Source of the DNA: a virus
Reading direction: 5' to 3' (one strand)
DNA: 37,697 bases
IMG/VR virus record: IMGVR_UViG_3300012927_000013
Location: 1-37,697 of that record
This document shows, one piece after another, positions 1 to 37,697 of the stretch. A program made the translations under genes and the position numbers. The notes beneath the pieces are model-generated. The model was given only the letters and a program-made list of their open reading frames with translations. It made no database searches and had not been told where the DNA came from. How positions within the stretch are numbered: position 1 is the stretch's first letter; each line of letters begins with the position of its first letter.

Positions 1-304
1 AGAGGAAGGGACAGGGTACCTTCCGTTGTGCCGCTTTATGTGTGACCCATTGAAAGACATAACCTAAACCGACGATGGCCGAAAGGCAAAGGTCAGTGGG
101 CTGCCAGCAACCGAGTCGAGACGAATAGCGGCGTCGCAGTAAGATTCGGAAGCCAAGGCACATCGGAGTAAATGCTGACCGAGCAGAGGTAAAGGGCGGG
201 ACCGCTACCCGCAAAAGTTTTGCAGCGAGCATGGTCCGGTTGGAAGCCTCCGGCAAATCCCAAATGCGGGTATTGCGAATTACTCGCTGCAAGAGTTTCG
301 GTAT

Positions 305-417
305 GGCTGCATAACTCAGTTAGGTAGAGTGCCTCCAGCAACGCCTCTCGCTATGGCGATATCCATAGATGAAGCGCCAAGTGAAGGAAGTCCACAGTTC
401 AAATCTGTAGGCAGCCA
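305..417 (+). other. tRNA-like domain with a ~40 nt insertion in the anticodon region
   Basis: A canonical tRNA 5' half is visible. The acceptor strand GGCTGCA (305-311) is followed by T8, a 4 bp D-stem ACTC/GAGT, and a D-loop AGTTAGGTA with the expected GG. The 3' half has T-loop TTCAAAT (398-404) on a CACAG/CTGTA stem and acceptor strand GGCAGCC (410-416), then A. Mismatches are A311-G410 and C393-A409. Between the arms lie about 61 nt instead of the usual 17-22. No 7-base anticodon loop with T33 can be found, and the insert contains the hairpin 351-368. No CCA is encoded. It is not an ordinary tRNA. It may be a tRNA-like end of the larger RNA or a tRNA remnant. Confidence 0.4.
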
Positions 418-422
418 TAGCG

Positions 423-461
423 AAAAGGGTAGAGGCTAACCAGCCCCTACCCTTTTGTTTT
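423..461 (+). terminator. Intrinsic terminator of the structured RNA
   Basis: AAAAGGGTAG (423-432) pairs perfectly with CTACCCTTTT (447-456). The stem is extended inward by GGCT/AGCC around an AACC loop and is followed by GTTTTG. It sits directly after the tRNA-like 3' arm. This indicates that the upstream region is transcribed rightward as a discrete RNA. Confidence 0.85.
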
Positions 462-593
462 GCGATAAAATGGGGATGGCGCACGAAAAGCGTTGTCGCT
501 CTGGTCTCAGAGGATAAACGAGACACGAATTGATAATCCTGCATCTAACGGAAAAGCAACTGCGCTCCTATGCGAGCATGATAGGATATCCCC

Positions 594-1196
594 ATGAGTG
601 AGTTTTCTGCGTTCGAAGCCCGGTTCTTTCGTTTCTTCGAGCCAGTCGCCCAACGGCTTCACCGCATCGAAGAGAATCAAAGCATCATCATCCGAAACCA
701 ACACCACATCCTCGAGGGAATAAAAACCATGTCGACCGCTACCGTAACCCTCTCACAAGCCGTTTCCGACCTGACCATAGCCGTTACCGCCGAGACTGCG
801 GCCGTGGCCGAGAACACCGCTGCGTCCACAGCAGAGGCATCTGCTATCACCGCAGCAACCACAGAGATTGCCGATGCCATCACCGCCTTGCAAAACAGCA
901 GCCCTACTCCTGACCAGTCGGCTCTGATCGCCCAGATCGAAGCGGCTGCCCAGGGTATCAGCGCCAGCGCCACGACCATCAGTGCAAACAACACTGCAAT
1001 CGAGACGTCGAACACCAGCATTGCCAGCAGCACAAGTGCGCTGACGGCGGCAATCCCCGCTCCAAATCCGACTGTTGTTCCTGTCGGAACCTCGGTTACT
1101 GCTCCCGTAAGTACGGGGACAACCGGGACTGGCACTGCAAGTCAGCCCGGCACGGAAGCTGTGGGGACTGATCCCGGAGTCGTTCACGGCGTATAA
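594..1196 (+). CDS. Ala/Thr/Ser-rich low-complexity phage protein
   Basis: 200 residues. The first ~45 (with EARFFRFFEPVAQRLHRIEE) look like an amphipathic or coiled-coil helix. After that comes a long run of Ala/Thr/Ser-rich heptad-like sequence, then a Pro/Thr/Gly-rich tail. There are two possible starts: the ATG at 594, preceded by AGGATAT, and an in-frame ATG at 729, preceded by GAGGG, which would give the low-complexity part alone. Similar Ala/Thr-rich proteins are common beside phage structural genes, but I recognise no function. A short protein of the same style is encoded at 12183. An intrinsic terminator follows. Confidence 0.6.
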   Translation: MSEFSAFEARFFRFFEPVAQRLHRIEENQSIIIRNQHHILEGIKTMSTATVTLSQAVSDLTIAVTAETAAVAENTAASTAEASAITAATTEIADAITALQNSSPTPDQSALIAQIEAAAQGISASATTISANNTAIETSNTSIASSTSALTAAIPAPNPTVVPVGTSVTAPVSTGTTGTGTASQPGTEAVGTDPGVVHGV

Positions 1197-1224
1197 TTTG
1201 TAGATATCCCCCAGCAGACAGGTA

Positions 1225-1255
1225 ACAGAGTCCCACCTTCGGGTGGGATTTCTGT
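1225..1255 (+). terminator. Intrinsic terminator after the Ala/Thr-rich gene
   Basis: TCCCACC (1231-1237) pairs with GGTGGGA (1242-1248) around a TTCG tetraloop. It is flanked by ACAGA (1225-1229) and TCTGT (1251-1255), which extend the stem. TTT follows the inner stem. Confidence 0.8.
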
Positions 1256-1279
1256 TGCGTCCATGCATGGATTTCTGTT

Positions 1280-1288
1280 ATGCTTGCA
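1280..1288 (+). promoter_or_regulatory. Copy of the ATGCTTGCA motif upstream of a small gene
   Basis: Exact ATGCTTGCA, ending 18 nt before the ATG at 1307 and just after the terminator at 1225-1255. It is one of eight exact copies in the window (see 3216, 8019, 8031, 11764, 22312, 29049, 34557). Role inferred: operator or promoter element. Confidence 0.4.
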
Positions 1289-1306
1289 GTTGGACAGGTG
1301 GCAGTT

Positions 1307-1492
1307 ATGGCTCGGACAAAATCCAGATGGGGCGCGCAAGCTTCCGGCAAACGCCGCGGTGCACTCCAGCGCGCAACTGGAACCTCTGCCGGTAGGCCAA
1401 TACCTGCTAGGTTGATGAAAGCTGCTGGACGAGGCAAGTACGGCAAGCGCAACCAGCGCAGGGCCAGTCAAGCACGACGGAGCAGCCGATGA
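1307..1492 (+). CDS. Small Arg/Lys-rich basic protein
   Basis: 61 residues, very basic (MARTKSRWGAQ... ending RRASQARRSSR), with no recognisable domain. It may bind nucleic acid through charge. The ATG at 1307 is chosen because AGGTGG lies about 10 nt upstream. The ATG at 1280 falls inside the recurrent ATGCTTGCA motif and lacks a ribosome site. The stop overlaps the ATG of the next small gene (ATGA), suggesting translational coupling. Function unknown. Confidence 0.5.
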   Translation: MARTKSRWGAQASGKRRGALQRATGTSAGRPIPARLMKAAGRGKYGKRNQRRASQARRSSR

Positions 1493-1608
1493 AATTCGAA
1501 GTTGATACACGCCTTATGTGCCGTGTCTGTACCGGTAATCCAACCCCGGGACACCTATGCAATCGCCATCACAAGGAACTGGAAAAGCAGTTAGCTAAAT
1601 CCCAGTAG
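1489..1608 (+). CDS. 39-residue zinc-finger-like protein
   Basis: The ORF starts at the ATG overlapping the upstream stop (ATGA) and encodes 39 residues with CxxC (CRVC) and a later CNRHH. This is a plausible single zinc site. Its 3' end overlaps the end of the convergent minus-strand gene (1595) by 14 nt. Such tiny Cys-pair proteins are frequent in this window, which supports it being real. Function unknown. Confidence 0.45.
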   Translation: MKFEVDTRLMCRVCTGNPTPGHLCNRHHKELEKQLAKSQ

Positions 1609-2332
1609 ATTTTCTCACCACTTCTTCCAACTTCACCATACCTTCAATATCTGGCTCCACAAGCCCTTTGTAGCGCGTGAAAGCGTCTGCGACACCCTTA
1701 GCATCCCGGTAGGCTTCCAAGAGTGCTGTAGCCCTGAATGTGCGGTCTGGTTCGTCCAGCCGTGCGATGCGCCGGATCTCATGATCGAGCCGTCGACTGA
1801 ATGGCAGTTTCGGAATTGCCATCTCCTGATCGTCTTTGTAGGAAATAGCCTCCATCAGCACCCGGAGCAGGGCCTGGCGGTCGAATCTGGATGGGTCGCG
1901 GTAGTGATGCAGGCAGTTGAAGAAGCGGTGAAAGGATGCGATTGACATCAGCTCGCCGAAGACGGGATCGGACTGAAGTGGGACGTCGTACATCAGGCAG
2001 AGGGTTTGAAGCTCGCCTATGCGAACGCCGGTAAGGTCCGCCACCATCTGCGATGAAAGCCATGGGCGCATCGTGAGTGGCTGAAACATGGTGCGGAGCC
2101 ATGCGATTGCCGCCGGCTTGGGCCGCACAACGAAGTTCTGGCGGGTGAAGCGGAGGTACTGGTGATCGAGCAGTGGCTGCAGGCGGTCGAGCGATACCCC
2201 GAGTTCGGCTGCAAGGTCGTGGAGCGATATCTCACTCGTTCCCTGCGAGCAGCTTTGCTTCGCGGTTGCGCTGGTGACGAAGCGTTGCCATGCGTGAGAA
2301 GTGCTCTTTGCCCTTGCTCTGGAGCGTCGCAT
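1595..2332 (-). CDS. Probable DNA-binding protein with two HTH-like segments; start uncertain
   Basis: The frame runs from at least 2332 to the stop at 1595 (about 245 residues). Two helix-turn-helix-like segments are visible: LHDLAAELGVSLDRLQPLL near the N-terminal third, and SSQMVADLTGVRIGELQTL further on. The C-terminal half is helical and charged. Its first ~100 nt overlap the end of the upstream KGG-like gene (2232-2432) in another frame. No ATG, GTG or TTG lies near the junction in this frame, so the real start is either well inside the upstream gene or reached by frameshifting. Function beyond likely DNA binding is unknown. Confidence 0.5.
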   Translation of the reverse strand: MRRSRARAKSTSHAWQRFVTSATAKQSCSQGTSEISLHDLAAELGVSLDRLQPLLDHQYLRFTRQNFVVRPKPAAIAWLRTMFQPLTMRPWLSSQMVADLTGVRIGELQTLCLMYDVPLQSDPVFGELMSIASFHRFFNCLHHYRDPSRFDRQALLRVLMEAISYKDDQEMAIPKLPFSRRLDHEIRRIARLDEPDRTFRATALLEAYRDAKGVADAFTRYKGLVEPDIEGMVKLEEVVRKSTGI

Positions 2333-2432
2333 TCCCACCGAGTCCGCCGACAATTTCATAGAAGCGGTCGTTTTTCTTGGTAAGGGGCTTAGACTTTTTT
2401 GATCTTTCATTTGTCGTTTTCTTGGACGCCAT
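2232..2432 (-). CDS. Small basic KGG-like protein
   Basis: 66 residues beginning MASKKTTNERSKKSKPLTKK, with a Gly- and Lys-rich core (GGLGGNATLQSKGKEHFSRM). This resembles the short Lys-Gly-Gly stress/phage repeat proteins. The start at 2432 is preferred over an upstream in-frame ATG at 2513 because the residues before it are hydrophobic and out of character. It probably forms an operon with the downstream HTH-like gene. Function unknown. Confidence 0.5.
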   Translation of the reverse strand: MASKKTTNERSKKSKPLTKKNDRFYEIVGGLGGNATLQSKGKEHFSRMATLRHQRNREAKLLAGNE

Positions 2433-2574
2433 AATGAATACAGTGTAATGGTTGCAGAAAGATGGTGCAAGCGTCAAAATGAAGATGTAGAATGAGGTAA
2501 CGTCGGAAGTCATGATCCGATCAGGTGGCTTGGAGTCCTGAGCTCTAGGCCGCCGCCCTACTCAGGAGGATGAC

Positions 2575-3210
2575 ATGGAAATTGCTTACGGCGAGTGCCA
2601 CTGCGGTTGCGGCCAGAAAACCAGAATAGCTACAGATAACCATACAAGAAGCGGAACCGTGCGCGGCAAGCCAAACCCATACATTTTCGGGCATCAGGGG
2701 TTCATGGAGCGCCCAGTAATTGTCCAACCAGATGACCCGATGATTCGCTATATTGCGCTCACGCAAGGACAGGTTGCGATTGTTGACGCATCACGATACG
2801 AATGGCTGATGCAGTGGAAGTGGTATGCCCTCTACGACCCCAAGCTTGACCAGTATTATGCCGAGAGGGGATTGCCAAGTAATCAGACCATGAAGATGCA
2901 CGCGGCGATATTGAATCCGCCGCCGGGAAGAAGGGCAGACCACATCAACGGAAATACGTTGGACAACCGTTACGATAATCTACGCCCATCAACACATAGG
3001 CAGAATGGGATAAACACTAAACTACGAAAAGACAACACTAGCGGATGTAGGGGCATTTCTTGGGATAAATCACGTCAGCGGTTTCAGGTGCATATTACCG
3101 TCAACAACATCCAAATCAATCTTGGCAGGTACAAGGAATTATCGGACGCGCAAGCCGCCTATGAGGTGGCAGCGGAGAAGTTACACGGAGAATACCGCCG
3201 CAAGCAATAA
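2575..3210 (+). CDS. HNH homing endonuclease with AP2 DNA-binding domain
   Basis: 211 residues. Residues 1-45 carry a Cys-rich module (GECHCGCGQKTRIA ... GHQG). A middle region around 60-100 precedes the HNH motif ADHINGNTLDNRYDNLRP (about 121-138). The C-terminal ~50 residues (SGCRGISWDKSRQRF ...) are an AP2-type DNA-binding domain. The family comprises free-standing homing endonucleases of phages that nick or cut a target site and spread by gene conversion. A strong AGGAGGA at 2564-2570 supports the ATG at 2575. The same N-terminal Cys-rich module recurs in the HNH gene at 23082. Confidence 0.85.
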   Translation: MEIAYGECHCGCGQKTRIATDNHTRSGTVRGKPNPYIFGHQGFMERPVIVQPDDPMIRYIALTQGQVAIVDASRYEWLMQWKWYALYDPKLDQYYAERGLPSNQTMKMHAAILNPPPGRRADHINGNTLDNRYDNLRPSTHRQNGINTKLRKDNTSGCRGISWDKSRQRFQVHITVNNIQINLGRYKELSDAQAAYEVAAEKLHGEYRRKQ

Positions 3211-3215
3211 TTCTA

Positions 3216-3244
3216 TTGACATGATGCTTGCATGGAATTAGAGT
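3216..3244 (+). promoter_or_regulatory. Sigma70-like promoter for recT with embedded ATGCTTGCAT motif
   Basis: -35 TTGACA (3216-3221), 17 bp spacer, -10-like TAGAGT (3239-3244). The near-palindrome ATGCTTGCAT (3224-3233) starts exactly 2 bp after the -35, the same geometry as at 8031. The placement suggests a repressor operator that occludes the promoter. recT starts 38 bp downstream of the -10. Confidence 0.55.
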
Positions 3245-3282
3245 TGTGAAAGTAAGAACGAACTGAAAGGAACCCGTCAACC

Positions 3283-4152
3283 ATGTCATCGAACCCATAT
3301 TCTCTCGAAACCATCCAGCCCGCCCAGATCGAAGTGTCTCGATCTGAAACCTTCGCCCCCCGGTCGCTCAAAGAAGCATTTGAGTTCGCCGACATCATCC
3401 TTACTTCCGGGATGGCGCCCAAAGCTTATGCATCCATGAAGCCAGAGGTTGCCCGTGCGACGATTGTCGTTGTGCTCCAGCACGGTTTAGAAGTTGGGTT
3501 GCAACCCATGCAGGCAATTCAGAACATCTCCAGCATTAACGGTAACCCGGCAATCTGGGGAGATGCTGCACTCGCTCTTTGCTATTCCAAGCCGCACATC
3601 TGCCAGTATGTCACCGAGATGGATCTGTCGGAAATCAAGCAGCGCGGTTCGGCGACGTGCAAGGCGAAGCGGCGGGATTCCCCGACCGAAGTGTCTGTGA
3701 CATTCACGATGGACGACGCCAAGACTGCTGGACTGCTTTCGAAGGAGTCTACGTGGGGCAAGTATCCGAGCAGGATGCTTCAACTCAGGGCCCGAGGATT
3801 CGCTCTCCGCAATGCCTTCCCTGACATCATGAAGGGCATGGTTCTTGTCGAGGAAGCGCGCGACTATCCGATCATCGAGGCAGACGCAATGCAGTCGTCC
3901 TCGGTCTCTGCCGATACCCCTGCCACCCAAGAGCCAGTAGACGAACCCATCGGTGCTCCTTTGGCAACGAAGTGGTACAAGGCCTACACTGCCTCTGGCT
4001 GGAACCGCGATGACGCCGCCGTGTACCTGAAGGGCATCGGCATAGAGCCGCCACTGGACTCGCGCAGCATCCCAACATCGAAGCTCGATGATGCGATGGC
4101 ATGGGCCGAGACGCGCAATCCTGAAATTCCAGTCAACCCCGACGCCGAGTAA
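3283..4152 (+). CDS. recT: RecT-family single-strand annealing recombinase
   Basis: 289 residues. The central segment WGKYPSRMLQLRARGFALRNAFPDIMKGM (read in two parts, about residues 155-187) is the hallmark of RecT proteins. So is the earlier GLEVGLQPMQAIQNISSING block, near residue 66. RecT anneals complementary ssDNA exposed by a partner exonuclease, here most likely the nuclease at 5827. The C-terminal ~90 residues are Pro/Ala/Glu-rich and less conserved. A ribosome site (GAAAGGAAC) precedes the ATG at 3283. A sigma70-like promoter with an operator-like palindrome lies just upstream. Cytoplasmic. Confidence 0.85.
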   Translation: MSSNPYSLETIQPAQIEVSRSETFAPRSLKEAFEFADIILTSGMAPKAYASMKPEVARATIVVVLQHGLEVGLQPMQAIQNISSINGNPAIWGDAALALCYSKPHICQYVTEMDLSEIKQRGSATCKAKRRDSPTEVSVTFTMDDAKTAGLLSKESTWGKYPSRMLQLRARGFALRNAFPDIMKGMVLVEEARDYPIIEADAMQSSSVSADTPATQEPVDEPIGAPLATKWYKAYTASGWNRDDAAVYLKGIGIEPPLDSRSIPTSKLDDAMAWAETRNPEIPVNPDAE

Positions 4153-4182
4153 TCTAGGCATAGACAGTTTTACGGAGGAAAC

Positions 4183-4569
4183 ATGAAGCGTATTTTCGTC
4201 ATTACGGCAGTTCTTCTTTTCGCGGCAGTAGCATTCGCGCAACAATCACCGGCGGTCAATCAACCGCATACGGGTACACCGATGGTTGAGGTCAAGCCGA
4301 AGGTGGCTGCGATCGACGATTCCGTCAAGCTGGCCCTGGCCACAGAAGAGAACGTGCAACTCAAAGCGCAGATCATCAGCACCCAGGTGAAGGAGCAACT
4401 CGACAAGCAGCTCAACGAGCTCCGGACGCAGTTCGTGGATGCAGACAAGGTTGTGGCGGCATACGAACTCAAGGTGAAGAAGGAAAACGGCTGGGGTGAT
4501 GACGTCGTTTTCAACCGGCAGACCCACAAGTTCGAGAAGCCTGCTCCGGCTCCTGCGGCTGGAAAGTAG
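4183..4569 (+). CDS. Small exported protein with coiled-coil
   Basis: 128 residues. The N-terminus MKRIFVITAVLLFAAVAFAQ is a clear Sec signal peptide with an AFA|Q cleavage site. The mature part has a charged helical stretch (about 50-100, NVQLKAQIISTQVKEQLDKQ) likely to form a coiled coil, then a Pro/Ala tail. ACGGAGGAAAC before the ATG is a good ribosome site. It lies 30 nt after recT and probably shares its transcript. Exported proteins are unusual in a recombination block. Function unknown. Confidence 0.7.
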   Translation: MKRIFVITAVLLFAAVAFAQQSPAVNQPHTGTPMVEVKPKVAAIDDSVKLALATEENVQLKAQIISTQVKEQLDKQLNELRTQFVDADKVVAAYELKVKKENGWGDDVVFNRQTHKFEKPAPAPAAGK

Positions 4570-4614
4570 TCACAAGTTCTCGCGTGGGTATCTTGACGGG
4601 TTCCCTGCGCGGGT

Positions 4615-4650
4615 GAGGGTGGTCGGTGCATGGCTGCGGTGGCCACCCTC
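4615..4650 (+). other. Strong RNA hairpin between two genes
   Basis: GAGGGTGG (4615-4622) pairs perfectly with CCACCCTC (4643-4650) around a ~20 nt loop. No T-run follows, so it is not a classical terminator. It could stabilise or attenuate the transcript ahead of the membrane-protein gene at 4679. Confidence 0.5.
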
Positions 4651-4678
4651 TAAACATCTCTGTCAATCGAGGACGAAC

Positions 4679-5044
4679 ATGGCTAGCGATACGAAGCTTT
4701 CGGTAACCCAATCGTTTTTTGTATTCCCTGCTGCGGTGACTATGATTGCCGTGATGTGGTTTCTGATGATCCCATTCGGCATCTTCGATGCCTGGATCAA
4801 GGTTCATCTGTGGACATGGTTCGCGGTTCCCTACCTGCACGCGCCACAGATCACGCTCTGGCCGATGTATGGAATAAACTGTATCGTTACAGCGTTCAAA
4901 ACTGTAACCAGCAGCGACTCCAAGAAAGACGAGAATGAGAACGGTTGGGATAAATCGATGAAGATGATTGGTCAGCTTGTGATTGGCCCGCTACTCCTGC
5001 TCTTCACCGGATACGCTATCCATCTTTGGATGATTGGGAATTAG
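4679..5044 (+). CDS. Small integral membrane protein
   Basis: 121 residues. Hydrophobic segments are at about 10-35 (FFVFPAAVTMIAVMWFLMIP), 45-75 and a C-terminal one (IGQLVIGPLLLLFTGYAIHL), separated by a charged stretch (SSDSKKDENENG). The ATG at 4679 is chosen for the GAGGA 7 nt upstream; the in-frame ATG at 4496 lies inside the previous gene. It is followed at once by a run of very small genes. It could be holin-like, but it is far from the endolysin. Function unknown. Confidence 0.6.
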   Translation: MASDTKLSVTQSFFVFPAAVTMIAVMWFLMIPFGIFDAWIKVHLWTWFAVPYLHAPQITLWPMYGINCIVTAFKTVTSSDSKKDENENGWDKSMKMIGQLVIGPLLLLFTGYAIHLWMIGN

Positions 5045-5046
5045 CC

Positions 5047-5232
5047 ATGTCGATCGTCGAAACCGTAGAGGCGAGGATGGCCGAGATCAGCAAGTATTAC
5101 TCGGACTGTCTGGAGTTTGAGTTCGGTCTCCATGCTGGCCTATGCACTGAGGCGGAGCGCCCGATTCGCCCGAAGTTCGCGGACTCTATTCGCAACCCGC
5201 CCACCTACGGAACCATTGCGAGAAAGAGGTAG
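5047..5232 (+). CDS. Small hypothetical protein
   Basis: 61 residues (MSIVETVEARMAEISKYYSD...), acidic N-terminal half and basic C-terminus. It starts 2 nt after the stop of the membrane protein gene, so it is probably translationally coupled. No domain recognised. Confidence 0.45.
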   Translation: MSIVETVEARMAEISKYYSDCLEFEFGLHAGLCTEAERPIRPKFADSIRNPPTYGTIARKR

Positions 5233-5235
5233 TCC

Positions 5236-5457
5236 ATGCGTGGAACCGACGTAACTCCAGAGCAACTGGAAGCGGCCAGCGTCTTCCTCGATAACCTGTG
5301 GCTCCGTGATAGGCCAGAAGGCCATGAGATCGTTTCCTTGCGATACGAAGAACTTGTGCGGGCAATGGCATGGTACGGAGCATTGCGAGCGGATGGTGCC
5401 TTGCGTGGAGTTGGCGATACGGAACATCCGACGGCCTTGTTCTCGGTGAAGCCATGA
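5236..5457 (+). CDS. Small hypothetical protein
   Basis: 73 residues (MRGTDVTPEQLEAASVFLDN...), mostly helical with an internal RYEELVRAMAWYGALRADGA segment. It begins 3 nt after the previous stop, and its own stop overlaps the ATG of the next gene (ATGA). It is part of a tightly packed cassette between recT and the exonuclease. Function unknown. Confidence 0.55.
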   Translation: MRGTDVTPEQLEAASVFLDNLWLRDRPEGHEIVSLRYEELVRAMAWYGALRADGALRGVGDTEHPTALFSVKP

Positions 5458-5624
5458 GGCCGGAGCCGATTGAAGAATGGTATGACAATATCGTTGCGCT
5501 TATAGGGGTTCCGTCTACGCCGAGACTCGAAGCGATTGAGGGCATGAGGTCGCTTTACGATAAGGGATACCATCCTGGATTGATAGCCACGGTGTTCAAA
5601 GAGATTCACATGGTGAAGGAGTAG
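5454..5624 (+). CDS. Small hypothetical protein
   Basis: 56 residues (MRPEPIEEWYDNIVALIGVP...). The ATG at 5454 overlaps the upstream stop as ATGA, which fixes the start in preference to the longer in-frame ORF from 5370. Helical, no domain recognised. Same cassette. Confidence 0.5.
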   Translation: MRPEPIEEWYDNIVALIGVPSTPRLEAIEGMRSLYDKGYHPGLIATVFKEIHMVKE

Positions 5625-5626
5625 TG

Positions 5627-5830
5627 ATGACAAACGGAAAAACATGGCTAGGGATAAACAAGAAAGGGCTGAAAGGGGTGTTAATGTTTTGGTTCTTCGT
5701 CCTTTCCATTGTTATTTTCTGTATTGTCCTGCGGATTGCGGTTAACGGCTCATTGACGGCTCAGATATTTATCGCAATTTTCCTATTTGGTTCAGTCTCT
5801 AACGTTATCTATACGGTGAGCAGCCGGTGA
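5627..5830 (+). CDS. Small two-helix membrane protein
   Basis: 67 residues. Two hydrophobic helices (GVLMFWFFVLSIVIFCIVL and AQIFIAIFLFGSVSNVIYTV) follow a basic N-terminus. A GTG at 5624 is an alternative start; the ATG at 5627 is preferred. Its end overlaps the GTG start of the exonuclease gene by 4 nt. It could be a holin- or superinfection-type membrane protein, but nothing in the sequence decides this. Confidence 0.5.
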   Translation: MTNGKTWLGINKKGLKGVLMFWFFVLSIVIFCIVLRIAVNGSLTAQIFIAIFLFGSVSNVIYTVSSR

Positions 5831-6480
5831 GCATCATCTCCATCGATGGCGGAACCTTCCAGCGGGAAGGCCATATTTACCGCGATTCAACAGGTGTGCT
5901 CGTCCCTTCGATTACGCAAATCCTCCGCCTCCAAGGCCTCACTGACTACTCCATGATCGCACCCGACGTCCTCCGAAACGCCCAGGAAAGAGGCACCGAA
6001 GTTCACGACTTGACCGCCGCCTATGATACTCACGGAGAGATTGACGAATCGTGGATTACCGATCGCGTGAGGCCGTACTACCAGGCATACATGAAGTTCC
6101 GCGCGGAGAACCACTTCGTGCCCGATCCCGAGTGGATCGAAAAAGGCATCATCGCTACGCTATTCGGAATGAAGGTGGCTATGACGCCAGATCGCTTCGG
6201 CAAACTGAACGGCCATGATTGCGTTCTTGAACTTAAATGTGTTGAGGCCGAACAGCCATCATGGGCTTTCCAGACGGCCGCCCAGGAACTCGGAGTTTAC
6301 AAGTCGACGCGGGCTGGCCGGGCGATACGGATTGCAGTGCAGTTGAAGAAATCAGGCAAGTATCATTTGTGCTCGCACAAGAACGGTGCCTACGACGTCA
6401 GCCAGTTTATCGCGGCTACGACTACGGTGTACGGACGCATGAATGCAGGACAGGACTTGCTGGCGAAGCTGGCGGCATAG
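5827..6480 (+). CDS. PD-(D/E)XK family phage exonuclease, probable RecT partner
   Basis: 217 residues with a GTG start overlapping the previous stop. Catalytic signature: D122 in TPDRFG, then ELK at 135-137, then QTAAQELGVY at about 149-158. This is the RecB/Cas4/lambda-type nuclease core. Enzymes of this class resect dsDNA ends and deliver ssDNA to an annealing protein, here RecT at 3283. The two genes are separated by a block of six small genes. Length fits small phage exonucleases. Cytoplasmic, metal-dependent. Confidence 0.75.
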   Translation: MSIISIDGGTFQREGHIYRDSTGVLVPSITQILRLQGLTDYSMIAPDVLRNAQERGTEVHDLTAAYDTHGEIDESWITDRVRPYYQAYMKFRAENHFVPDPEWIEKGIIATLFGMKVAMTPDRFGKLNGHDCVLELKCVEAEQPSWAFQTAAQELGVYKSTRAGRAIRIAVQLKKSGKYHLCSHKNGAYDVSQFIAATTTVYGRMNAGQDLLAKLAA

Positions 6481-6488
6481 GAGAAGAG

Positions 6489-7538
6489 ATGAAAGAACGG
6501 CCCATACTTTTCAGCTCACCCATGGTTCAAGCAATCCTTGCAGGCAGGAAGGTGCAGACGCGGCGGATCGTGAAGGATCAACCGAGCGAAGACTGGCATC
6601 CCGAAGGTGTCGGCTTGTATGCGCCTACGAGAGTCGATCAGCACGGCGAAGAATATCCCGGTACTGATGTCTACGGCGCTGCGGATGAAGATGAAGGTCG
6701 TATATGCCCATACGGCAAGCCTGGAGATAGGTTGTGGGTGGCGCAAGAGGCTGAAACATATTCCAAAACCGTTCCTATCGCAGAGAGATTTTGGTCGCGC
6801 GTTTATAAGTTCGAGTCATGCTGGGAATGGTTTGGCTTGGTCGATCGGAAGGGATATGGACGTATAAGAAACGCTGGCGAGCAGATATCTACACATCGAC
6901 TTTCTTGGGAATTGGCTAATGGTCACATACCTGCCGGGAAGCATGTATTGCATACCTGCGACCTGCGGTGGTGCGTGAATCCCGATCATTTATATCTCGG
7001 GAATAACGATGACAATATTTCCGACAAGGTTGCTCATGGGCGGGTATCGAAACAAAATGGGTCCGTCAACGGCATGTCCATCTTGAATGATGCGGAAATA
7101 TTATCTATCAAACTCCTGTCGGATAAAGGATGGAGACAGCAGGACATAGCGGAACGCCACAGTGTCACGCAATCTCAGATATCCAGAATCCTATCTGGAA
7201 AACGATGGCTTCCAGCAGTAGCTCCTATGCCTCTATTGGGACATCGCACTCTGGAGATCGCAGAGGTACGCGTACAGCGATTGCAAGAAACTAGCGCCGT
7301 AGACGCCATTTACGAAGGCGTACTATCACTTGGCCACGAATGGATAGATGGACACTTCCCAGCTTATGCGGCGGAGCACGCGCAGTGGAAACGGCTTGCT
7401 CTGTCCAATATCGCTCCGCCGCTCGGTCCCAGTCCTGTTGCGCGCTACAGAGCATTGTGGGAGGACATCAACGGTGCTAGAAGTTGGGCGGCGAATCCAT
7501 GGGTGTGGGTTGTCAGCTTTTCGATGGTGGCATCATGA
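6489..7538 (+). CDS. ASCH-domain phage protein interrupted in frame by an HNH-HTH module
   Basis: 349 residues. The first ~85 (MKERPILFSSPMVQAILAGR, TRRIVKDQP, PYGKPGDRLWV) and the last ~105 (LEIAEVRVQRL, then WEDINGARSW, ANPWVWVV) match the two ends of the phage ASCH-like family. Between them, about 89-240 is an HNH endonuclease (GYGRI, HVLHTCDLRWCVNPDH at about 152-167) followed by an HTH segment (WRQQDIAERHSVTQSQISRI, 215-234). The central ASCH segment appears to be missing. Compare the HNH gene at 23082, which has the same core and tail. The reading frame is open throughout. The ATG at 6489 follows GGAGAAGAG. Whether it is spliced, bifunctional or inactivated is unknown. Confidence 0.75.
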   Translation: MKERPILFSSPMVQAILAGRKVQTRRIVKDQPSEDWHPEGVGLYAPTRVDQHGEEYPGTDVYGAADEDEGRICPYGKPGDRLWVAQEAETYSKTVPIAERFWSRVYKFESCWEWFGLVDRKGYGRIRNAGEQISTHRLSWELANGHIPAGKHVLHTCDLRWCVNPDHLYLGNNDDNISDKVAHGRVSKQNGSVNGMSILNDAEILSIKLLSDKGWRQQDIAERHSVTQSQISRILSGKRWLPAVAPMPLLGHRTLEIAEVRVQRLQETSAVDAIYEGVLSLGHEWIDGHFPAYAAEHAQWKRLALSNIAPPLGPSPVARYRALWEDINGARSWAANPWVWVVSFSMVAS

Positions 7539-7747
7539 CCGGAAAATACCTAACTCTCCGCGAAGTTGACCTTTTCGCCTTCCGAGATCCAATCCAACCC
7601 TGCACGTACTGGAGTTCAGGCGAGCATGTAGTGGCGGATGGCAAGTGCCGGTGCGGACGTGAGTTTTGGGTATCAGAATTGGTCGCTGGCGGATCACGCG
7701 ATTTGGAAGCGGGTCATAGGCATGTGCTAGCTCCCAAGGATATGTGA
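7535..7747 (+). CDS. Small Cys-containing hypothetical protein
   Basis: 70 residues starting at the ATG that overlaps the ASCH/HNH stop (ATGA). It contains a CTYW and later CRCGREFWVSE, possibly one metal site. It ends by overlapping the next start. No family recognised. Confidence 0.5.
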   Translation: MTGKYLTLREVDLFAFRDPIQPCTYWSSGEHVVADGKCRCGREFWVSELVAGGSRDLEAGHRHVLAPKDM

Positions 7748-8019
7748 TGGAAGAATGTGATCCCAAGGCCGGCCATCGCCCCACACGAAAAGAATGGGGC
7801 GTAGTGTATCTGGAGTGGCGCAAGCAGCATCTGCATTGGACTCCGGCGCAGCGTGGCCGTATCGTGCGAGGATGTTGGGGTAAGCAGGCGTTTGATGGAT
7901 TTATGGAAGCGGCTTGGGTGGTGAGTCGTTTGGAGCCGCGACCTGGCGTAAAGGCTGGATGTTACATCTGCGAGATTTGTAAAAAGTGGCATGTGGGAAA
8001 TTCTCGGTTCAAGAAATAA
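7747..8019 (+). CDS. Small protein with C-terminal zinc ribbon half-site
   Basis: 90 residues (ATG 7747, with a GTG alternative at 7744). The basic, aromatic N-terminal part (RKEWGVVYLEWRKQHLHWTP) is followed by CYICEICKKWH near the C-terminus, a CxxCxxC cluster. It is the last gene before a promoter region, and its stop overlaps the first ATGCTTGCA copy at 8019. Function unknown. Confidence 0.55.
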   Translation: MEECDPKAGHRPTRKEWGVVYLEWRKQHLHWTPAQRGRIVRGCWGKQAFDGFMEAAWVVSRLEPRPGVKAGCYICEICKKWHVGNSRFKK

Positions 8020-8052
8020 TGCTTGCACTCATGCTTGCATAAAGTGTATGCT
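8019..8052 (+). promoter_or_regulatory. Promoter with two ATGCTTGCA copies
   Basis: ATGCTTGCA occurs at 8019-8027 and again as ATGCTTGCAT at 8031-8040, 12 bp apart. TTGCAC inside the first copy (8023-8028) is spaced 18 bp from TATGCT (8047-8052), giving a plausible -35/-10 pair. The second copy begins 2 bp after the -35, exactly as at 3216-3244. Tandem copies on about one helical turn suggest cooperative binding by a repressor. Confidence 0.55.
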
Positions 8053-8079
8053 TCACCTAGCAAGAAAAGGAGCCCGTCA

Positions 8080-9354
8080 ATGAAACATCAGTGCGATTCC
8101 AGCCTCATCGAAGAATTTGAGTATAACGACAGCGAATGGATTTTCTCGCTTCGTTTTCGCGGCACGAAAGAAGTGCGGCACTACAGCGGATTTCCCCCAG
8201 ACCTGTACGACGATTTTGAAAAGTCGCAGTCAAAGGGGAAGTTCTTCAACCAGTTCATCGCCAAGAAGTTCACTGTCCAGCGCGAGGAAGTTGCACCGGA
8301 TATCGAGGGATACGTACCGGAGAAGGTCGAGGTTGATCCCCAGCTTGAAGCTGACATCGCGGCTACGGAAGCGCGGTGGGCGAAGCGGTCGGCGCAGGAG
8401 ATGAGGCAGGTCTTGGACGCGGTCAGTCCAACATTTGCATCCATTCCTCCGTCGTCCAATCCGGTCGAAGGCAATCTGTTTGACGTACCAGTTACGGTCG
8501 TTGCGCCGAAGTTGAACGGGTTTGACGCTGACGTGGAAACCCAACGCCCTTCCGCGCCGAAGACTGTCATTGCCGAAATTCTACCACCGGAGGCTGAATT
8601 GCCTAAACAGAACGACACGCAGATCACCGCCATGACTGAAGAGGCAAAGCAGCTTGCGGCCAAGCCAATCATTGTGACGGCGGCGACCTACCAGAGCGTC
8701 TATGATCATGTCGCGGACATGACGGCAAAGCGCAAGCGGCTGTTTGAGTTCCTTGATCCTATCCGCGACGCCATGTACAAGGCCTACAACCTGATGCAGT
8801 CGCGTCAAAAGATGGCACTTGAGCCACTGGACAACGCGATTACGGCTGGTAAGCGGGCGTTGTTGGCCTACGACCAAGAGCAGGAGCGGAAGCGGGCTGA
8901 AGCGCAGCGTATCGCCGACGAGAAGGCTATCGCCGATGCCGAGGCAGAACGCAAGCGGATCAGCGAAGAGATGACGCTGGCGGAGATGAATGATGCTCTC
9001 GTCTCTGGAGATACAGAGCGGGCAGAGGAGATTTTCCAAAACCCGATAGAAGCGCCGCCGATGCAGGTCTATGCTCCGCGCGTTCAGGAGTATCAGGCAC
9101 CGTCCGTACAGGGCAAGTCAACCCGTAAGAACTGGAAGGTCGAGGTTACTGATCTCGACGCTCTTATCCTCGACGTCGCTGCAGGTATTGAGCATTTCCG
9201 CAAGCACAAGAACCTTGGCGGGCACGCACCGGCATCGTTCCTTCTGCCTAATGGAACTGCTATCAACCAGCAGGCTAAGGCACAGGAGTCTGTTTTCAAC
9301 GTCCCTGGATGCCGGGCCTTCAACGATGCCGTGATGAGCGTGCGAGGGAGATAG
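8080..9354 (+). CDS. KTSC-domain protein with long coiled-coil, recombination-block protein
   Basis: 424 residues. Residues ~5-75 form a KTSC domain (FEYNDSEWIFSLRFRGTKEV, HYSGFPPDLYDDFEKS). After a Pro-rich linker comes a conserved phage-type region. It has a charged coiled coil (about 240-330, rich in KRAEAQRIADEKAIADAEAE) and a C-terminal block NWKVEVTDLDALILDVAAGI ... NGTAINQQAK. Proteins ending this way often accompany RecT/exonuclease modules. Exact role unknown. The ATG at 8080 is chosen for the AGGAGC upstream; the in-frame ATG at 8023 lies in the operator region. A second KTSC protein is encoded at 10209. Confidence 0.65.
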   Translation: MKHQCDSSLIEEFEYNDSEWIFSLRFRGTKEVRHYSGFPPDLYDDFEKSQSKGKFFNQFIAKKFTVQREEVAPDIEGYVPEKVEVDPQLEADIAATEARWAKRSAQEMRQVLDAVSPTFASIPPSSNPVEGNLFDVPVTVVAPKLNGFDADVETQRPSAPKTVIAEILPPEAELPKQNDTQITAMTEEAKQLAAKPIIVTAATYQSVYDHVADMTAKRKRLFEFLDPIRDAMYKAYNLMQSRQKMALEPLDNAITAGKRALLAYDQEQERKRAEAQRIADEKAIADAEAERKRISEEMTLAEMNDALVSGDTERAEEIFQNPIEAPPMQVYAPRVQEYQAPSVQGKSTRKNWKVEVTDLDALILDVAAGIEHFRKHKNLGGHAPASFLLPNGTAINQQAKAQESVFNVPGCRAFNDAVMSVRGR

Positions 9355-9464
9355 ATTTTATTGTGGCGTGGTCATGTTAGGTGCGGTATGTTTCGGCCGG
9401 TTTAGGCGGGGCTCGGCATGCTAGGGCAAGGTATGGGTTTCATAAATCAAATCGAGGACGATAT

Positions 9465-10106
9465 ATGGCGAAGGCTGGAGCGGCAGAAGCGATAAGCGAA
9501 GTGTCCAACGGGGCGAAGGAAGTGATTGAAAACTCATTTCCATACATTGCTCTAATCACAATTGAAGGTGTGGCAGACATGTTGTTGCACGCGTGGAATG
9601 TTGAGGCGATCGAAGAGAAGTCGGCCGCCAAGAAGGGTTCAGCGGCGAAGAAGTCCGATAACGTAGAATCGTACGTTCGTCGCAATGGGGATGGCGTCAT
9701 CTGCCTGCCGACGGAGTACCTGCGGATGTCAGTGGTGAATGCTGCGAAGTTCCGGCAAGACCCGCGTTCACCGCGCAAGTCGGCGATGGATCTCTACAAG
9801 GCTGCGCTGGTTAGCCTGCGTCCTCTATCGCCGATTACGACGGTCGCCGGGGAACTTCCGAAGGTGTGGGACTATGAGCATCGCTGCCGCGTCCAGGTGC
9901 AGCGTAACGGCATCACTCGGTGTCGCCCTGCATTTCGTGAAGGCTGGAAGGCGGATATAGCGCTGATGGTCAATCTTCCCGAGTATGTGTCTCCGCGTGA
10001 ACTTCACGAGGTAATATCCTCGGCTGGTCGGCTGATTGGTGTCGGCGATTTCCGCCCAACTTACGGACGGTTCCAGGTGACGAGTTTCGAGATTCAAAAA
10101 GATTGA
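9465..10106 (+). CDS. Conserved phage-type hypothetical protein
   Basis: 213 residues. Start at the ATG at 9465 behind GAGGA. The N-terminus is Ala/Glu-rich, and a Lys/Ala-rich linker (EKSAAKKGSAAKKS) follows near residue 48. The C-terminal half is compact, ending LIGVGDFRPTYGRFQVTSFE. The glycine-rich G-x-GD-F-R-P-x-Y-GRF element is faintly reminiscent of RAMP-type glycine loops, but that alone is not enough to assign a family. It sits between RecT-module genes and dnaB and is flanked by GGCAAGGTATG repeats. Confidence 0.55.
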   Translation: MAKAGAAEAISEVSNGAKEVIENSFPYIALITIEGVADMLLHAWNVEAIEEKSAAKKGSAAKKSDNVESYVRRNGDGVICLPTEYLRMSVVNAAKFRQDPRSPRKSAMDLYKAALVSLRPLSPITTVAGELPKVWDYEHRCRVQVQRNGITRCRPAFREGWKADIALMVNLPEYVSPRELHEVISSAGRLIGVGDFRPTYGRFQVTSFEIQKD

Positions 10107-10151
10107 CGTTGGGCACGTAAAGGTCGGGTTTGGATCGGCGTGGCCTGGCTA

Positions 10152-10187
10152 GGCAAGGTATGGCGAGTTGTGGTAAGGCAAGGTATG
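10152..10187 (+). repeat. GGCAAGGTATG short repeats flanking the gene at 9465
   Basis: GGCAAGGTATG occurs at 10152-10162 and 10177-10187 downstream of the gene, and at 9425-9435 upstream of it. Both intergenic stretches (9355-9464, 10107-10208) are rich in related G-rich words such as GGCGTGG and GGTTTAGGCGG. They look like decayed copies of a dispersed repeat. No promoter is obvious in them. Confidence 0.5.
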
Positions 10188-10208
10188 AGCAGTATAAAAG
10201 GAGAATCC

Positions 10209-10424
10209 ATGCAGAGACAGTTATCGATCGCACCGAGCAGTAATTTATCCGAAGCTTTTTATGACGACGAGACTTTGGAGCTTACCGTAGTCTTCAAGGG
10301 CGGAGCCACCTACGTCGTCTCCAATGTTCCTACAACCCTGCCGGAAGAGTTCGAATCAGCGGCCAGTTCTGGGAAATTTTACAACCAAAACATCCGCGGT
10401 CTGTACGTGATTGTGAGAATTTGA
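10209..10424 (+). CDS. Stand-alone KTSC-domain protein
   Basis: 71 residues. Almost the whole protein is a KTSC domain (AFYDDETLELTVVFKGGATY, then EEFESAASSGKFYNQNIRG). It is a relative of the N-terminal domain of the protein at 8080. The start at 10209 is fixed by AAAAGGAGAATCC just upstream; longer in-frame starts lie in the repeat region. Its stop overlaps the dnaB ATG, so the two are probably co-translated. The family's molecular role is not established. Confidence 0.75.
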   Translation: MQRQLSIAPSSNLSEAFYDDETLELTVVFKGGATYVVSNVPTTLPEEFESAASSGKFYNQNIRGLYVIVRI

Positions 10425-11764
10425 TGAATGTAGAAGAGTCGTCGATTCCAGCATCAGTCCACGCAGAAGTCGCTATCTTGGGAGCATGTTTACTATACCC
10501 AGATGCGGTAAATGATGCGACTGAACTGCTGGAAGTTGATGACTTTTTTCTTGAATCACATCGCAGGGTCTACTCCTGTATTTTCGATCTGTCTGAGTCC
10601 GGAGAAACAGCCGACAACATCACCGTAGAAGCTGAACTTCGCAAGAGAAGACAGCTAGATTCTATTGGCGGTCTTGGATATTTTTTGTTTTTGACGGAAG
10701 GCATTCCGAGAAACTTCAACGTTGTAAGCTATGCCCGTATCGTCAAAGACAAGGCTATTCTTCGCTCTGTCATGGCGATCAGCGAAATAGCAAAAGCTAG
10801 GGCAATGGATCAGTCTGAATCTGGGTCCAGCATCTTGGGCGACATGGAGGAATCCATCCTCGAATTGACTCAGAGCTACAGCCAGCAGGCGTTCGGAACG
10901 ATCCTCGATGCGGTGAAAGAAGTCGGCACGATCGACGAGTTTGTCAGCAAGATGTGTGATCCGCTAGAGATGACAGGGCTGGCGACCGGGTACACGGAAT
11001 TTGATGCCATGACAGGGGGGCTACAGCCGTCGGAACTAGTGATTCTTGCGGCGCGCCCCAGCATGGGCAAGTCGGCCCTCATGTTGAATATTGCCACAAA
11101 CGTCGTTTTGGCGGATATCAAAAAAGTTGTTGCTATCTTCTCGCTCGAAATGAGCAAAGACTCTCTGTACCGTCGTATGCTTGCCAGTTTGGCCAATGTC
11201 AGCGCGCGGCGAGCGCAGGCGGGCCATATCAGTGCAGAGGAGCGGCGACGCATCAGCGGGGCATTGCTGGCGATTGCAGATAAACACCTGATGATCGACG
11301 AGACCGCCAGCATTACTTCGACTCAGGTGCGAGCGAAGTGCCGTCGGCTTAAGCAGACTATGGGACGGCTGGATCTGGTGATGATCGACTATCTCCAGAT
11401 GATGCAGGGATCGAAGAAATACGGAAATCGAGAGCAGGAAGTTGCAGGCATCTCCCGGTCCCTAAAGGCATTGGCGAAGGAACTTGAAGTGCCGGTCGTT
11501 GCCCTCGCCATGGTGGGCCGTGGCAGTGAAAAACATGGTGATAACCGACCCAAGTTGAGCGACTTGCGAGAGTCTGGATCAATCGAGGCCGATGCTGATA
11601 TTGTCGCTTTCATCCACAGGGAGAGCTATTACAGGCCAGACGATGAAGAGGTTAGAGGCTTGGCGGATATTACTATCGCCAAGGCCAGAAACGGACCGAC
11701 AGGCAAGGTGGACTTGGCTTATTCCGCTGATGCGACCAGATTTGATAATTTGCACCGGCAATAA
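10424..11764 (+). CDS. dnaB: DnaB-type replicative DNA helicase
   Basis: 446 residues, the usual DnaB length. The N-terminal helicase-binding domain opens with VHAEVAILGACLLYPDAV. The RecA-like ATPase has Walker A ARPSMGKSA (about 210-218), Walker B-like LVMIDYLQ (about 318-325), and a later R-rich motif DLRESGSIEADADIVAFIHR. It unwinds the phage replication fork in an ATP-dependent hexameric ring. The ATG at 10424 overlaps the KTSC stop (TGATG). Likely loader or accessory genes follow at 12521 and 13104. Confidence 0.92.
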   Translation: MNVEESSIPASVHAEVAILGACLLYPDAVNDATELLEVDDFFLESHRRVYSCIFDLSESGETADNITVEAELRKRRQLDSIGGLGYFLFLTEGIPRNFNVVSYARIVKDKAILRSVMAISEIAKARAMDQSESGSSILGDMEESILELTQSYSQQAFGTILDAVKEVGTIDEFVSKMCDPLEMTGLATGYTEFDAMTGGLQPSELVILAARPSMGKSALMLNIATNVVLADIKKVVAIFSLEMSKDSLYRRMLASLANVSARRAQAGHISAEERRRISGALLAIADKHLMIDETASITSTQVRAKCRRLKQTMGRLDLVMIDYLQMMQGSKKYGNREQEVAGISRSLKALAKELEVPVVALAMVGRGSEKHGDNRPKLSDLRESGSIEADADIVAFIHRESYYRPDDEEVRGLADITIAKARNGPTGKVDLAYSADATRFDNLHRQ

Positions 11765-11773
11765 TGCTTGCAT
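11764..11773 (+). promoter_or_regulatory. ATGCTTGCAT palindrome before the lipoprotein gene
   Basis: An exact ATGCTTGCAT beginning at the last base of the dnaB stop codon and followed by GGTAGTATTC (TAGTAT as a weak -10 candidate). The lipoprotein ATG lies 37 bp further on. Operator role inferred from the other copies. Confidence 0.45.
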
Positions 11774-11810
11774 GGTAGTATTCAGACACGAGTTTCACAA
11801 GGAGCCCCAT

Positions 11811-12182
11811 ATGAAGCGAATCGCAGTATCAGCCCTCATCCTGTTTGCCGTGATGTTCCAGACGGGGTGCTCGTCGTTCGAGCGAACGACCTTCCAGACG
11901 CTTGCCGCGTCCAAGGCGGTGATCGACCAGGCGCAGGTCGACTACGAGGCTCGGACCATTCCGCATACCCAAGCCATCTTCACGGTCATTACGCAGGCCA
12001 AAGCTGTGCAGGCGACCGCAGTGCAGGGGATGGTGGTCTACGAGGAGATCAAGTCCGCCAACGGCAGCGCAAGCGCCCTCTCCCTACAACAGCAAGTCGT
12101 CATCATCGCCTTGGCAAACTTGCCGCCGGCGATTGCGGACGTCAAAGCTCTTTACACCCTACCCACGACCGGAGGCAAATAA
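11811..12182 (+). CDS. Small lipoprotein
   Basis: 123 residues. A signal peptide ending in the lipobox QTGC (MKRIAVSALILFAVMFQTGC) predicts lipid attachment at Cys20. The mature part is helical and Ala/Gln-rich (AKAVQATAVQGMVVYEEIKS). A strong AAGGAG ribosome site precedes the ATG. Phage lipoproteins can act as outer-membrane spanins or superinfection-exclusion factors. The distance from the lysis genes argues against a spanin, and nothing else decides it. Adjacent to the Ala-rich gene at 12183. Confidence 0.7.
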   Translation: MKRIAVSALILFAVMFQTGCSSFERTTFQTLAASKAVIDQAQVDYEARTIPHTQAIFTVITQAKAVQATAVQGMVVYEEIKSANGSASALSLQQQVVIIALANLPPAIADVKALYTLPTTGGK

Positions 12183-12470
12183 ATGTCCACCACAAACCCA
12201 ACACCATCAGCCGCCACGACCGCGGCAACGGCCGTAACCGAAGTCAAGGCGACGGCAGACAGCATTCTCACAATCATCTCTGCCGCTGATCCTGGCGTCG
12301 CGCTTGAGGCTGGTACGGCACAGGTTGTAGTGGATCTACTTGCTACGCTGGCGTCGCAGGCTCTTACCGCATATGGTGCTGCTGCTGGTGTTACAATCAA
12401 CGCCACAACCGTAGCGGCGCTGATGCCGAATGCTGCCCCACTCTCCGCACCAGACGCACCCACCTCCTAA
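12183..12470 (+). CDS. Ala/Thr-rich small protein
   Basis: 95 residues (MSTTNPTPSAATTAATAVTE...), Ala/Thr/Val-rich and predicted helical. It starts immediately after the lipoprotein stop. It is similar in style to the Ala/Thr-rich protein at 594/729. An intrinsic terminator follows. Function unknown. Confidence 0.6.
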   Translation: MSTTNPTPSAATTAATAVTEVKATADSILTIISAADPGVALEAGTAQVVVDLLATLASQALTAYGAAAGVTINATTVAALMPNAAPLSAPDAPTS

Positions 12471-12478
12471 TCCAATAG

Positions 12479-12510
12479 CGGCGTCAGTGCCCACTGACGC
12501 CGTTTCTCTT
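12479..12510 (+). terminator. Intrinsic terminator
   Basis: CGGCGTCAGT (12479-12488) pairs perfectly with ACTGACGCCG (12493-12502) around GCCC, followed by TTTCTCTT. It separates the lipoprotein/Ala-rich pair from the next replication genes. Confidence 0.85.
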
Positions 12511-12520
12511 GAGGAAATCC

Positions 12521-13186
12521 ATGGAACAGCAAGAACTGCTTGCTCCTGCCTGCGGCCCTTGGCCGAATGTCGCCATAGAATCTATCCGAACCCTGTATCC
12601 AGTCCGCCGAAAGAAAGCCGAAGAGCAGAAGCGCATCCGCGAAGCTCTAGACCGGATCGTTGCCGGGGAGATCGACAGTAAGCCGCGAACGCAGGAAGAG
12701 GCTATTGCCTACCTCAGAGAAAAGACTTCCGATGCCCGGGCCAAGCTTTATGGCCGTGAGCGACGGTATATCCCTCACGCGACGACGTTCTATCACCAGT
12801 CGCGATATCTCCGCATGATGACAGAATCCATGCCTGCTTACGTCGAAGATGCTATCACCATCCTGCAGTGCTATCCCGGCATTGCGAAGTACAGTGAATT
12901 TACAATGGCCGATGTAGAAGCCCACATGCCCGCCATCAAACTGATCGACGAGCATATCCGATACATTCAGGCTACGCACGGCAAGGCGTCGACATCGTAC
13001 CTTCGGACGCGGGTGATTCGCTATGCGGAATGCGTGGCAAGGTGGCCAGAATGCGACTTGCAGTATGTTCCCGGCATCATGAAATGGTTCAAGGAGCGCC
13101 GCTATGAGCAACAAGATGCCCACTGGACTCGAACTCCGCAAAACGGCTTCTCTTCCGAGCGCGACCAACTACACCGAATTGCGTAG
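12521..13186 (+). CDS. Probable phage replication accessory protein
   Basis: 221 residues. Residues ~25-100 show a pattern found at the C-terminus of phage replication initiators: a Tyr-Pro-hydrophobic start (LYPVRRKKAEEQKRIREAL) and then ERRYIPHATTFYHQSRYL. The second half is helical with no recognised fold. The ATG at 12521 follows GAGGAAA. The 3' end overlaps the next gene by 83 nt in another frame. It may help initiation or DnaB loading, judged from position only. Confidence 0.5.
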   Translation: MEQQELLAPACGPWPNVAIESIRTLYPVRRKKAEEQKRIREALDRIVAGEIDSKPRTQEEAIAYLREKTSDARAKLYGRERRYIPHATTFYHQSRYLRMMTESMPAYVEDAITILQCYPGIAKYSEFTMADVEAHMPAIKLIDEHIRYIQATHGKASTSYLRTRVIRYAECVARWPECDLQYVPGIMKWFKERRYEQQDAHWTRTPQNGFSSERDQLHRIA

Positions 13187-13694
13187 ATGGGTGGTGGGCA
13201 AGGACCAGGCGATCAGGGAGATGATTGCCGGTCCTTTGATGTCGGACGAAGCCCGTTCCTTCTACCTCGATCGGATGACTGCTATTGCCGTCGAAATTGG
13301 TCCAGAAGCGTTCGAGAAGGTCGTTATCCAGATCATCGACACCTGCGAGCGCCGCCCCACAATCGCTACCTTCCGGCGGTTGGCCAGTCTACGCATGGAC
13401 ACTCCTCTTTCTCCGGTGGCCGCGGCGTGGAACCTGGTCGTCTTGATTCTCCGACGACATATCGACCGAGACGGCAACGGAATGGCTGTTTTGGCCCCCA
13501 AGACGCGCATGGTTGGCGGCAAGGCGGTCACGGAGCCAATACCAGAGATATCCGCCGGGGTGAGGCAGGCGGTGGCCGCGCTAGGCGGGTGGACGGCGCT
13601 GGCCGATTGCGATCCGCAGTGGCTTCCAGAACGGTACAGGGCATTCAAAGAGCTATTTTCGGAGTCCCCCGGAACGGAATTGTCACCAAAGTAG
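13104..13694 (+). CDS. Possible helicase loader/inhibitor-like protein
   Basis: 196 residues. The C-terminal motif VRQAVAALGGWTALADCD, followed by RYRAFKELF, resembles the end of G39P-type replicative helicase loader/inhibitors and related phage proteins. The N-terminal part is helical (KDQAIREMIAGPLMSDEARS). The ATG at 13104 lies inside the previous gene, giving an 83 nt overlap. A helicase-related role fits its place after dnaB but is an inference. Confidence 0.5.
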   Translation: MSNKMPTGLELRKTASLPSATNYTELRRWVVGKDQAIREMIAGPLMSDEARSFYLDRMTAIAVEIGPEAFEKVVIQIIDTCERRPTIATFRRLASLRMDTPLSPVAAAWNLVVLILRRHIDRDGNGMAVLAPKTRMVGGKAVTEPIPEISAGVRQAVAALGGWTALADCDPQWLPERYRAFKELFSESPGTELSPK

Positions 13695-13712
13695 TGCAAC
13701 CGTATTTCTTCC

Positions 13713-14531
13713 GTGTCGCCGTCAAGGTACACTCTTGGCGTGCTTACGCTTGCGATCAGTCCGCCAATTTGCGCCCAACCGGAGTACCTGCCTCCGGCTG
13801 GAGAGGCTGTTTTCTACGACAGGGAAGTGCGCCGCGCGGCACGAACATTCAAAAGCGCCATCATGGCCATCGCCTACTACGGAGCTCGGATGCGGGCATT
13901 GGGTATGTTCGCACAGCTCGGCTTTGAGAGCGAGGATGTCTATCGGGATAGCATAGACGTTCCCCGATCGACATGGTACAAGGCAGTTCGCATCGGAGAA
14001 GCACTCTATGAACTCCCGCTTGTGGACCTTCAAGCTCTTTCCACCGGCAATGCCGAGCTCCTTATCCAGATTGATCCGATCCTCTGGAACGACTACCCGT
14101 GGGTGACGGAAGCGAAACAGCTTGATACCACTTCGTTCGCCGGGCTAGTAGCGCAGCGTAATCGCCAGTCAGGAAGCAGCCGCGAGGTCTACTCCTACTA
14201 CCGCTGCCGGGTACCGTACACCGCCAAGAAGTTCATCGAAGAGGCTGTCGAGGCGTTCCGCCAGAAGAACGAGCTCGCCAGCGCGTCTCAGGCGCTCGAA
14301 TTCATGGTTGCCGATCGGTACGATACCCCAAATTTCATGGAGACCCTGATCGAGTCGCGTCGGATATTGGCGTTCGCCATCAGACTGCTCGAGCGCCGGG
14401 AAGTCAAAGAGATCACCGAAGAGATGTACCTGCTGAAAAAGTCCCGGAGGTTGCTCGATGAGATACGCCAAGACAAGGTTTCAGCGGCCGAAGAGGCAGC
14501 AAGCAGTGAAGACAACGAGGAGCGGCCATGA
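13713..14531 (+). CDS. Hypothetical protein with HTH-like segment
   Basis: 272 residues. The GTG at 13713 is the earliest start, with no good ribosome site; GTG at 13740 or the ATG at 13863 are alternatives. Residues ~70-95 (SEDVYRDSIDVPRSTWYKAV) look helix-turn-helix-like. The rest is helical with a charged C-terminus (AAEEAASSEDNEE). The 3' end overlaps the HNH-like gene at 14458. It could be a DNA-binding replication or partition protein. Family not recognised. Confidence 0.5.
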   Translation: MSPSRYTLGVLTLAISPPICAQPEYLPPAGEAVFYDREVRRAARTFKSAIMAIAYYGARMRALGMFAQLGFESEDVYRDSIDVPRSTWYKAVRIGEALYELPLVDLQALSTGNAELLIQIDPILWNDYPWVTEAKQLDTTSFAGLVAQRNRQSGSSREVYSYYRCRVPYTAKKFIEEAVEAFRQKNELASASQALEFMVADRYDTPNFMETLIESRRILAFAIRLLERREVKEITEEMYLLKKSRRLLDEIRQDKVSAAEEAASSEDNEERP

Positions 14532-14742
14532 AGTCACCCTGCAGAACGATGCTGGACGAGAAGAGAAGCGCCGGCGGAAACGTCACCTCTGGCAGCGCGA
14601 TGGCGGACTGTGCCAGCTTTGCGATGAGCCTGTTGGCTTGGCCGAGTGTCTTTTTGCGGATGGCGAGAGCATCTTGGATGGCGAAAATGGTGTTGTGCAC
14701 CCTGCTTGCAAGCGCAGGTCTATTCCTGACGACGAATGCTGA
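14458..14742 (+). CDS. Small, probably degenerate HNH-type protein
   Basis: 94 residues. The basic N-terminus leads to RKRHLWQRDGGLCQLCDEPV, the typical start of a compact HNH nuclease with its CxxC. The expected Asp-His catalytic stretch is missing; only VVHPACKRR follows. It overlaps the previous gene by 74 nt and the fibre-like gene by ~65 nt. It is either a minimal zinc protein or an HNH that has lost its active site. Confidence 0.5.
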   Translation: MRYAKTRFQRPKRQQAVKTTRSGHEVTLQNDAGREEKRRRKRHLWQRDGGLCQLCDEPVGLAECLFADGESILDGENGVVHPACKRRSIPDDEC

Positions 14743-16984
14743 GGCGCAGGGAGCATCGATCTATGGGCAGGTGGTCAATGAACTAGGAAAGCCTGTACCA
14801 TTCGGAAAAGTTCGCGTCTGCGCCTATACCGGATCTGGACTTCCATGCTCTCCACTTTCGTCGCTGTATTCAGATTTAGCGCTGACGCATTCTGTATCGA
14901 ATCCATACACAACCGATCAGGTTGGAAACTACTCGTTTTTCGTTACACCTGGAGCATACCTTGTCCAGATCACGGTCGCTCCGTTCGTGATCTACAGCTA
15001 TCAGATCACAGCGTATTCTGGAAGCTTCACCTTTCGCGGGACATACTCTCCAACGACGACCTACAACTTGGGAGATGTGGTTATCTACAATGCAACTACC
15101 TACACCTCTCTGACTTTCAACAATAGGGGAAATACGCCAAGCTCGAGTCCAAGCAATTGGGGCCCATTTGCCAGCCAGCCTGGAGCCGCGCTTCTTGATC
15201 CGACAGCCGATCAGATAATCACAAGCAATCCTGGAACTACTAATATCAACGGAGCCAATAATTACTTCCTGACTGCAAATTGCCTCGTTTGCGTTGATAT
15301 GACTGGAAATTTCTTCGGTCCAGTGGTGGCACAAACAGACTTTGTCAATCAGTTGCTATTTCTCAATGGAAATAGTTATGGTCCCGGTTCTGATGTGGGA
15401 TTCGTTGGAACATTGCCGAGTTCCTATCAGCCAGAAACAACCAGCAAGACTATCTATGAAGGCGGATTTTATCGGCGACTCGGAATAAGCCAAGGAGAGA
15501 GCGCCAATTTCAATGTTCGCGCTGCTGGGGATAGTGCGTGGAAATACGTTTATGGAAGTATGGACTGCGGTTGGGTCTCTGCAAGTTCTGAAGGTTGTTC
15601 CATGATAAAAATGAACGGCACTCAGAATACTTCTTATCCCGTGGGAACCGTAACTTCGACTACGGGTACCGGTGATAGGAGTCCAGTATTAAGCGTCAAT
15701 GATCTATCGCCTGGAAACTATCTTCTGCTGACACAAAGTGCAGTCGATACCGGAACGATTATGGATAACGGAAATCCAAGTCAACCTGGTTCTGTACGTT
15801 TTGGTTCAACATTTTTATATACCCTTCAAGTGTCTAGCACTTTGACCCCTAGTGCGGTCTGTACAACCACGACAGATGTTGCGCAAAGCTTTCCCGTGCA
15901 GACTCTTTTGACGCATACGGTTGGCTGTACCGCTATTCAGGGAACGGTAAACACCACAAATAATAACGGATATGCTTGGATTATCAGCCAAAACGGGAAT
16001 CCAGAACAAATACGTATAACCGCCGTCAGTCCTCTTACCTTTCAATCGCAAAAGCCTCATATCGTCGGTTCGCTCATCATCCAAGGCGGGACTCATGGTT
16101 TCATGAGTGATGATCCAGATGTTATTTGGAGAACGTCATATTTCATGTTTGGAGCAGCCGATTCCTCACATTACATTTGCGGTCTTTTAGAAGCAGGAAT
16201 TTTTAGTTCATGCCCTCCAATTTTAGGTTCTCAGCAAACGATTGTTGGCTCGACTTATCATGTAGTTGACGGTGCAGAAATACTCTCAGTCGATACAAAC
16301 GGTGCAAACGAAATACTTGAAACCAACAATGTTCCTTGGACTGCCGGAGCAGCGGTAGAAAACCCCGCCAATGCTGCCGCATTAGAGCAAGACATTTTCC
16401 TACAGACAACCGGAAACACTATGTCCATTCCGGGTTCTGGAACAGCGGCAATGTCATTGAGACTTGCAGGCAACAATGTTTCTCGTGGAAACATGGTTTT
16501 TGAGATCCAGAACTTCGTTGATACGCAGGGAGGAACGCCGCGGTATAACTTCAATGGTGGCCATATGCAGGCACCAAACTCTATCAATCTTTTCGGTCCA
16601 TTTGCAAATGGAATTGTGATGGATATGCCTCTAGGTGGAACTGGCTTGGGAGGTAGTTGCATAGAAGGAAATGCCGGACCTTATACTACAGGTATAGGTT
16701 CTGTAATATGCATCCGTTCCAGCACCTTTCCCAAAAACGTGAACATCTTATCATTTGAAGATAGAGTGGGAAGCTTCGGGTTCGACACTACCGCAAACCA
16801 TTTCTACTTTCATTCAGCTCCGGTTGATGTGCTCAATGCTTTTACAGCTGGTTCTACTGGACAGTTTTCTGTCTCAAGCGGAGGAACTTTGAAGATCAGT
16901 CCTCTTGCTGGAACAGGAAACGCATTGGCGTGTTTGGATGCGAGCGGAAATTTGTATAGAGGGACGGCAACGACATGCCCATAA
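14678..16984 (+). CDS. Long exported fibre-like protein with regulatory-like and carbohydrate-binding modules
   Basis: 768 residues. The start at 14678 gives MAKMVLCTLLASAGLFL then NAEA|Q, a plausible Sec signal peptide; ATG 14660 is an alternative. Residues ~25-110 resemble a carboxypeptidase regulatory-like beta domain (IYGQVVNELGKPVPFGKVRV, then GNYSFFVTPGAYLVQI). Residues ~118-165 (YSPTTTYNLGDVVIYNATTY, NWGPF) match a CBM5/12-type chitin-binding module. The remaining ~600 residues are Gly/Ser/Thr/Asn-rich beta repeats, as in tail fibres. It lies in tandem with a second fibre-like gene. A cell-surface or receptor-binding role is likely. The signal peptide is odd for a virion protein. Confidence 0.65.
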   Translation: MAKMVLCTLLASAGLFLTTNAEAQGASIYGQVVNELGKPVPFGKVRVCAYTGSGLPCSPLSSLYSDLALTHSVSNPYTTDQVGNYSFFVTPGAYLVQITVAPFVIYSYQITAYSGSFTFRGTYSPTTTYNLGDVVIYNATTYTSLTFNNRGNTPSSSPSNWGPFASQPGAALLDPTADQIITSNPGTTNINGANNYFLTANCLVCVDMTGNFFGPVVAQTDFVNQLLFLNGNSYGPGSDVGFVGTLPSSYQPETTSKTIYEGGFYRRLGISQGESANFNVRAAGDSAWKYVYGSMDCGWVSASSEGCSMIKMNGTQNTSYPVGTVTSTTGTGDRSPVLSVNDLSPGNYLLLTQSAVDTGTIMDNGNPSQPGSVRFGSTFLYTLQVSSTLTPSAVCTTTTDVAQSFPVQTLLTHTVGCTAIQGTVNTTNNNGYAWIISQNGNPEQIRITAVSPLTFQSQKPHIVGSLIIQGGTHGFMSDDPDVIWRTSYFMFGAADSSHYICGLLEAGIFSSCPPILGSQQTIVGSTYHVVDGAEILSVDTNGANEILETNNVPWTAGAAVENPANAAALEQDIFLQTTGNTMSIPGSGTAAMSLRLAGNNVSRGNMVFEIQNFVDTQGGTPRYNFNGGHMQAPNSINLFGPFANGIVMDMPLGGTGLGGSCIEGNAGPYTTGIGSVICIRSSTFPKNVNILSFEDRVGSFGFDTTANHFYFHSAPVDVLNAFTAGSTGQFSVSSGGTLKISPLAGTGNALACLDASGNLYRGTATTCP

Positions 16985-16997
16985 TAGAGGAGTCAAA

Positions 16998-19193
16998 GTG
17001 AAAAAGTTAATCATAATGCTCGTGCTCGTCATATTTGCAGGACGCTTGTGGTCGCAGACGACTGTGAGCGCGACGATCGTGGATTCAGATGGAACGGCAT
17101 GGGCCAACGGTACATGGTCAGCAACCTACCTCTACAATCCTGCTCTTGGACAGCCAGTCGTTGCGGGGCAATCATTCACGACGTCGTTCGCTGGCTCACT
17201 CAACGGATCAGGCGCATTCAGCCAGGCACTTACCAGCACGGGCGGTATTATTCCGACGACCGCACCTCCGGCATCGGGATGGGTATTTTGTGCGACACCT
17301 GCAGTAAGCGGAGCACATACCTACTGCACTGCCGCCATGACGATTACAGGGGCAACATTCAATGCTTCGACAGTTATCAACGCAGCCATCGTGGCACCAC
17401 GGCTTACCTGTGGTAGCCCTGTGAACGCCTATGCGGATGTGGAGATGTCGAACCCCCCTCCTGGATGCACATATTTCAGCCTTACAACTCTGTTGAATCG
17501 GACATATACCGGATCAGGATGGATTAGTCCCAGTGGAAGCGGAACCACCAATCCAAATACATCGGGAAATGCTTCTGCTCTCGCGGAATACACAACAACG
17601 AATGGGACCACGCTTCAATCAAGTCCTGTCTGCTATGGCATTACAAACGGAATATCTTGTCCGCAAATAAGTATTCTAGGTGGGGCAGCCACTTCGACAG
17701 ATGGCCTAATCTTACAACTCACTTCATCGAATCCTGACCAGACGGCCATTCTGATGCAGAACAGCACAAGTAGCATCAGCTATGGTCCTTTTGTCACTGG
17801 ATCTAATTCAGCTATTCCTGGATTCGGCATCGCCGACTTCAATAGCGGAGCCGTAAATTTCAACTTCCATTCGACCGATGCCACTCATCCGATAAATGCT
17901 ATGTCGAACTTGGGTGTTCTTGGTTTTGCTTCGGGTGACCCAACGGCCACTGCATTGATCTCTGGACTATCGAGTTGTGGCGCTGGATGCTTTGCCGCAG
18001 GAAACGGAACGCAAGGCAACAGTTCAGCGACAATACAGGCTGGGGCAGGAGTTTTCAGTGGGGCAGTGAGCGCTGGGACTAGTGCTCTATCCACTTCACT
18101 AACAGTGAACGGAACGTCCAACGGGACTCTTCCTGGCCTGATTGCGGTGACTGACAGCACCAGTGCGGCGACAAATACCTATGGATACTCCTATCTAGCC
18201 CCTAGCATACCTACGGGAGGCTCTATAGATTGGATATGGGGCAAAGCCGGATCAAACGGCAATTCTCTCGCGCTGATATGGAACCAGACAGCGAGCACGG
18301 CCACTAACAACTGGTGTCTGGCTGTGTGGGGCATGGGGTCCAACTGCAATGTTCAAGGCTTTCTAGGCGGTGCTTTAAAGAGCATCAAGAATACCTTAGA
18401 CGATGGTGCTGGCAATGTTACGACCCTCGGCACTGTCAATGTAGGTGTTGATGTAGGCGTGACGGGGAATGTAAATGTGCAGGGAGCAATCAGTTCCACT
18501 ATCAACACTCAGCCAGCCAGCATCACAAATTCAGGTGTGGTGATGACTGCCAATCCCAACGTGGCTGATCTTGTCTACTACGATTCAACGCGGACAACAG
18601 ACAACCATATCGTAGAGGGAATATGGTTTCAAGGTGCTTATCAGCTGAGAATGAAGAGCGACAGTCAGGCGCAGGCGCGTGCGTTCTTTACGGCAACTGG
18701 AGGTTATGGCGTAGGCAGTGCTGTACTCGCCTTGACGGGAAACACGACCATAAATGGCAACTTGAATACTACGGGTAATGCCAATTCTACAACACTCTCT
18801 GCCTCTGGTCTCACTGTTGGAAATTGTATCCAAACCACTACGGGGGGACTACTTGCTGTCGCACTTGGCCCCTGTTACATCCCTAATACCTCTACGGGCA
18901 CAATCGCGGTTGCTGCGGGTGCTGGGGTTGGCGGTACAGCGACTTGTACTGGAACTTGCACGGCTGCACGTGGTCGAGTCTCCGTAGTTTCTGCAGGGAT
19001 TCCTGCTGCTGGCGACGATGCGACCGTCACGTTCGGAACCGCTTACGCGACCGCGCCGGTGTGCCAGGTGACGATCAACGGAGGTGCCACGGCCTTCAAT
19101 CCGGGATGGAGCAGCACGACGACAGTGCTGACAATCAATACCGGACTTGCTATCTCAGGCACAGTAGAATTTGATTATGTTTGTGTGCTGTAA
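16998..19193 (+). CDS. Second long exported fibre-like protein
   Basis: 731 residues. The GTG at 16998 follows GAGGAG and yields MKKLIIMLVLVIFAGRLWSQ, a clear signal peptide. The mature protein is Gly/Ser/Thr/Asn-rich with repeated short beta motifs. The last ~85 residues (RGRVSVVSAGIPAAGDDATV, then TAPVCQVTIN) resemble the C-terminal domain of phage fibre and surface proteins. It follows the first fibre-like gene after 13 nt, so the two are co-transcribed. Probably a partner in host attachment or surface decoration. It carries no enzymatic motif I can see. Confidence 0.65.
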   Translation: MKKLIIMLVLVIFAGRLWSQTTVSATIVDSDGTAWANGTWSATYLYNPALGQPVVAGQSFTTSFAGSLNGSGAFSQALTSTGGIIPTTAPPASGWVFCATPAVSGAHTYCTAAMTITGATFNASTVINAAIVAPRLTCGSPVNAYADVEMSNPPPGCTYFSLTTLLNRTYTGSGWISPSGSGTTNPNTSGNASALAEYTTTNGTTLQSSPVCYGITNGISCPQISILGGAATSTDGLILQLTSSNPDQTAILMQNSTSSISYGPFVTGSNSAIPGFGIADFNSGAVNFNFHSTDATHPINAMSNLGVLGFASGDPTATALISGLSSCGAGCFAAGNGTQGNSSATIQAGAGVFSGAVSAGTSALSTSLTVNGTSNGTLPGLIAVTDSTSAATNTYGYSYLAPSIPTGGSIDWIWGKAGSNGNSLALIWNQTASTATNNWCLAVWGMGSNCNVQGFLGGALKSIKNTLDDGAGNVTTLGTVNVGVDVGVTGNVNVQGAISSTINTQPASITNSGVVMTANPNVADLVYYDSTRTTDNHIVEGIWFQGAYQLRMKSDSQAQARAFFTATGGYGVGSAVLALTGNTTINGNLNTTGNANSTTLSASGLTVGNCIQTTTGGLLAVALGPCYIPNTSTGTIAVAAGAGVGGTATCTGTCTAARGRVSVVSAGIPAAGDDATVTFGTAYATAPVCQVTINGGATAFNPGWSSTTTVLTINTGLAISGTVEFDYVCVL

Positions 19194-19269
19194 TTTGATT
19201 TGCCGTCTGGACCAGTAATAGGCCAGCCTTCGGGTGACGGATTTTCTGCCAGTAGAGAGGGTTCGGCCA

Positions 19270-19566
19270 ATGTCGGAGTCACAGAATTTTTGGACAGCAC
19301 AAGACAGGAGTGACTTTAATCGGCTCAAGCAGGATATGTGGCACGGCAATGGAAAGCCTGCCGTCACTGTCCGAATGCAGGCGGCGGAAAGTCGTATAGA
19401 CCAAGCCGAGAAGGACGCTAAAATCATGAAAATGGAGATCGGTAGTCTTCAGCGCACAAACCAGAAGTTGCACGAGAAAGCCAACAGCAACAGCACGAAG
19501 ATTTTGATCGGGATTCTCTTCATCCTGCTTACGCTGCTGGCTGACATATTCAAGCGTCACATCTAG
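19270..19566 (+). CDS. Coiled-coil protein with C-terminal membrane anchor (XhlA-like)
   Basis: 98 residues. A charged coiled coil (VRMQAAESRIDQAEKDAKIM, then QRTNQKLHEKANSN) is followed by one C-terminal transmembrane helix (ILIGILFILLTLLADIF) and a basic tail. This layout matches XhlA-type hemolysin/holin-associated proteins. It fits its place just before the endolysin/holin genes. The ATG at 19270 is chosen because the upstream ATG at 19234 has no ribosome site. Confidence 0.6.
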   Translation: MSESQNFWTAQDRSDFNRLKQDMWHGNGKPAVTVRMQAAESRIDQAEKDAKIMKMEIGSLQRTNQKLHEKANSNSTKILIGILFILLTLLADIFKRHI

Positions 19567-19567
19567 T

Positions 19568-19596
19568 AGAAAGACCTCCCGCTAAGGAGGCCTTCT
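19568..19596. terminator. Bidirectional-looking hairpin between convergent genes
   Basis: CCTCC (19575-19579) pairs with GGAGG (19586-19590), with partial extension AGAAAG/CTTCT. It sits between the convergent ends of the genes at 19270 and 19599. The T-run is short. Confidence 0.5.
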
Positions 19597-19598
19597 GG

Positions 19599-20156
19599 TT
19601 ATGGTTCAGTTGGGGCTGGCGCGCCGGGGAGTTCTTCGGCTTGCTCTGCTGGGAGCTCGGTTGTCTCTTCGGGCTCCAGCGACTCGGGAGGAGTAGTAAT
19701 CTCTTCAGTTGTCATGTCGCCATTGTAGCGCCACATCGCGAAAATCCAAATGGCCAGGCAGCCTAAATTTGGGATCAGCAGTTCGTCGTGAAGAATGTGC
19801 GTGATGTCTGGTCGGTGAATCATCATGCCGCCGTAGGATGCGACGATCATTCCCAGCAGGATATTCATCGAGAACGCCACCCTGTTCAAACGCTTCCATG
19901 TCTCCGTGACAGTCATGACGCCAAGAGCGATGTTCACAAGATCGATGAAGTAGTAGAGTTCCTTGTACTCCAGTTTGGTGCCGTGATGAAGCACGAGGTA
20001 GAGCGGAATCGACTCAATCAGATTGAAGAAGATGTAGGTTCGAAACCACCAGAATGGTTTGCGTTGGAGTGCGAGAAAGAGAACGATTTCCAGCAGGATC
20101 GTGAGGCCCCACATGCCGTAGGCCATGATGAGGTGTTCCGTATAGATTATGCTCAT
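19599..20156 (-). CDS. Multi-helix membrane protein with acidic Pro-rich tail
   Basis: 185 residues. Four or five hydrophobic helices are visible (e.g. MAYGMWGLTILLEIVLFLAL, FSMNILLGMIVASYGGMMI, LIPNLGCLAIWIFAMW). An acidic Pro/Glu tail follows (TTPPESLEPEETTELPAEQA). It is on the opposite strand to its plus-strand neighbours, between the XhlA-like gene and the endolysin. An in-frame ATG at residue 11 is an alternative start. Function unknown; immunity or exclusion is possible. Confidence 0.6.
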   Translation of the reverse strand: MSIIYTEHLIMAYGMWGLTILLEIVLFLALQRKPFWWFRTYIFFNLIESIPLYLVLHHGTKLEYKELYYFIDLVNIALGVMTVTETWKRLNRVAFSMNILLGMIVASYGGMMIHRPDITHILHDELLIPNLGCLAIWIFAMWRYNGDMTTEEITTPPESLEPEETTELPAEQAEELPGAPAPTEP

Positions 20157-20197
20157 ACCTTATGGTAGGCTAATCGTCAAGTTTAGGGTAGAAAAAC

Positions 20198-20797
20198 ATG
20201 GACGCAATCGACATCGTTCTACATGGCGCGGACGGCAACGGCGGGCTCTATCGCTGGGAAGACCCTATCCCTTACTTCTACCTCGACAACCATGAGGAAG
20301 ATGGAGTACCGGCTCCGCTGGTAACTACGGCGCTGGGTTGCGCGTTGCTTCTTCCCGAAGCTCTGACATTGCCGTGGCAGATCAACGGTCGCCCTGCGAC
20401 TATCACTGAAATTGCCGATGACTTTACCACTGTAAAGAACGCCTCGTTCGGATATAAAGCTTCTTTCTACGAGGATATGACTCAGTGCCGTCTCACTGCA
20501 GATGCCATTGAGGCCTTCGCGCGAAAACGTATCGACACCTTCCTGGGAACGCTCAACCAGACCTTCCCAACATTGACGACATGGCCATTGACTTGTCAGG
20601 CCGGAGCCATCGACCTGATCTACGGACTTGGTGCAAAGAAGTTCCTCTCCACCTACCCGCTATTTATCGGCTACGGCAAGCAGACACCACCGAATTTCAA
20701 GGGCATGGCCGCGCAGGGTGGATCGAACACCAACATTGCAGCATATAACGACCGCAATCAGGCCAGGAAACTACTCTTCCTTCAAGGAGCCGTATGA
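20198..20797 (+). CDS. Endolysin, GH24/pesticin-like lysozyme fold
   Basis: 199 residues. The N-terminal LYRWEDPIPYFYLDN (Glu21 the likely catalytic acid) with ALGCALL shortly after follows the phage lysozyme E...Y-x-D...G pattern. The distal part, TCQAGAIDLIYGLGAKKFLS then NDRNQARKLLFLQ, matches the C-terminal lobe of muramidases. It degrades peptidoglycan at the end of infection. No signal peptide is seen, so it needs a holin; one is encoded directly after, overlapping by 4 nt. The region 20157-20197 is the divergent promoter space. Confidence 0.75.
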   Translation: MDAIDIVLHGADGNGGLYRWEDPIPYFYLDNHEEDGVPAPLVTTALGCALLLPEALTLPWQINGRPATITEIADDFTTVKNASFGYKASFYEDMTQCRLTADAIEAFARKRIDTFLGTLNQTFPTLTTWPLTCQAGAIDLIYGLGAKKFLSTYPLFIGYGKQTPPNFKGMAAQGGSNTNIAAYNDRNQARKLLFLQGAV

Positions 20798-21108
20798 ACT
20801 TCATAAGCCAATGGCTATCGAACCACTCAATTTCTGCCAAGTCCGTAGCATCTGGATGGGCTTTCCTGACCGGACTCTTCTACTTCAGCCCACAGTTCCA
20901 CGATTACGTGATGAATGCCTACAGCGGACTGCCGAAAGGTATCCATGGATTCATCGCTGGTGTGGCTATCCCCGCACTGATCTTCTGGAAGACGCAGAAG
21001 CGGACTACCATCACGGCTGAGGTCGCTCCCGGCACTACTGGAATCGCTGAGGCTACCGCTACCGTCCTAGCGCCCGTGCAGCTTCCGGAACCGACGAAGC
21101 CAGTCTAG
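20794..21108 (+). CDS. Holin-like membrane protein
   Basis: 104 residues. Two hydrophobic segments (about 18-32 and 51-64, GIHGFIAGVAIPALIFW) are followed by a basic KTQKR and an Ala/Thr/Pro-rich soluble tail. It overlaps the endolysin stop by 4 nt (ATGA), the usual arrangement of a lysis pair. Its 3' end overlaps the convergent VRR-NUC gene by 42 nt. Confidence 0.6.
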   Translation: MNFISQWLSNHSISAKSVASGWAFLTGLFYFSPQFHDYVMNAYSGLPKGIHGFIAGVAIPALIFWKTQKRTTITAEVAPGTTGIAEATATVLAPVQLPEPTKPV

Positions 21109-21432
21109 GACGTCATCCGAACTGCGGGCCACAACAAAGGCATGTCCTCGGGATAGGACGTCATCCCTGAAAGACTCCTGCTCAGGTCGTAGCTTGCCCG
21201 TGGCGCTCTTGATCTCTATCCAGACAGGAAGGTACCACTCCGCATGAGGTACGAGCGCCAGCAGGTCAGCAGTGCCCCGCGGGGATAGCTGCATGGCTCG
21301 CTTCTTCCCATTTCTGCCCTCAAGCACGATCGTTCCGGAATTGGTGCGAATATGGAAGATGTGTTCGGCGTCGAGCAACCCACGCACGGCGGACGAAACC
21401 ATTGCTTCAGGGGTCATGTCTTGTCTAGGCAT
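21067..21432 (-). CDS. VRR-NUC domain nuclease
   Basis: 121 residues, all domain. Signature: SPRGTADLLAL (Asp56), then VWIEIKSATGKLRPEQ (Glu73, Lys75, Gln85). This is the PD-(D/E)XK variant of the VRR-NUC family, found in phages and in FAN1. It likely cleaves flap or branched DNA during replication and repair. First-in-line neighbours on the same strand are at 21436 and 21865. Its C-terminal codons overlap the holin gene on the other strand. Confidence 0.85.
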   Translation of the reverse strand: MPRQDMTPEAMVSSAVRGLLDAEHIFHIRTNSGTIVLEGRNGKKRAMQLSPRGTADLLALVPHAEWYLPVWIEIKSATGKLRPEQESFRDDVLSRGHAFVVARSSDDVLDWLRRFRKLHGR

Positions 21433-21435
21433 GGA

Positions 21436-21861
21436 TTATTCGCGTGCCCCTAGCTGCTTCTGATTCCGCTCCACAAGAACCTCGTAGAGCGTCCGGCCGC
21501 CCTGCACGGCGTAAGGCATAAAGACCTGCCCCATTTCAGCCTGACGAGACTCTACAAGGGCGATCTGAGCCTCACACCAGTCCTTCAGGATGCGCCAGCT
21601 AACCCGTTCCGCCTGCTCACGGCTGCGAAACCTTGGCGGTGCCGACTTCAGCATGACATCGTAGACGCCACGCTCGTTCGACGGAAGCAGGAAGTTGGTA
21701 GGGACTCCGCCGACTTTCATGGTAAACGTGACGGCCGCAACCTTGCCGGTATCGGAGAATTGCTGGGTGATGGAACTTGCACCCTTGCGGGCAAGCAGGG
21801 CGCTGATCTCGGAGACGGTGCGCGCAGCAGGGATCTTCGTTGTGAAGTTGAGAATAGGCAT
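21436..21861 (-). CDS. Conserved phage-type hypothetical protein
   Basis: 141 residues. A short N-terminal segment (MPILNFTTKIPAARTVSEIS) leads to a beta-rich core (AAVTFTMKVGGVPTNFLLPS). The C-terminus is helical (RVSWRILKDWCEAQIALVES). Proteins of this type recur in phage accessory operons, but I know no function. It is 3 nt from the gene upstream and 3 nt from VRR-NUC downstream, so it is in one operon. Confidence 0.65.
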   Translation of the reverse strand: MPILNFTTKIPAARTVSEISALLARKGASSITQQFSDTGKVAAVTFTMKVGGVPTNFLLPSNERGVYDVMLKSAPPRFRSREQAERVSWRILKDWCEAQIALVESRQAEMGQVFMPYAVQGGRTLYEVLVERNQKQLGARE

Positions 21862-21864
21862 AAG

Positions 21865-22281
21865 CTATTTCCCCTCGGCCGCAACCAACTCGCTGACCAT
21901 TTTCCAGTAAGCATCGTATGCCTCTTGGTCGTGGTCGCTCAGGAAATAGTAGTAGCTGTCCGGGTCTTTCTTGCCCTTAGCAGCAAGAGTGCCGACGTTG
22001 GTTTCCTCAGCCTCAAACTGTCCTTCCAAGCCATAGCAAGAGCAGTGAGAACCATGGCACTCATACAACTTGCCGTCGCGCTTCCAGATCATCGTGGCGT
22101 CGCCTTCGTAGCTGCCACCACCGTAAGAAGCAAATAGCAACTCGTCTTCTTGCGGAAAAGCCCGTGGATAGACGGCGGATCCATATTCGCTGGTCTCGTA
22201 GTTGTAGTTGCGCGAGAACCAATCATCGCGCATGTCTCCATAGCCGCTCCATCGCCCGAAAATCCTAACTTCGTTTTCCAT
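21865..22281 (-). CDS. Acidic Tyr-rich hypothetical protein
   Basis: 138 residues when started at the second ATG (22281), which has GAGGA 8 nt upstream; the ATG at 22299 adds six acidic residues. It is unusually rich in Asp, Glu, Tyr and Gly (SRNYNYETSEYGSAVYPRAF) and carries CHGSHCSCYG in the middle. It could be a DNA mimic by charge, but that is speculation. Confidence 0.6.
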   Translation of the reverse strand: MENEVRIFGRWSGYGDMRDDWFSRNYNYETSEYGSAVYPRAFPQEDELLFASYGGGSYEGDATMIWKRDGKLYECHGSHCSCYGLEGQFEAEETNVGTLAAKGKKDPDSYYYFLSDHDQEAYDAYWKMVSELVAAEGK

Positions 22282-22311
22282 GGTTTCGTCCTCGTCCATC
22301 CAGACTACACA

Positions 22312-22346
22312 ATGCTTGCACAGAAGTCACGACAATCTTGCTTGCA
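22312..22346 (+). promoter_or_regulatory. Two copies of the TGCTTGCA operator-like motif
   Basis: ATGCTTGCA at 22312-22320 and TGCTTGCA at 22339-22346, in the divergent space between the genes at 22281 (minus) and 22390 (plus). TTGACA also occurs just downstream at about 22371. They could control either gene. Confidence 0.45.
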
Positions 22347-22389
22347 CTTCAGCCCCCATCGACGTACCCTTGACATAGAGGACTTCGCC

Positions 22390-22758
22390 ATGGGTAAGAA
22401 TAGCCAGCACATCAATAACTTCCTGCAACGTCGCCAGACTCCGCCAGCCGCACCTGCGATTCCAGATACGGTTGTCGCCACCATGCCAAACGGCGTCGCC
22501 ATCGCAACCTCAGCCTCAACGCCGCTGTCCAAAGAGCAGATGGAGAAGCTGGCCGCCGAGTTCAAGTCGCAGTTCAGCGCCGGCAAGGGATACACGCTTC
22601 TGCCGAATGGGTCGATTGAAATTCTGGTTACGATCGATGAGGATATGTCTGGGGGACTCCTTGCTTCCGCAGATCAGGCCGGAATGCCGACCGCAGATTA
22701 TATCCGCCAGATCATCGCCGATTCGCTGACGGCTTATTGGGCTGGCGCGGGGGCGTAA
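22390..22758 (+). CDS. Small hypothetical phage protein
   Basis: 122 residues. The start at 22390 (MGKNSQHINNFLQRRQTPPA) is supported by AGAGG upstream. The Pro/Ala-rich N-terminus is followed by a helical region (KEQMEKLAAEFKSQFSAGKG) and a C-terminal half with IEILVTIDEDMSG. Its stop overlaps the start of the next gene (TAATG). It is the first of two plus-strand genes in an otherwise minus-strand neighbourhood. Confidence 0.55.
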   Translation: MGKNSQHINNFLQRRQTPPAAPAIPDTVVATMPNGVAIATSASTPLSKEQMEKLAAEFKSQFSAGKGYTLLPNGSIEILVTIDEDMSGGLLASADQAGMPTADYIRQIIADSLTAYWAGAGA

Positions 22759-23105
22759 TGCCAAGCAACGACTACGTTGTGGGGGCGCTATATTTGCCGG
22801 GTGGTCCGGGTGGGTTCTGGACGCAACCAGGTGGAGTTGGTACGCCAGTCCTGCCTCGCCAAGTAACTGGTGGCTTTGAACTGCTCACGACAGAACCATT
22901 CAACGAGCTCACGGGTGCCTACATTGGCATCTGCAGTCACAGTTTTCTCTACTGCACCGTCTACCGCGATATAGACGTTAATACGGGTCTCAGCGTAGCG
23001 ATATTAACGTGCCCTCTTTGCTCCTGCGTGCAAAGAACTATAAGCCCGTTCGAAGCTGCCATAGGTCCAGAGTCGATGCTTTTAAATGCTATTTTGTATC
23101 CGTAG
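22758..23105 (+). CDS. Conserved phage-type hypothetical protein
   Basis: 115 residues. Gly/Pro-rich N-terminus (VGALYLPGGPGGFWTQPGGV), then beta-rich sequence. The C-terminal block CPLCSCVQRTISPFEA carries a CxxC and is of a type I associate with phage genomes near packaging or structural genes. Function unknown. The last 24 nt overlap the convergent HNH gene. Confidence 0.6.
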   Translation: MPSNDYVVGALYLPGGPGGFWTQPGGVGTPVLPRQVTGGFELLTTEPFNELTGAYIGICSHSFLYCTVYRDIDVNTGLSVAILTCPLCSCVQRTISPFEAAIGPESMLLNAILYP

Positions 23106-23789
23106 GACCGCCTCCTCCCTAATCTTTCGATTTCTTCTGCCACTGTAAATAGACTCTAGCGTGTCATCTTTTATGCCTACCGCCAAAGATATTGATTTCC
23201 ACGTCACGCCCAATGATCTAAGTTCGAATGTCTTAATGATATCGTCCACAGAAACCGTAGATCGCCCATGACGATTTCGATGTTCAATGCTCGTCAGAGC
23301 TTCCGTGTGATCTGGATTTACACACAACGACTGCTCGCATTTGTGGTGTAGCTCTAGTCCGCGGCTAATAGAGCCGTATCGTTCTTCGAAAAAATGTCGA
23401 TGCGCCGCAACGCTCTTGCCATTTAGAGAAATCCTGCCATACCCTTCTTTATCCGCAGTCATCAGCCATATCCAACATTTTGTCGAGTATCCTGTATCTT
23501 TCTCTTCATACCGAGCACTTCCGAGAACTCGGGTTTTATGTCCATGACCCTTTACGTAACGATATGGCAGTCCTTTCACGAGACGGTCGGGCAAGTTAGA
23601 ACAGGCAATAATCTTGGTTTTCGATCCGCACATACAAAAGCATTCGCCAAAAGCTACCCCAACACCGGCGCATTCTTGGGCGTATAGGGTTTTGGAAATT
23701 AAAAAACTGGAAGCTGTCACCTTGTGATAGGCGCGTTTGATATAAACTTTTGAATTGGGAGCTGTCATAGTCGGAAACCTCATTTCCAT
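23082..23789 (-). CDS. HNH homing endonuclease with HTH tail
   Basis: 235 residues. A Cys-rich N-terminal module (GECFCMCGSKTKIIA ... KGHG, about 48-84) resembles the one at 2575. The HNH_3-type core is GYGRISLNGKSVAAHRHFF with ELHHKCEQSLCVNPDH (about 146-161). A C-terminal HTH-like segment follows (SLGVTWKSISLAVGIKDD). The core and tail also match the module inserted in the ASCH gene at 6489. Probably a free-standing homing endonuclease; its exact start is uncertain (ATG 23789 or 23768). Confidence 0.8.
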   Translation of the reverse strand: MEMRFPTMTAPNSKVYIKRAYHKVTASSFLISKTLYAQECAGVGVAFGECFCMCGSKTKIIACSNLPDRLVKGLPYRYVKGHGHKTRVLGSARYEEKDTGYSTKCWIWLMTADKEGYGRISLNGKSVAAHRHFFEERYGSISRGLELHHKCEQSLCVNPDHTEALTSIEHRNRHGRSTVSVDDIIKTFELRSLGVTWKSISLAVGIKDDTLESIYSGRRNRKIREEAVLRIQNSI

Positions 23790-23834
23790 CTAGGCTAACG
23801 CCGCCAGTTGAAGCTGGTAGACGCTCCCTTCATT

Positions 23835-24101
23835 TTACACCTTTTCTTCGCCTAAATCCACGCCTTTATTATCCGGCCAATCCAGCCTTCTCATCTCTCC
23901 GAGCCAGTAAACCCCAGCAAATTCTTGCGCTAGGAAATCAACTTTCTGCTCGGTCGTCATGCCCAATTTCTCGTAGAACCTGATATTGTTCTCGGCCTTC
24001 CATCGAAACTGCGCGGCCAGATCCTTCAGGTGTTCGTTGCGCATCAGGAGCGGGCTGGACAGAACGTTTACCACGCTTCCTGGGAGCTTGTTCCGTTTCA
24101 T
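23835..24101 (-). CDS. Small hypothetical protein
   Basis: 88 residues from the ATG at 24101 (MKRNKLPGSVVNVLSSPLLM...), preceded by GGAGAT. Charged, helical middle (RWKAENNIRFYEKLGMTTEQ) with an acidic C-terminus. Its start overlaps the stop of the upstream gene (ATGA). It is a member of the dense minus-strand operon. Function unknown. Confidence 0.55.
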   Translation of the reverse strand: MKRNKLPGSVVNVLSSPLLMRNEHLKDLAAQFRWKAENNIRFYEKLGMTTEQKVDFLAQEFAGVYWLGEMRRLDWPDNKGVDLGEEKV

Positions 24102-24313
24102 AAATCTCCATTTCTGCGGGCATTTACATATGGTTCTCCTTTGCCGTTCTTTGGCATCGGCATAGATGTTTTTCCTGGACACGCTTTGCGATATGGAGAT
24201 TCCCACTCGTTTCTCATATCTCCACAAATTGAACATTCCTGCCAGCGCTCGGTTTGTACGCCTGCCCCGTTGACTTCAGTTACCGAGTGGTTCTCCCATT
24301 TGTGATGTCTCAT
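24098..24313 (-). CDS. Small zinc-ribbon-like protein
   Basis: 71 residues with CSICGDMRNEWESPYRKACPG, a CxxC plus later Cys. This is typical of the many tiny Cys-pair proteins in this array. The ATG at 24313 is the first in frame. Coupled to the next gene by ATGA. Confidence 0.5.
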   Translation of the reverse strand: MRHHKWENHSVTEVNGAGVQTERWQECSICGDMRNEWESPYRKACPGKTSMPMPKNGKGEPYVNARRNGDL

Positions 24314-24378
24314 CGCAGGTTGACCTCATTGGTACAAGCTGCAGTAGGCTTCAGAATCGAAAACGTGGATGTGGTCGC

Positions 24379-24582
24379 TCATTCTTCGCCGCCTCTCTTC
24401 TCCGGATCGTCCGGATGCCGCTCTTGCCGGATAGCGTACTTCACATACGAAGCCGAGATCCGATTGAGGATGTCCCAGAGCTCGACGTAGGTGATGTCGG
24501 TATCTTCGAGTGCGTTGGCTATGACAGTAGCTAGCTTGTTGTGGGCGCGTTCGACGATCATAACCCGTTCGTGGAGCTTCAT
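24379..24582 (-). CDS. Small helical hypothetical protein
   Basis: 67 residues (MKLHERVMIVERAHNKLATV...), amphipathic helices with an acidic end. It starts 4 nt after the upstream stop. Function unknown. Downstream to 24313 are only ~65 nt, with an 18-codon ORF of doubtful status. Confidence 0.5.
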   Translation of the reverse strand: MKLHERVMIVERAHNKLATVIANALEDTDITYVELWDILNRISASYVKYAIRQERHPDDPEKRGGEE

Positions 24583-24585
24583 TGG

Positions 24586-24981
24586 TCAGCCGCCTATCTC
24601 GAAACAGCCGTTCAACCGAGCGTGTCCAGGATTGGCATCGTTCAGCATCGCAATGAACCCCTTCTCGATGAATGGGGCACACTGCCAGATACCTTTCAAT
24701 CCGAACCGAAAACTCGTCTTTTTAGAATCCGTATACCGACGATCTGAAGGATGTATTTTTCGAATCATTTCCCTCATGTGTGCTTCCGATGAGAGTATCG
24801 TCGTGGGCGCTTCATTGCCGTAGGACAATGTGCCATAGGCTTGAAGTATTCCCGTAATCGTCAGGAACTCGCTGTCGAACTCTATGAGCCGTTGCACAAC
24901 ATAGCCCTCAACCAAATCCAGAGTTACAGGCAGAAACGACTTTGACCCGGCGATCTCAATTAAATTTTGCTGTACGGTCAT
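24586..24981 (-). CDS. Hypothetical protein
   Basis: 131 residues. The ATG at 24981 is chosen over the one at 25023 because GGAGG lies 6-8 nt upstream. A mostly helical N-terminal part (MTVQQNLIEIAGSK...) is followed by a conserved-looking C-terminus (RFGLKGIWQCAPFIEKGFIA). No domain recognised. Overlaps the upstream gene by ATGA. Confidence 0.55.
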   Translation of the reverse strand: MTVQQNLIEIAGSKSFLPVTLDLVEGYVVQRLIEFDSEFLTITGILQAYGTLSYGNEAPTTILSSEAHMREMIRKIHPSDRRYTDSKKTSFRFGLKGIWQCAPFIEKGFIAMLNDANPGHARLNGCFEIGG

Positions 24982-25190
24982 CCTTGCCTCCTCAGATACT
25001 TCGCTTGATGGGTAAGAGCACATTTTTCACCGCAGAACGTAGCCACCACATAAGGCAGGCGCGCACCCTGTTCTTCGGTTGGCCAATCAGCGATCGCATA
25101 GCCATGCGCCGCTTCCCAGCCTACTAACCATTTGTTCGCTTCGCCCTTGCGTGTTTCACAGACGAGGCAGGTTGTTGGATCGAGTACCAC
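24978..25190 (-). CDS. Zinc-ribbon protein
   Basis: 70 residues from a GTG at 25190 with AGAGG upstream, 2 nt after the previous stop. The paired CLVC (near the N-terminus) and CGEKC (near residue 55) form a four-cysteine zinc site around TRKGEANKWLVGW. Longer in-frame starts fall inside the upstream gene. Function unknown. Confidence 0.55.
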   Translation of the reverse strand: MVLDPTTCLVCETRKGEANKWLVGWEAAHGYAIADWPTEEQGARLPYVVATFCGEKCALTHQAKYLRRQG

Positions 25191-25191
25191 G

Positions 25192-25680
25192 CTAAGACCT
25201 CTCAGGCTGGAAGGAGTAGGTGCATTTCCCGATAAGCAATGGGGAAAGATGTAAAGTTTCTGGCGTGCAGAGTGCATCGAAATCGGCCAGCACATTGAGT
25301 GGCTGCAACCCGGCTTGCTGCATAAATTGAAGCATCAGGGCAGAGCAGATCACTCGATGCGGATTCCACGTTCGATGCTTGAGAGCCAAGCCGACAATGT
25401 CGGAATAGTCGTACTTCTCGCCTATCTTCGACTCCAGCCAAGTGTGTGCGATATCGAACTGTTCTTCTGGAATCGGAATAGAATACCGACGCTCATAGGG
25501 AGGCTTGCAGTAGTCCAGCCGCCTCTCCTGAACGCCTGTGCCAGCGTGTGCCCCGATCCAGCCTCGCCCGTCTCGCGACAAGCATTCGGTGTGAATCCAG
25601 AGCGAGTTGGTGACGTAGCGGATTCCCGCACTGACAAATCCGGTGCCTCCGATGAAGCGGATTACGATTGAATCGGGCAT
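25192..25680 (-). CDS. Papain-like (YiiX/NlpC-P60-type) cysteine amidase
   Basis: 162 residues. The layout follows the permuted papain-like fold. His30 in the segment LWIHTECLSRDG is followed by a central GEKYDYSDIVGLAL. The likely nucleophile is Cys112 in HRVICSALMLQFMQQAG. The family hydrolyses amide or ester bonds in peptidoglycan or lipids. No signal peptide is visible, so it acts in the cytoplasm or is released at lysis. It abuts the HNH gene upstream (TAAATG). Distance from the lysis genes makes a lytic role uncertain. Confidence 0.65.
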   Translation of the reverse strand: MPDSIVIRFIGGTGFVSAGIRYVTNSLWIHTECLSRDGRGWIGAHAGTGVQERRLDYCKPPYERRYSIPIPEEQFDIAHTWLESKIGEKYDYSDIVGLALKHRTWNPHRVICSALMLQFMQQAGLQPLNVLADFDALCTPETLHLSPLLIGKCTYSFQPERS

Positions 25681-26001
25681 TTACTTCTCCTTTGCGGGAA
25701 CTGGTTTCCCGAGTGAATTGTGAAGACCTTGAAGGTGACATGGCCAGCACCCCCATTTACAAATCTCGACGGATGTTCCATAGCGGCGCTTTGCCTTCAT
25801 GTGAACGAGGTGGCCATGATCTAGGGGAGTCTCTCCATCGAACGGCAGTATGCCCTTGATGCAGTTAGGCATGATTCCAAGCTCACAGCGCCCGCCAGCG
25901 CGTTCGTAGACGGCTAGACGTACTTTTTCCACCTCTGCGGGTGTTGCTTGGCCCCTACGGGTGCTTGGGCGCTTCTTGCGGATTTGCGAGCGGCGGATCA
26001 T
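25681..26001 (-). CDS. Small HNH endonuclease
   Basis: 106 residues (ATG 26001 overlapping the upstream stop). A basic N-terminus leads to VRLAVYERAGGRCELG (Cys39, with a second Cys at 47). Then comes PLDHGHLVHMKAK, with Asp61-His62 as the HNH start, and ICKWGCWPCHLQGLHN, with the second zinc pair. This is the compact HNH fold found in phage genomes, either a homing nuclease or a packaging-associated nuclease. No terminase is nearby. Confidence 0.75.
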   Translation of the reverse strand: MIRRSQIRKKRPSTRRGQATPAEVEKVRLAVYERAGGRCELGIMPNCIKGILPFDGETPLDHGHLVHMKAKRRYGTSVEICKWGCWPCHLQGLHNSLGKPVPAKEK

Positions 26002-26171
26002 AGTGATGGCTTCTTGATGCCAAGCAGGACAGACGTGTGGGACCACATGTGGATAGGGTCTACGTCCTCTCGATTGCGGAAGGCCCAAAGATACATGTAT
26101 ATTTTCCCATCCCTTTCTTCCGTATAGCAAGAACGAACGAACAAACTCCATTTGCGAGAGTGTGTCATCAT
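25998..26171 (-). CDS. Small hypothetical protein
   Basis: 57 residues (MMTHSRKWSLFVRSCYTEER...), beta-like and aromatic, with WAFRNREDVDP. The ATG at 26171 overlaps the upstream stop and its stop overlaps the next ATG. Function unknown. Confidence 0.5.
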   Translation of the reverse strand: MMTHSRKWSLFVRSCYTEERDGKIYMYLWAFRNREDVDPIHMWSHTSVLLGIKKPSL

Positions 26172-26581
26172 AGAATTTCCCCTTGCGTGACACAGCCAAG
26201 CCGATCCTTCGCTTGACGCTTCGTTATGGTCGGAGTCTTGCCGCGGGGCCAAATCCTCCCAGTTCCGTTGCACATACCGCAAAGCACTGCATCGGGCGCT
26301 GGCAATTCGCAGGTACCAGCACGTCCAGATTGAAGATGAAACCATGATCCACAGATAGTACGAGCGGCTATCGACGGATGCTTGAGCCGGATAAACTCAT
26401 GAAATCCGTAGTCATACCACCTTGCCTCTACGTAATCAATCTTGTGAAGAAGCATGGCCATACCGACCTTGCCATGGACGTATTTCGGGTGCTTCTTTAC
26501 CCGTGTTGGCTCAGGAGGCTGGGACCATGGATTTATACGAGGAAGGCCGGCGTCTTCGTATGCGGCTATTTCGCGTATCAT
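26168..26581 (-). CDS. Hypothetical protein with one zinc-ribbon half
   Basis: 137 residues from the ATG at 26581 (MIREIAAYEDAGLPRINPWS). Pro-rich start, an aromatic middle, and CELPAPDAVLCGMCNGTGRI, reminiscent of a DnaJ-type CxxCxGxG half. It overlaps the upstream small gene by ATGA. Function unknown. Confidence 0.6.
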   Translation of the reverse strand: MIREIAAYEDAGLPRINPWSQPPEPTRVKKHPKYVHGKVGMAMLLHKIDYVEARWYDYGFHEFIRLKHPSIAARTICGSWFHLQSGRAGTCELPAPDAVLCGMCNGTGRIWPRGKTPTITKRQAKDRLGCVTQGEIL

Positions 26582-26736
26582 CGCTTCCTTTCCGGCCAAT
26601 CACCAATCTTGAGCGGTTCTGGGGCCGCCATGTCGATGCCAATGTTGTAGATTCGGTGAACACCGTCAGCAGCGACAAGCCAAATCTGATCCTTCGGTAC
26701 AGCATCACGGACCACCGCTTTAAGGAGGTTGTCCAT
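26578..26736 (-). CDS. 52-residue hypothetical protein
   Basis: An ORF too short for standard cut-offs: MDNLLKAVVRDAVPKDQIWL ... ending DWPERKR. It begins 2 nt after the upstream stop and ends overlapping the next ATG (ATGA), which supports translation. Includes LVAADGVHRIYNIGIDM. Function unknown. Confidence 0.55.
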   Translation of the reverse strand: MDNLLKAVVRDAVPKDQIWLVAADGVHRIYNIGIDMAAPEPLKIGDWPERKR

Positions 26737-26738
26737 GC

Positions 26739-26933
26739 CTAGACTCCATTCTTGTGCCGCGGCTTCCGATCGACAACTTCCGTGTAAGCAGTGATTTTTT
26801 GCAGTTCGCTGTCGATGTGCTGCATGGGTGGCGTCTGCGCGAAAACATCTCGGGCCTCAGCCTCATCGTGAAATTCACGCATATAGCCGTCGCTGCCTAC
26901 GACGCGCCAGGAGATTGTTGGATGACTTTTCAT
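26739..26933 (-). CDS. Small hypothetical protein
   Basis: 64 residues (MKSHPTISWRVVGSDGYMRE...). A compact beta-alpha pattern with FHDEAEARDVFAQTPP. The start overlaps the upstream stop (ATGA). Function unknown. Confidence 0.55.
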   Translation of the reverse strand: MKSHPTISWRVVGSDGYMREFHDEAEARDVFAQTPPMQHIDSELQKITAYTEVVDRKPRHKNGV

Positions 26934-27100
26934 TTGGCACTTTTCGGTTCAGGCACAAAAAACGATACTCCAAAATAAATTGCAACCCCAACTGCATACT
27001 CCCAAAGATTACGATGACTAGCGCCGCCGCCAGATATCATTCCTCCGGCAAACACGAATATCATCAAAGTTTTGCACAGTCTGCAATCGTTGGTAGTCAT
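26930..27100 (-). CDS. Small membrane protein with CxxC
   Basis: 56 residues from the ATG at 27100 (MTTNDCRLCKTLMIFVFAGG), then WEYAVGVAIYFGVSFFVPEP: two hydrophobic segments. CRLC lies before the first. Overlaps both neighbours by ATGA. Function unknown. Confidence 0.5.
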   Translation of the reverse strand: MTTNDCRLCKTLMIFVFAGGMISGGGASHRNLWEYAVGVAIYFGVSFFVPEPKSAK

Positions 27101-27966
27101 TTGCCACCTCCAAGATTCTTCTTCACCAGCCCAGCGACAACACCATTCAAAAGCCGCGAAGTTGCATTTTCCGAGCCCGATCGCCCGAATGTCGACTCCA
27201 GTAGTTTTTGCTTCTCCGCTTTCTCCTCTTCCTCTGTCGGCGGCGGTACGTACATGCAATCAAGGGAAAATCCATCCGCCCATTTGATAGCCGGGCCGTC
27301 TTCAGAATGAAGATTACCGAGCGGGTCCGTCTTCACGAACAGCGGCGGCAGGCAGAACCAAGCGATACGCGCGTAGGGCAGAACACAAAAAGCATTTGCA
27401 GCGAGTCCGCCAATTCCTTCTGAGTGCAACGCAGGGTAAATCACCGCATCAGACCAACCCGCTGGCGTACTGGAGCGCCCCAGAGCGTCTGAGGCCCGCG
27501 CAGCTTGGTTGATCTTTGCGTGAGCATCATGAATCGCCTGGTAGCAGCGTGGCGGCGTATTCCAGAACTTCCAGCGAAGCATCGAGGAGATAGGAGCCCC
27601 CATGCTGACCAGCAAGTCATCATTGAGGACGGCGGACAGCAAACTTCGCTTAGCCTCGCCCTCGATGCTCACCAGCCCTTTCTGCGGAATCAGCGAGTCG
27701 ACCAGCATGGATTTCATGGCGAACTGCTTCAGCATGGTGATGGCAGACCAGAGGGCGGCCGGACTGGATGCCCAGCTAATCCGGGGAGCGGGAAGATTCA
27801 GCTTGGCGTAAATTTCTCGAACCTCTTCTTCGGCGGCGAACCTGTCTTCTCCAAATACGCGCTGCTCCCACGGAAATTGGCCCTTACTGGCGTTCAAGCG
27901 GGCGAGTTCCATCTTGTCCAGTTCGGCGAAGAACGCTTTGTCGTCCATGCGTGGATTATCGGGCAT
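27097..27966 (-). CDS. DUF6745-like hypothetical protein
   Basis: 289 residues. The telling part is LGNLHSEDGPAIKWADGFSL (about 216-235), resembling the 'LHxExGPAxxWxDG' repeat of DUF6745-like proteins, which are found scattered in phage and bacterial accessory regions. The rest is mainly helical with a basic C-terminus. It overlaps the zinc-ribbon gene upstream by 11 nt. Function unknown. Confidence 0.6.
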   Translation of the reverse strand: MPDNPRMDDKAFFAELDKMELARLNASKGQFPWEQRVFGEDRFAAEEEVREIYAKLNLPAPRISWASSPAALWSAITMLKQFAMKSMLVDSLIPQKGLVSIEGEAKRSLLSAVLNDDLLVSMGAPISSMLRWKFWNTPPRCYQAIHDAHAKINQAARASDALGRSSTPAGWSDAVIYPALHSEGIGGLAANAFCVLPYARIAWFCLPPLFVKTDPLGNLHSEDGPAIKWADGFSLDCMYVPPPTEEEEKAEKQKLLESTFGRSGSENATSRLLNGVVAGLVKKNLGGGK

Positions 27967-28165
27967 TCGTCACCTCTGGGATAAAGGTCTCATCAATCAC
28001 TTCTCTACATGATCGGCATCGAAATATGCAGACGCGATCCGAATCAATTGTTTCTGGATACGCATAGCGATTTCCATTGCGCCACATCGTATGAACCCCG
28101 GAATTGAGCACCTTGATGACAGCGCGCCCACATTTGCAATGACCGTTGATTCTTGTCTCGGGCAT
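27956..28165 (-). CDS. Zinc-ribbon protein
   Basis: 69 residues with CKCG near the N-terminus (HCKCGRAVIKVLNSG) and CRSC near residue 50, a classic four-cysteine ribbon. It starts inside the upstream stop (TAATG). Function unknown. Confidence 0.6.
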   Translation of the reverse strand: MPETRINGHCKCGRAVIKVLNSGVHTMWRNGNRYAYPETIDSDRVCIFRCRSCREVIDETFIPEVTNAR

Positions 28166-28389
28166 TAGATTAACCCCAGTTTGGCAAATTCACGGATCGC
28201 AAGTTCCCGAACTTCAGGATCGAGCTTGGCGTACAAGTCTTGCCGAGCTTCCGCCTCTTTAATCTTTCGCTCAGATCTGTACAGTCGCGACCGACGCTCT
28301 AGCGATTCACGGGTTAGAGGCTTACCGCAAAATCTTGACCGCTTACCGCTAAGCCTATTGTCCCTGTCTAGCATTCTCCCTTTAGCCAT
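28165..28389 (-). CDS. Small basic protein
   Basis: 74 residues (MAKGRMLDRDNRLSGKRSRF...), Arg/Lys-rich with a charged helix (RLYRSERKIKEAEARQDLYA). It overlaps the HNH gene upstream by 8 nt. Likely nucleic-acid contact by charge; otherwise unknown. Confidence 0.55.
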   Translation of the reverse strand: MAKGRMLDRDNRLSGKRSRFCGKPLTRESLERRSRLYRSERKIKEAEARQDLYAKLDPEVRELAIREFAKLGLI

Positions 28390-28867
28390 TCGCCCCCTTC
28401 TTTCTAAGCTCGGGCATATCGCATCCTCGCTTGTTATTGCACGGTTCGCACGCTAAAACACGGTTTTTCGCATTGTCCAGTCCCCCTCGAGACAAGGGAA
28501 TTATGTGTTCCGCCGTAGCTGTATCCAGCGTCAAAACAGCCTTGCACCAATGGCAGAGAGTTGATTTTCCGTAAAACTCGTTCTTACGAAAGATAGCCGC
28601 CTTGATAGCCTTGTACTTCTTCCGCCGCTCCTTGCGATCAGCCGTAGCCATTGGTGGTGGCTCCAGGGCCATCTGGATTGCTTTGGCGGGGCTTACATGG
28701 TTGAACCGTCGTGTTGTGCCGGCAACGTAGGCGGACTGCTTCTTAGCTCCAGGGTAGTAGTTCACGAGCAACCCCTTGCCGTGGATTTGAATATGCCCAG
28801 CGCCACACTCCTTTACCTGCAACCCGTGGGGTTTGGCTGCAATCTGTAGTGATTCGAGCGTCGTCAT
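28382..28867 (-). CDS. HNH endonuclease with N-terminal extension
   Basis: 161 residues from the ATG at 28867 (GAGAGG upstream). The N-terminal ~75 residues (MTTLESLQIAAKPHGLQVKE..., then VNYYPGAKKQSAYV) may contact DNA. The C-terminal half is a textbook HNH: CHWC (105-108), TAEHIIPLSRGGLDNAKN (His121 onwards), CEPCNNKRG. Overlaps the upstream gene by ATGA. Probably a homing or defence-type nuclease. Confidence 0.85.
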   Translation of the reverse strand: MTTLESLQIAAKPHGLQVKECGAGHIQIHGKGLLVNYYPGAKKQSAYVAGTTRRFNHVSPAKAIQMALEPPPMATADRKERRKKYKAIKAAIFRKNEFYGKSTLCHWCKAVLTLDTATAEHIIPLSRGGLDNAKNRVLACEPCNNKRGCDMPELRKKGANG

Positions 28868-29034
28868 TTCACCTCTCTGTGGCACTTCTTAGCGTGATCG
28901 CAATAAACACAATTCTCATTCGCGCCGAGTTCAAACGTATCGCACGGCCCCATGTTGTCAGGGTAAGTATCACACCCGCAGTCAGTGCGCGGATGCCGGG
29001 GTGTCATCGTTGTATCACAAAGTGGAAGGCTCAT
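28864..29034 (-). CDS. Cys-rich small protein
   Basis: 56 residues from the ATG at 29034 (MSLPLCDTTMTPRHPRTDCG...) with eight cysteines, ending CVYCDHAKKCHREVK. GAGGG precedes the start. It is first in its operon after the promoter at 29037-29058. Its metal-binding pattern recalls treble-clef or ribbon folds. Function unknown. Confidence 0.6.
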   Translation of the reverse strand: MSLPLCDTTMTPRHPRTDCGCDTYPDNMGPCDTFELGANENCVYCDHAKKCHREVK

Positions 29035-29036
29035 AC

Positions 29037-29058
29037 CCTCATTATATAATGCAAGCAT
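29037..29058 (-). promoter_or_regulatory. Divergent promoter region with operator-like palindrome
   Basis: Read on the minus strand, ATGCTTGCAT (29058-29049) is followed 2-3 bp later by TATAAT. The Cys-rich gene's ATG comes only ~9 nt after the TATAAT, so its message would be nearly leaderless. The plus-strand winged-helix-like gene starts 2 bp beyond the other side of the palindrome. Confidence 0.5.
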
Positions 29059-29059
29059 C

Positions 29060-29461
29060 ATGTTGAATCTAACTTTTTTCGCTGCATTCGCCGAAGCTGA
29101 TCCCAGGGTTATTCGCTTAGCCCTGCGCCTCATTCGAGACTTTGAGCTCACCCGCTTTCGAGTGATTGAAGTTCACAAACTCTGGGACCGGTACGGCCAA
29201 GGCGATTCGAGCAAAGACTTCACTTTGTTCAGCTTTGAAACCCTCGTCAAGATGGGGTTCATTGAGCATGGACCAACTGCTAGAAGATCGGGGAACCGGT
29301 TCCAGCAAACTTACCGTATACGGCCAGCTTTCCTGATGAGCCCGAAGGACTTGAAAGAATTCTTTGCGGAGCGCCAGGCAGAGGAAGAGCGTGAATCGAT
29401 AGCACCGGAAGATTACGACAAGTGCGCCGTATCCGGATCTACGCCGGGCGGAACAACCTGA
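29060..29461 (+). CDS. Possible winged-helix regulator
   Basis: 133 residues. A helical N-terminus (ADPRVIRLALRLIRDFELTR) is followed by FTLFSFETLVKMGFIEHG and then QQTYRIRPAFLM, a recognition helix plus wing-like pattern. It is the only plus-strand gene inside a 14 kb minus-strand block. It begins 2 bp from an ATGCTTGCAT palindrome and lacks a clear ribosome site. Its end overlaps the convergent gene at 29413 by 49 nt. A role as the regulator that binds this palindrome is a hypothesis. Confidence 0.5.
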   Translation: MLNLTFFAAFAEADPRVIRLALRLIRDFELTRFRVIEVHKLWDRYGQGDSSKDFTLFSFETLVKMGFIEHGPTARRSGNRFQQTYRIRPAFLMSPKDLKEFFAERQAEEERESIAPEDYDKCAVSGSTPGGTT

Positions 29462-29691
29462 ACACAGATCGGCGTGAAGCGTGGGCCGAAAGTCAATTCC
29501 GTGATGACTAGATTTGCGCCTTCTGCAATCAGATTTCGTTCGACTTCGGTCAACTCGAAGCGGACCATCATCGCGCCACCTTTGTTCGTTAGTGGAAGAA
29601 TGACGATGGGCGCGTATTCTGGTTGGTCCAGGGCGATGACGCGCTCCGACGGCTGGGAATCTTCGTTGAAGACTGGGGAGATTGAGTTCAT
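29413..29691 (-). CDS. Small hypothetical protein
   Basis: 92 residues from the ATG at 29691 (MNSISPVFNEDSQPSERVIA...), behind GGAGAAG and overlapping the upstream stop. Predicted beta-rich core (APIVILPLTNKGGAMMVRFE) with a helical FELTEVERNLIAEGANL stretch. Function unknown. Confidence 0.6.
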   Translation of the reverse strand: MNSISPVFNEDSQPSERVIALDQPEYAPIVILPLTNKGGAMMVRFELTEVERNLIAEGANLVITELTFGPRFTPICVQVVPPGVDPDTAHLS

Positions 29692-30581
29692 GGCTTCTCC
29701 GTCGATGATGGTGAGATATATCGCGGAGGAAACTCGCATTTGGGAAGAGCTCCAGAAACTCGACCGCGAGCATACCCGCGTCTCCATGCATCCGCAGGAG
29801 ACTCTTGCTTGACTATAGTTCTTCCGATAATGGAAATCAGTAAGTCGCGGTATTCCAGATTGGAAAGATCGCTGTTTTTATAGACCATTTCCGCACATTC
29901 CATGATTGTCTGTTCTCGGATCAGCGCAGGAGACTCTTGCCCCTTCAGTTCGTCGATTACAGTAGAAATATGTTCTTCGAGTGAAACCTGATCTCTTTGC
30001 CAATCAACGGAATCGTGAATATATCCGAATCGATCACAAAGACTTCGATGGAAATTCTTGAACGATGCTAGAGAAGGAGACTCCTGGGATTTGAGGGCGG
30101 CAAGTTCGGATTCTGCTTTCTCCGCCCGCTGAACAAGACGAGTCATCTGGCCGATATGTCCAGCTAATCCATCGAGATCAGCAGTCAGCCGTTCAATCTC
30201 CACCTTCTGCGCTACGATTTCTTTCGTGAATTCAGATTTGACCGCATTCCAGCCTTCCTGGGCCGATTCAAGTGAAGCGATTCGTTCCTTCTGCATGGCG
30301 CTGATTGCGCGATGAGCGAGAATTTCATCCGCCAAATGATCGGCAGTATCACACCCGAAAAATGGCATACTAACCATTTCGGCGGCTTTCAATAGACGCT
30401 CATCATCAGCCTTGATTGCGCTCTTCAGCCTCTCCGCTTCCTCTGTCCGCTCAGATAGTTGGGTACGAGTTGATTCATAATCATCGCGAGTGCAGTAGAA
30501 ATCGACTCGCAGCCTAGACGTGCCCATGCAGGCATCTTTACCGCAATGGCAGGGCAGCTTCGCCTTCTCGTTATCGATCAT
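29688..30581 (-). CDS. Long coiled-coil protein with QESP-marked segments
   Basis: 297 residues. A Cys-rich start (KLPCHCGKDACMGTSRLRVD) leads into a coiled coil (about 38-165, e.g. EIVAQKVEIERLTADLDGLA). Three C-terminal segments follow, each introduced by QESP (SQESPSLASF, GQESPALIRE, KQESPADAWR). The first spans FKNFHRSLCDRFGYIHDSVD. The DNA behind two QESP sites is a near-identical GCAGGAGACTCTTGC, pointing to duplication. It looks like a scaffold protein. Function unknown. Confidence 0.6.
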   Translation of the reverse strand: MIDNEKAKLPCHCGKDACMGTSRLRVDFYCTRDDYESTRTQLSERTEEAERLKSAIKADDERLLKAAEMVSMPFFGCDTADHLADEILAHRAISAMQKERIASLESAQEGWNAVKSEFTKEIVAQKVEIERLTADLDGLAGHIGQMTRLVQRAEKAESELAALKSQESPSLASFKNFHRSLCDRFGYIHDSVDWQRDQVSLEEHISTVIDELKGQESPALIREQTIMECAEMVYKNSDLSNLEYRDLLISIIGRTIVKQESPADAWRRGYARGRVSGALPKCEFPPRYISPSSTEKP

Positions 30582-31195
30582 CGCTTCCCCAATCTGTTGT
30601 CGCCGCTCAATTCCATCTCCGCCGAAATCGCCCGGTTGCGCCAGATGTTCGCGTCATTCAACAGCCTAACGTTCTCCGCTCGCAGTTTCCGCATCTGCTG
30701 CTCTAGGCGATCCGCATAATGAATCCAATGCGGCTTAGTTTTGGATAGCATCGGCCTCTTCACCTCGCTCGCTTCCTCTGCTTTCGGCTGGGAAGTTGAA
30801 TCACAGTCGGAGCGCTTGCCCGCATAGGCCACGCTTTCTCCGTTGAATGGAAGTGCGCTGGACAGTGCCGGTAGATCAGCAATTAGATTGCCTATTGCTA
30901 CACTCGCGCTTTTTTCTTCCTGCGGAATCGGCTCTCGCTGCGTTTGCACGTCTTCCTCTGCGCGATGCACGATCTCCGACTGTGAACTTTTGACGACTTC
31001 TGTGATTTCGCTCGGCTTGCCTACTCGCACATCCTGTTGGGGCAGCTTGGATGCGGCGTCTTCCCATGAGCATCCAGCGTGGTTATACCCTAGTGGATCA
31101 CGATCACCTTTACCGATCTTCCAAATACATCCACTCATTCCCTGCATAGCATTTGGGAAATGGACCAATACTCTTTCTTTCGCTATCTCGCTCAT
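30578..31195 (-). CDS. Hypothetical protein with coiled-coil end
   Basis: 205 residues. A folded-looking start (LVHFPNAMQGMSGCIWKIGK) precedes a low-complexity middle rich in Ser/Glu/Gln and a C-terminal coiled coil (ADRLEQQMRKLRAENVRLLN). It couples by ATGA to the coiled-coil gene at 29688, and the two may interact. Function unknown. Confidence 0.6.
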   Translation of the reverse strand: MSEIAKERVLVHFPNAMQGMSGCIWKIGKGDRDPLGYNHAGCSWEDAASKLPQQDVRVGKPSEITEVVKSSQSEIVHRAEEDVQTQREPIPQEEKSASVAIGNLIADLPALSSALPFNGESVAYAGKRSDCDSTSQPKAEEASEVKRPMLSKTKPHWIHYADRLEQQMRKLRAENVRLLNDANIWRNRAISAEMELSGDNRLGKR

Positions 31196-31199
31196 TCGC

Positions 31200-31352
31200 C
31201 TATCCTCGACGTTCGATTTTCAAAACTTCATCCAAAACTTTCCAGCAGGCATCCGCTGAAATTTCAGGATTATGAGATCGACCACTAGCGATGACCGATA
31301 GCGCGTGCATCACATCCACGATCTTCCTTCGCTGCAACTCATCCATTGCCAT
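31200..31352 (-). CDS. 50-residue hypothetical protein
   Basis: Short ORF: MAMDELQRRKIVDVMHALSV ... ending KIERRG. The start lies inside the end of the upstream gene (14 nt overlap). Helical, with a Cys at residue ~36. Supported by its fit in the gap and by its neighbours' spacing. Function unknown. Confidence 0.5.
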   Translation of the reverse strand: MAMDELQRRKIVDVMHALSVIASGRSHNPEISADACWKVLDEVLKIERRG

Positions 31353-31620
31353 CGCTCTTCTCCTGTAGCTGGTGGGCTACTAACTCATACAAAGCTGCAA
31401 TTCTTGACGGCATCGGTGCTTCCCCTGGACAAAATTCATCGTGATCTTGAGCGTGGAAATCGACTATACATTCAAGATGCATCGCCCAGTTCTGCCAATC
31501 ACCAGACCAGATGCCCTTATAGCGGTAGTAAAGTTCGCCTTTGGGAATGCGAGCCCAGCAATATTCACATCTGCCTTCCTTGCGAGCCACAATCTCTTTG
31601 CCTTTTCCAAAATCGCTCAT
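31339..31620 (-). CDS. PARP-type-zinc-finger-like small protein
   Basis: 93 residues from the ATG at 31620 (GAGGAGAGCGGGG upstream). ARKEGRCEYCWARIPKGELY, then an aromatic stretch and MHLEC give a Cys-Cys...His-Cys arrangement like PARP-type zinc fingers, common in phage accessory genes. Likely DNA-end or nucleic-acid binding, from family knowledge only. It overlaps the next gene by 14 nt. Confidence 0.6.
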   Translation of the reverse strand: MSDFGKGKEIVARKEGRCEYCWARIPKGELYYRYKGIWSGDWQNWAMHLECIVDFHAQDHDEFCPGEAPMPSRIAALYELVAHQLQEKSDGNG

Positions 31621-31642
31621 TCCCCGCTCTCCTCTGGTGAAG

Positions 31643-31918
31643 CTACTGCTCTGGCTGCGGTTCTCCGCGTTCTTGGCGTATGTCTTGAAAGCTGATCCAA
31701 ATAGCGGGATTGATCGTATGTAGCCGTCGCTCGGCGTCATAGCACGGCTTGCAGACCATTGCTCCTGCCCATTTACTCTTGTAGCCGTCGGGAACAACTA
31801 GGTCCCCATAGCGAGCTACTCCGTAAGACTTCGCGCTGCGAGCTTGCTTCCATTCGACATCACAGACGACACACTGGCAGGGAATGATGTTCAAGTCGAT
31901 TATTGTTATCGCTGCCAT
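31643..31918 (-). CDS. Zinc-ribbon protein
   Basis: 91 residues. PCQCVVCDVEWKQARSAKSY ... AMVCKPCYDAE gives two Cys pairs about 40 residues apart. Hydrophobic first residues. Separated from the neighbours by ~25 nt. Function unknown. Confidence 0.6.
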   Translation of the reverse strand: MAAITIIDLNIIPCQCVVCDVEWKQARSAKSYGVARYGDLVVPDGYKSKWAGAMVCKPCYDAERRLHTINPAIWISFQDIRQERGEPQPEQ

Positions 31919-31947
31919 TCTTCTCTCCTTGATAGGCGTGAAATCGG

Positions 31948-32145
31948 TTATTTATATCTATGAGTCCCTGAGAACTTCATCAGCCTCAAGAACAATGTTG
32001 GTCGCGTCCACACTACTCTTTCGCATCTAGGTTCTAATTCATCAATGAGGATCTGGGCGCATTCGTCACAATACTTGCTTGGGTCCATCCCAGCGCGAAG
32101 TCCATATTCTTCGTCGCAGCGAGCGCATACTGGCGGTTCGTTCAT
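31948..32145 (-). CDS. Small zinc-ribbon protein
   Basis: 65 residues with CARC and CDEC about 17 residues apart (MNEPPVCARCDEEYGLRAG..., KYCDECAQI). A compact ribbon with a basic aromatic tail. Function unknown. Confidence 0.6.
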   Translation of the reverse strand: MNEPPVCARCDEEYGLRAGMDPSKYCDECAQILIDELEPRCERVVWTRPTLFLRLMKFSGTHRYK

Positions 32146-32178
32146 TTTCTTCCTACTTTCTACCTATTTTGGCAGGTG

Positions 32179-32400
32179 TTAGGGTTGGCTAGGTGGCTGA
32201 TCGTTCTGATACCAGTACACAAATTTATCAAAATCCTTTTTGGGAATCTCAAAAGTTGCGGAAGCTGATTCACCAACAGTCTGCTTGACTAGCATTATCG
32301 ATGTTCCGTCGATCGACATCCAAAAGCGCGGAGTTGCAGTATTGTCTTCGATTAGATTATTGGCGACATCATCGAAGGTCTTGGCTTCAATCGGTTTCAT
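32179..32400 (-). CDS. Small hypothetical protein
   Basis: 73 residues (MKPIEAKTFDDVANNLIEDN...), a beta-rich core (MLVKQTVGESASATFEIPKK) and a DQPPSQP end. No family recognised. Confidence 0.55.
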   Translation of the reverse strand: MKPIEAKTFDDVANNLIEDNTATPRFWMSIDGTSIMLVKQTVGESASATFEIPKKDFDKFVYWYQNDQPPSQP

Positions 32401-32454
32401 GATCTATCCTCTATCTCTGCTGGGTTATGCCGTGCTACTTGGCGTACAACTTTT

Positions 32455-33168
32455 CTATCTCTTTCGAACTAGGCGTCTCCGATTCTTCTCCGCTTTGCGT
32501 TGTCCATTACTTGTAAGATATGCGGTTAGATCGGAGTTTTCCTGTAGTATGACCAGAAGCTTAGGAGCCATCTTTGTAATCAAACTATGGAGCTCCGCAT
32601 TGTCCTCGCAACCGGAGGCAACATGCATCAGTTCATGCATAACAGTACCTTCCTTGTCGAGGTTAGTCGCCAATACCCTAACTCTCTGCAATCCACACGT
32701 CGTGTCGCCGAGTATCTTTCCTTTGCTCCAATCTGGCGTATCCTCCACAGTCCAGTAATGCTTGTCTAAAATAAACTTCTTTGGGGGTATATTTTTCATG
32801 GCCGTTTGGATAGCATCCCAATCTTTTTCTCGGCTCATCGCCTTTTCTACTTCATTACTATAAAGCAGAAGAAAAGCATCTTCAAGTGAAATATTCTCCA
32901 GTTTGATTTCACCGTCACTAACCGAAAATTCTTGCATATCAACAGATTTACCGCTGTTGAACATGTATTTGAAAAAGTGTTCAGGAGGACCGTGTTTTTG
33001 TTTTTGGTAGTCCTCGTAAGCCTTGATCTTTGACATGGCATAGTCGTGTGCGTATGGTGTGTTAGCACCGATCTCGGATTGAATATAGACACCGGAGGAA
33101 GACTGCCCATTCAAAAGGCATGATGGTATTAAAATTGAGAAGAGTGCAGCTAAAAGAAATAATTTCAT
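32455..33168 (-). CDS. Secreted zincin-type metallopeptidase lipoprotein
   Basis: 237 residues. The N-terminus MKLFLLAALFSILIPSC carries a lipobox-like IPSC, predicting lipidation at Cys17. The motif EGTVMHELMHVASGCEDN contains HExxH (His178, Glu179, His182), the zincin active site. Glu192 in NAELHSL is a possible third ligand. A basic tail (RKAEKNRRRLVRKR) ends it. It would act in the periplasm or on the outer membrane, cleaving peptides or another small substrate. A metallopeptidase is unusual in a phage accessory operon. Confidence 0.6.
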   Translation of the reverse strand: MKLFLLAALFSILIPSCLLNGQSSSGVYIQSEIGANTPYAHDYAMSKIKAYEDYQKQKHGPPEHFFKYMFNSGKSVDMQEFSVSDGEIKLENISLEDAFLLLYSNEVEKAMSREKDWDAIQTAMKNIPPKKFILDKHYWTVEDTPDWSKGKILGDTTCGLQRVRVLATNLDKEGTVMHELMHVASGCEDNAELHSLITKMAPKLLVILQENSDLTAYLTSNGQRKAEKNRRRLVRKR

Positions 33169-33196
33169 CGTGGTTCTCCTCCTAGATAAATTACAG

Positions 33197-33412
33197 CTAA
33201 ATTTTTGACAGGATAGCCGCCATAACTACAGCAGACCAAAGTGCGGTGACGAAAACTACAAAAGTCCACCCAATGATTGATAGCCCTTCCTTCATCACTT
33301 CTGTCTGCAAGCAGGTCGCTAGCACCTGCGCCCACTTGACGCGCTCGGCGGAATCGCCTACGTTGAGATCGAACTGCTCCTCGGCGTACTGCTTGAGTTC
33401 TGGATTGGTCAT
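33197..33412 (-). CDS. Small membrane protein, paralog 1
   Basis: 71 residues from the ATG at 33412, chosen because MTNPELKQYAEEQ aligns with the paralog at 33418 (MNNSQLKQYTEER); the ATG at 33424 is an alternative. A charged soluble part is followed by a C-terminal transmembrane helix (GWTFVVFVTALWSAVVMAAI). Function unknown. Confidence 0.55.
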   Translation of the reverse strand: MTNPELKQYAEEQFDLNVGDSAERVKWAQVLATCLQTEVMKEGLSIIGWTFVVFVTALWSAVVMAAILSKI

Positions 33413-33417
33413 ATCTA

Positions 33418-33636
33418 TCACCATATTTCATGGAACATTTTCCAAACATGTTGTATCTGATTTACGTAAATCCAATGGGAAAGAGTTACAGGTGGACCAC
33501 TCCACGGAAAGTTATTGTCGACATCCCAAGATGAAACAGTAACTAGAGAATAGGTGATGAATAGTGCAACAAACGAGACTAGAATGTATGCTCTGATCCG
33601 CTCTTCGGTGTACTGCTTGAGTTGTGAATTGTTCAT
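33418..33636 (-). CDS. Small membrane protein, paralog 2
   Basis: 72 residues from the ATG at 33636 (MNNSQLKQYTEERIRAYILV). One helix (YILVSFVALFITYSLVTVSS) follows directly on the motif shared with the downstream paralog. The remainder is aromatic. The pair probably arose by tandem duplication of the N-terminus. Function unknown. Confidence 0.55.
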   Translation of the reverse strand: MNNSQLKQYTEERIRAYILVSFVALFITYSLVTVSSWDVDNNFPWSGPPVTLSHWIYVNQIQHVWKMFHEIW

Positions 33637-34055
33637 GGCCTCTCTCCATACTGCATTGAGCACTTCATATTTTCCTCAATCATGCTGAAGCGGTCTGGAT
33701 CATCATTGCAAGGACCACCTAGCTTCCATGGACATGGTCCATCATCCGAAGGACCAACGAGTACGTAAGGATGCAGCCATCGAGGGTCTTTGATTTCTTC
33801 AATCTCCGATTCTGGTTTCCATTCATGGCCAGGAATTTTCCCATACGAATAGATGAAAATGTCTGGGTATGAACGTTTCCAGGAAACTGGGATCTCCGAT
33901 TCTGGCATCCATGGATGGACGGGAAATTCCATACAGTAATGCCAGTCACTGCAAGGTAGACGTTTTTCCTGGTCGTCATACTTAGCACTAGGATTCTCGA
34001 CGCCACATCCCACAGCAGTTAACAGTGCGCCGATAGCGATCCATCGAAATATCAT
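33633..34055 (-). CDS. Small lipoprotein with internal repeat
   Basis: 140 residues from the ATG at 34055. The signal MIFRWIAIGALLTAVGC carries a lipobox. The mature part has a repeated WMPESEIPVSW / WKPESEIEEI element, a Pro/Trp/Cys-rich composition and several cysteines that could form disulfides in the periplasm. It overlaps the upstream gene by ATGA. Function unknown. Confidence 0.6.
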   Translation of the reverse strand: MIFRWIAIGALLTAVGCGVENPSAKYDDQEKRLPCSDWHYCMEFPVHPWMPESEIPVSWKRSYPDIFIYSYGKIPGHEWKPESEIEEIKDPRWLHPYVLVGPSDDGPCPWKLGGPCNDDPDRFSMIEENMKCSMQYGERP

Positions 34056-34222
34056 GGAATTTTCTTCCCATCCACATACTTCCAAGTAACGAGACCGAGC
34101 CTGATGCCAGCGTTGATTATTTCAAGATATCGATCAAAATCTGTGTTTTCCAATTGGCCCATAAGCGCTTTTACTTCAGGATCAGTCGATTCGAATTCGA
34201 CATAGATTTCATCTTGGATCAT
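34052..34222 (-). CDS. 56-residue hypothetical protein
   Basis: Short ORF from 34222 with AGGAG upstream (MIQDEIYVEFESTDPEVKAL ... YVDGKKIP). It overlaps the lipoprotein start downstream. Acidic N-terminal half. Function unknown. Confidence 0.55.
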   Translation of the reverse strand: MIQDEIYVEFESTDPEVKALMGQLENTDFDRYLEIINAGIRLGLVTWKYVDGKKIP

Positions 34223-34273
34223 ATCCACTCCTTATTCCTATCCCTCAAGTCCCGCTCATCCTGAACCTTCTAC

Positions 34274-34522
34274 TTACAGCCTCCAGCTTCGCGTAGGCGG
34301 CATGTTCTTCATCCAATCTTGATGCGCCAATTCGCAATTCCTACCCCAGCCCATCATGCCGTCATCGCCAAGCCAGAAGAAAACATTGCGGTCTACTTCG
34401 CAGCCTTCGCGATCCGGCATAACGGTGATGGTGATTGTCGGCTCGGGTAGAACACTGACTGGTTGCAGATGATGAACTACACACCCCTGAACTAATAGCA
34501 GAAATACGGCAAGTAGCTTCAT
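34274..34522 (-). CDS. Small lipoprotein
   Basis: 82 residues. MKLLAVFLLLVQGC is a signal with lipobox QGC. The mature part has ITITVMPDREGCEVDRNVFF and two more cysteines. GGAGG precedes the ATG. An ATGCTTGCA copy lies 35 bp upstream. Possible outer-membrane spanin or exclusion factor, without direct evidence. Confidence 0.6.
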   Translation of the reverse strand: MKLLAVFLLLVQGCVVHHLQPVSVLPEPTITITVMPDREGCEVDRNVFFWLGDDGMMGWGRNCELAHQDWMKNMPPTRSWRL

Positions 34523-34556
34523 CGTAAGACCTCCGCCATTCGACTATTATGCACCA

Positions 34557-34565
34557 ATGCTTGCA
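34557..34565 (+). promoter_or_regulatory. ATGCTTGCA motif upstream of the lipoprotein gene
   Basis: An exact copy in the 95 bp gap between 34522 and 34618. It is oriented opposite to the flanking genes, unlike the other copies. On the gene strand it is followed by TGCATAATAG, with a CATAAT -10 candidate. Confidence 0.4.
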
Positions 34566-34617
34566 CGCAGTCGAGACAATTCAGCAACAACTGGCTTGTT
34601 TCAGCATCCCAGCCGTG

Positions 34618-34854
34618 TCACCGTAAAGACTCAGGTCGCTCTGACTCGTCCTCGACGGCCTGCGGCGGGTGAGCTTGCAGGGGTTTGCCCGCCAACTTCT
34701 TTCTGGCGTTGATAGCCTGCATTGCCACCCTGGCGGCTTCGCTTTGTGCTAGAGACCGTACAGCCCCACCTTTCCGCCCGCGCTCGATGTAGAGGCATTT
34801 TGGGCAGCAAAGGACGGTTTCTGTGTGAATCTTGCAGTGTGGTTTTCTTGGCAT
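34618..34854 (-). CDS. Small zinc-ribbon-like protein
   Basis: 78 residues. HCKIHTETVLCCPKCLYIER supplies Cys/His ligands. A helical middle (AARVAMQAINARKKLAG) and an acidic tail follow. Starts 8 nt from the next small gene. Function unknown. Confidence 0.55.
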   Translation of the reverse strand: MPRKPHCKIHTETVLCCPKCLYIERGRKGGAVRSLAQSEAARVAMQAINARKKLAGKPLQAHPPQAVEDESERPESLR

Positions 34855-34862
34855 GAATTTCC

Positions 34863-34964
34863 TTATCGCGAGAGTAGAGAGAGAATGGTTATGACGGCAA
34901 AAATAATTACCGGACCAAGCAAAAGTCTGAGGGCGAAGTAGCGGCCGCGCGGTGGTCTATGCAT
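34863..34964 (-). CDS. 33-residue membrane peptide
   Basis: From the ATG at 34964: MHRPPRGRYFALRLLLGPVI then a hydrophobic helix (FAVITILSLLSR). The start overlaps the end of the upstream gene by 8 nt. A longer in-frame ORF to 35078 overlaps that gene and is less likely. Confidence 0.4.
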   Translation of the reverse strand: MHRPPRGRYFALRLLLGPVIIFAVITILSLLSR

Positions 34965-35097
34965 GGATTTCCTTGTCGTCGAGTTCGTCTTGCTTCTCGG
35001 AGTCGTAGGCTTCGTCCTCAGCGCGTGGATTGGTGCGGGATTGATCGCTGTTTTCATATTGGTCGGCTGATGCGCCAAGCGGGTAGTTGCTACTCAT
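34957..35097 (-). CDS. 46-residue acidic protein
   Basis: MSSNYPLGASADQYENSDQS ... DEAYDSEKQDELDDKEIHA, acidic and probably disordered. It overlaps the upstream gene by 8 nt and the next start downstream. Function unknown. Confidence 0.5.
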   Translation of the reverse strand: MSSNYPLGASADQYENSDQSRTNPRAEDEAYDSEKQDELDDKEIHA

Positions 35098-35287
35098 GGC
35101 GAGCGATCTCCTTATCCGCGGCGGCGAGCAAGACCATCGCGGCCCCAGGGTTAGCGACGGCGGCGATCTGCGCGTCTGTGGTTGGGTAGCCCATGCGGAC
35201 GTTGTGCATGGTGGTGATGTCCTTCATGAATTGGAGGGCGTTGCCTGGCTCGAAAATGCTGGACGGGTTACGCGGATCATAAGACAT
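35090..35287 (-). CDS. Small hypothetical protein
   Basis: 65 residues from the ATG at 35287 with GGAAGGAGATC upstream (MSYDPRNPSSIFEPGNALQF...). Includes HNVRMGYPTTDAQIAAVANP. No family recognised. Overlaps both neighbours. Confidence 0.55.
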   Translation of the reverse strand: MSYDPRNPSSIFEPGNALQFMKDITTMHNVRMGYPTTDAQIAAVANPGAAMVLLAAADKEIARHE

Positions 35288-35525
35288 TCGCGGATCTCCT
35301 TCCCAATAAATAGGCGCTGAGTACGGCTTCGTTATGGACATTGGCGTCGACAGGTTTATTTTTAATGGCGATAAGTTTTTCCAGTTCTTCGGTCATCCAC
35401 GCATCTTGGAAAAACTCTTGTTTCCCTTGCTTGCTGCAAAATAGACCACCGGACCCTAGATGGTGGTCTAGGGTGTCTTTTCCGCAATGAAGACATGTGC
35501 GCTGGGGGTTTCCCTCGAATATCAT
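35277..35525 (-). CDS. Zinc-ribbon-like protein
   Basis: 82 residues. RTCLHCGKDTLDHHLGSGGL, then FCSKQG: a CxxC with His and Cys that could bind zinc. The helical C-terminus is lysine-rich. It overlaps the upstream DnaJ-like zinc-finger gene by ATGA. Confidence 0.6.
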   Translation of the reverse strand: MIFEGNPQRTCLHCGKDTLDHHLGSGGLFCSKQGKQEFFQDAWMTEELEKLIAIKNKPVDANVHNEAVLSAYLLGRRSANVL

Positions 35526-35698
35526 TGTGGGTCTTTCCTTTCCCGCGCTATGGCGGCGTCAACCAAGTTTCTGTTGATGAATCCTGTGCCCGCGCACGCG
35601 CGACACCGCATGACGTAGACGTAGAACCCGCAGTCGTAAAGAGGTGTTTTCTCCTCGCGACGCATCCAGCCGGAGCCGCTGCAGGCTGGGCACTTCAA
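35522..35698 (-). CDS. 58-residue DnaJ-type zinc-finger protein
   Basis: Reading from the TTG at 35698 (overlapping the upstream stop as TTGA): LKCPACSGSGWMRREEKT ... MRCRACAGTGFINRN. Two CxxCxGxG repeats match the DnaJ central zinc finger. The next ATG overlaps its stop. The short length and TTG start keep it out of default gene calls. Probably a zinc-stabilised adaptor; function unknown. Confidence 0.6.
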   Translation of the reverse strand: MKCPACSGSGWMRREEKTPLYDCGFYVYVMRCRACAGTGFINRNLVDAAIARERKDPQ

Positions 35699-36192
35699 AA
35701 CGGCATCTCGAACAGTTTGGCCCGCACGTCGCCAATAGCGATATCGTCGAATTTGATACCGGCAGCGTTGAGCAGATCCAAGGTTTTGTTGTGAGCCTCG
35801 TCTGCCGTGAAGGCCTCAACAATGATGGCGACCTCTTGCGTATAACTGCGGAGTTCCTGCTTGAGGTCCGGAACAAAACTGTCAAAGTCGGGTGTGGGAA
35901 GTTCTGGATTTATCCGAACCTCATGAACCTTTTTCCCATCGACATAATACTTGTCCCAGATATCGCCAGCGTCATCGCCGATACCGTGGAGCTTGAAAAG
36001 CACCATTGGTTCGCGCTGAGATATTGCAACCATGCTGTCTTCGTGCTTGTACCACTTGGACGATTGAGCGGTAGAGCCGTCTGGTTCGAGAGCGTAAGAG
36101 GCCTCCTCGTCATATTTAATGAGCTTTGCGAAAGTCTCAGCGCTGACCGAATTTCGTTCCTGTGTGAGCGTGTATTCTGTGTTGTATCCCAT
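35695..36192 (-). CDS. Hypothetical protein
   Basis: 165 residues from the ATG at 36192 (GGGAG 9 nt upstream; a TTG at 36198 is too close to it). An N-terminal MGYNTEYTLTQERNSVSAET leads to charged, mixed alpha/beta sequence with YKHEDSMVAISQREPMVLFK. The C-terminus DIAIGDVRAKLFEMPF couples to the zinc-finger gene. Function unknown. Confidence 0.6.
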   Translation of the reverse strand: MGYNTEYTLTQERNSVSAETFAKLIKYDEEASYALEPDGSTAQSSKWYKHEDSMVAISQREPMVLFKLHGIGDDAGDIWDKYYVDGKKVHEVRINPELPTPDFDSFVPDLKQELRSYTQEVAIIVEAFTADEAHNKTLDLLNAAGIKFDDIAIGDVRAKLFEMPF

Positions 36193-36275
36193 ACTCAATT
36201 TCTCCCTTTCTGAAGCGCGGGAGCCATGGAGACCCCCGCGTATTTCCCTTCGATTTATTGCTCGATTCTAACTTC

Positions 36276-36602
36276 TTAGAACGCCTCGACCACTGGGTCT
36301 TGCTCGCCCGCCATGATGAGCAGAATTTCAGCCTTGGCCAGCTTGACTACCTTCTCCTTGTTGTGGGTGAAGGCGTAGACCTCGACGCCGTTGAAGTTGA
36401 AGTGCACGTAGTGCTCGTAGTTGGCTTTGTCGACCGCGAAGTCGGCGTCGGACGGATTGTCGAACTTGAGTCCCTTGACGTCGTAGTTGAAGAGCACGAG
36501 CGCATCTTTGAGCAGGACGGCACCGGTTGGCTGCGCTTGAGCCTGTAGCGGCAGAGCTACGACGAATACGGCGAGCAGGAGGAAAAAGGCGAATTTCTTC
36601 AT
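36276..36602 (-). CDS. Small exported protein
   Basis: 108 residues from the ATG at 36602. MKKFAFFLLLAVFVVALPLQ then AQAQ is a signal peptide. The mature ~85 residues are beta-rich (AVLLKDALVLFNYDVKGLKF, HYVHFNFNGVEVYAFT). The 170 nt upstream, to the next gene at 36772, hold no clear gene. Function unknown. Confidence 0.65.
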   Translation of the reverse strand: MKKFAFFLLLAVFVVALPLQAQAQPTGAVLLKDALVLFNYDVKGLKFDNPSDADFAVDKANYEHYVHFNFNGVEVYAFTHNKEKVVKLAKAEILLIMAGEQDPVVEAF

Positions 36603-36771
36603 GTGTAGGCGTCCTCGAAAATCTGGGTGAGTGGAGCGTGAATGTTGAACCGCGGCGAGCCGTGGCAGTATATGACCGTTCCCGCCCTCCAGATGTACGT
36701 TCACCTGATACCCGTTTTGACGTGCGGTTAGGTTTGACCCAAAGGCGGGAATGGGCATACATCGCCCATAG

Positions 36772-36966
36772 CTAGTTCGCAAATTCTGCATGTGCGACTT
36801 CTTCCTGAGCTGCGAGAAGCACGCCAGGGGTAATGCCGGGGATAAACTTGAACATCTCGGTTTCGCCGTGTCCTGCCGTCAACCAACGAGTGAGAGCAGA
36901 GACAGTAGCGGCGGGTGAACGATCGGAGTCTTTGAAGTCGGCGATGATAGCGGATTTCGTTTCCAT
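36772..36966 (-). CDS. Small hypothetical protein
   Basis: 64 residues (METKSAIIADFKDSDRSPAA...). Helical, with ALTRWLTAGHGETEMFKFIP. AAGGAACC precedes the ATG. Function unknown. Confidence 0.55.
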   Translation of the reverse strand: METKSAIIADFKDSDRSPAATVSALTRWLTAGHGETEMFKFIPGITPGVLLAAQEEVAHAEFAN

Positions 36967-36999
36967 GACGGGTTCCTTTTCTTGCCCTGCCGGGCCGGG

Positions 37000-37095
37000 T
37001 TAGTGGTAGACGACGATTACGATTAGGCCACCGGCAAGAATCTCGAGTGCAATTGCCAGCAGCAGGATGGTAGTGGCGTTGATTTTACTTGGCAT
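37000..37095 (-). CDS. 31-residue membrane peptide
   Basis: MPSKINATTILLLAIALEIL ... IVIVVYH, essentially one transmembrane helix. It overlaps the end of the upstream gene by 11 nt. Supported by frame and composition only. Confidence 0.45.
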   Translation of the reverse strand: MPSKINATTILLLAIALEILAGGLIVIVVYH

Positions 37096-37480
37096 CTGAA
37101 CCCGTGTAGAGATGGCGGAAGCAGCCACATCCGGGGCAAAGTCCGAGTGGTGCCGGATCGCCTATAGCCCATCCCTTCGATGTCGGGGAGAAGGGTTCCA
37201 GTTCTCTTTCTGGTCGAATTGCAGTGCATCCCTCACATTGTGTGAGGTCTTCGCCAGATGGTTCAGGTTCGCTGTCGGTCGGCGGCGGTACTTGCTTCGC
37301 GGCATGGGTTTCGAGCGCATCTTGGAACCGCGTCATCCAATCATCCATAAACCGGGATTGGCGTTGGAACGTATCCTCGAATGCTTGCGCTGCACGGTTC
37401 ATGGTCTCGGCGGCGAATTGCATAGATCGCGCGGCGTCTTGGACTTGTTCGCTGCCGTGTAGGTAGATGGATTCAGACAT
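37085..37480 (-). CDS. Hypothetical protein with C-terminal zinc ribbon
   Basis: 131 residues. A helical, Gln/Ala/Met-rich N-terminal half (AARSMQFAAETMNRAAQAFE) leads to a Pro/Glu linker, then CEGC and CPGCG about 30 residues apart. The ribbon may bind nucleic acid or protein. Function unknown. Confidence 0.6.
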   Translation of the reverse strand: MSESIYLHGSEQVQDAARSMQFAAETMNRAAQAFEDTFQRQSRFMDDWMTRFQDALETHAAKQVPPPTDSEPEPSGEDLTQCEGCTAIRPERELEPFSPTSKGWAIGDPAPLGLCPGCGCFRHLYTGSDAK

Positions 37481-37482
37481 GA

Positions 37483-37697
37483 CTAGATGCCTCCCTTATC
37501 GGCCTTGAAGGGCTTGCCGGTGCCATCGACGAGATAGGCTACGTTTGGCTCAATTCCGTCTTCGCCAACTTCGAACGCTGCCGTTTTGTATTTTTCGCCA
37601 TTCCAATAACGAATGACGATGGTTCCTTCCGCGCCCGCCGTTGCGGTGCCGCTGACGCCCGCCGTTGCGGTGCCGCTGTCGCCCGCCGTTGCGGTGC
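37483..37697 (-). CDS. Partial gene with repeated GTATAG segments, cut by the window edge
   Basis: The 3' end of a gene whose start lies beyond the window. The visible 70 residues begin with Gly/Thr/Ala/Ser repeats (SGTATAGVSGTATAGAEG), then a compact C-terminus (YWNGEKYKTAAFEVGEDGIE ... KADKGGI). The repeats correspond to the 24 bp DNA unit at 37633. Could be a fibre or surface protein stalk. Confidence 0.55.
   Translation of the reverse strand, partial: TATAGDSGTATAGVSGTATAGAEGTIVIRYWNGEKYKTAAFEVGEDGIEPNVAYLVDGTGKPFKADKGGI
37633..37697 (-). repeat. 24 bp tandem repeat running off the window end
   Basis: Units 37633-37656 and 37657-37680 differ at one base near the end, and a third is partial (37681-37697). 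Each encodes eight residues of the GTATAGxS type on the minus strand. The count beyond the window is unknown. Confidence 0.85.

Follow-up and report, generated by a model that had tools for sequence, protein, structure and literature searches.

The DNA analysed here is a linear virus contig of 37.7 kb (37,697 nucleotides; hereafter the window, positions of which are given without a contig name). Positions 1-461, at its very end, form the 3' end of a non-coding element, the remainder of which is cut off by the contig end. A DNA pattern scan of IMG/VR recovered only one overlapping contig, L002, which is 99.98% identical to window positions 1-10085 over 10,085 bp and extends 4,265 bp beyond the window to the left (L002 position = 10086 minus window position). 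On L002, the left flank contains a large ORF, small ORFs, four tRNA genes and a tRNA-Met-like piece, followed by a non-coding stretch leading into the window. Therefore, the element is longer than first noted and is tied to a tRNA island. All four tRNA genes as well as the tRNA-Met-like piece encode CCA; the latter received no ARAGORN call and is 81% identical over 51 nt to a tRNA-Met of Serratia phage ChuuTotoro (blastn). The features of the locus are as follows:

L002 11068-10701: tRNA-Leu(CAA), tRNA-Ser(GCT), tRNA-Ser(TGA) and tRNA-Tyr(GTA), called by ARAGORN
L002 ~10650-10580, minus strand: degenerate tRNA-Met-like piece (~71 nt) in which the D-arm is shortened, the anticodon loop reads CTCATAA and CCA is encoded
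L002 10243-10168, minus strand: putative permuted tRNA mimic in the order T-arm, capped acceptor hairpin, D-arm, anticodon-like hairpin
1-460, plus strand: 3' part of the non-coding RNA, continuing left on L002 (overlapping contig, sliding z-scores)
215-297, plus strand: local stem-loop domain of 14 pairs, AAGTTTTGCAGCGAG / CTCGCTGCAAGAGTT, just 5' of the tRNA-like domain (inverted repeat I4)
296-425, plus strand: tRNA-like cloverleaf with normal arm order in which both the acceptor and the arm at the anticodon position are lengthened (folding, descriptor)
296-310, plus strand: 5' strand of the lengthened acceptor helix, with GGCTGC at 305-310 as its tRNA-like part (inverted repeat I1)
314-330, plus strand: D-arm, ACTC-AGTTAGGTA-GAGT (sequence, descriptor, fold)
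344-387, plus strand: lengthened hairpin at the anticodon position (local pairing probability 0.9)
394-408, plus strand: T-arm, ACAG-TTCAAAT-CTGT (local pairing probability 0.92)
411-425, plus strand: 3' strand of the lengthened acceptor helix, without CCA (inverted repeat I1, fold)
424-460, plus strand: intrinsic-terminator-like hairpin (424-456) and T-rich tail (inverted repeat I2, local pairing probability 0.88)

A terminator-like hairpin is located immediately before tRNA-Leu (L002 11101-11074, minus strand), and transcription into the tRNA island must therefore either read through this hairpin or start after it. The promoter/terminator scan gave no promoter match directly upstream of the RNA. 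The two contigs differ at few positions, one of which, position 15 (T in L002, G in the window), falls within the RNA and, being near the contig end, may be an assembly error. Elsewhere, the fragment carries at least four HNH endonuclease genes (2575-3210, 6261-7538, 23082-23789 and 28382-28885) and, at 25192-25680 on the minus strand, a gene whose product resembles a PHROG annotated as enoyl-CoA hydratase/carnitine racemase-like. For a 758-aa stretch of the large ORF adjoining the tRNAs, searches of IMG/VR and GTDB identified the overlapping contig as the only relative, and the phage lineage is poorly represented in the collections searched.

An earlier note on this sequence had described a D-arm, a TTCAAAT T-arm and an acceptor-like helix at the 3' end of a terminator-ended, structured RNA. 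All three are present (314-330, 394-408 and 305-310, respectively, the GGCTGC of the last pairing with GCAGCC), and descriptor, z-score and fold all bear out a tRNA-like 3' domain: folded alone, 295-426 reached a z-score of -4.58 with none of 200 shuffles being as stable, and forcing the tRNA-like arms in the fold cost 0.3 kcal/mol. The acceptor stem of the earlier description does form a helix, which, however, is not that of a tRNA, as it continues beyond both tRNA ends to give 14 pairs between 296-310 and 411-425. Similarly, the excess length that had been ascribed to a ~40-nt insertion at the anticodon is real, since D-arm and T-arm are 62 nt apart compared with ~23 nt in tRNA, but this interval consists of a 13-nt linker and the long arm at 344-387. 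A descriptor combining D-arm, T-arm and acceptor found all four neighbouring real tRNAs; with a limit of 120 nt its sole match on both strands of the window was at 305-398 (chance rate 0.0023 per kb), and at 150 nt one additional, looser match occurred at 34038-34190. An extended descriptor (T-arm, D-arm and lengthened acceptor) matched at this one place in L002 and had two matches in 10 Mb of simulated sequence. No tRNA was called at 296-425 by ARAGORN or by the Rfam tRNA model, and no CCA follows the acceptor, unlike in the neighbouring tRNA genes. The arm at the anticodon position contains CGCTATGGC (349-357), a perfect complement of GCCATAGCG (414-422) in the 3' strand of the acceptor (inverted repeat I3), and an alternative fold of the domain is therefore possible.

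The second tRNA-like domain lies ~160 bases left of the window, outside the sequence on which the earlier note was based, and its arms occur in permuted order. The T-arm, CCGGG-TTCAACT-CCCGG, is directly abutted by an acceptor hairpin with a 3-nt loop, ATGTGTGG-ATT-CCGCACAT, after which follow GGAG and a D-arm, CGCGTC-ATGGTA-GACGCG; one base further begins an anticodon-like hairpin of five pairs and seven loop bases, GGCAC-AGTACGG-GTGCC. Pairing is complete in the acceptor hairpin (8/8) and the D-arm (6/6), and the local minimum-energy fold contains all four arms. In 12 Mb of simulated sequence, a strict descriptor of this arrangement matched once without the last hairpin and not at all with it, and in ~1.04 Mb scanned in total on both strands (L002 copies included) it gave no match in the other phage loci. 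Again, there was no call by ARAGORN or the Rfam tRNA model, and no CCA. The RNA is thus predicted to carry two tRNA-like domains with sealed acceptor ends, in the permuted domain by the 3-nt loop and at 296-425 by the outward continuation of the helix. With the acceptor ends sealed and CCA absent, neither mimic should be chargeable.

The structured extent runs from about L002 10316 down to 9626, some 0.7 kb devoid of any long ORF. The dense pairing and the terminator that had been proposed earlier were both confirmed, the terminator hairpin (424-456) being absent from the list of a simple terminator scan. Sliding z-scores were mostly negative between the terminator and a point ~230 bases left of the window, beyond which they stayed near zero as far as about the tRNA genes; between the two tRNA-like domains the fold signal was modest. 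The stem-loop at 215-297 had a z-score of -2.87 (3 of 200 shuffles as stable). For L002 9661-10330 (670 nt, without the terminator) the z-score was -3.0 (20 shuffles), and for a 1-kb stretch, also without the terminator, -2.2. The 1-kb fold first brought up a long-range helix of 15-18 pairs between a segment ~418 bases left of the window and positions 329-347, which was dropped as 58 of 80 shuffles contained a better one; the 5'-3' closing helix of the same fold competed for the T-arm and acceptor strands. The z-scores together with a long-range helix at chance level favour a model in which the RNA is a chain of local domains, the two tRNA mimics being by far the best supported.

No homologue bearing the RNA was found by DNA patterns, neighbouring proteins, blastn or related viral records. 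Apart from L002, further pattern scans of IMG/VR gave chance matches, mostly within coding sequence; neighbouring proteins used as bait in IMG/VR and GTDB genomes led to no locus with the RNA, blastn identified no relative of it in phage and plasmid records, and it was not found in the whole records of 30 related viral contigs. RNA structures are usually proven by covariation; here the structure is predicted from single-sequence folding, which limits the confidence in it. At L022 7212-7896, close to a relative of a small neighbouring gene, a structured gap was rejected as a candidate, as its conserved sequences make it look like a group I intron. It is probably such an intron (GTTCAGAGACTAGA and ATATAGTCC elements), and the phage in which it lies has a small protein in common with the present one.

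Several other explanations have to be weighed against a long RNA with two tRNA mimics. The earlier note had proposed an RNase P-like RNA with a tRNA-like end fused to it, for which its short sequence blocks are the one argument. No family of RNase P RNA matched in any covariance-model search, neither up to E = 10 on positions 1-700 and on a 1.1-kb region with the 5' flank nor up to E = 1 on the whole L002 locus; including the 5' flank had been set beforehand as the refuting test, and the proposal failed it. The RF00010 model, which found nothing on the whole overlapping contig, gave matches above the cut-off in 8 of 14 control genomes, demonstrating that the search works. As no match appeared at any threshold used, the likeness to bacterial RNase P RNA (RF00010, RF00011) ends with both being structured RNAs; RNase P is excluded as far as the models allow, and we regard the fusion as having next to no chance of being correct. 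Among the options that the earlier note had listed, a substrate mimic or decoy remains the best. It had also considered that 305-417 might be an ordinary tRNA gene. An anticodon stem with one mismatch (CCTCC/GAAGG) can indeed be drawn by eye around the ~40-nt insertion, as if a small intron interrupted the anticodon loop, and the D- and T-arms are canonical. However, ARAGORN called no tRNA or tmRNA and no Rfam family scored above threshold in the window, no group I intron family matched, CCA is missing next to neighbours that encode it, and both strands of the helix run on beyond the acceptor, which makes an intron-containing tRNA very improbable. Decay of the tRNA array, by which both domains would be functionless leftovers of the last tRNA genes in the island, is a more serious, though still rather unlikely, alternative. 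Both domains lie beside an island with a degenerate tRNA-Met-like piece at its end, the 3' half of one tRNA next to the 5' half of another could give the permuted order, and neighbouring tRNA genes in other phages sometimes satisfy a loose version of the permuted descriptor. Remnants would, however, be expected to lose pairing, whereas here the permuted acceptor and D-arm are fully paired and the acceptor at 296-425 is even extended; in addition, the matching other halves are not seen in the flanks, and the strict descriptor with its last hairpin is absent from simulated sequence.

Known RNAs with tRNA-like parts were also compared. Like tmRNA, the present RNA contains a tRNA-like domain inside a longer molecule, and in permuted tmRNA genes a loop joins the acceptor ends. 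Here, however, the D-arm is full, CCA is lacking and no tag reading frame was found; ARAGORN detected no tmRNA in the window or L002, nor did any tmRNA family of Rfam match on the 1.1-kb stretch. GOLLD and ROOL are large phage RNAs that often lie near tRNA islands, and GOLLD linkers sometimes carry tRNAs (PMC12286853), so that a very divergent member containing tRNA-like parts would, like the RNA described here, be large, structured and next to a tRNA island. Against this, a search of the 1.1-kb stretch with all of Rfam gave, up to E = 10, neither GOLLD nor ROOL nor any further giant-RNA family, the GOLLD model (RF02032) found nothing on the contig, long-range pairing is not significant, and nothing here points to oligomers or to a long-range fold of the RNA as a whole; membership in either family is unlikely. 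We attach a similarly low probability to the RNA being a true YrlA-family Y RNA that works with a Ro60 protein from elsewhere in the phage or the host. The permuted domain does have the order of the YrlA consensus (RF02553), namely a T-arm, an abutting acceptor hairpin with a 3-nt loop, a short linker and a D-arm, the module being captured by the strict descriptor with its 0-1 matches in 12 Mb of simulated sequence, and YrlA likewise contains a tRNA mimic that is not chargeable. The positive control, a Rhizobium plasmid sequence that is YrlA-like and lies beside a TROVE gene, matched a slightly relaxed descriptor. Phages with YrlA-like sequences in tRNA arrays also appear to exist: Gordonia phage Forza (MK814760.1 88633-88686; L056 901-954) has an unannotated YrlA-like permuted module inside a tRNA array, which is overlapped by an ARAGORN-called tRNA-Leu and the flanks of which, inspected by eye, can form a Y-like stem; in this locus the descriptor flagged a different T-loop and not the module at 88633-88686. 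In the present RNA, however, an anticodon-like hairpin follows the D-arm in place of the closing Y stem, and folding with a Y stem was ~7 kcal/mol worse (-36.1 compared with -43.0 with the hairpin). The RNA is also far longer than the 90-150 nt of YrlA and has a second tRNA-like domain, the best score of the YrlA covariance model was 17 bits against a gathering threshold of 69 and did not fall on the permuted domain, and no Ro60/TROVE gene occurs in the two contigs, which represent an incomplete phage genome. As the order of the module matches while the model score is below threshold and a TROVE gene is absent from both contigs, the permuted domain is named YrlA-like: it resembles YrlA in architecture and is not taken for a YrlA.

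We therefore return to a structured phage RNA of ~0.7 kb, located directly 3' of the tRNA island, with two unchargeable tRNA mimics and a probable role as decoy or scaffold for a tRNA-binding protein, a reading to which we give about even weight for and against. The RNA would be transcribed together with the tRNAs and be left as a separate molecule after tRNA processing. Most likely, the mimics would then act through their tRNA elbows, formed by D-loop and T-loop, which may be bound by an elbow-recognizing protein. In YrlA, itself a case of tRNA mimicry, the tRNA-like domain binds PNPase and carries modifications made by TruB and DusA, while Ro60 binds to the stem (PMC8394870), and competitive inhibition of an anticodon nuclease by YrlA has been suggested (PMC7790460). 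Candidate partners of the phage RNA could be PNPase, which has been proposed for YrlA, an enzyme that modifies tRNAs, or a host defence nuclease that cuts tRNAs, and the protein would either be kept off the real tRNAs or be held on an RNA scaffold. By analogy, capture or recruitment of a tRNA-binding protein during infection would be the most likely function. More tentatively, and with somewhat less than even confidence, the RNA may represent a new class of long phage RNAs linked to tRNA islands, in which two sealed mimics capture or neutralize a tRNA-binding factor, such as a host defence nuclease that cuts tRNAs.

If this is true, tRNA mimicry by a phage RNA bears on how phage translation is protected against defences that target tRNAs, and also on why large unexplained phage RNAs adjoin tRNA islands. 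A permuted YrlA-type module within a long RNA without a recognized Ro60 partner would, in addition, broaden the known range of bacterial Y RNAs. As the permuted order was missed here by both ARAGORN and the Rfam models, similar modules may be overlooked elsewhere, and such modules can be found with a simple descriptor.
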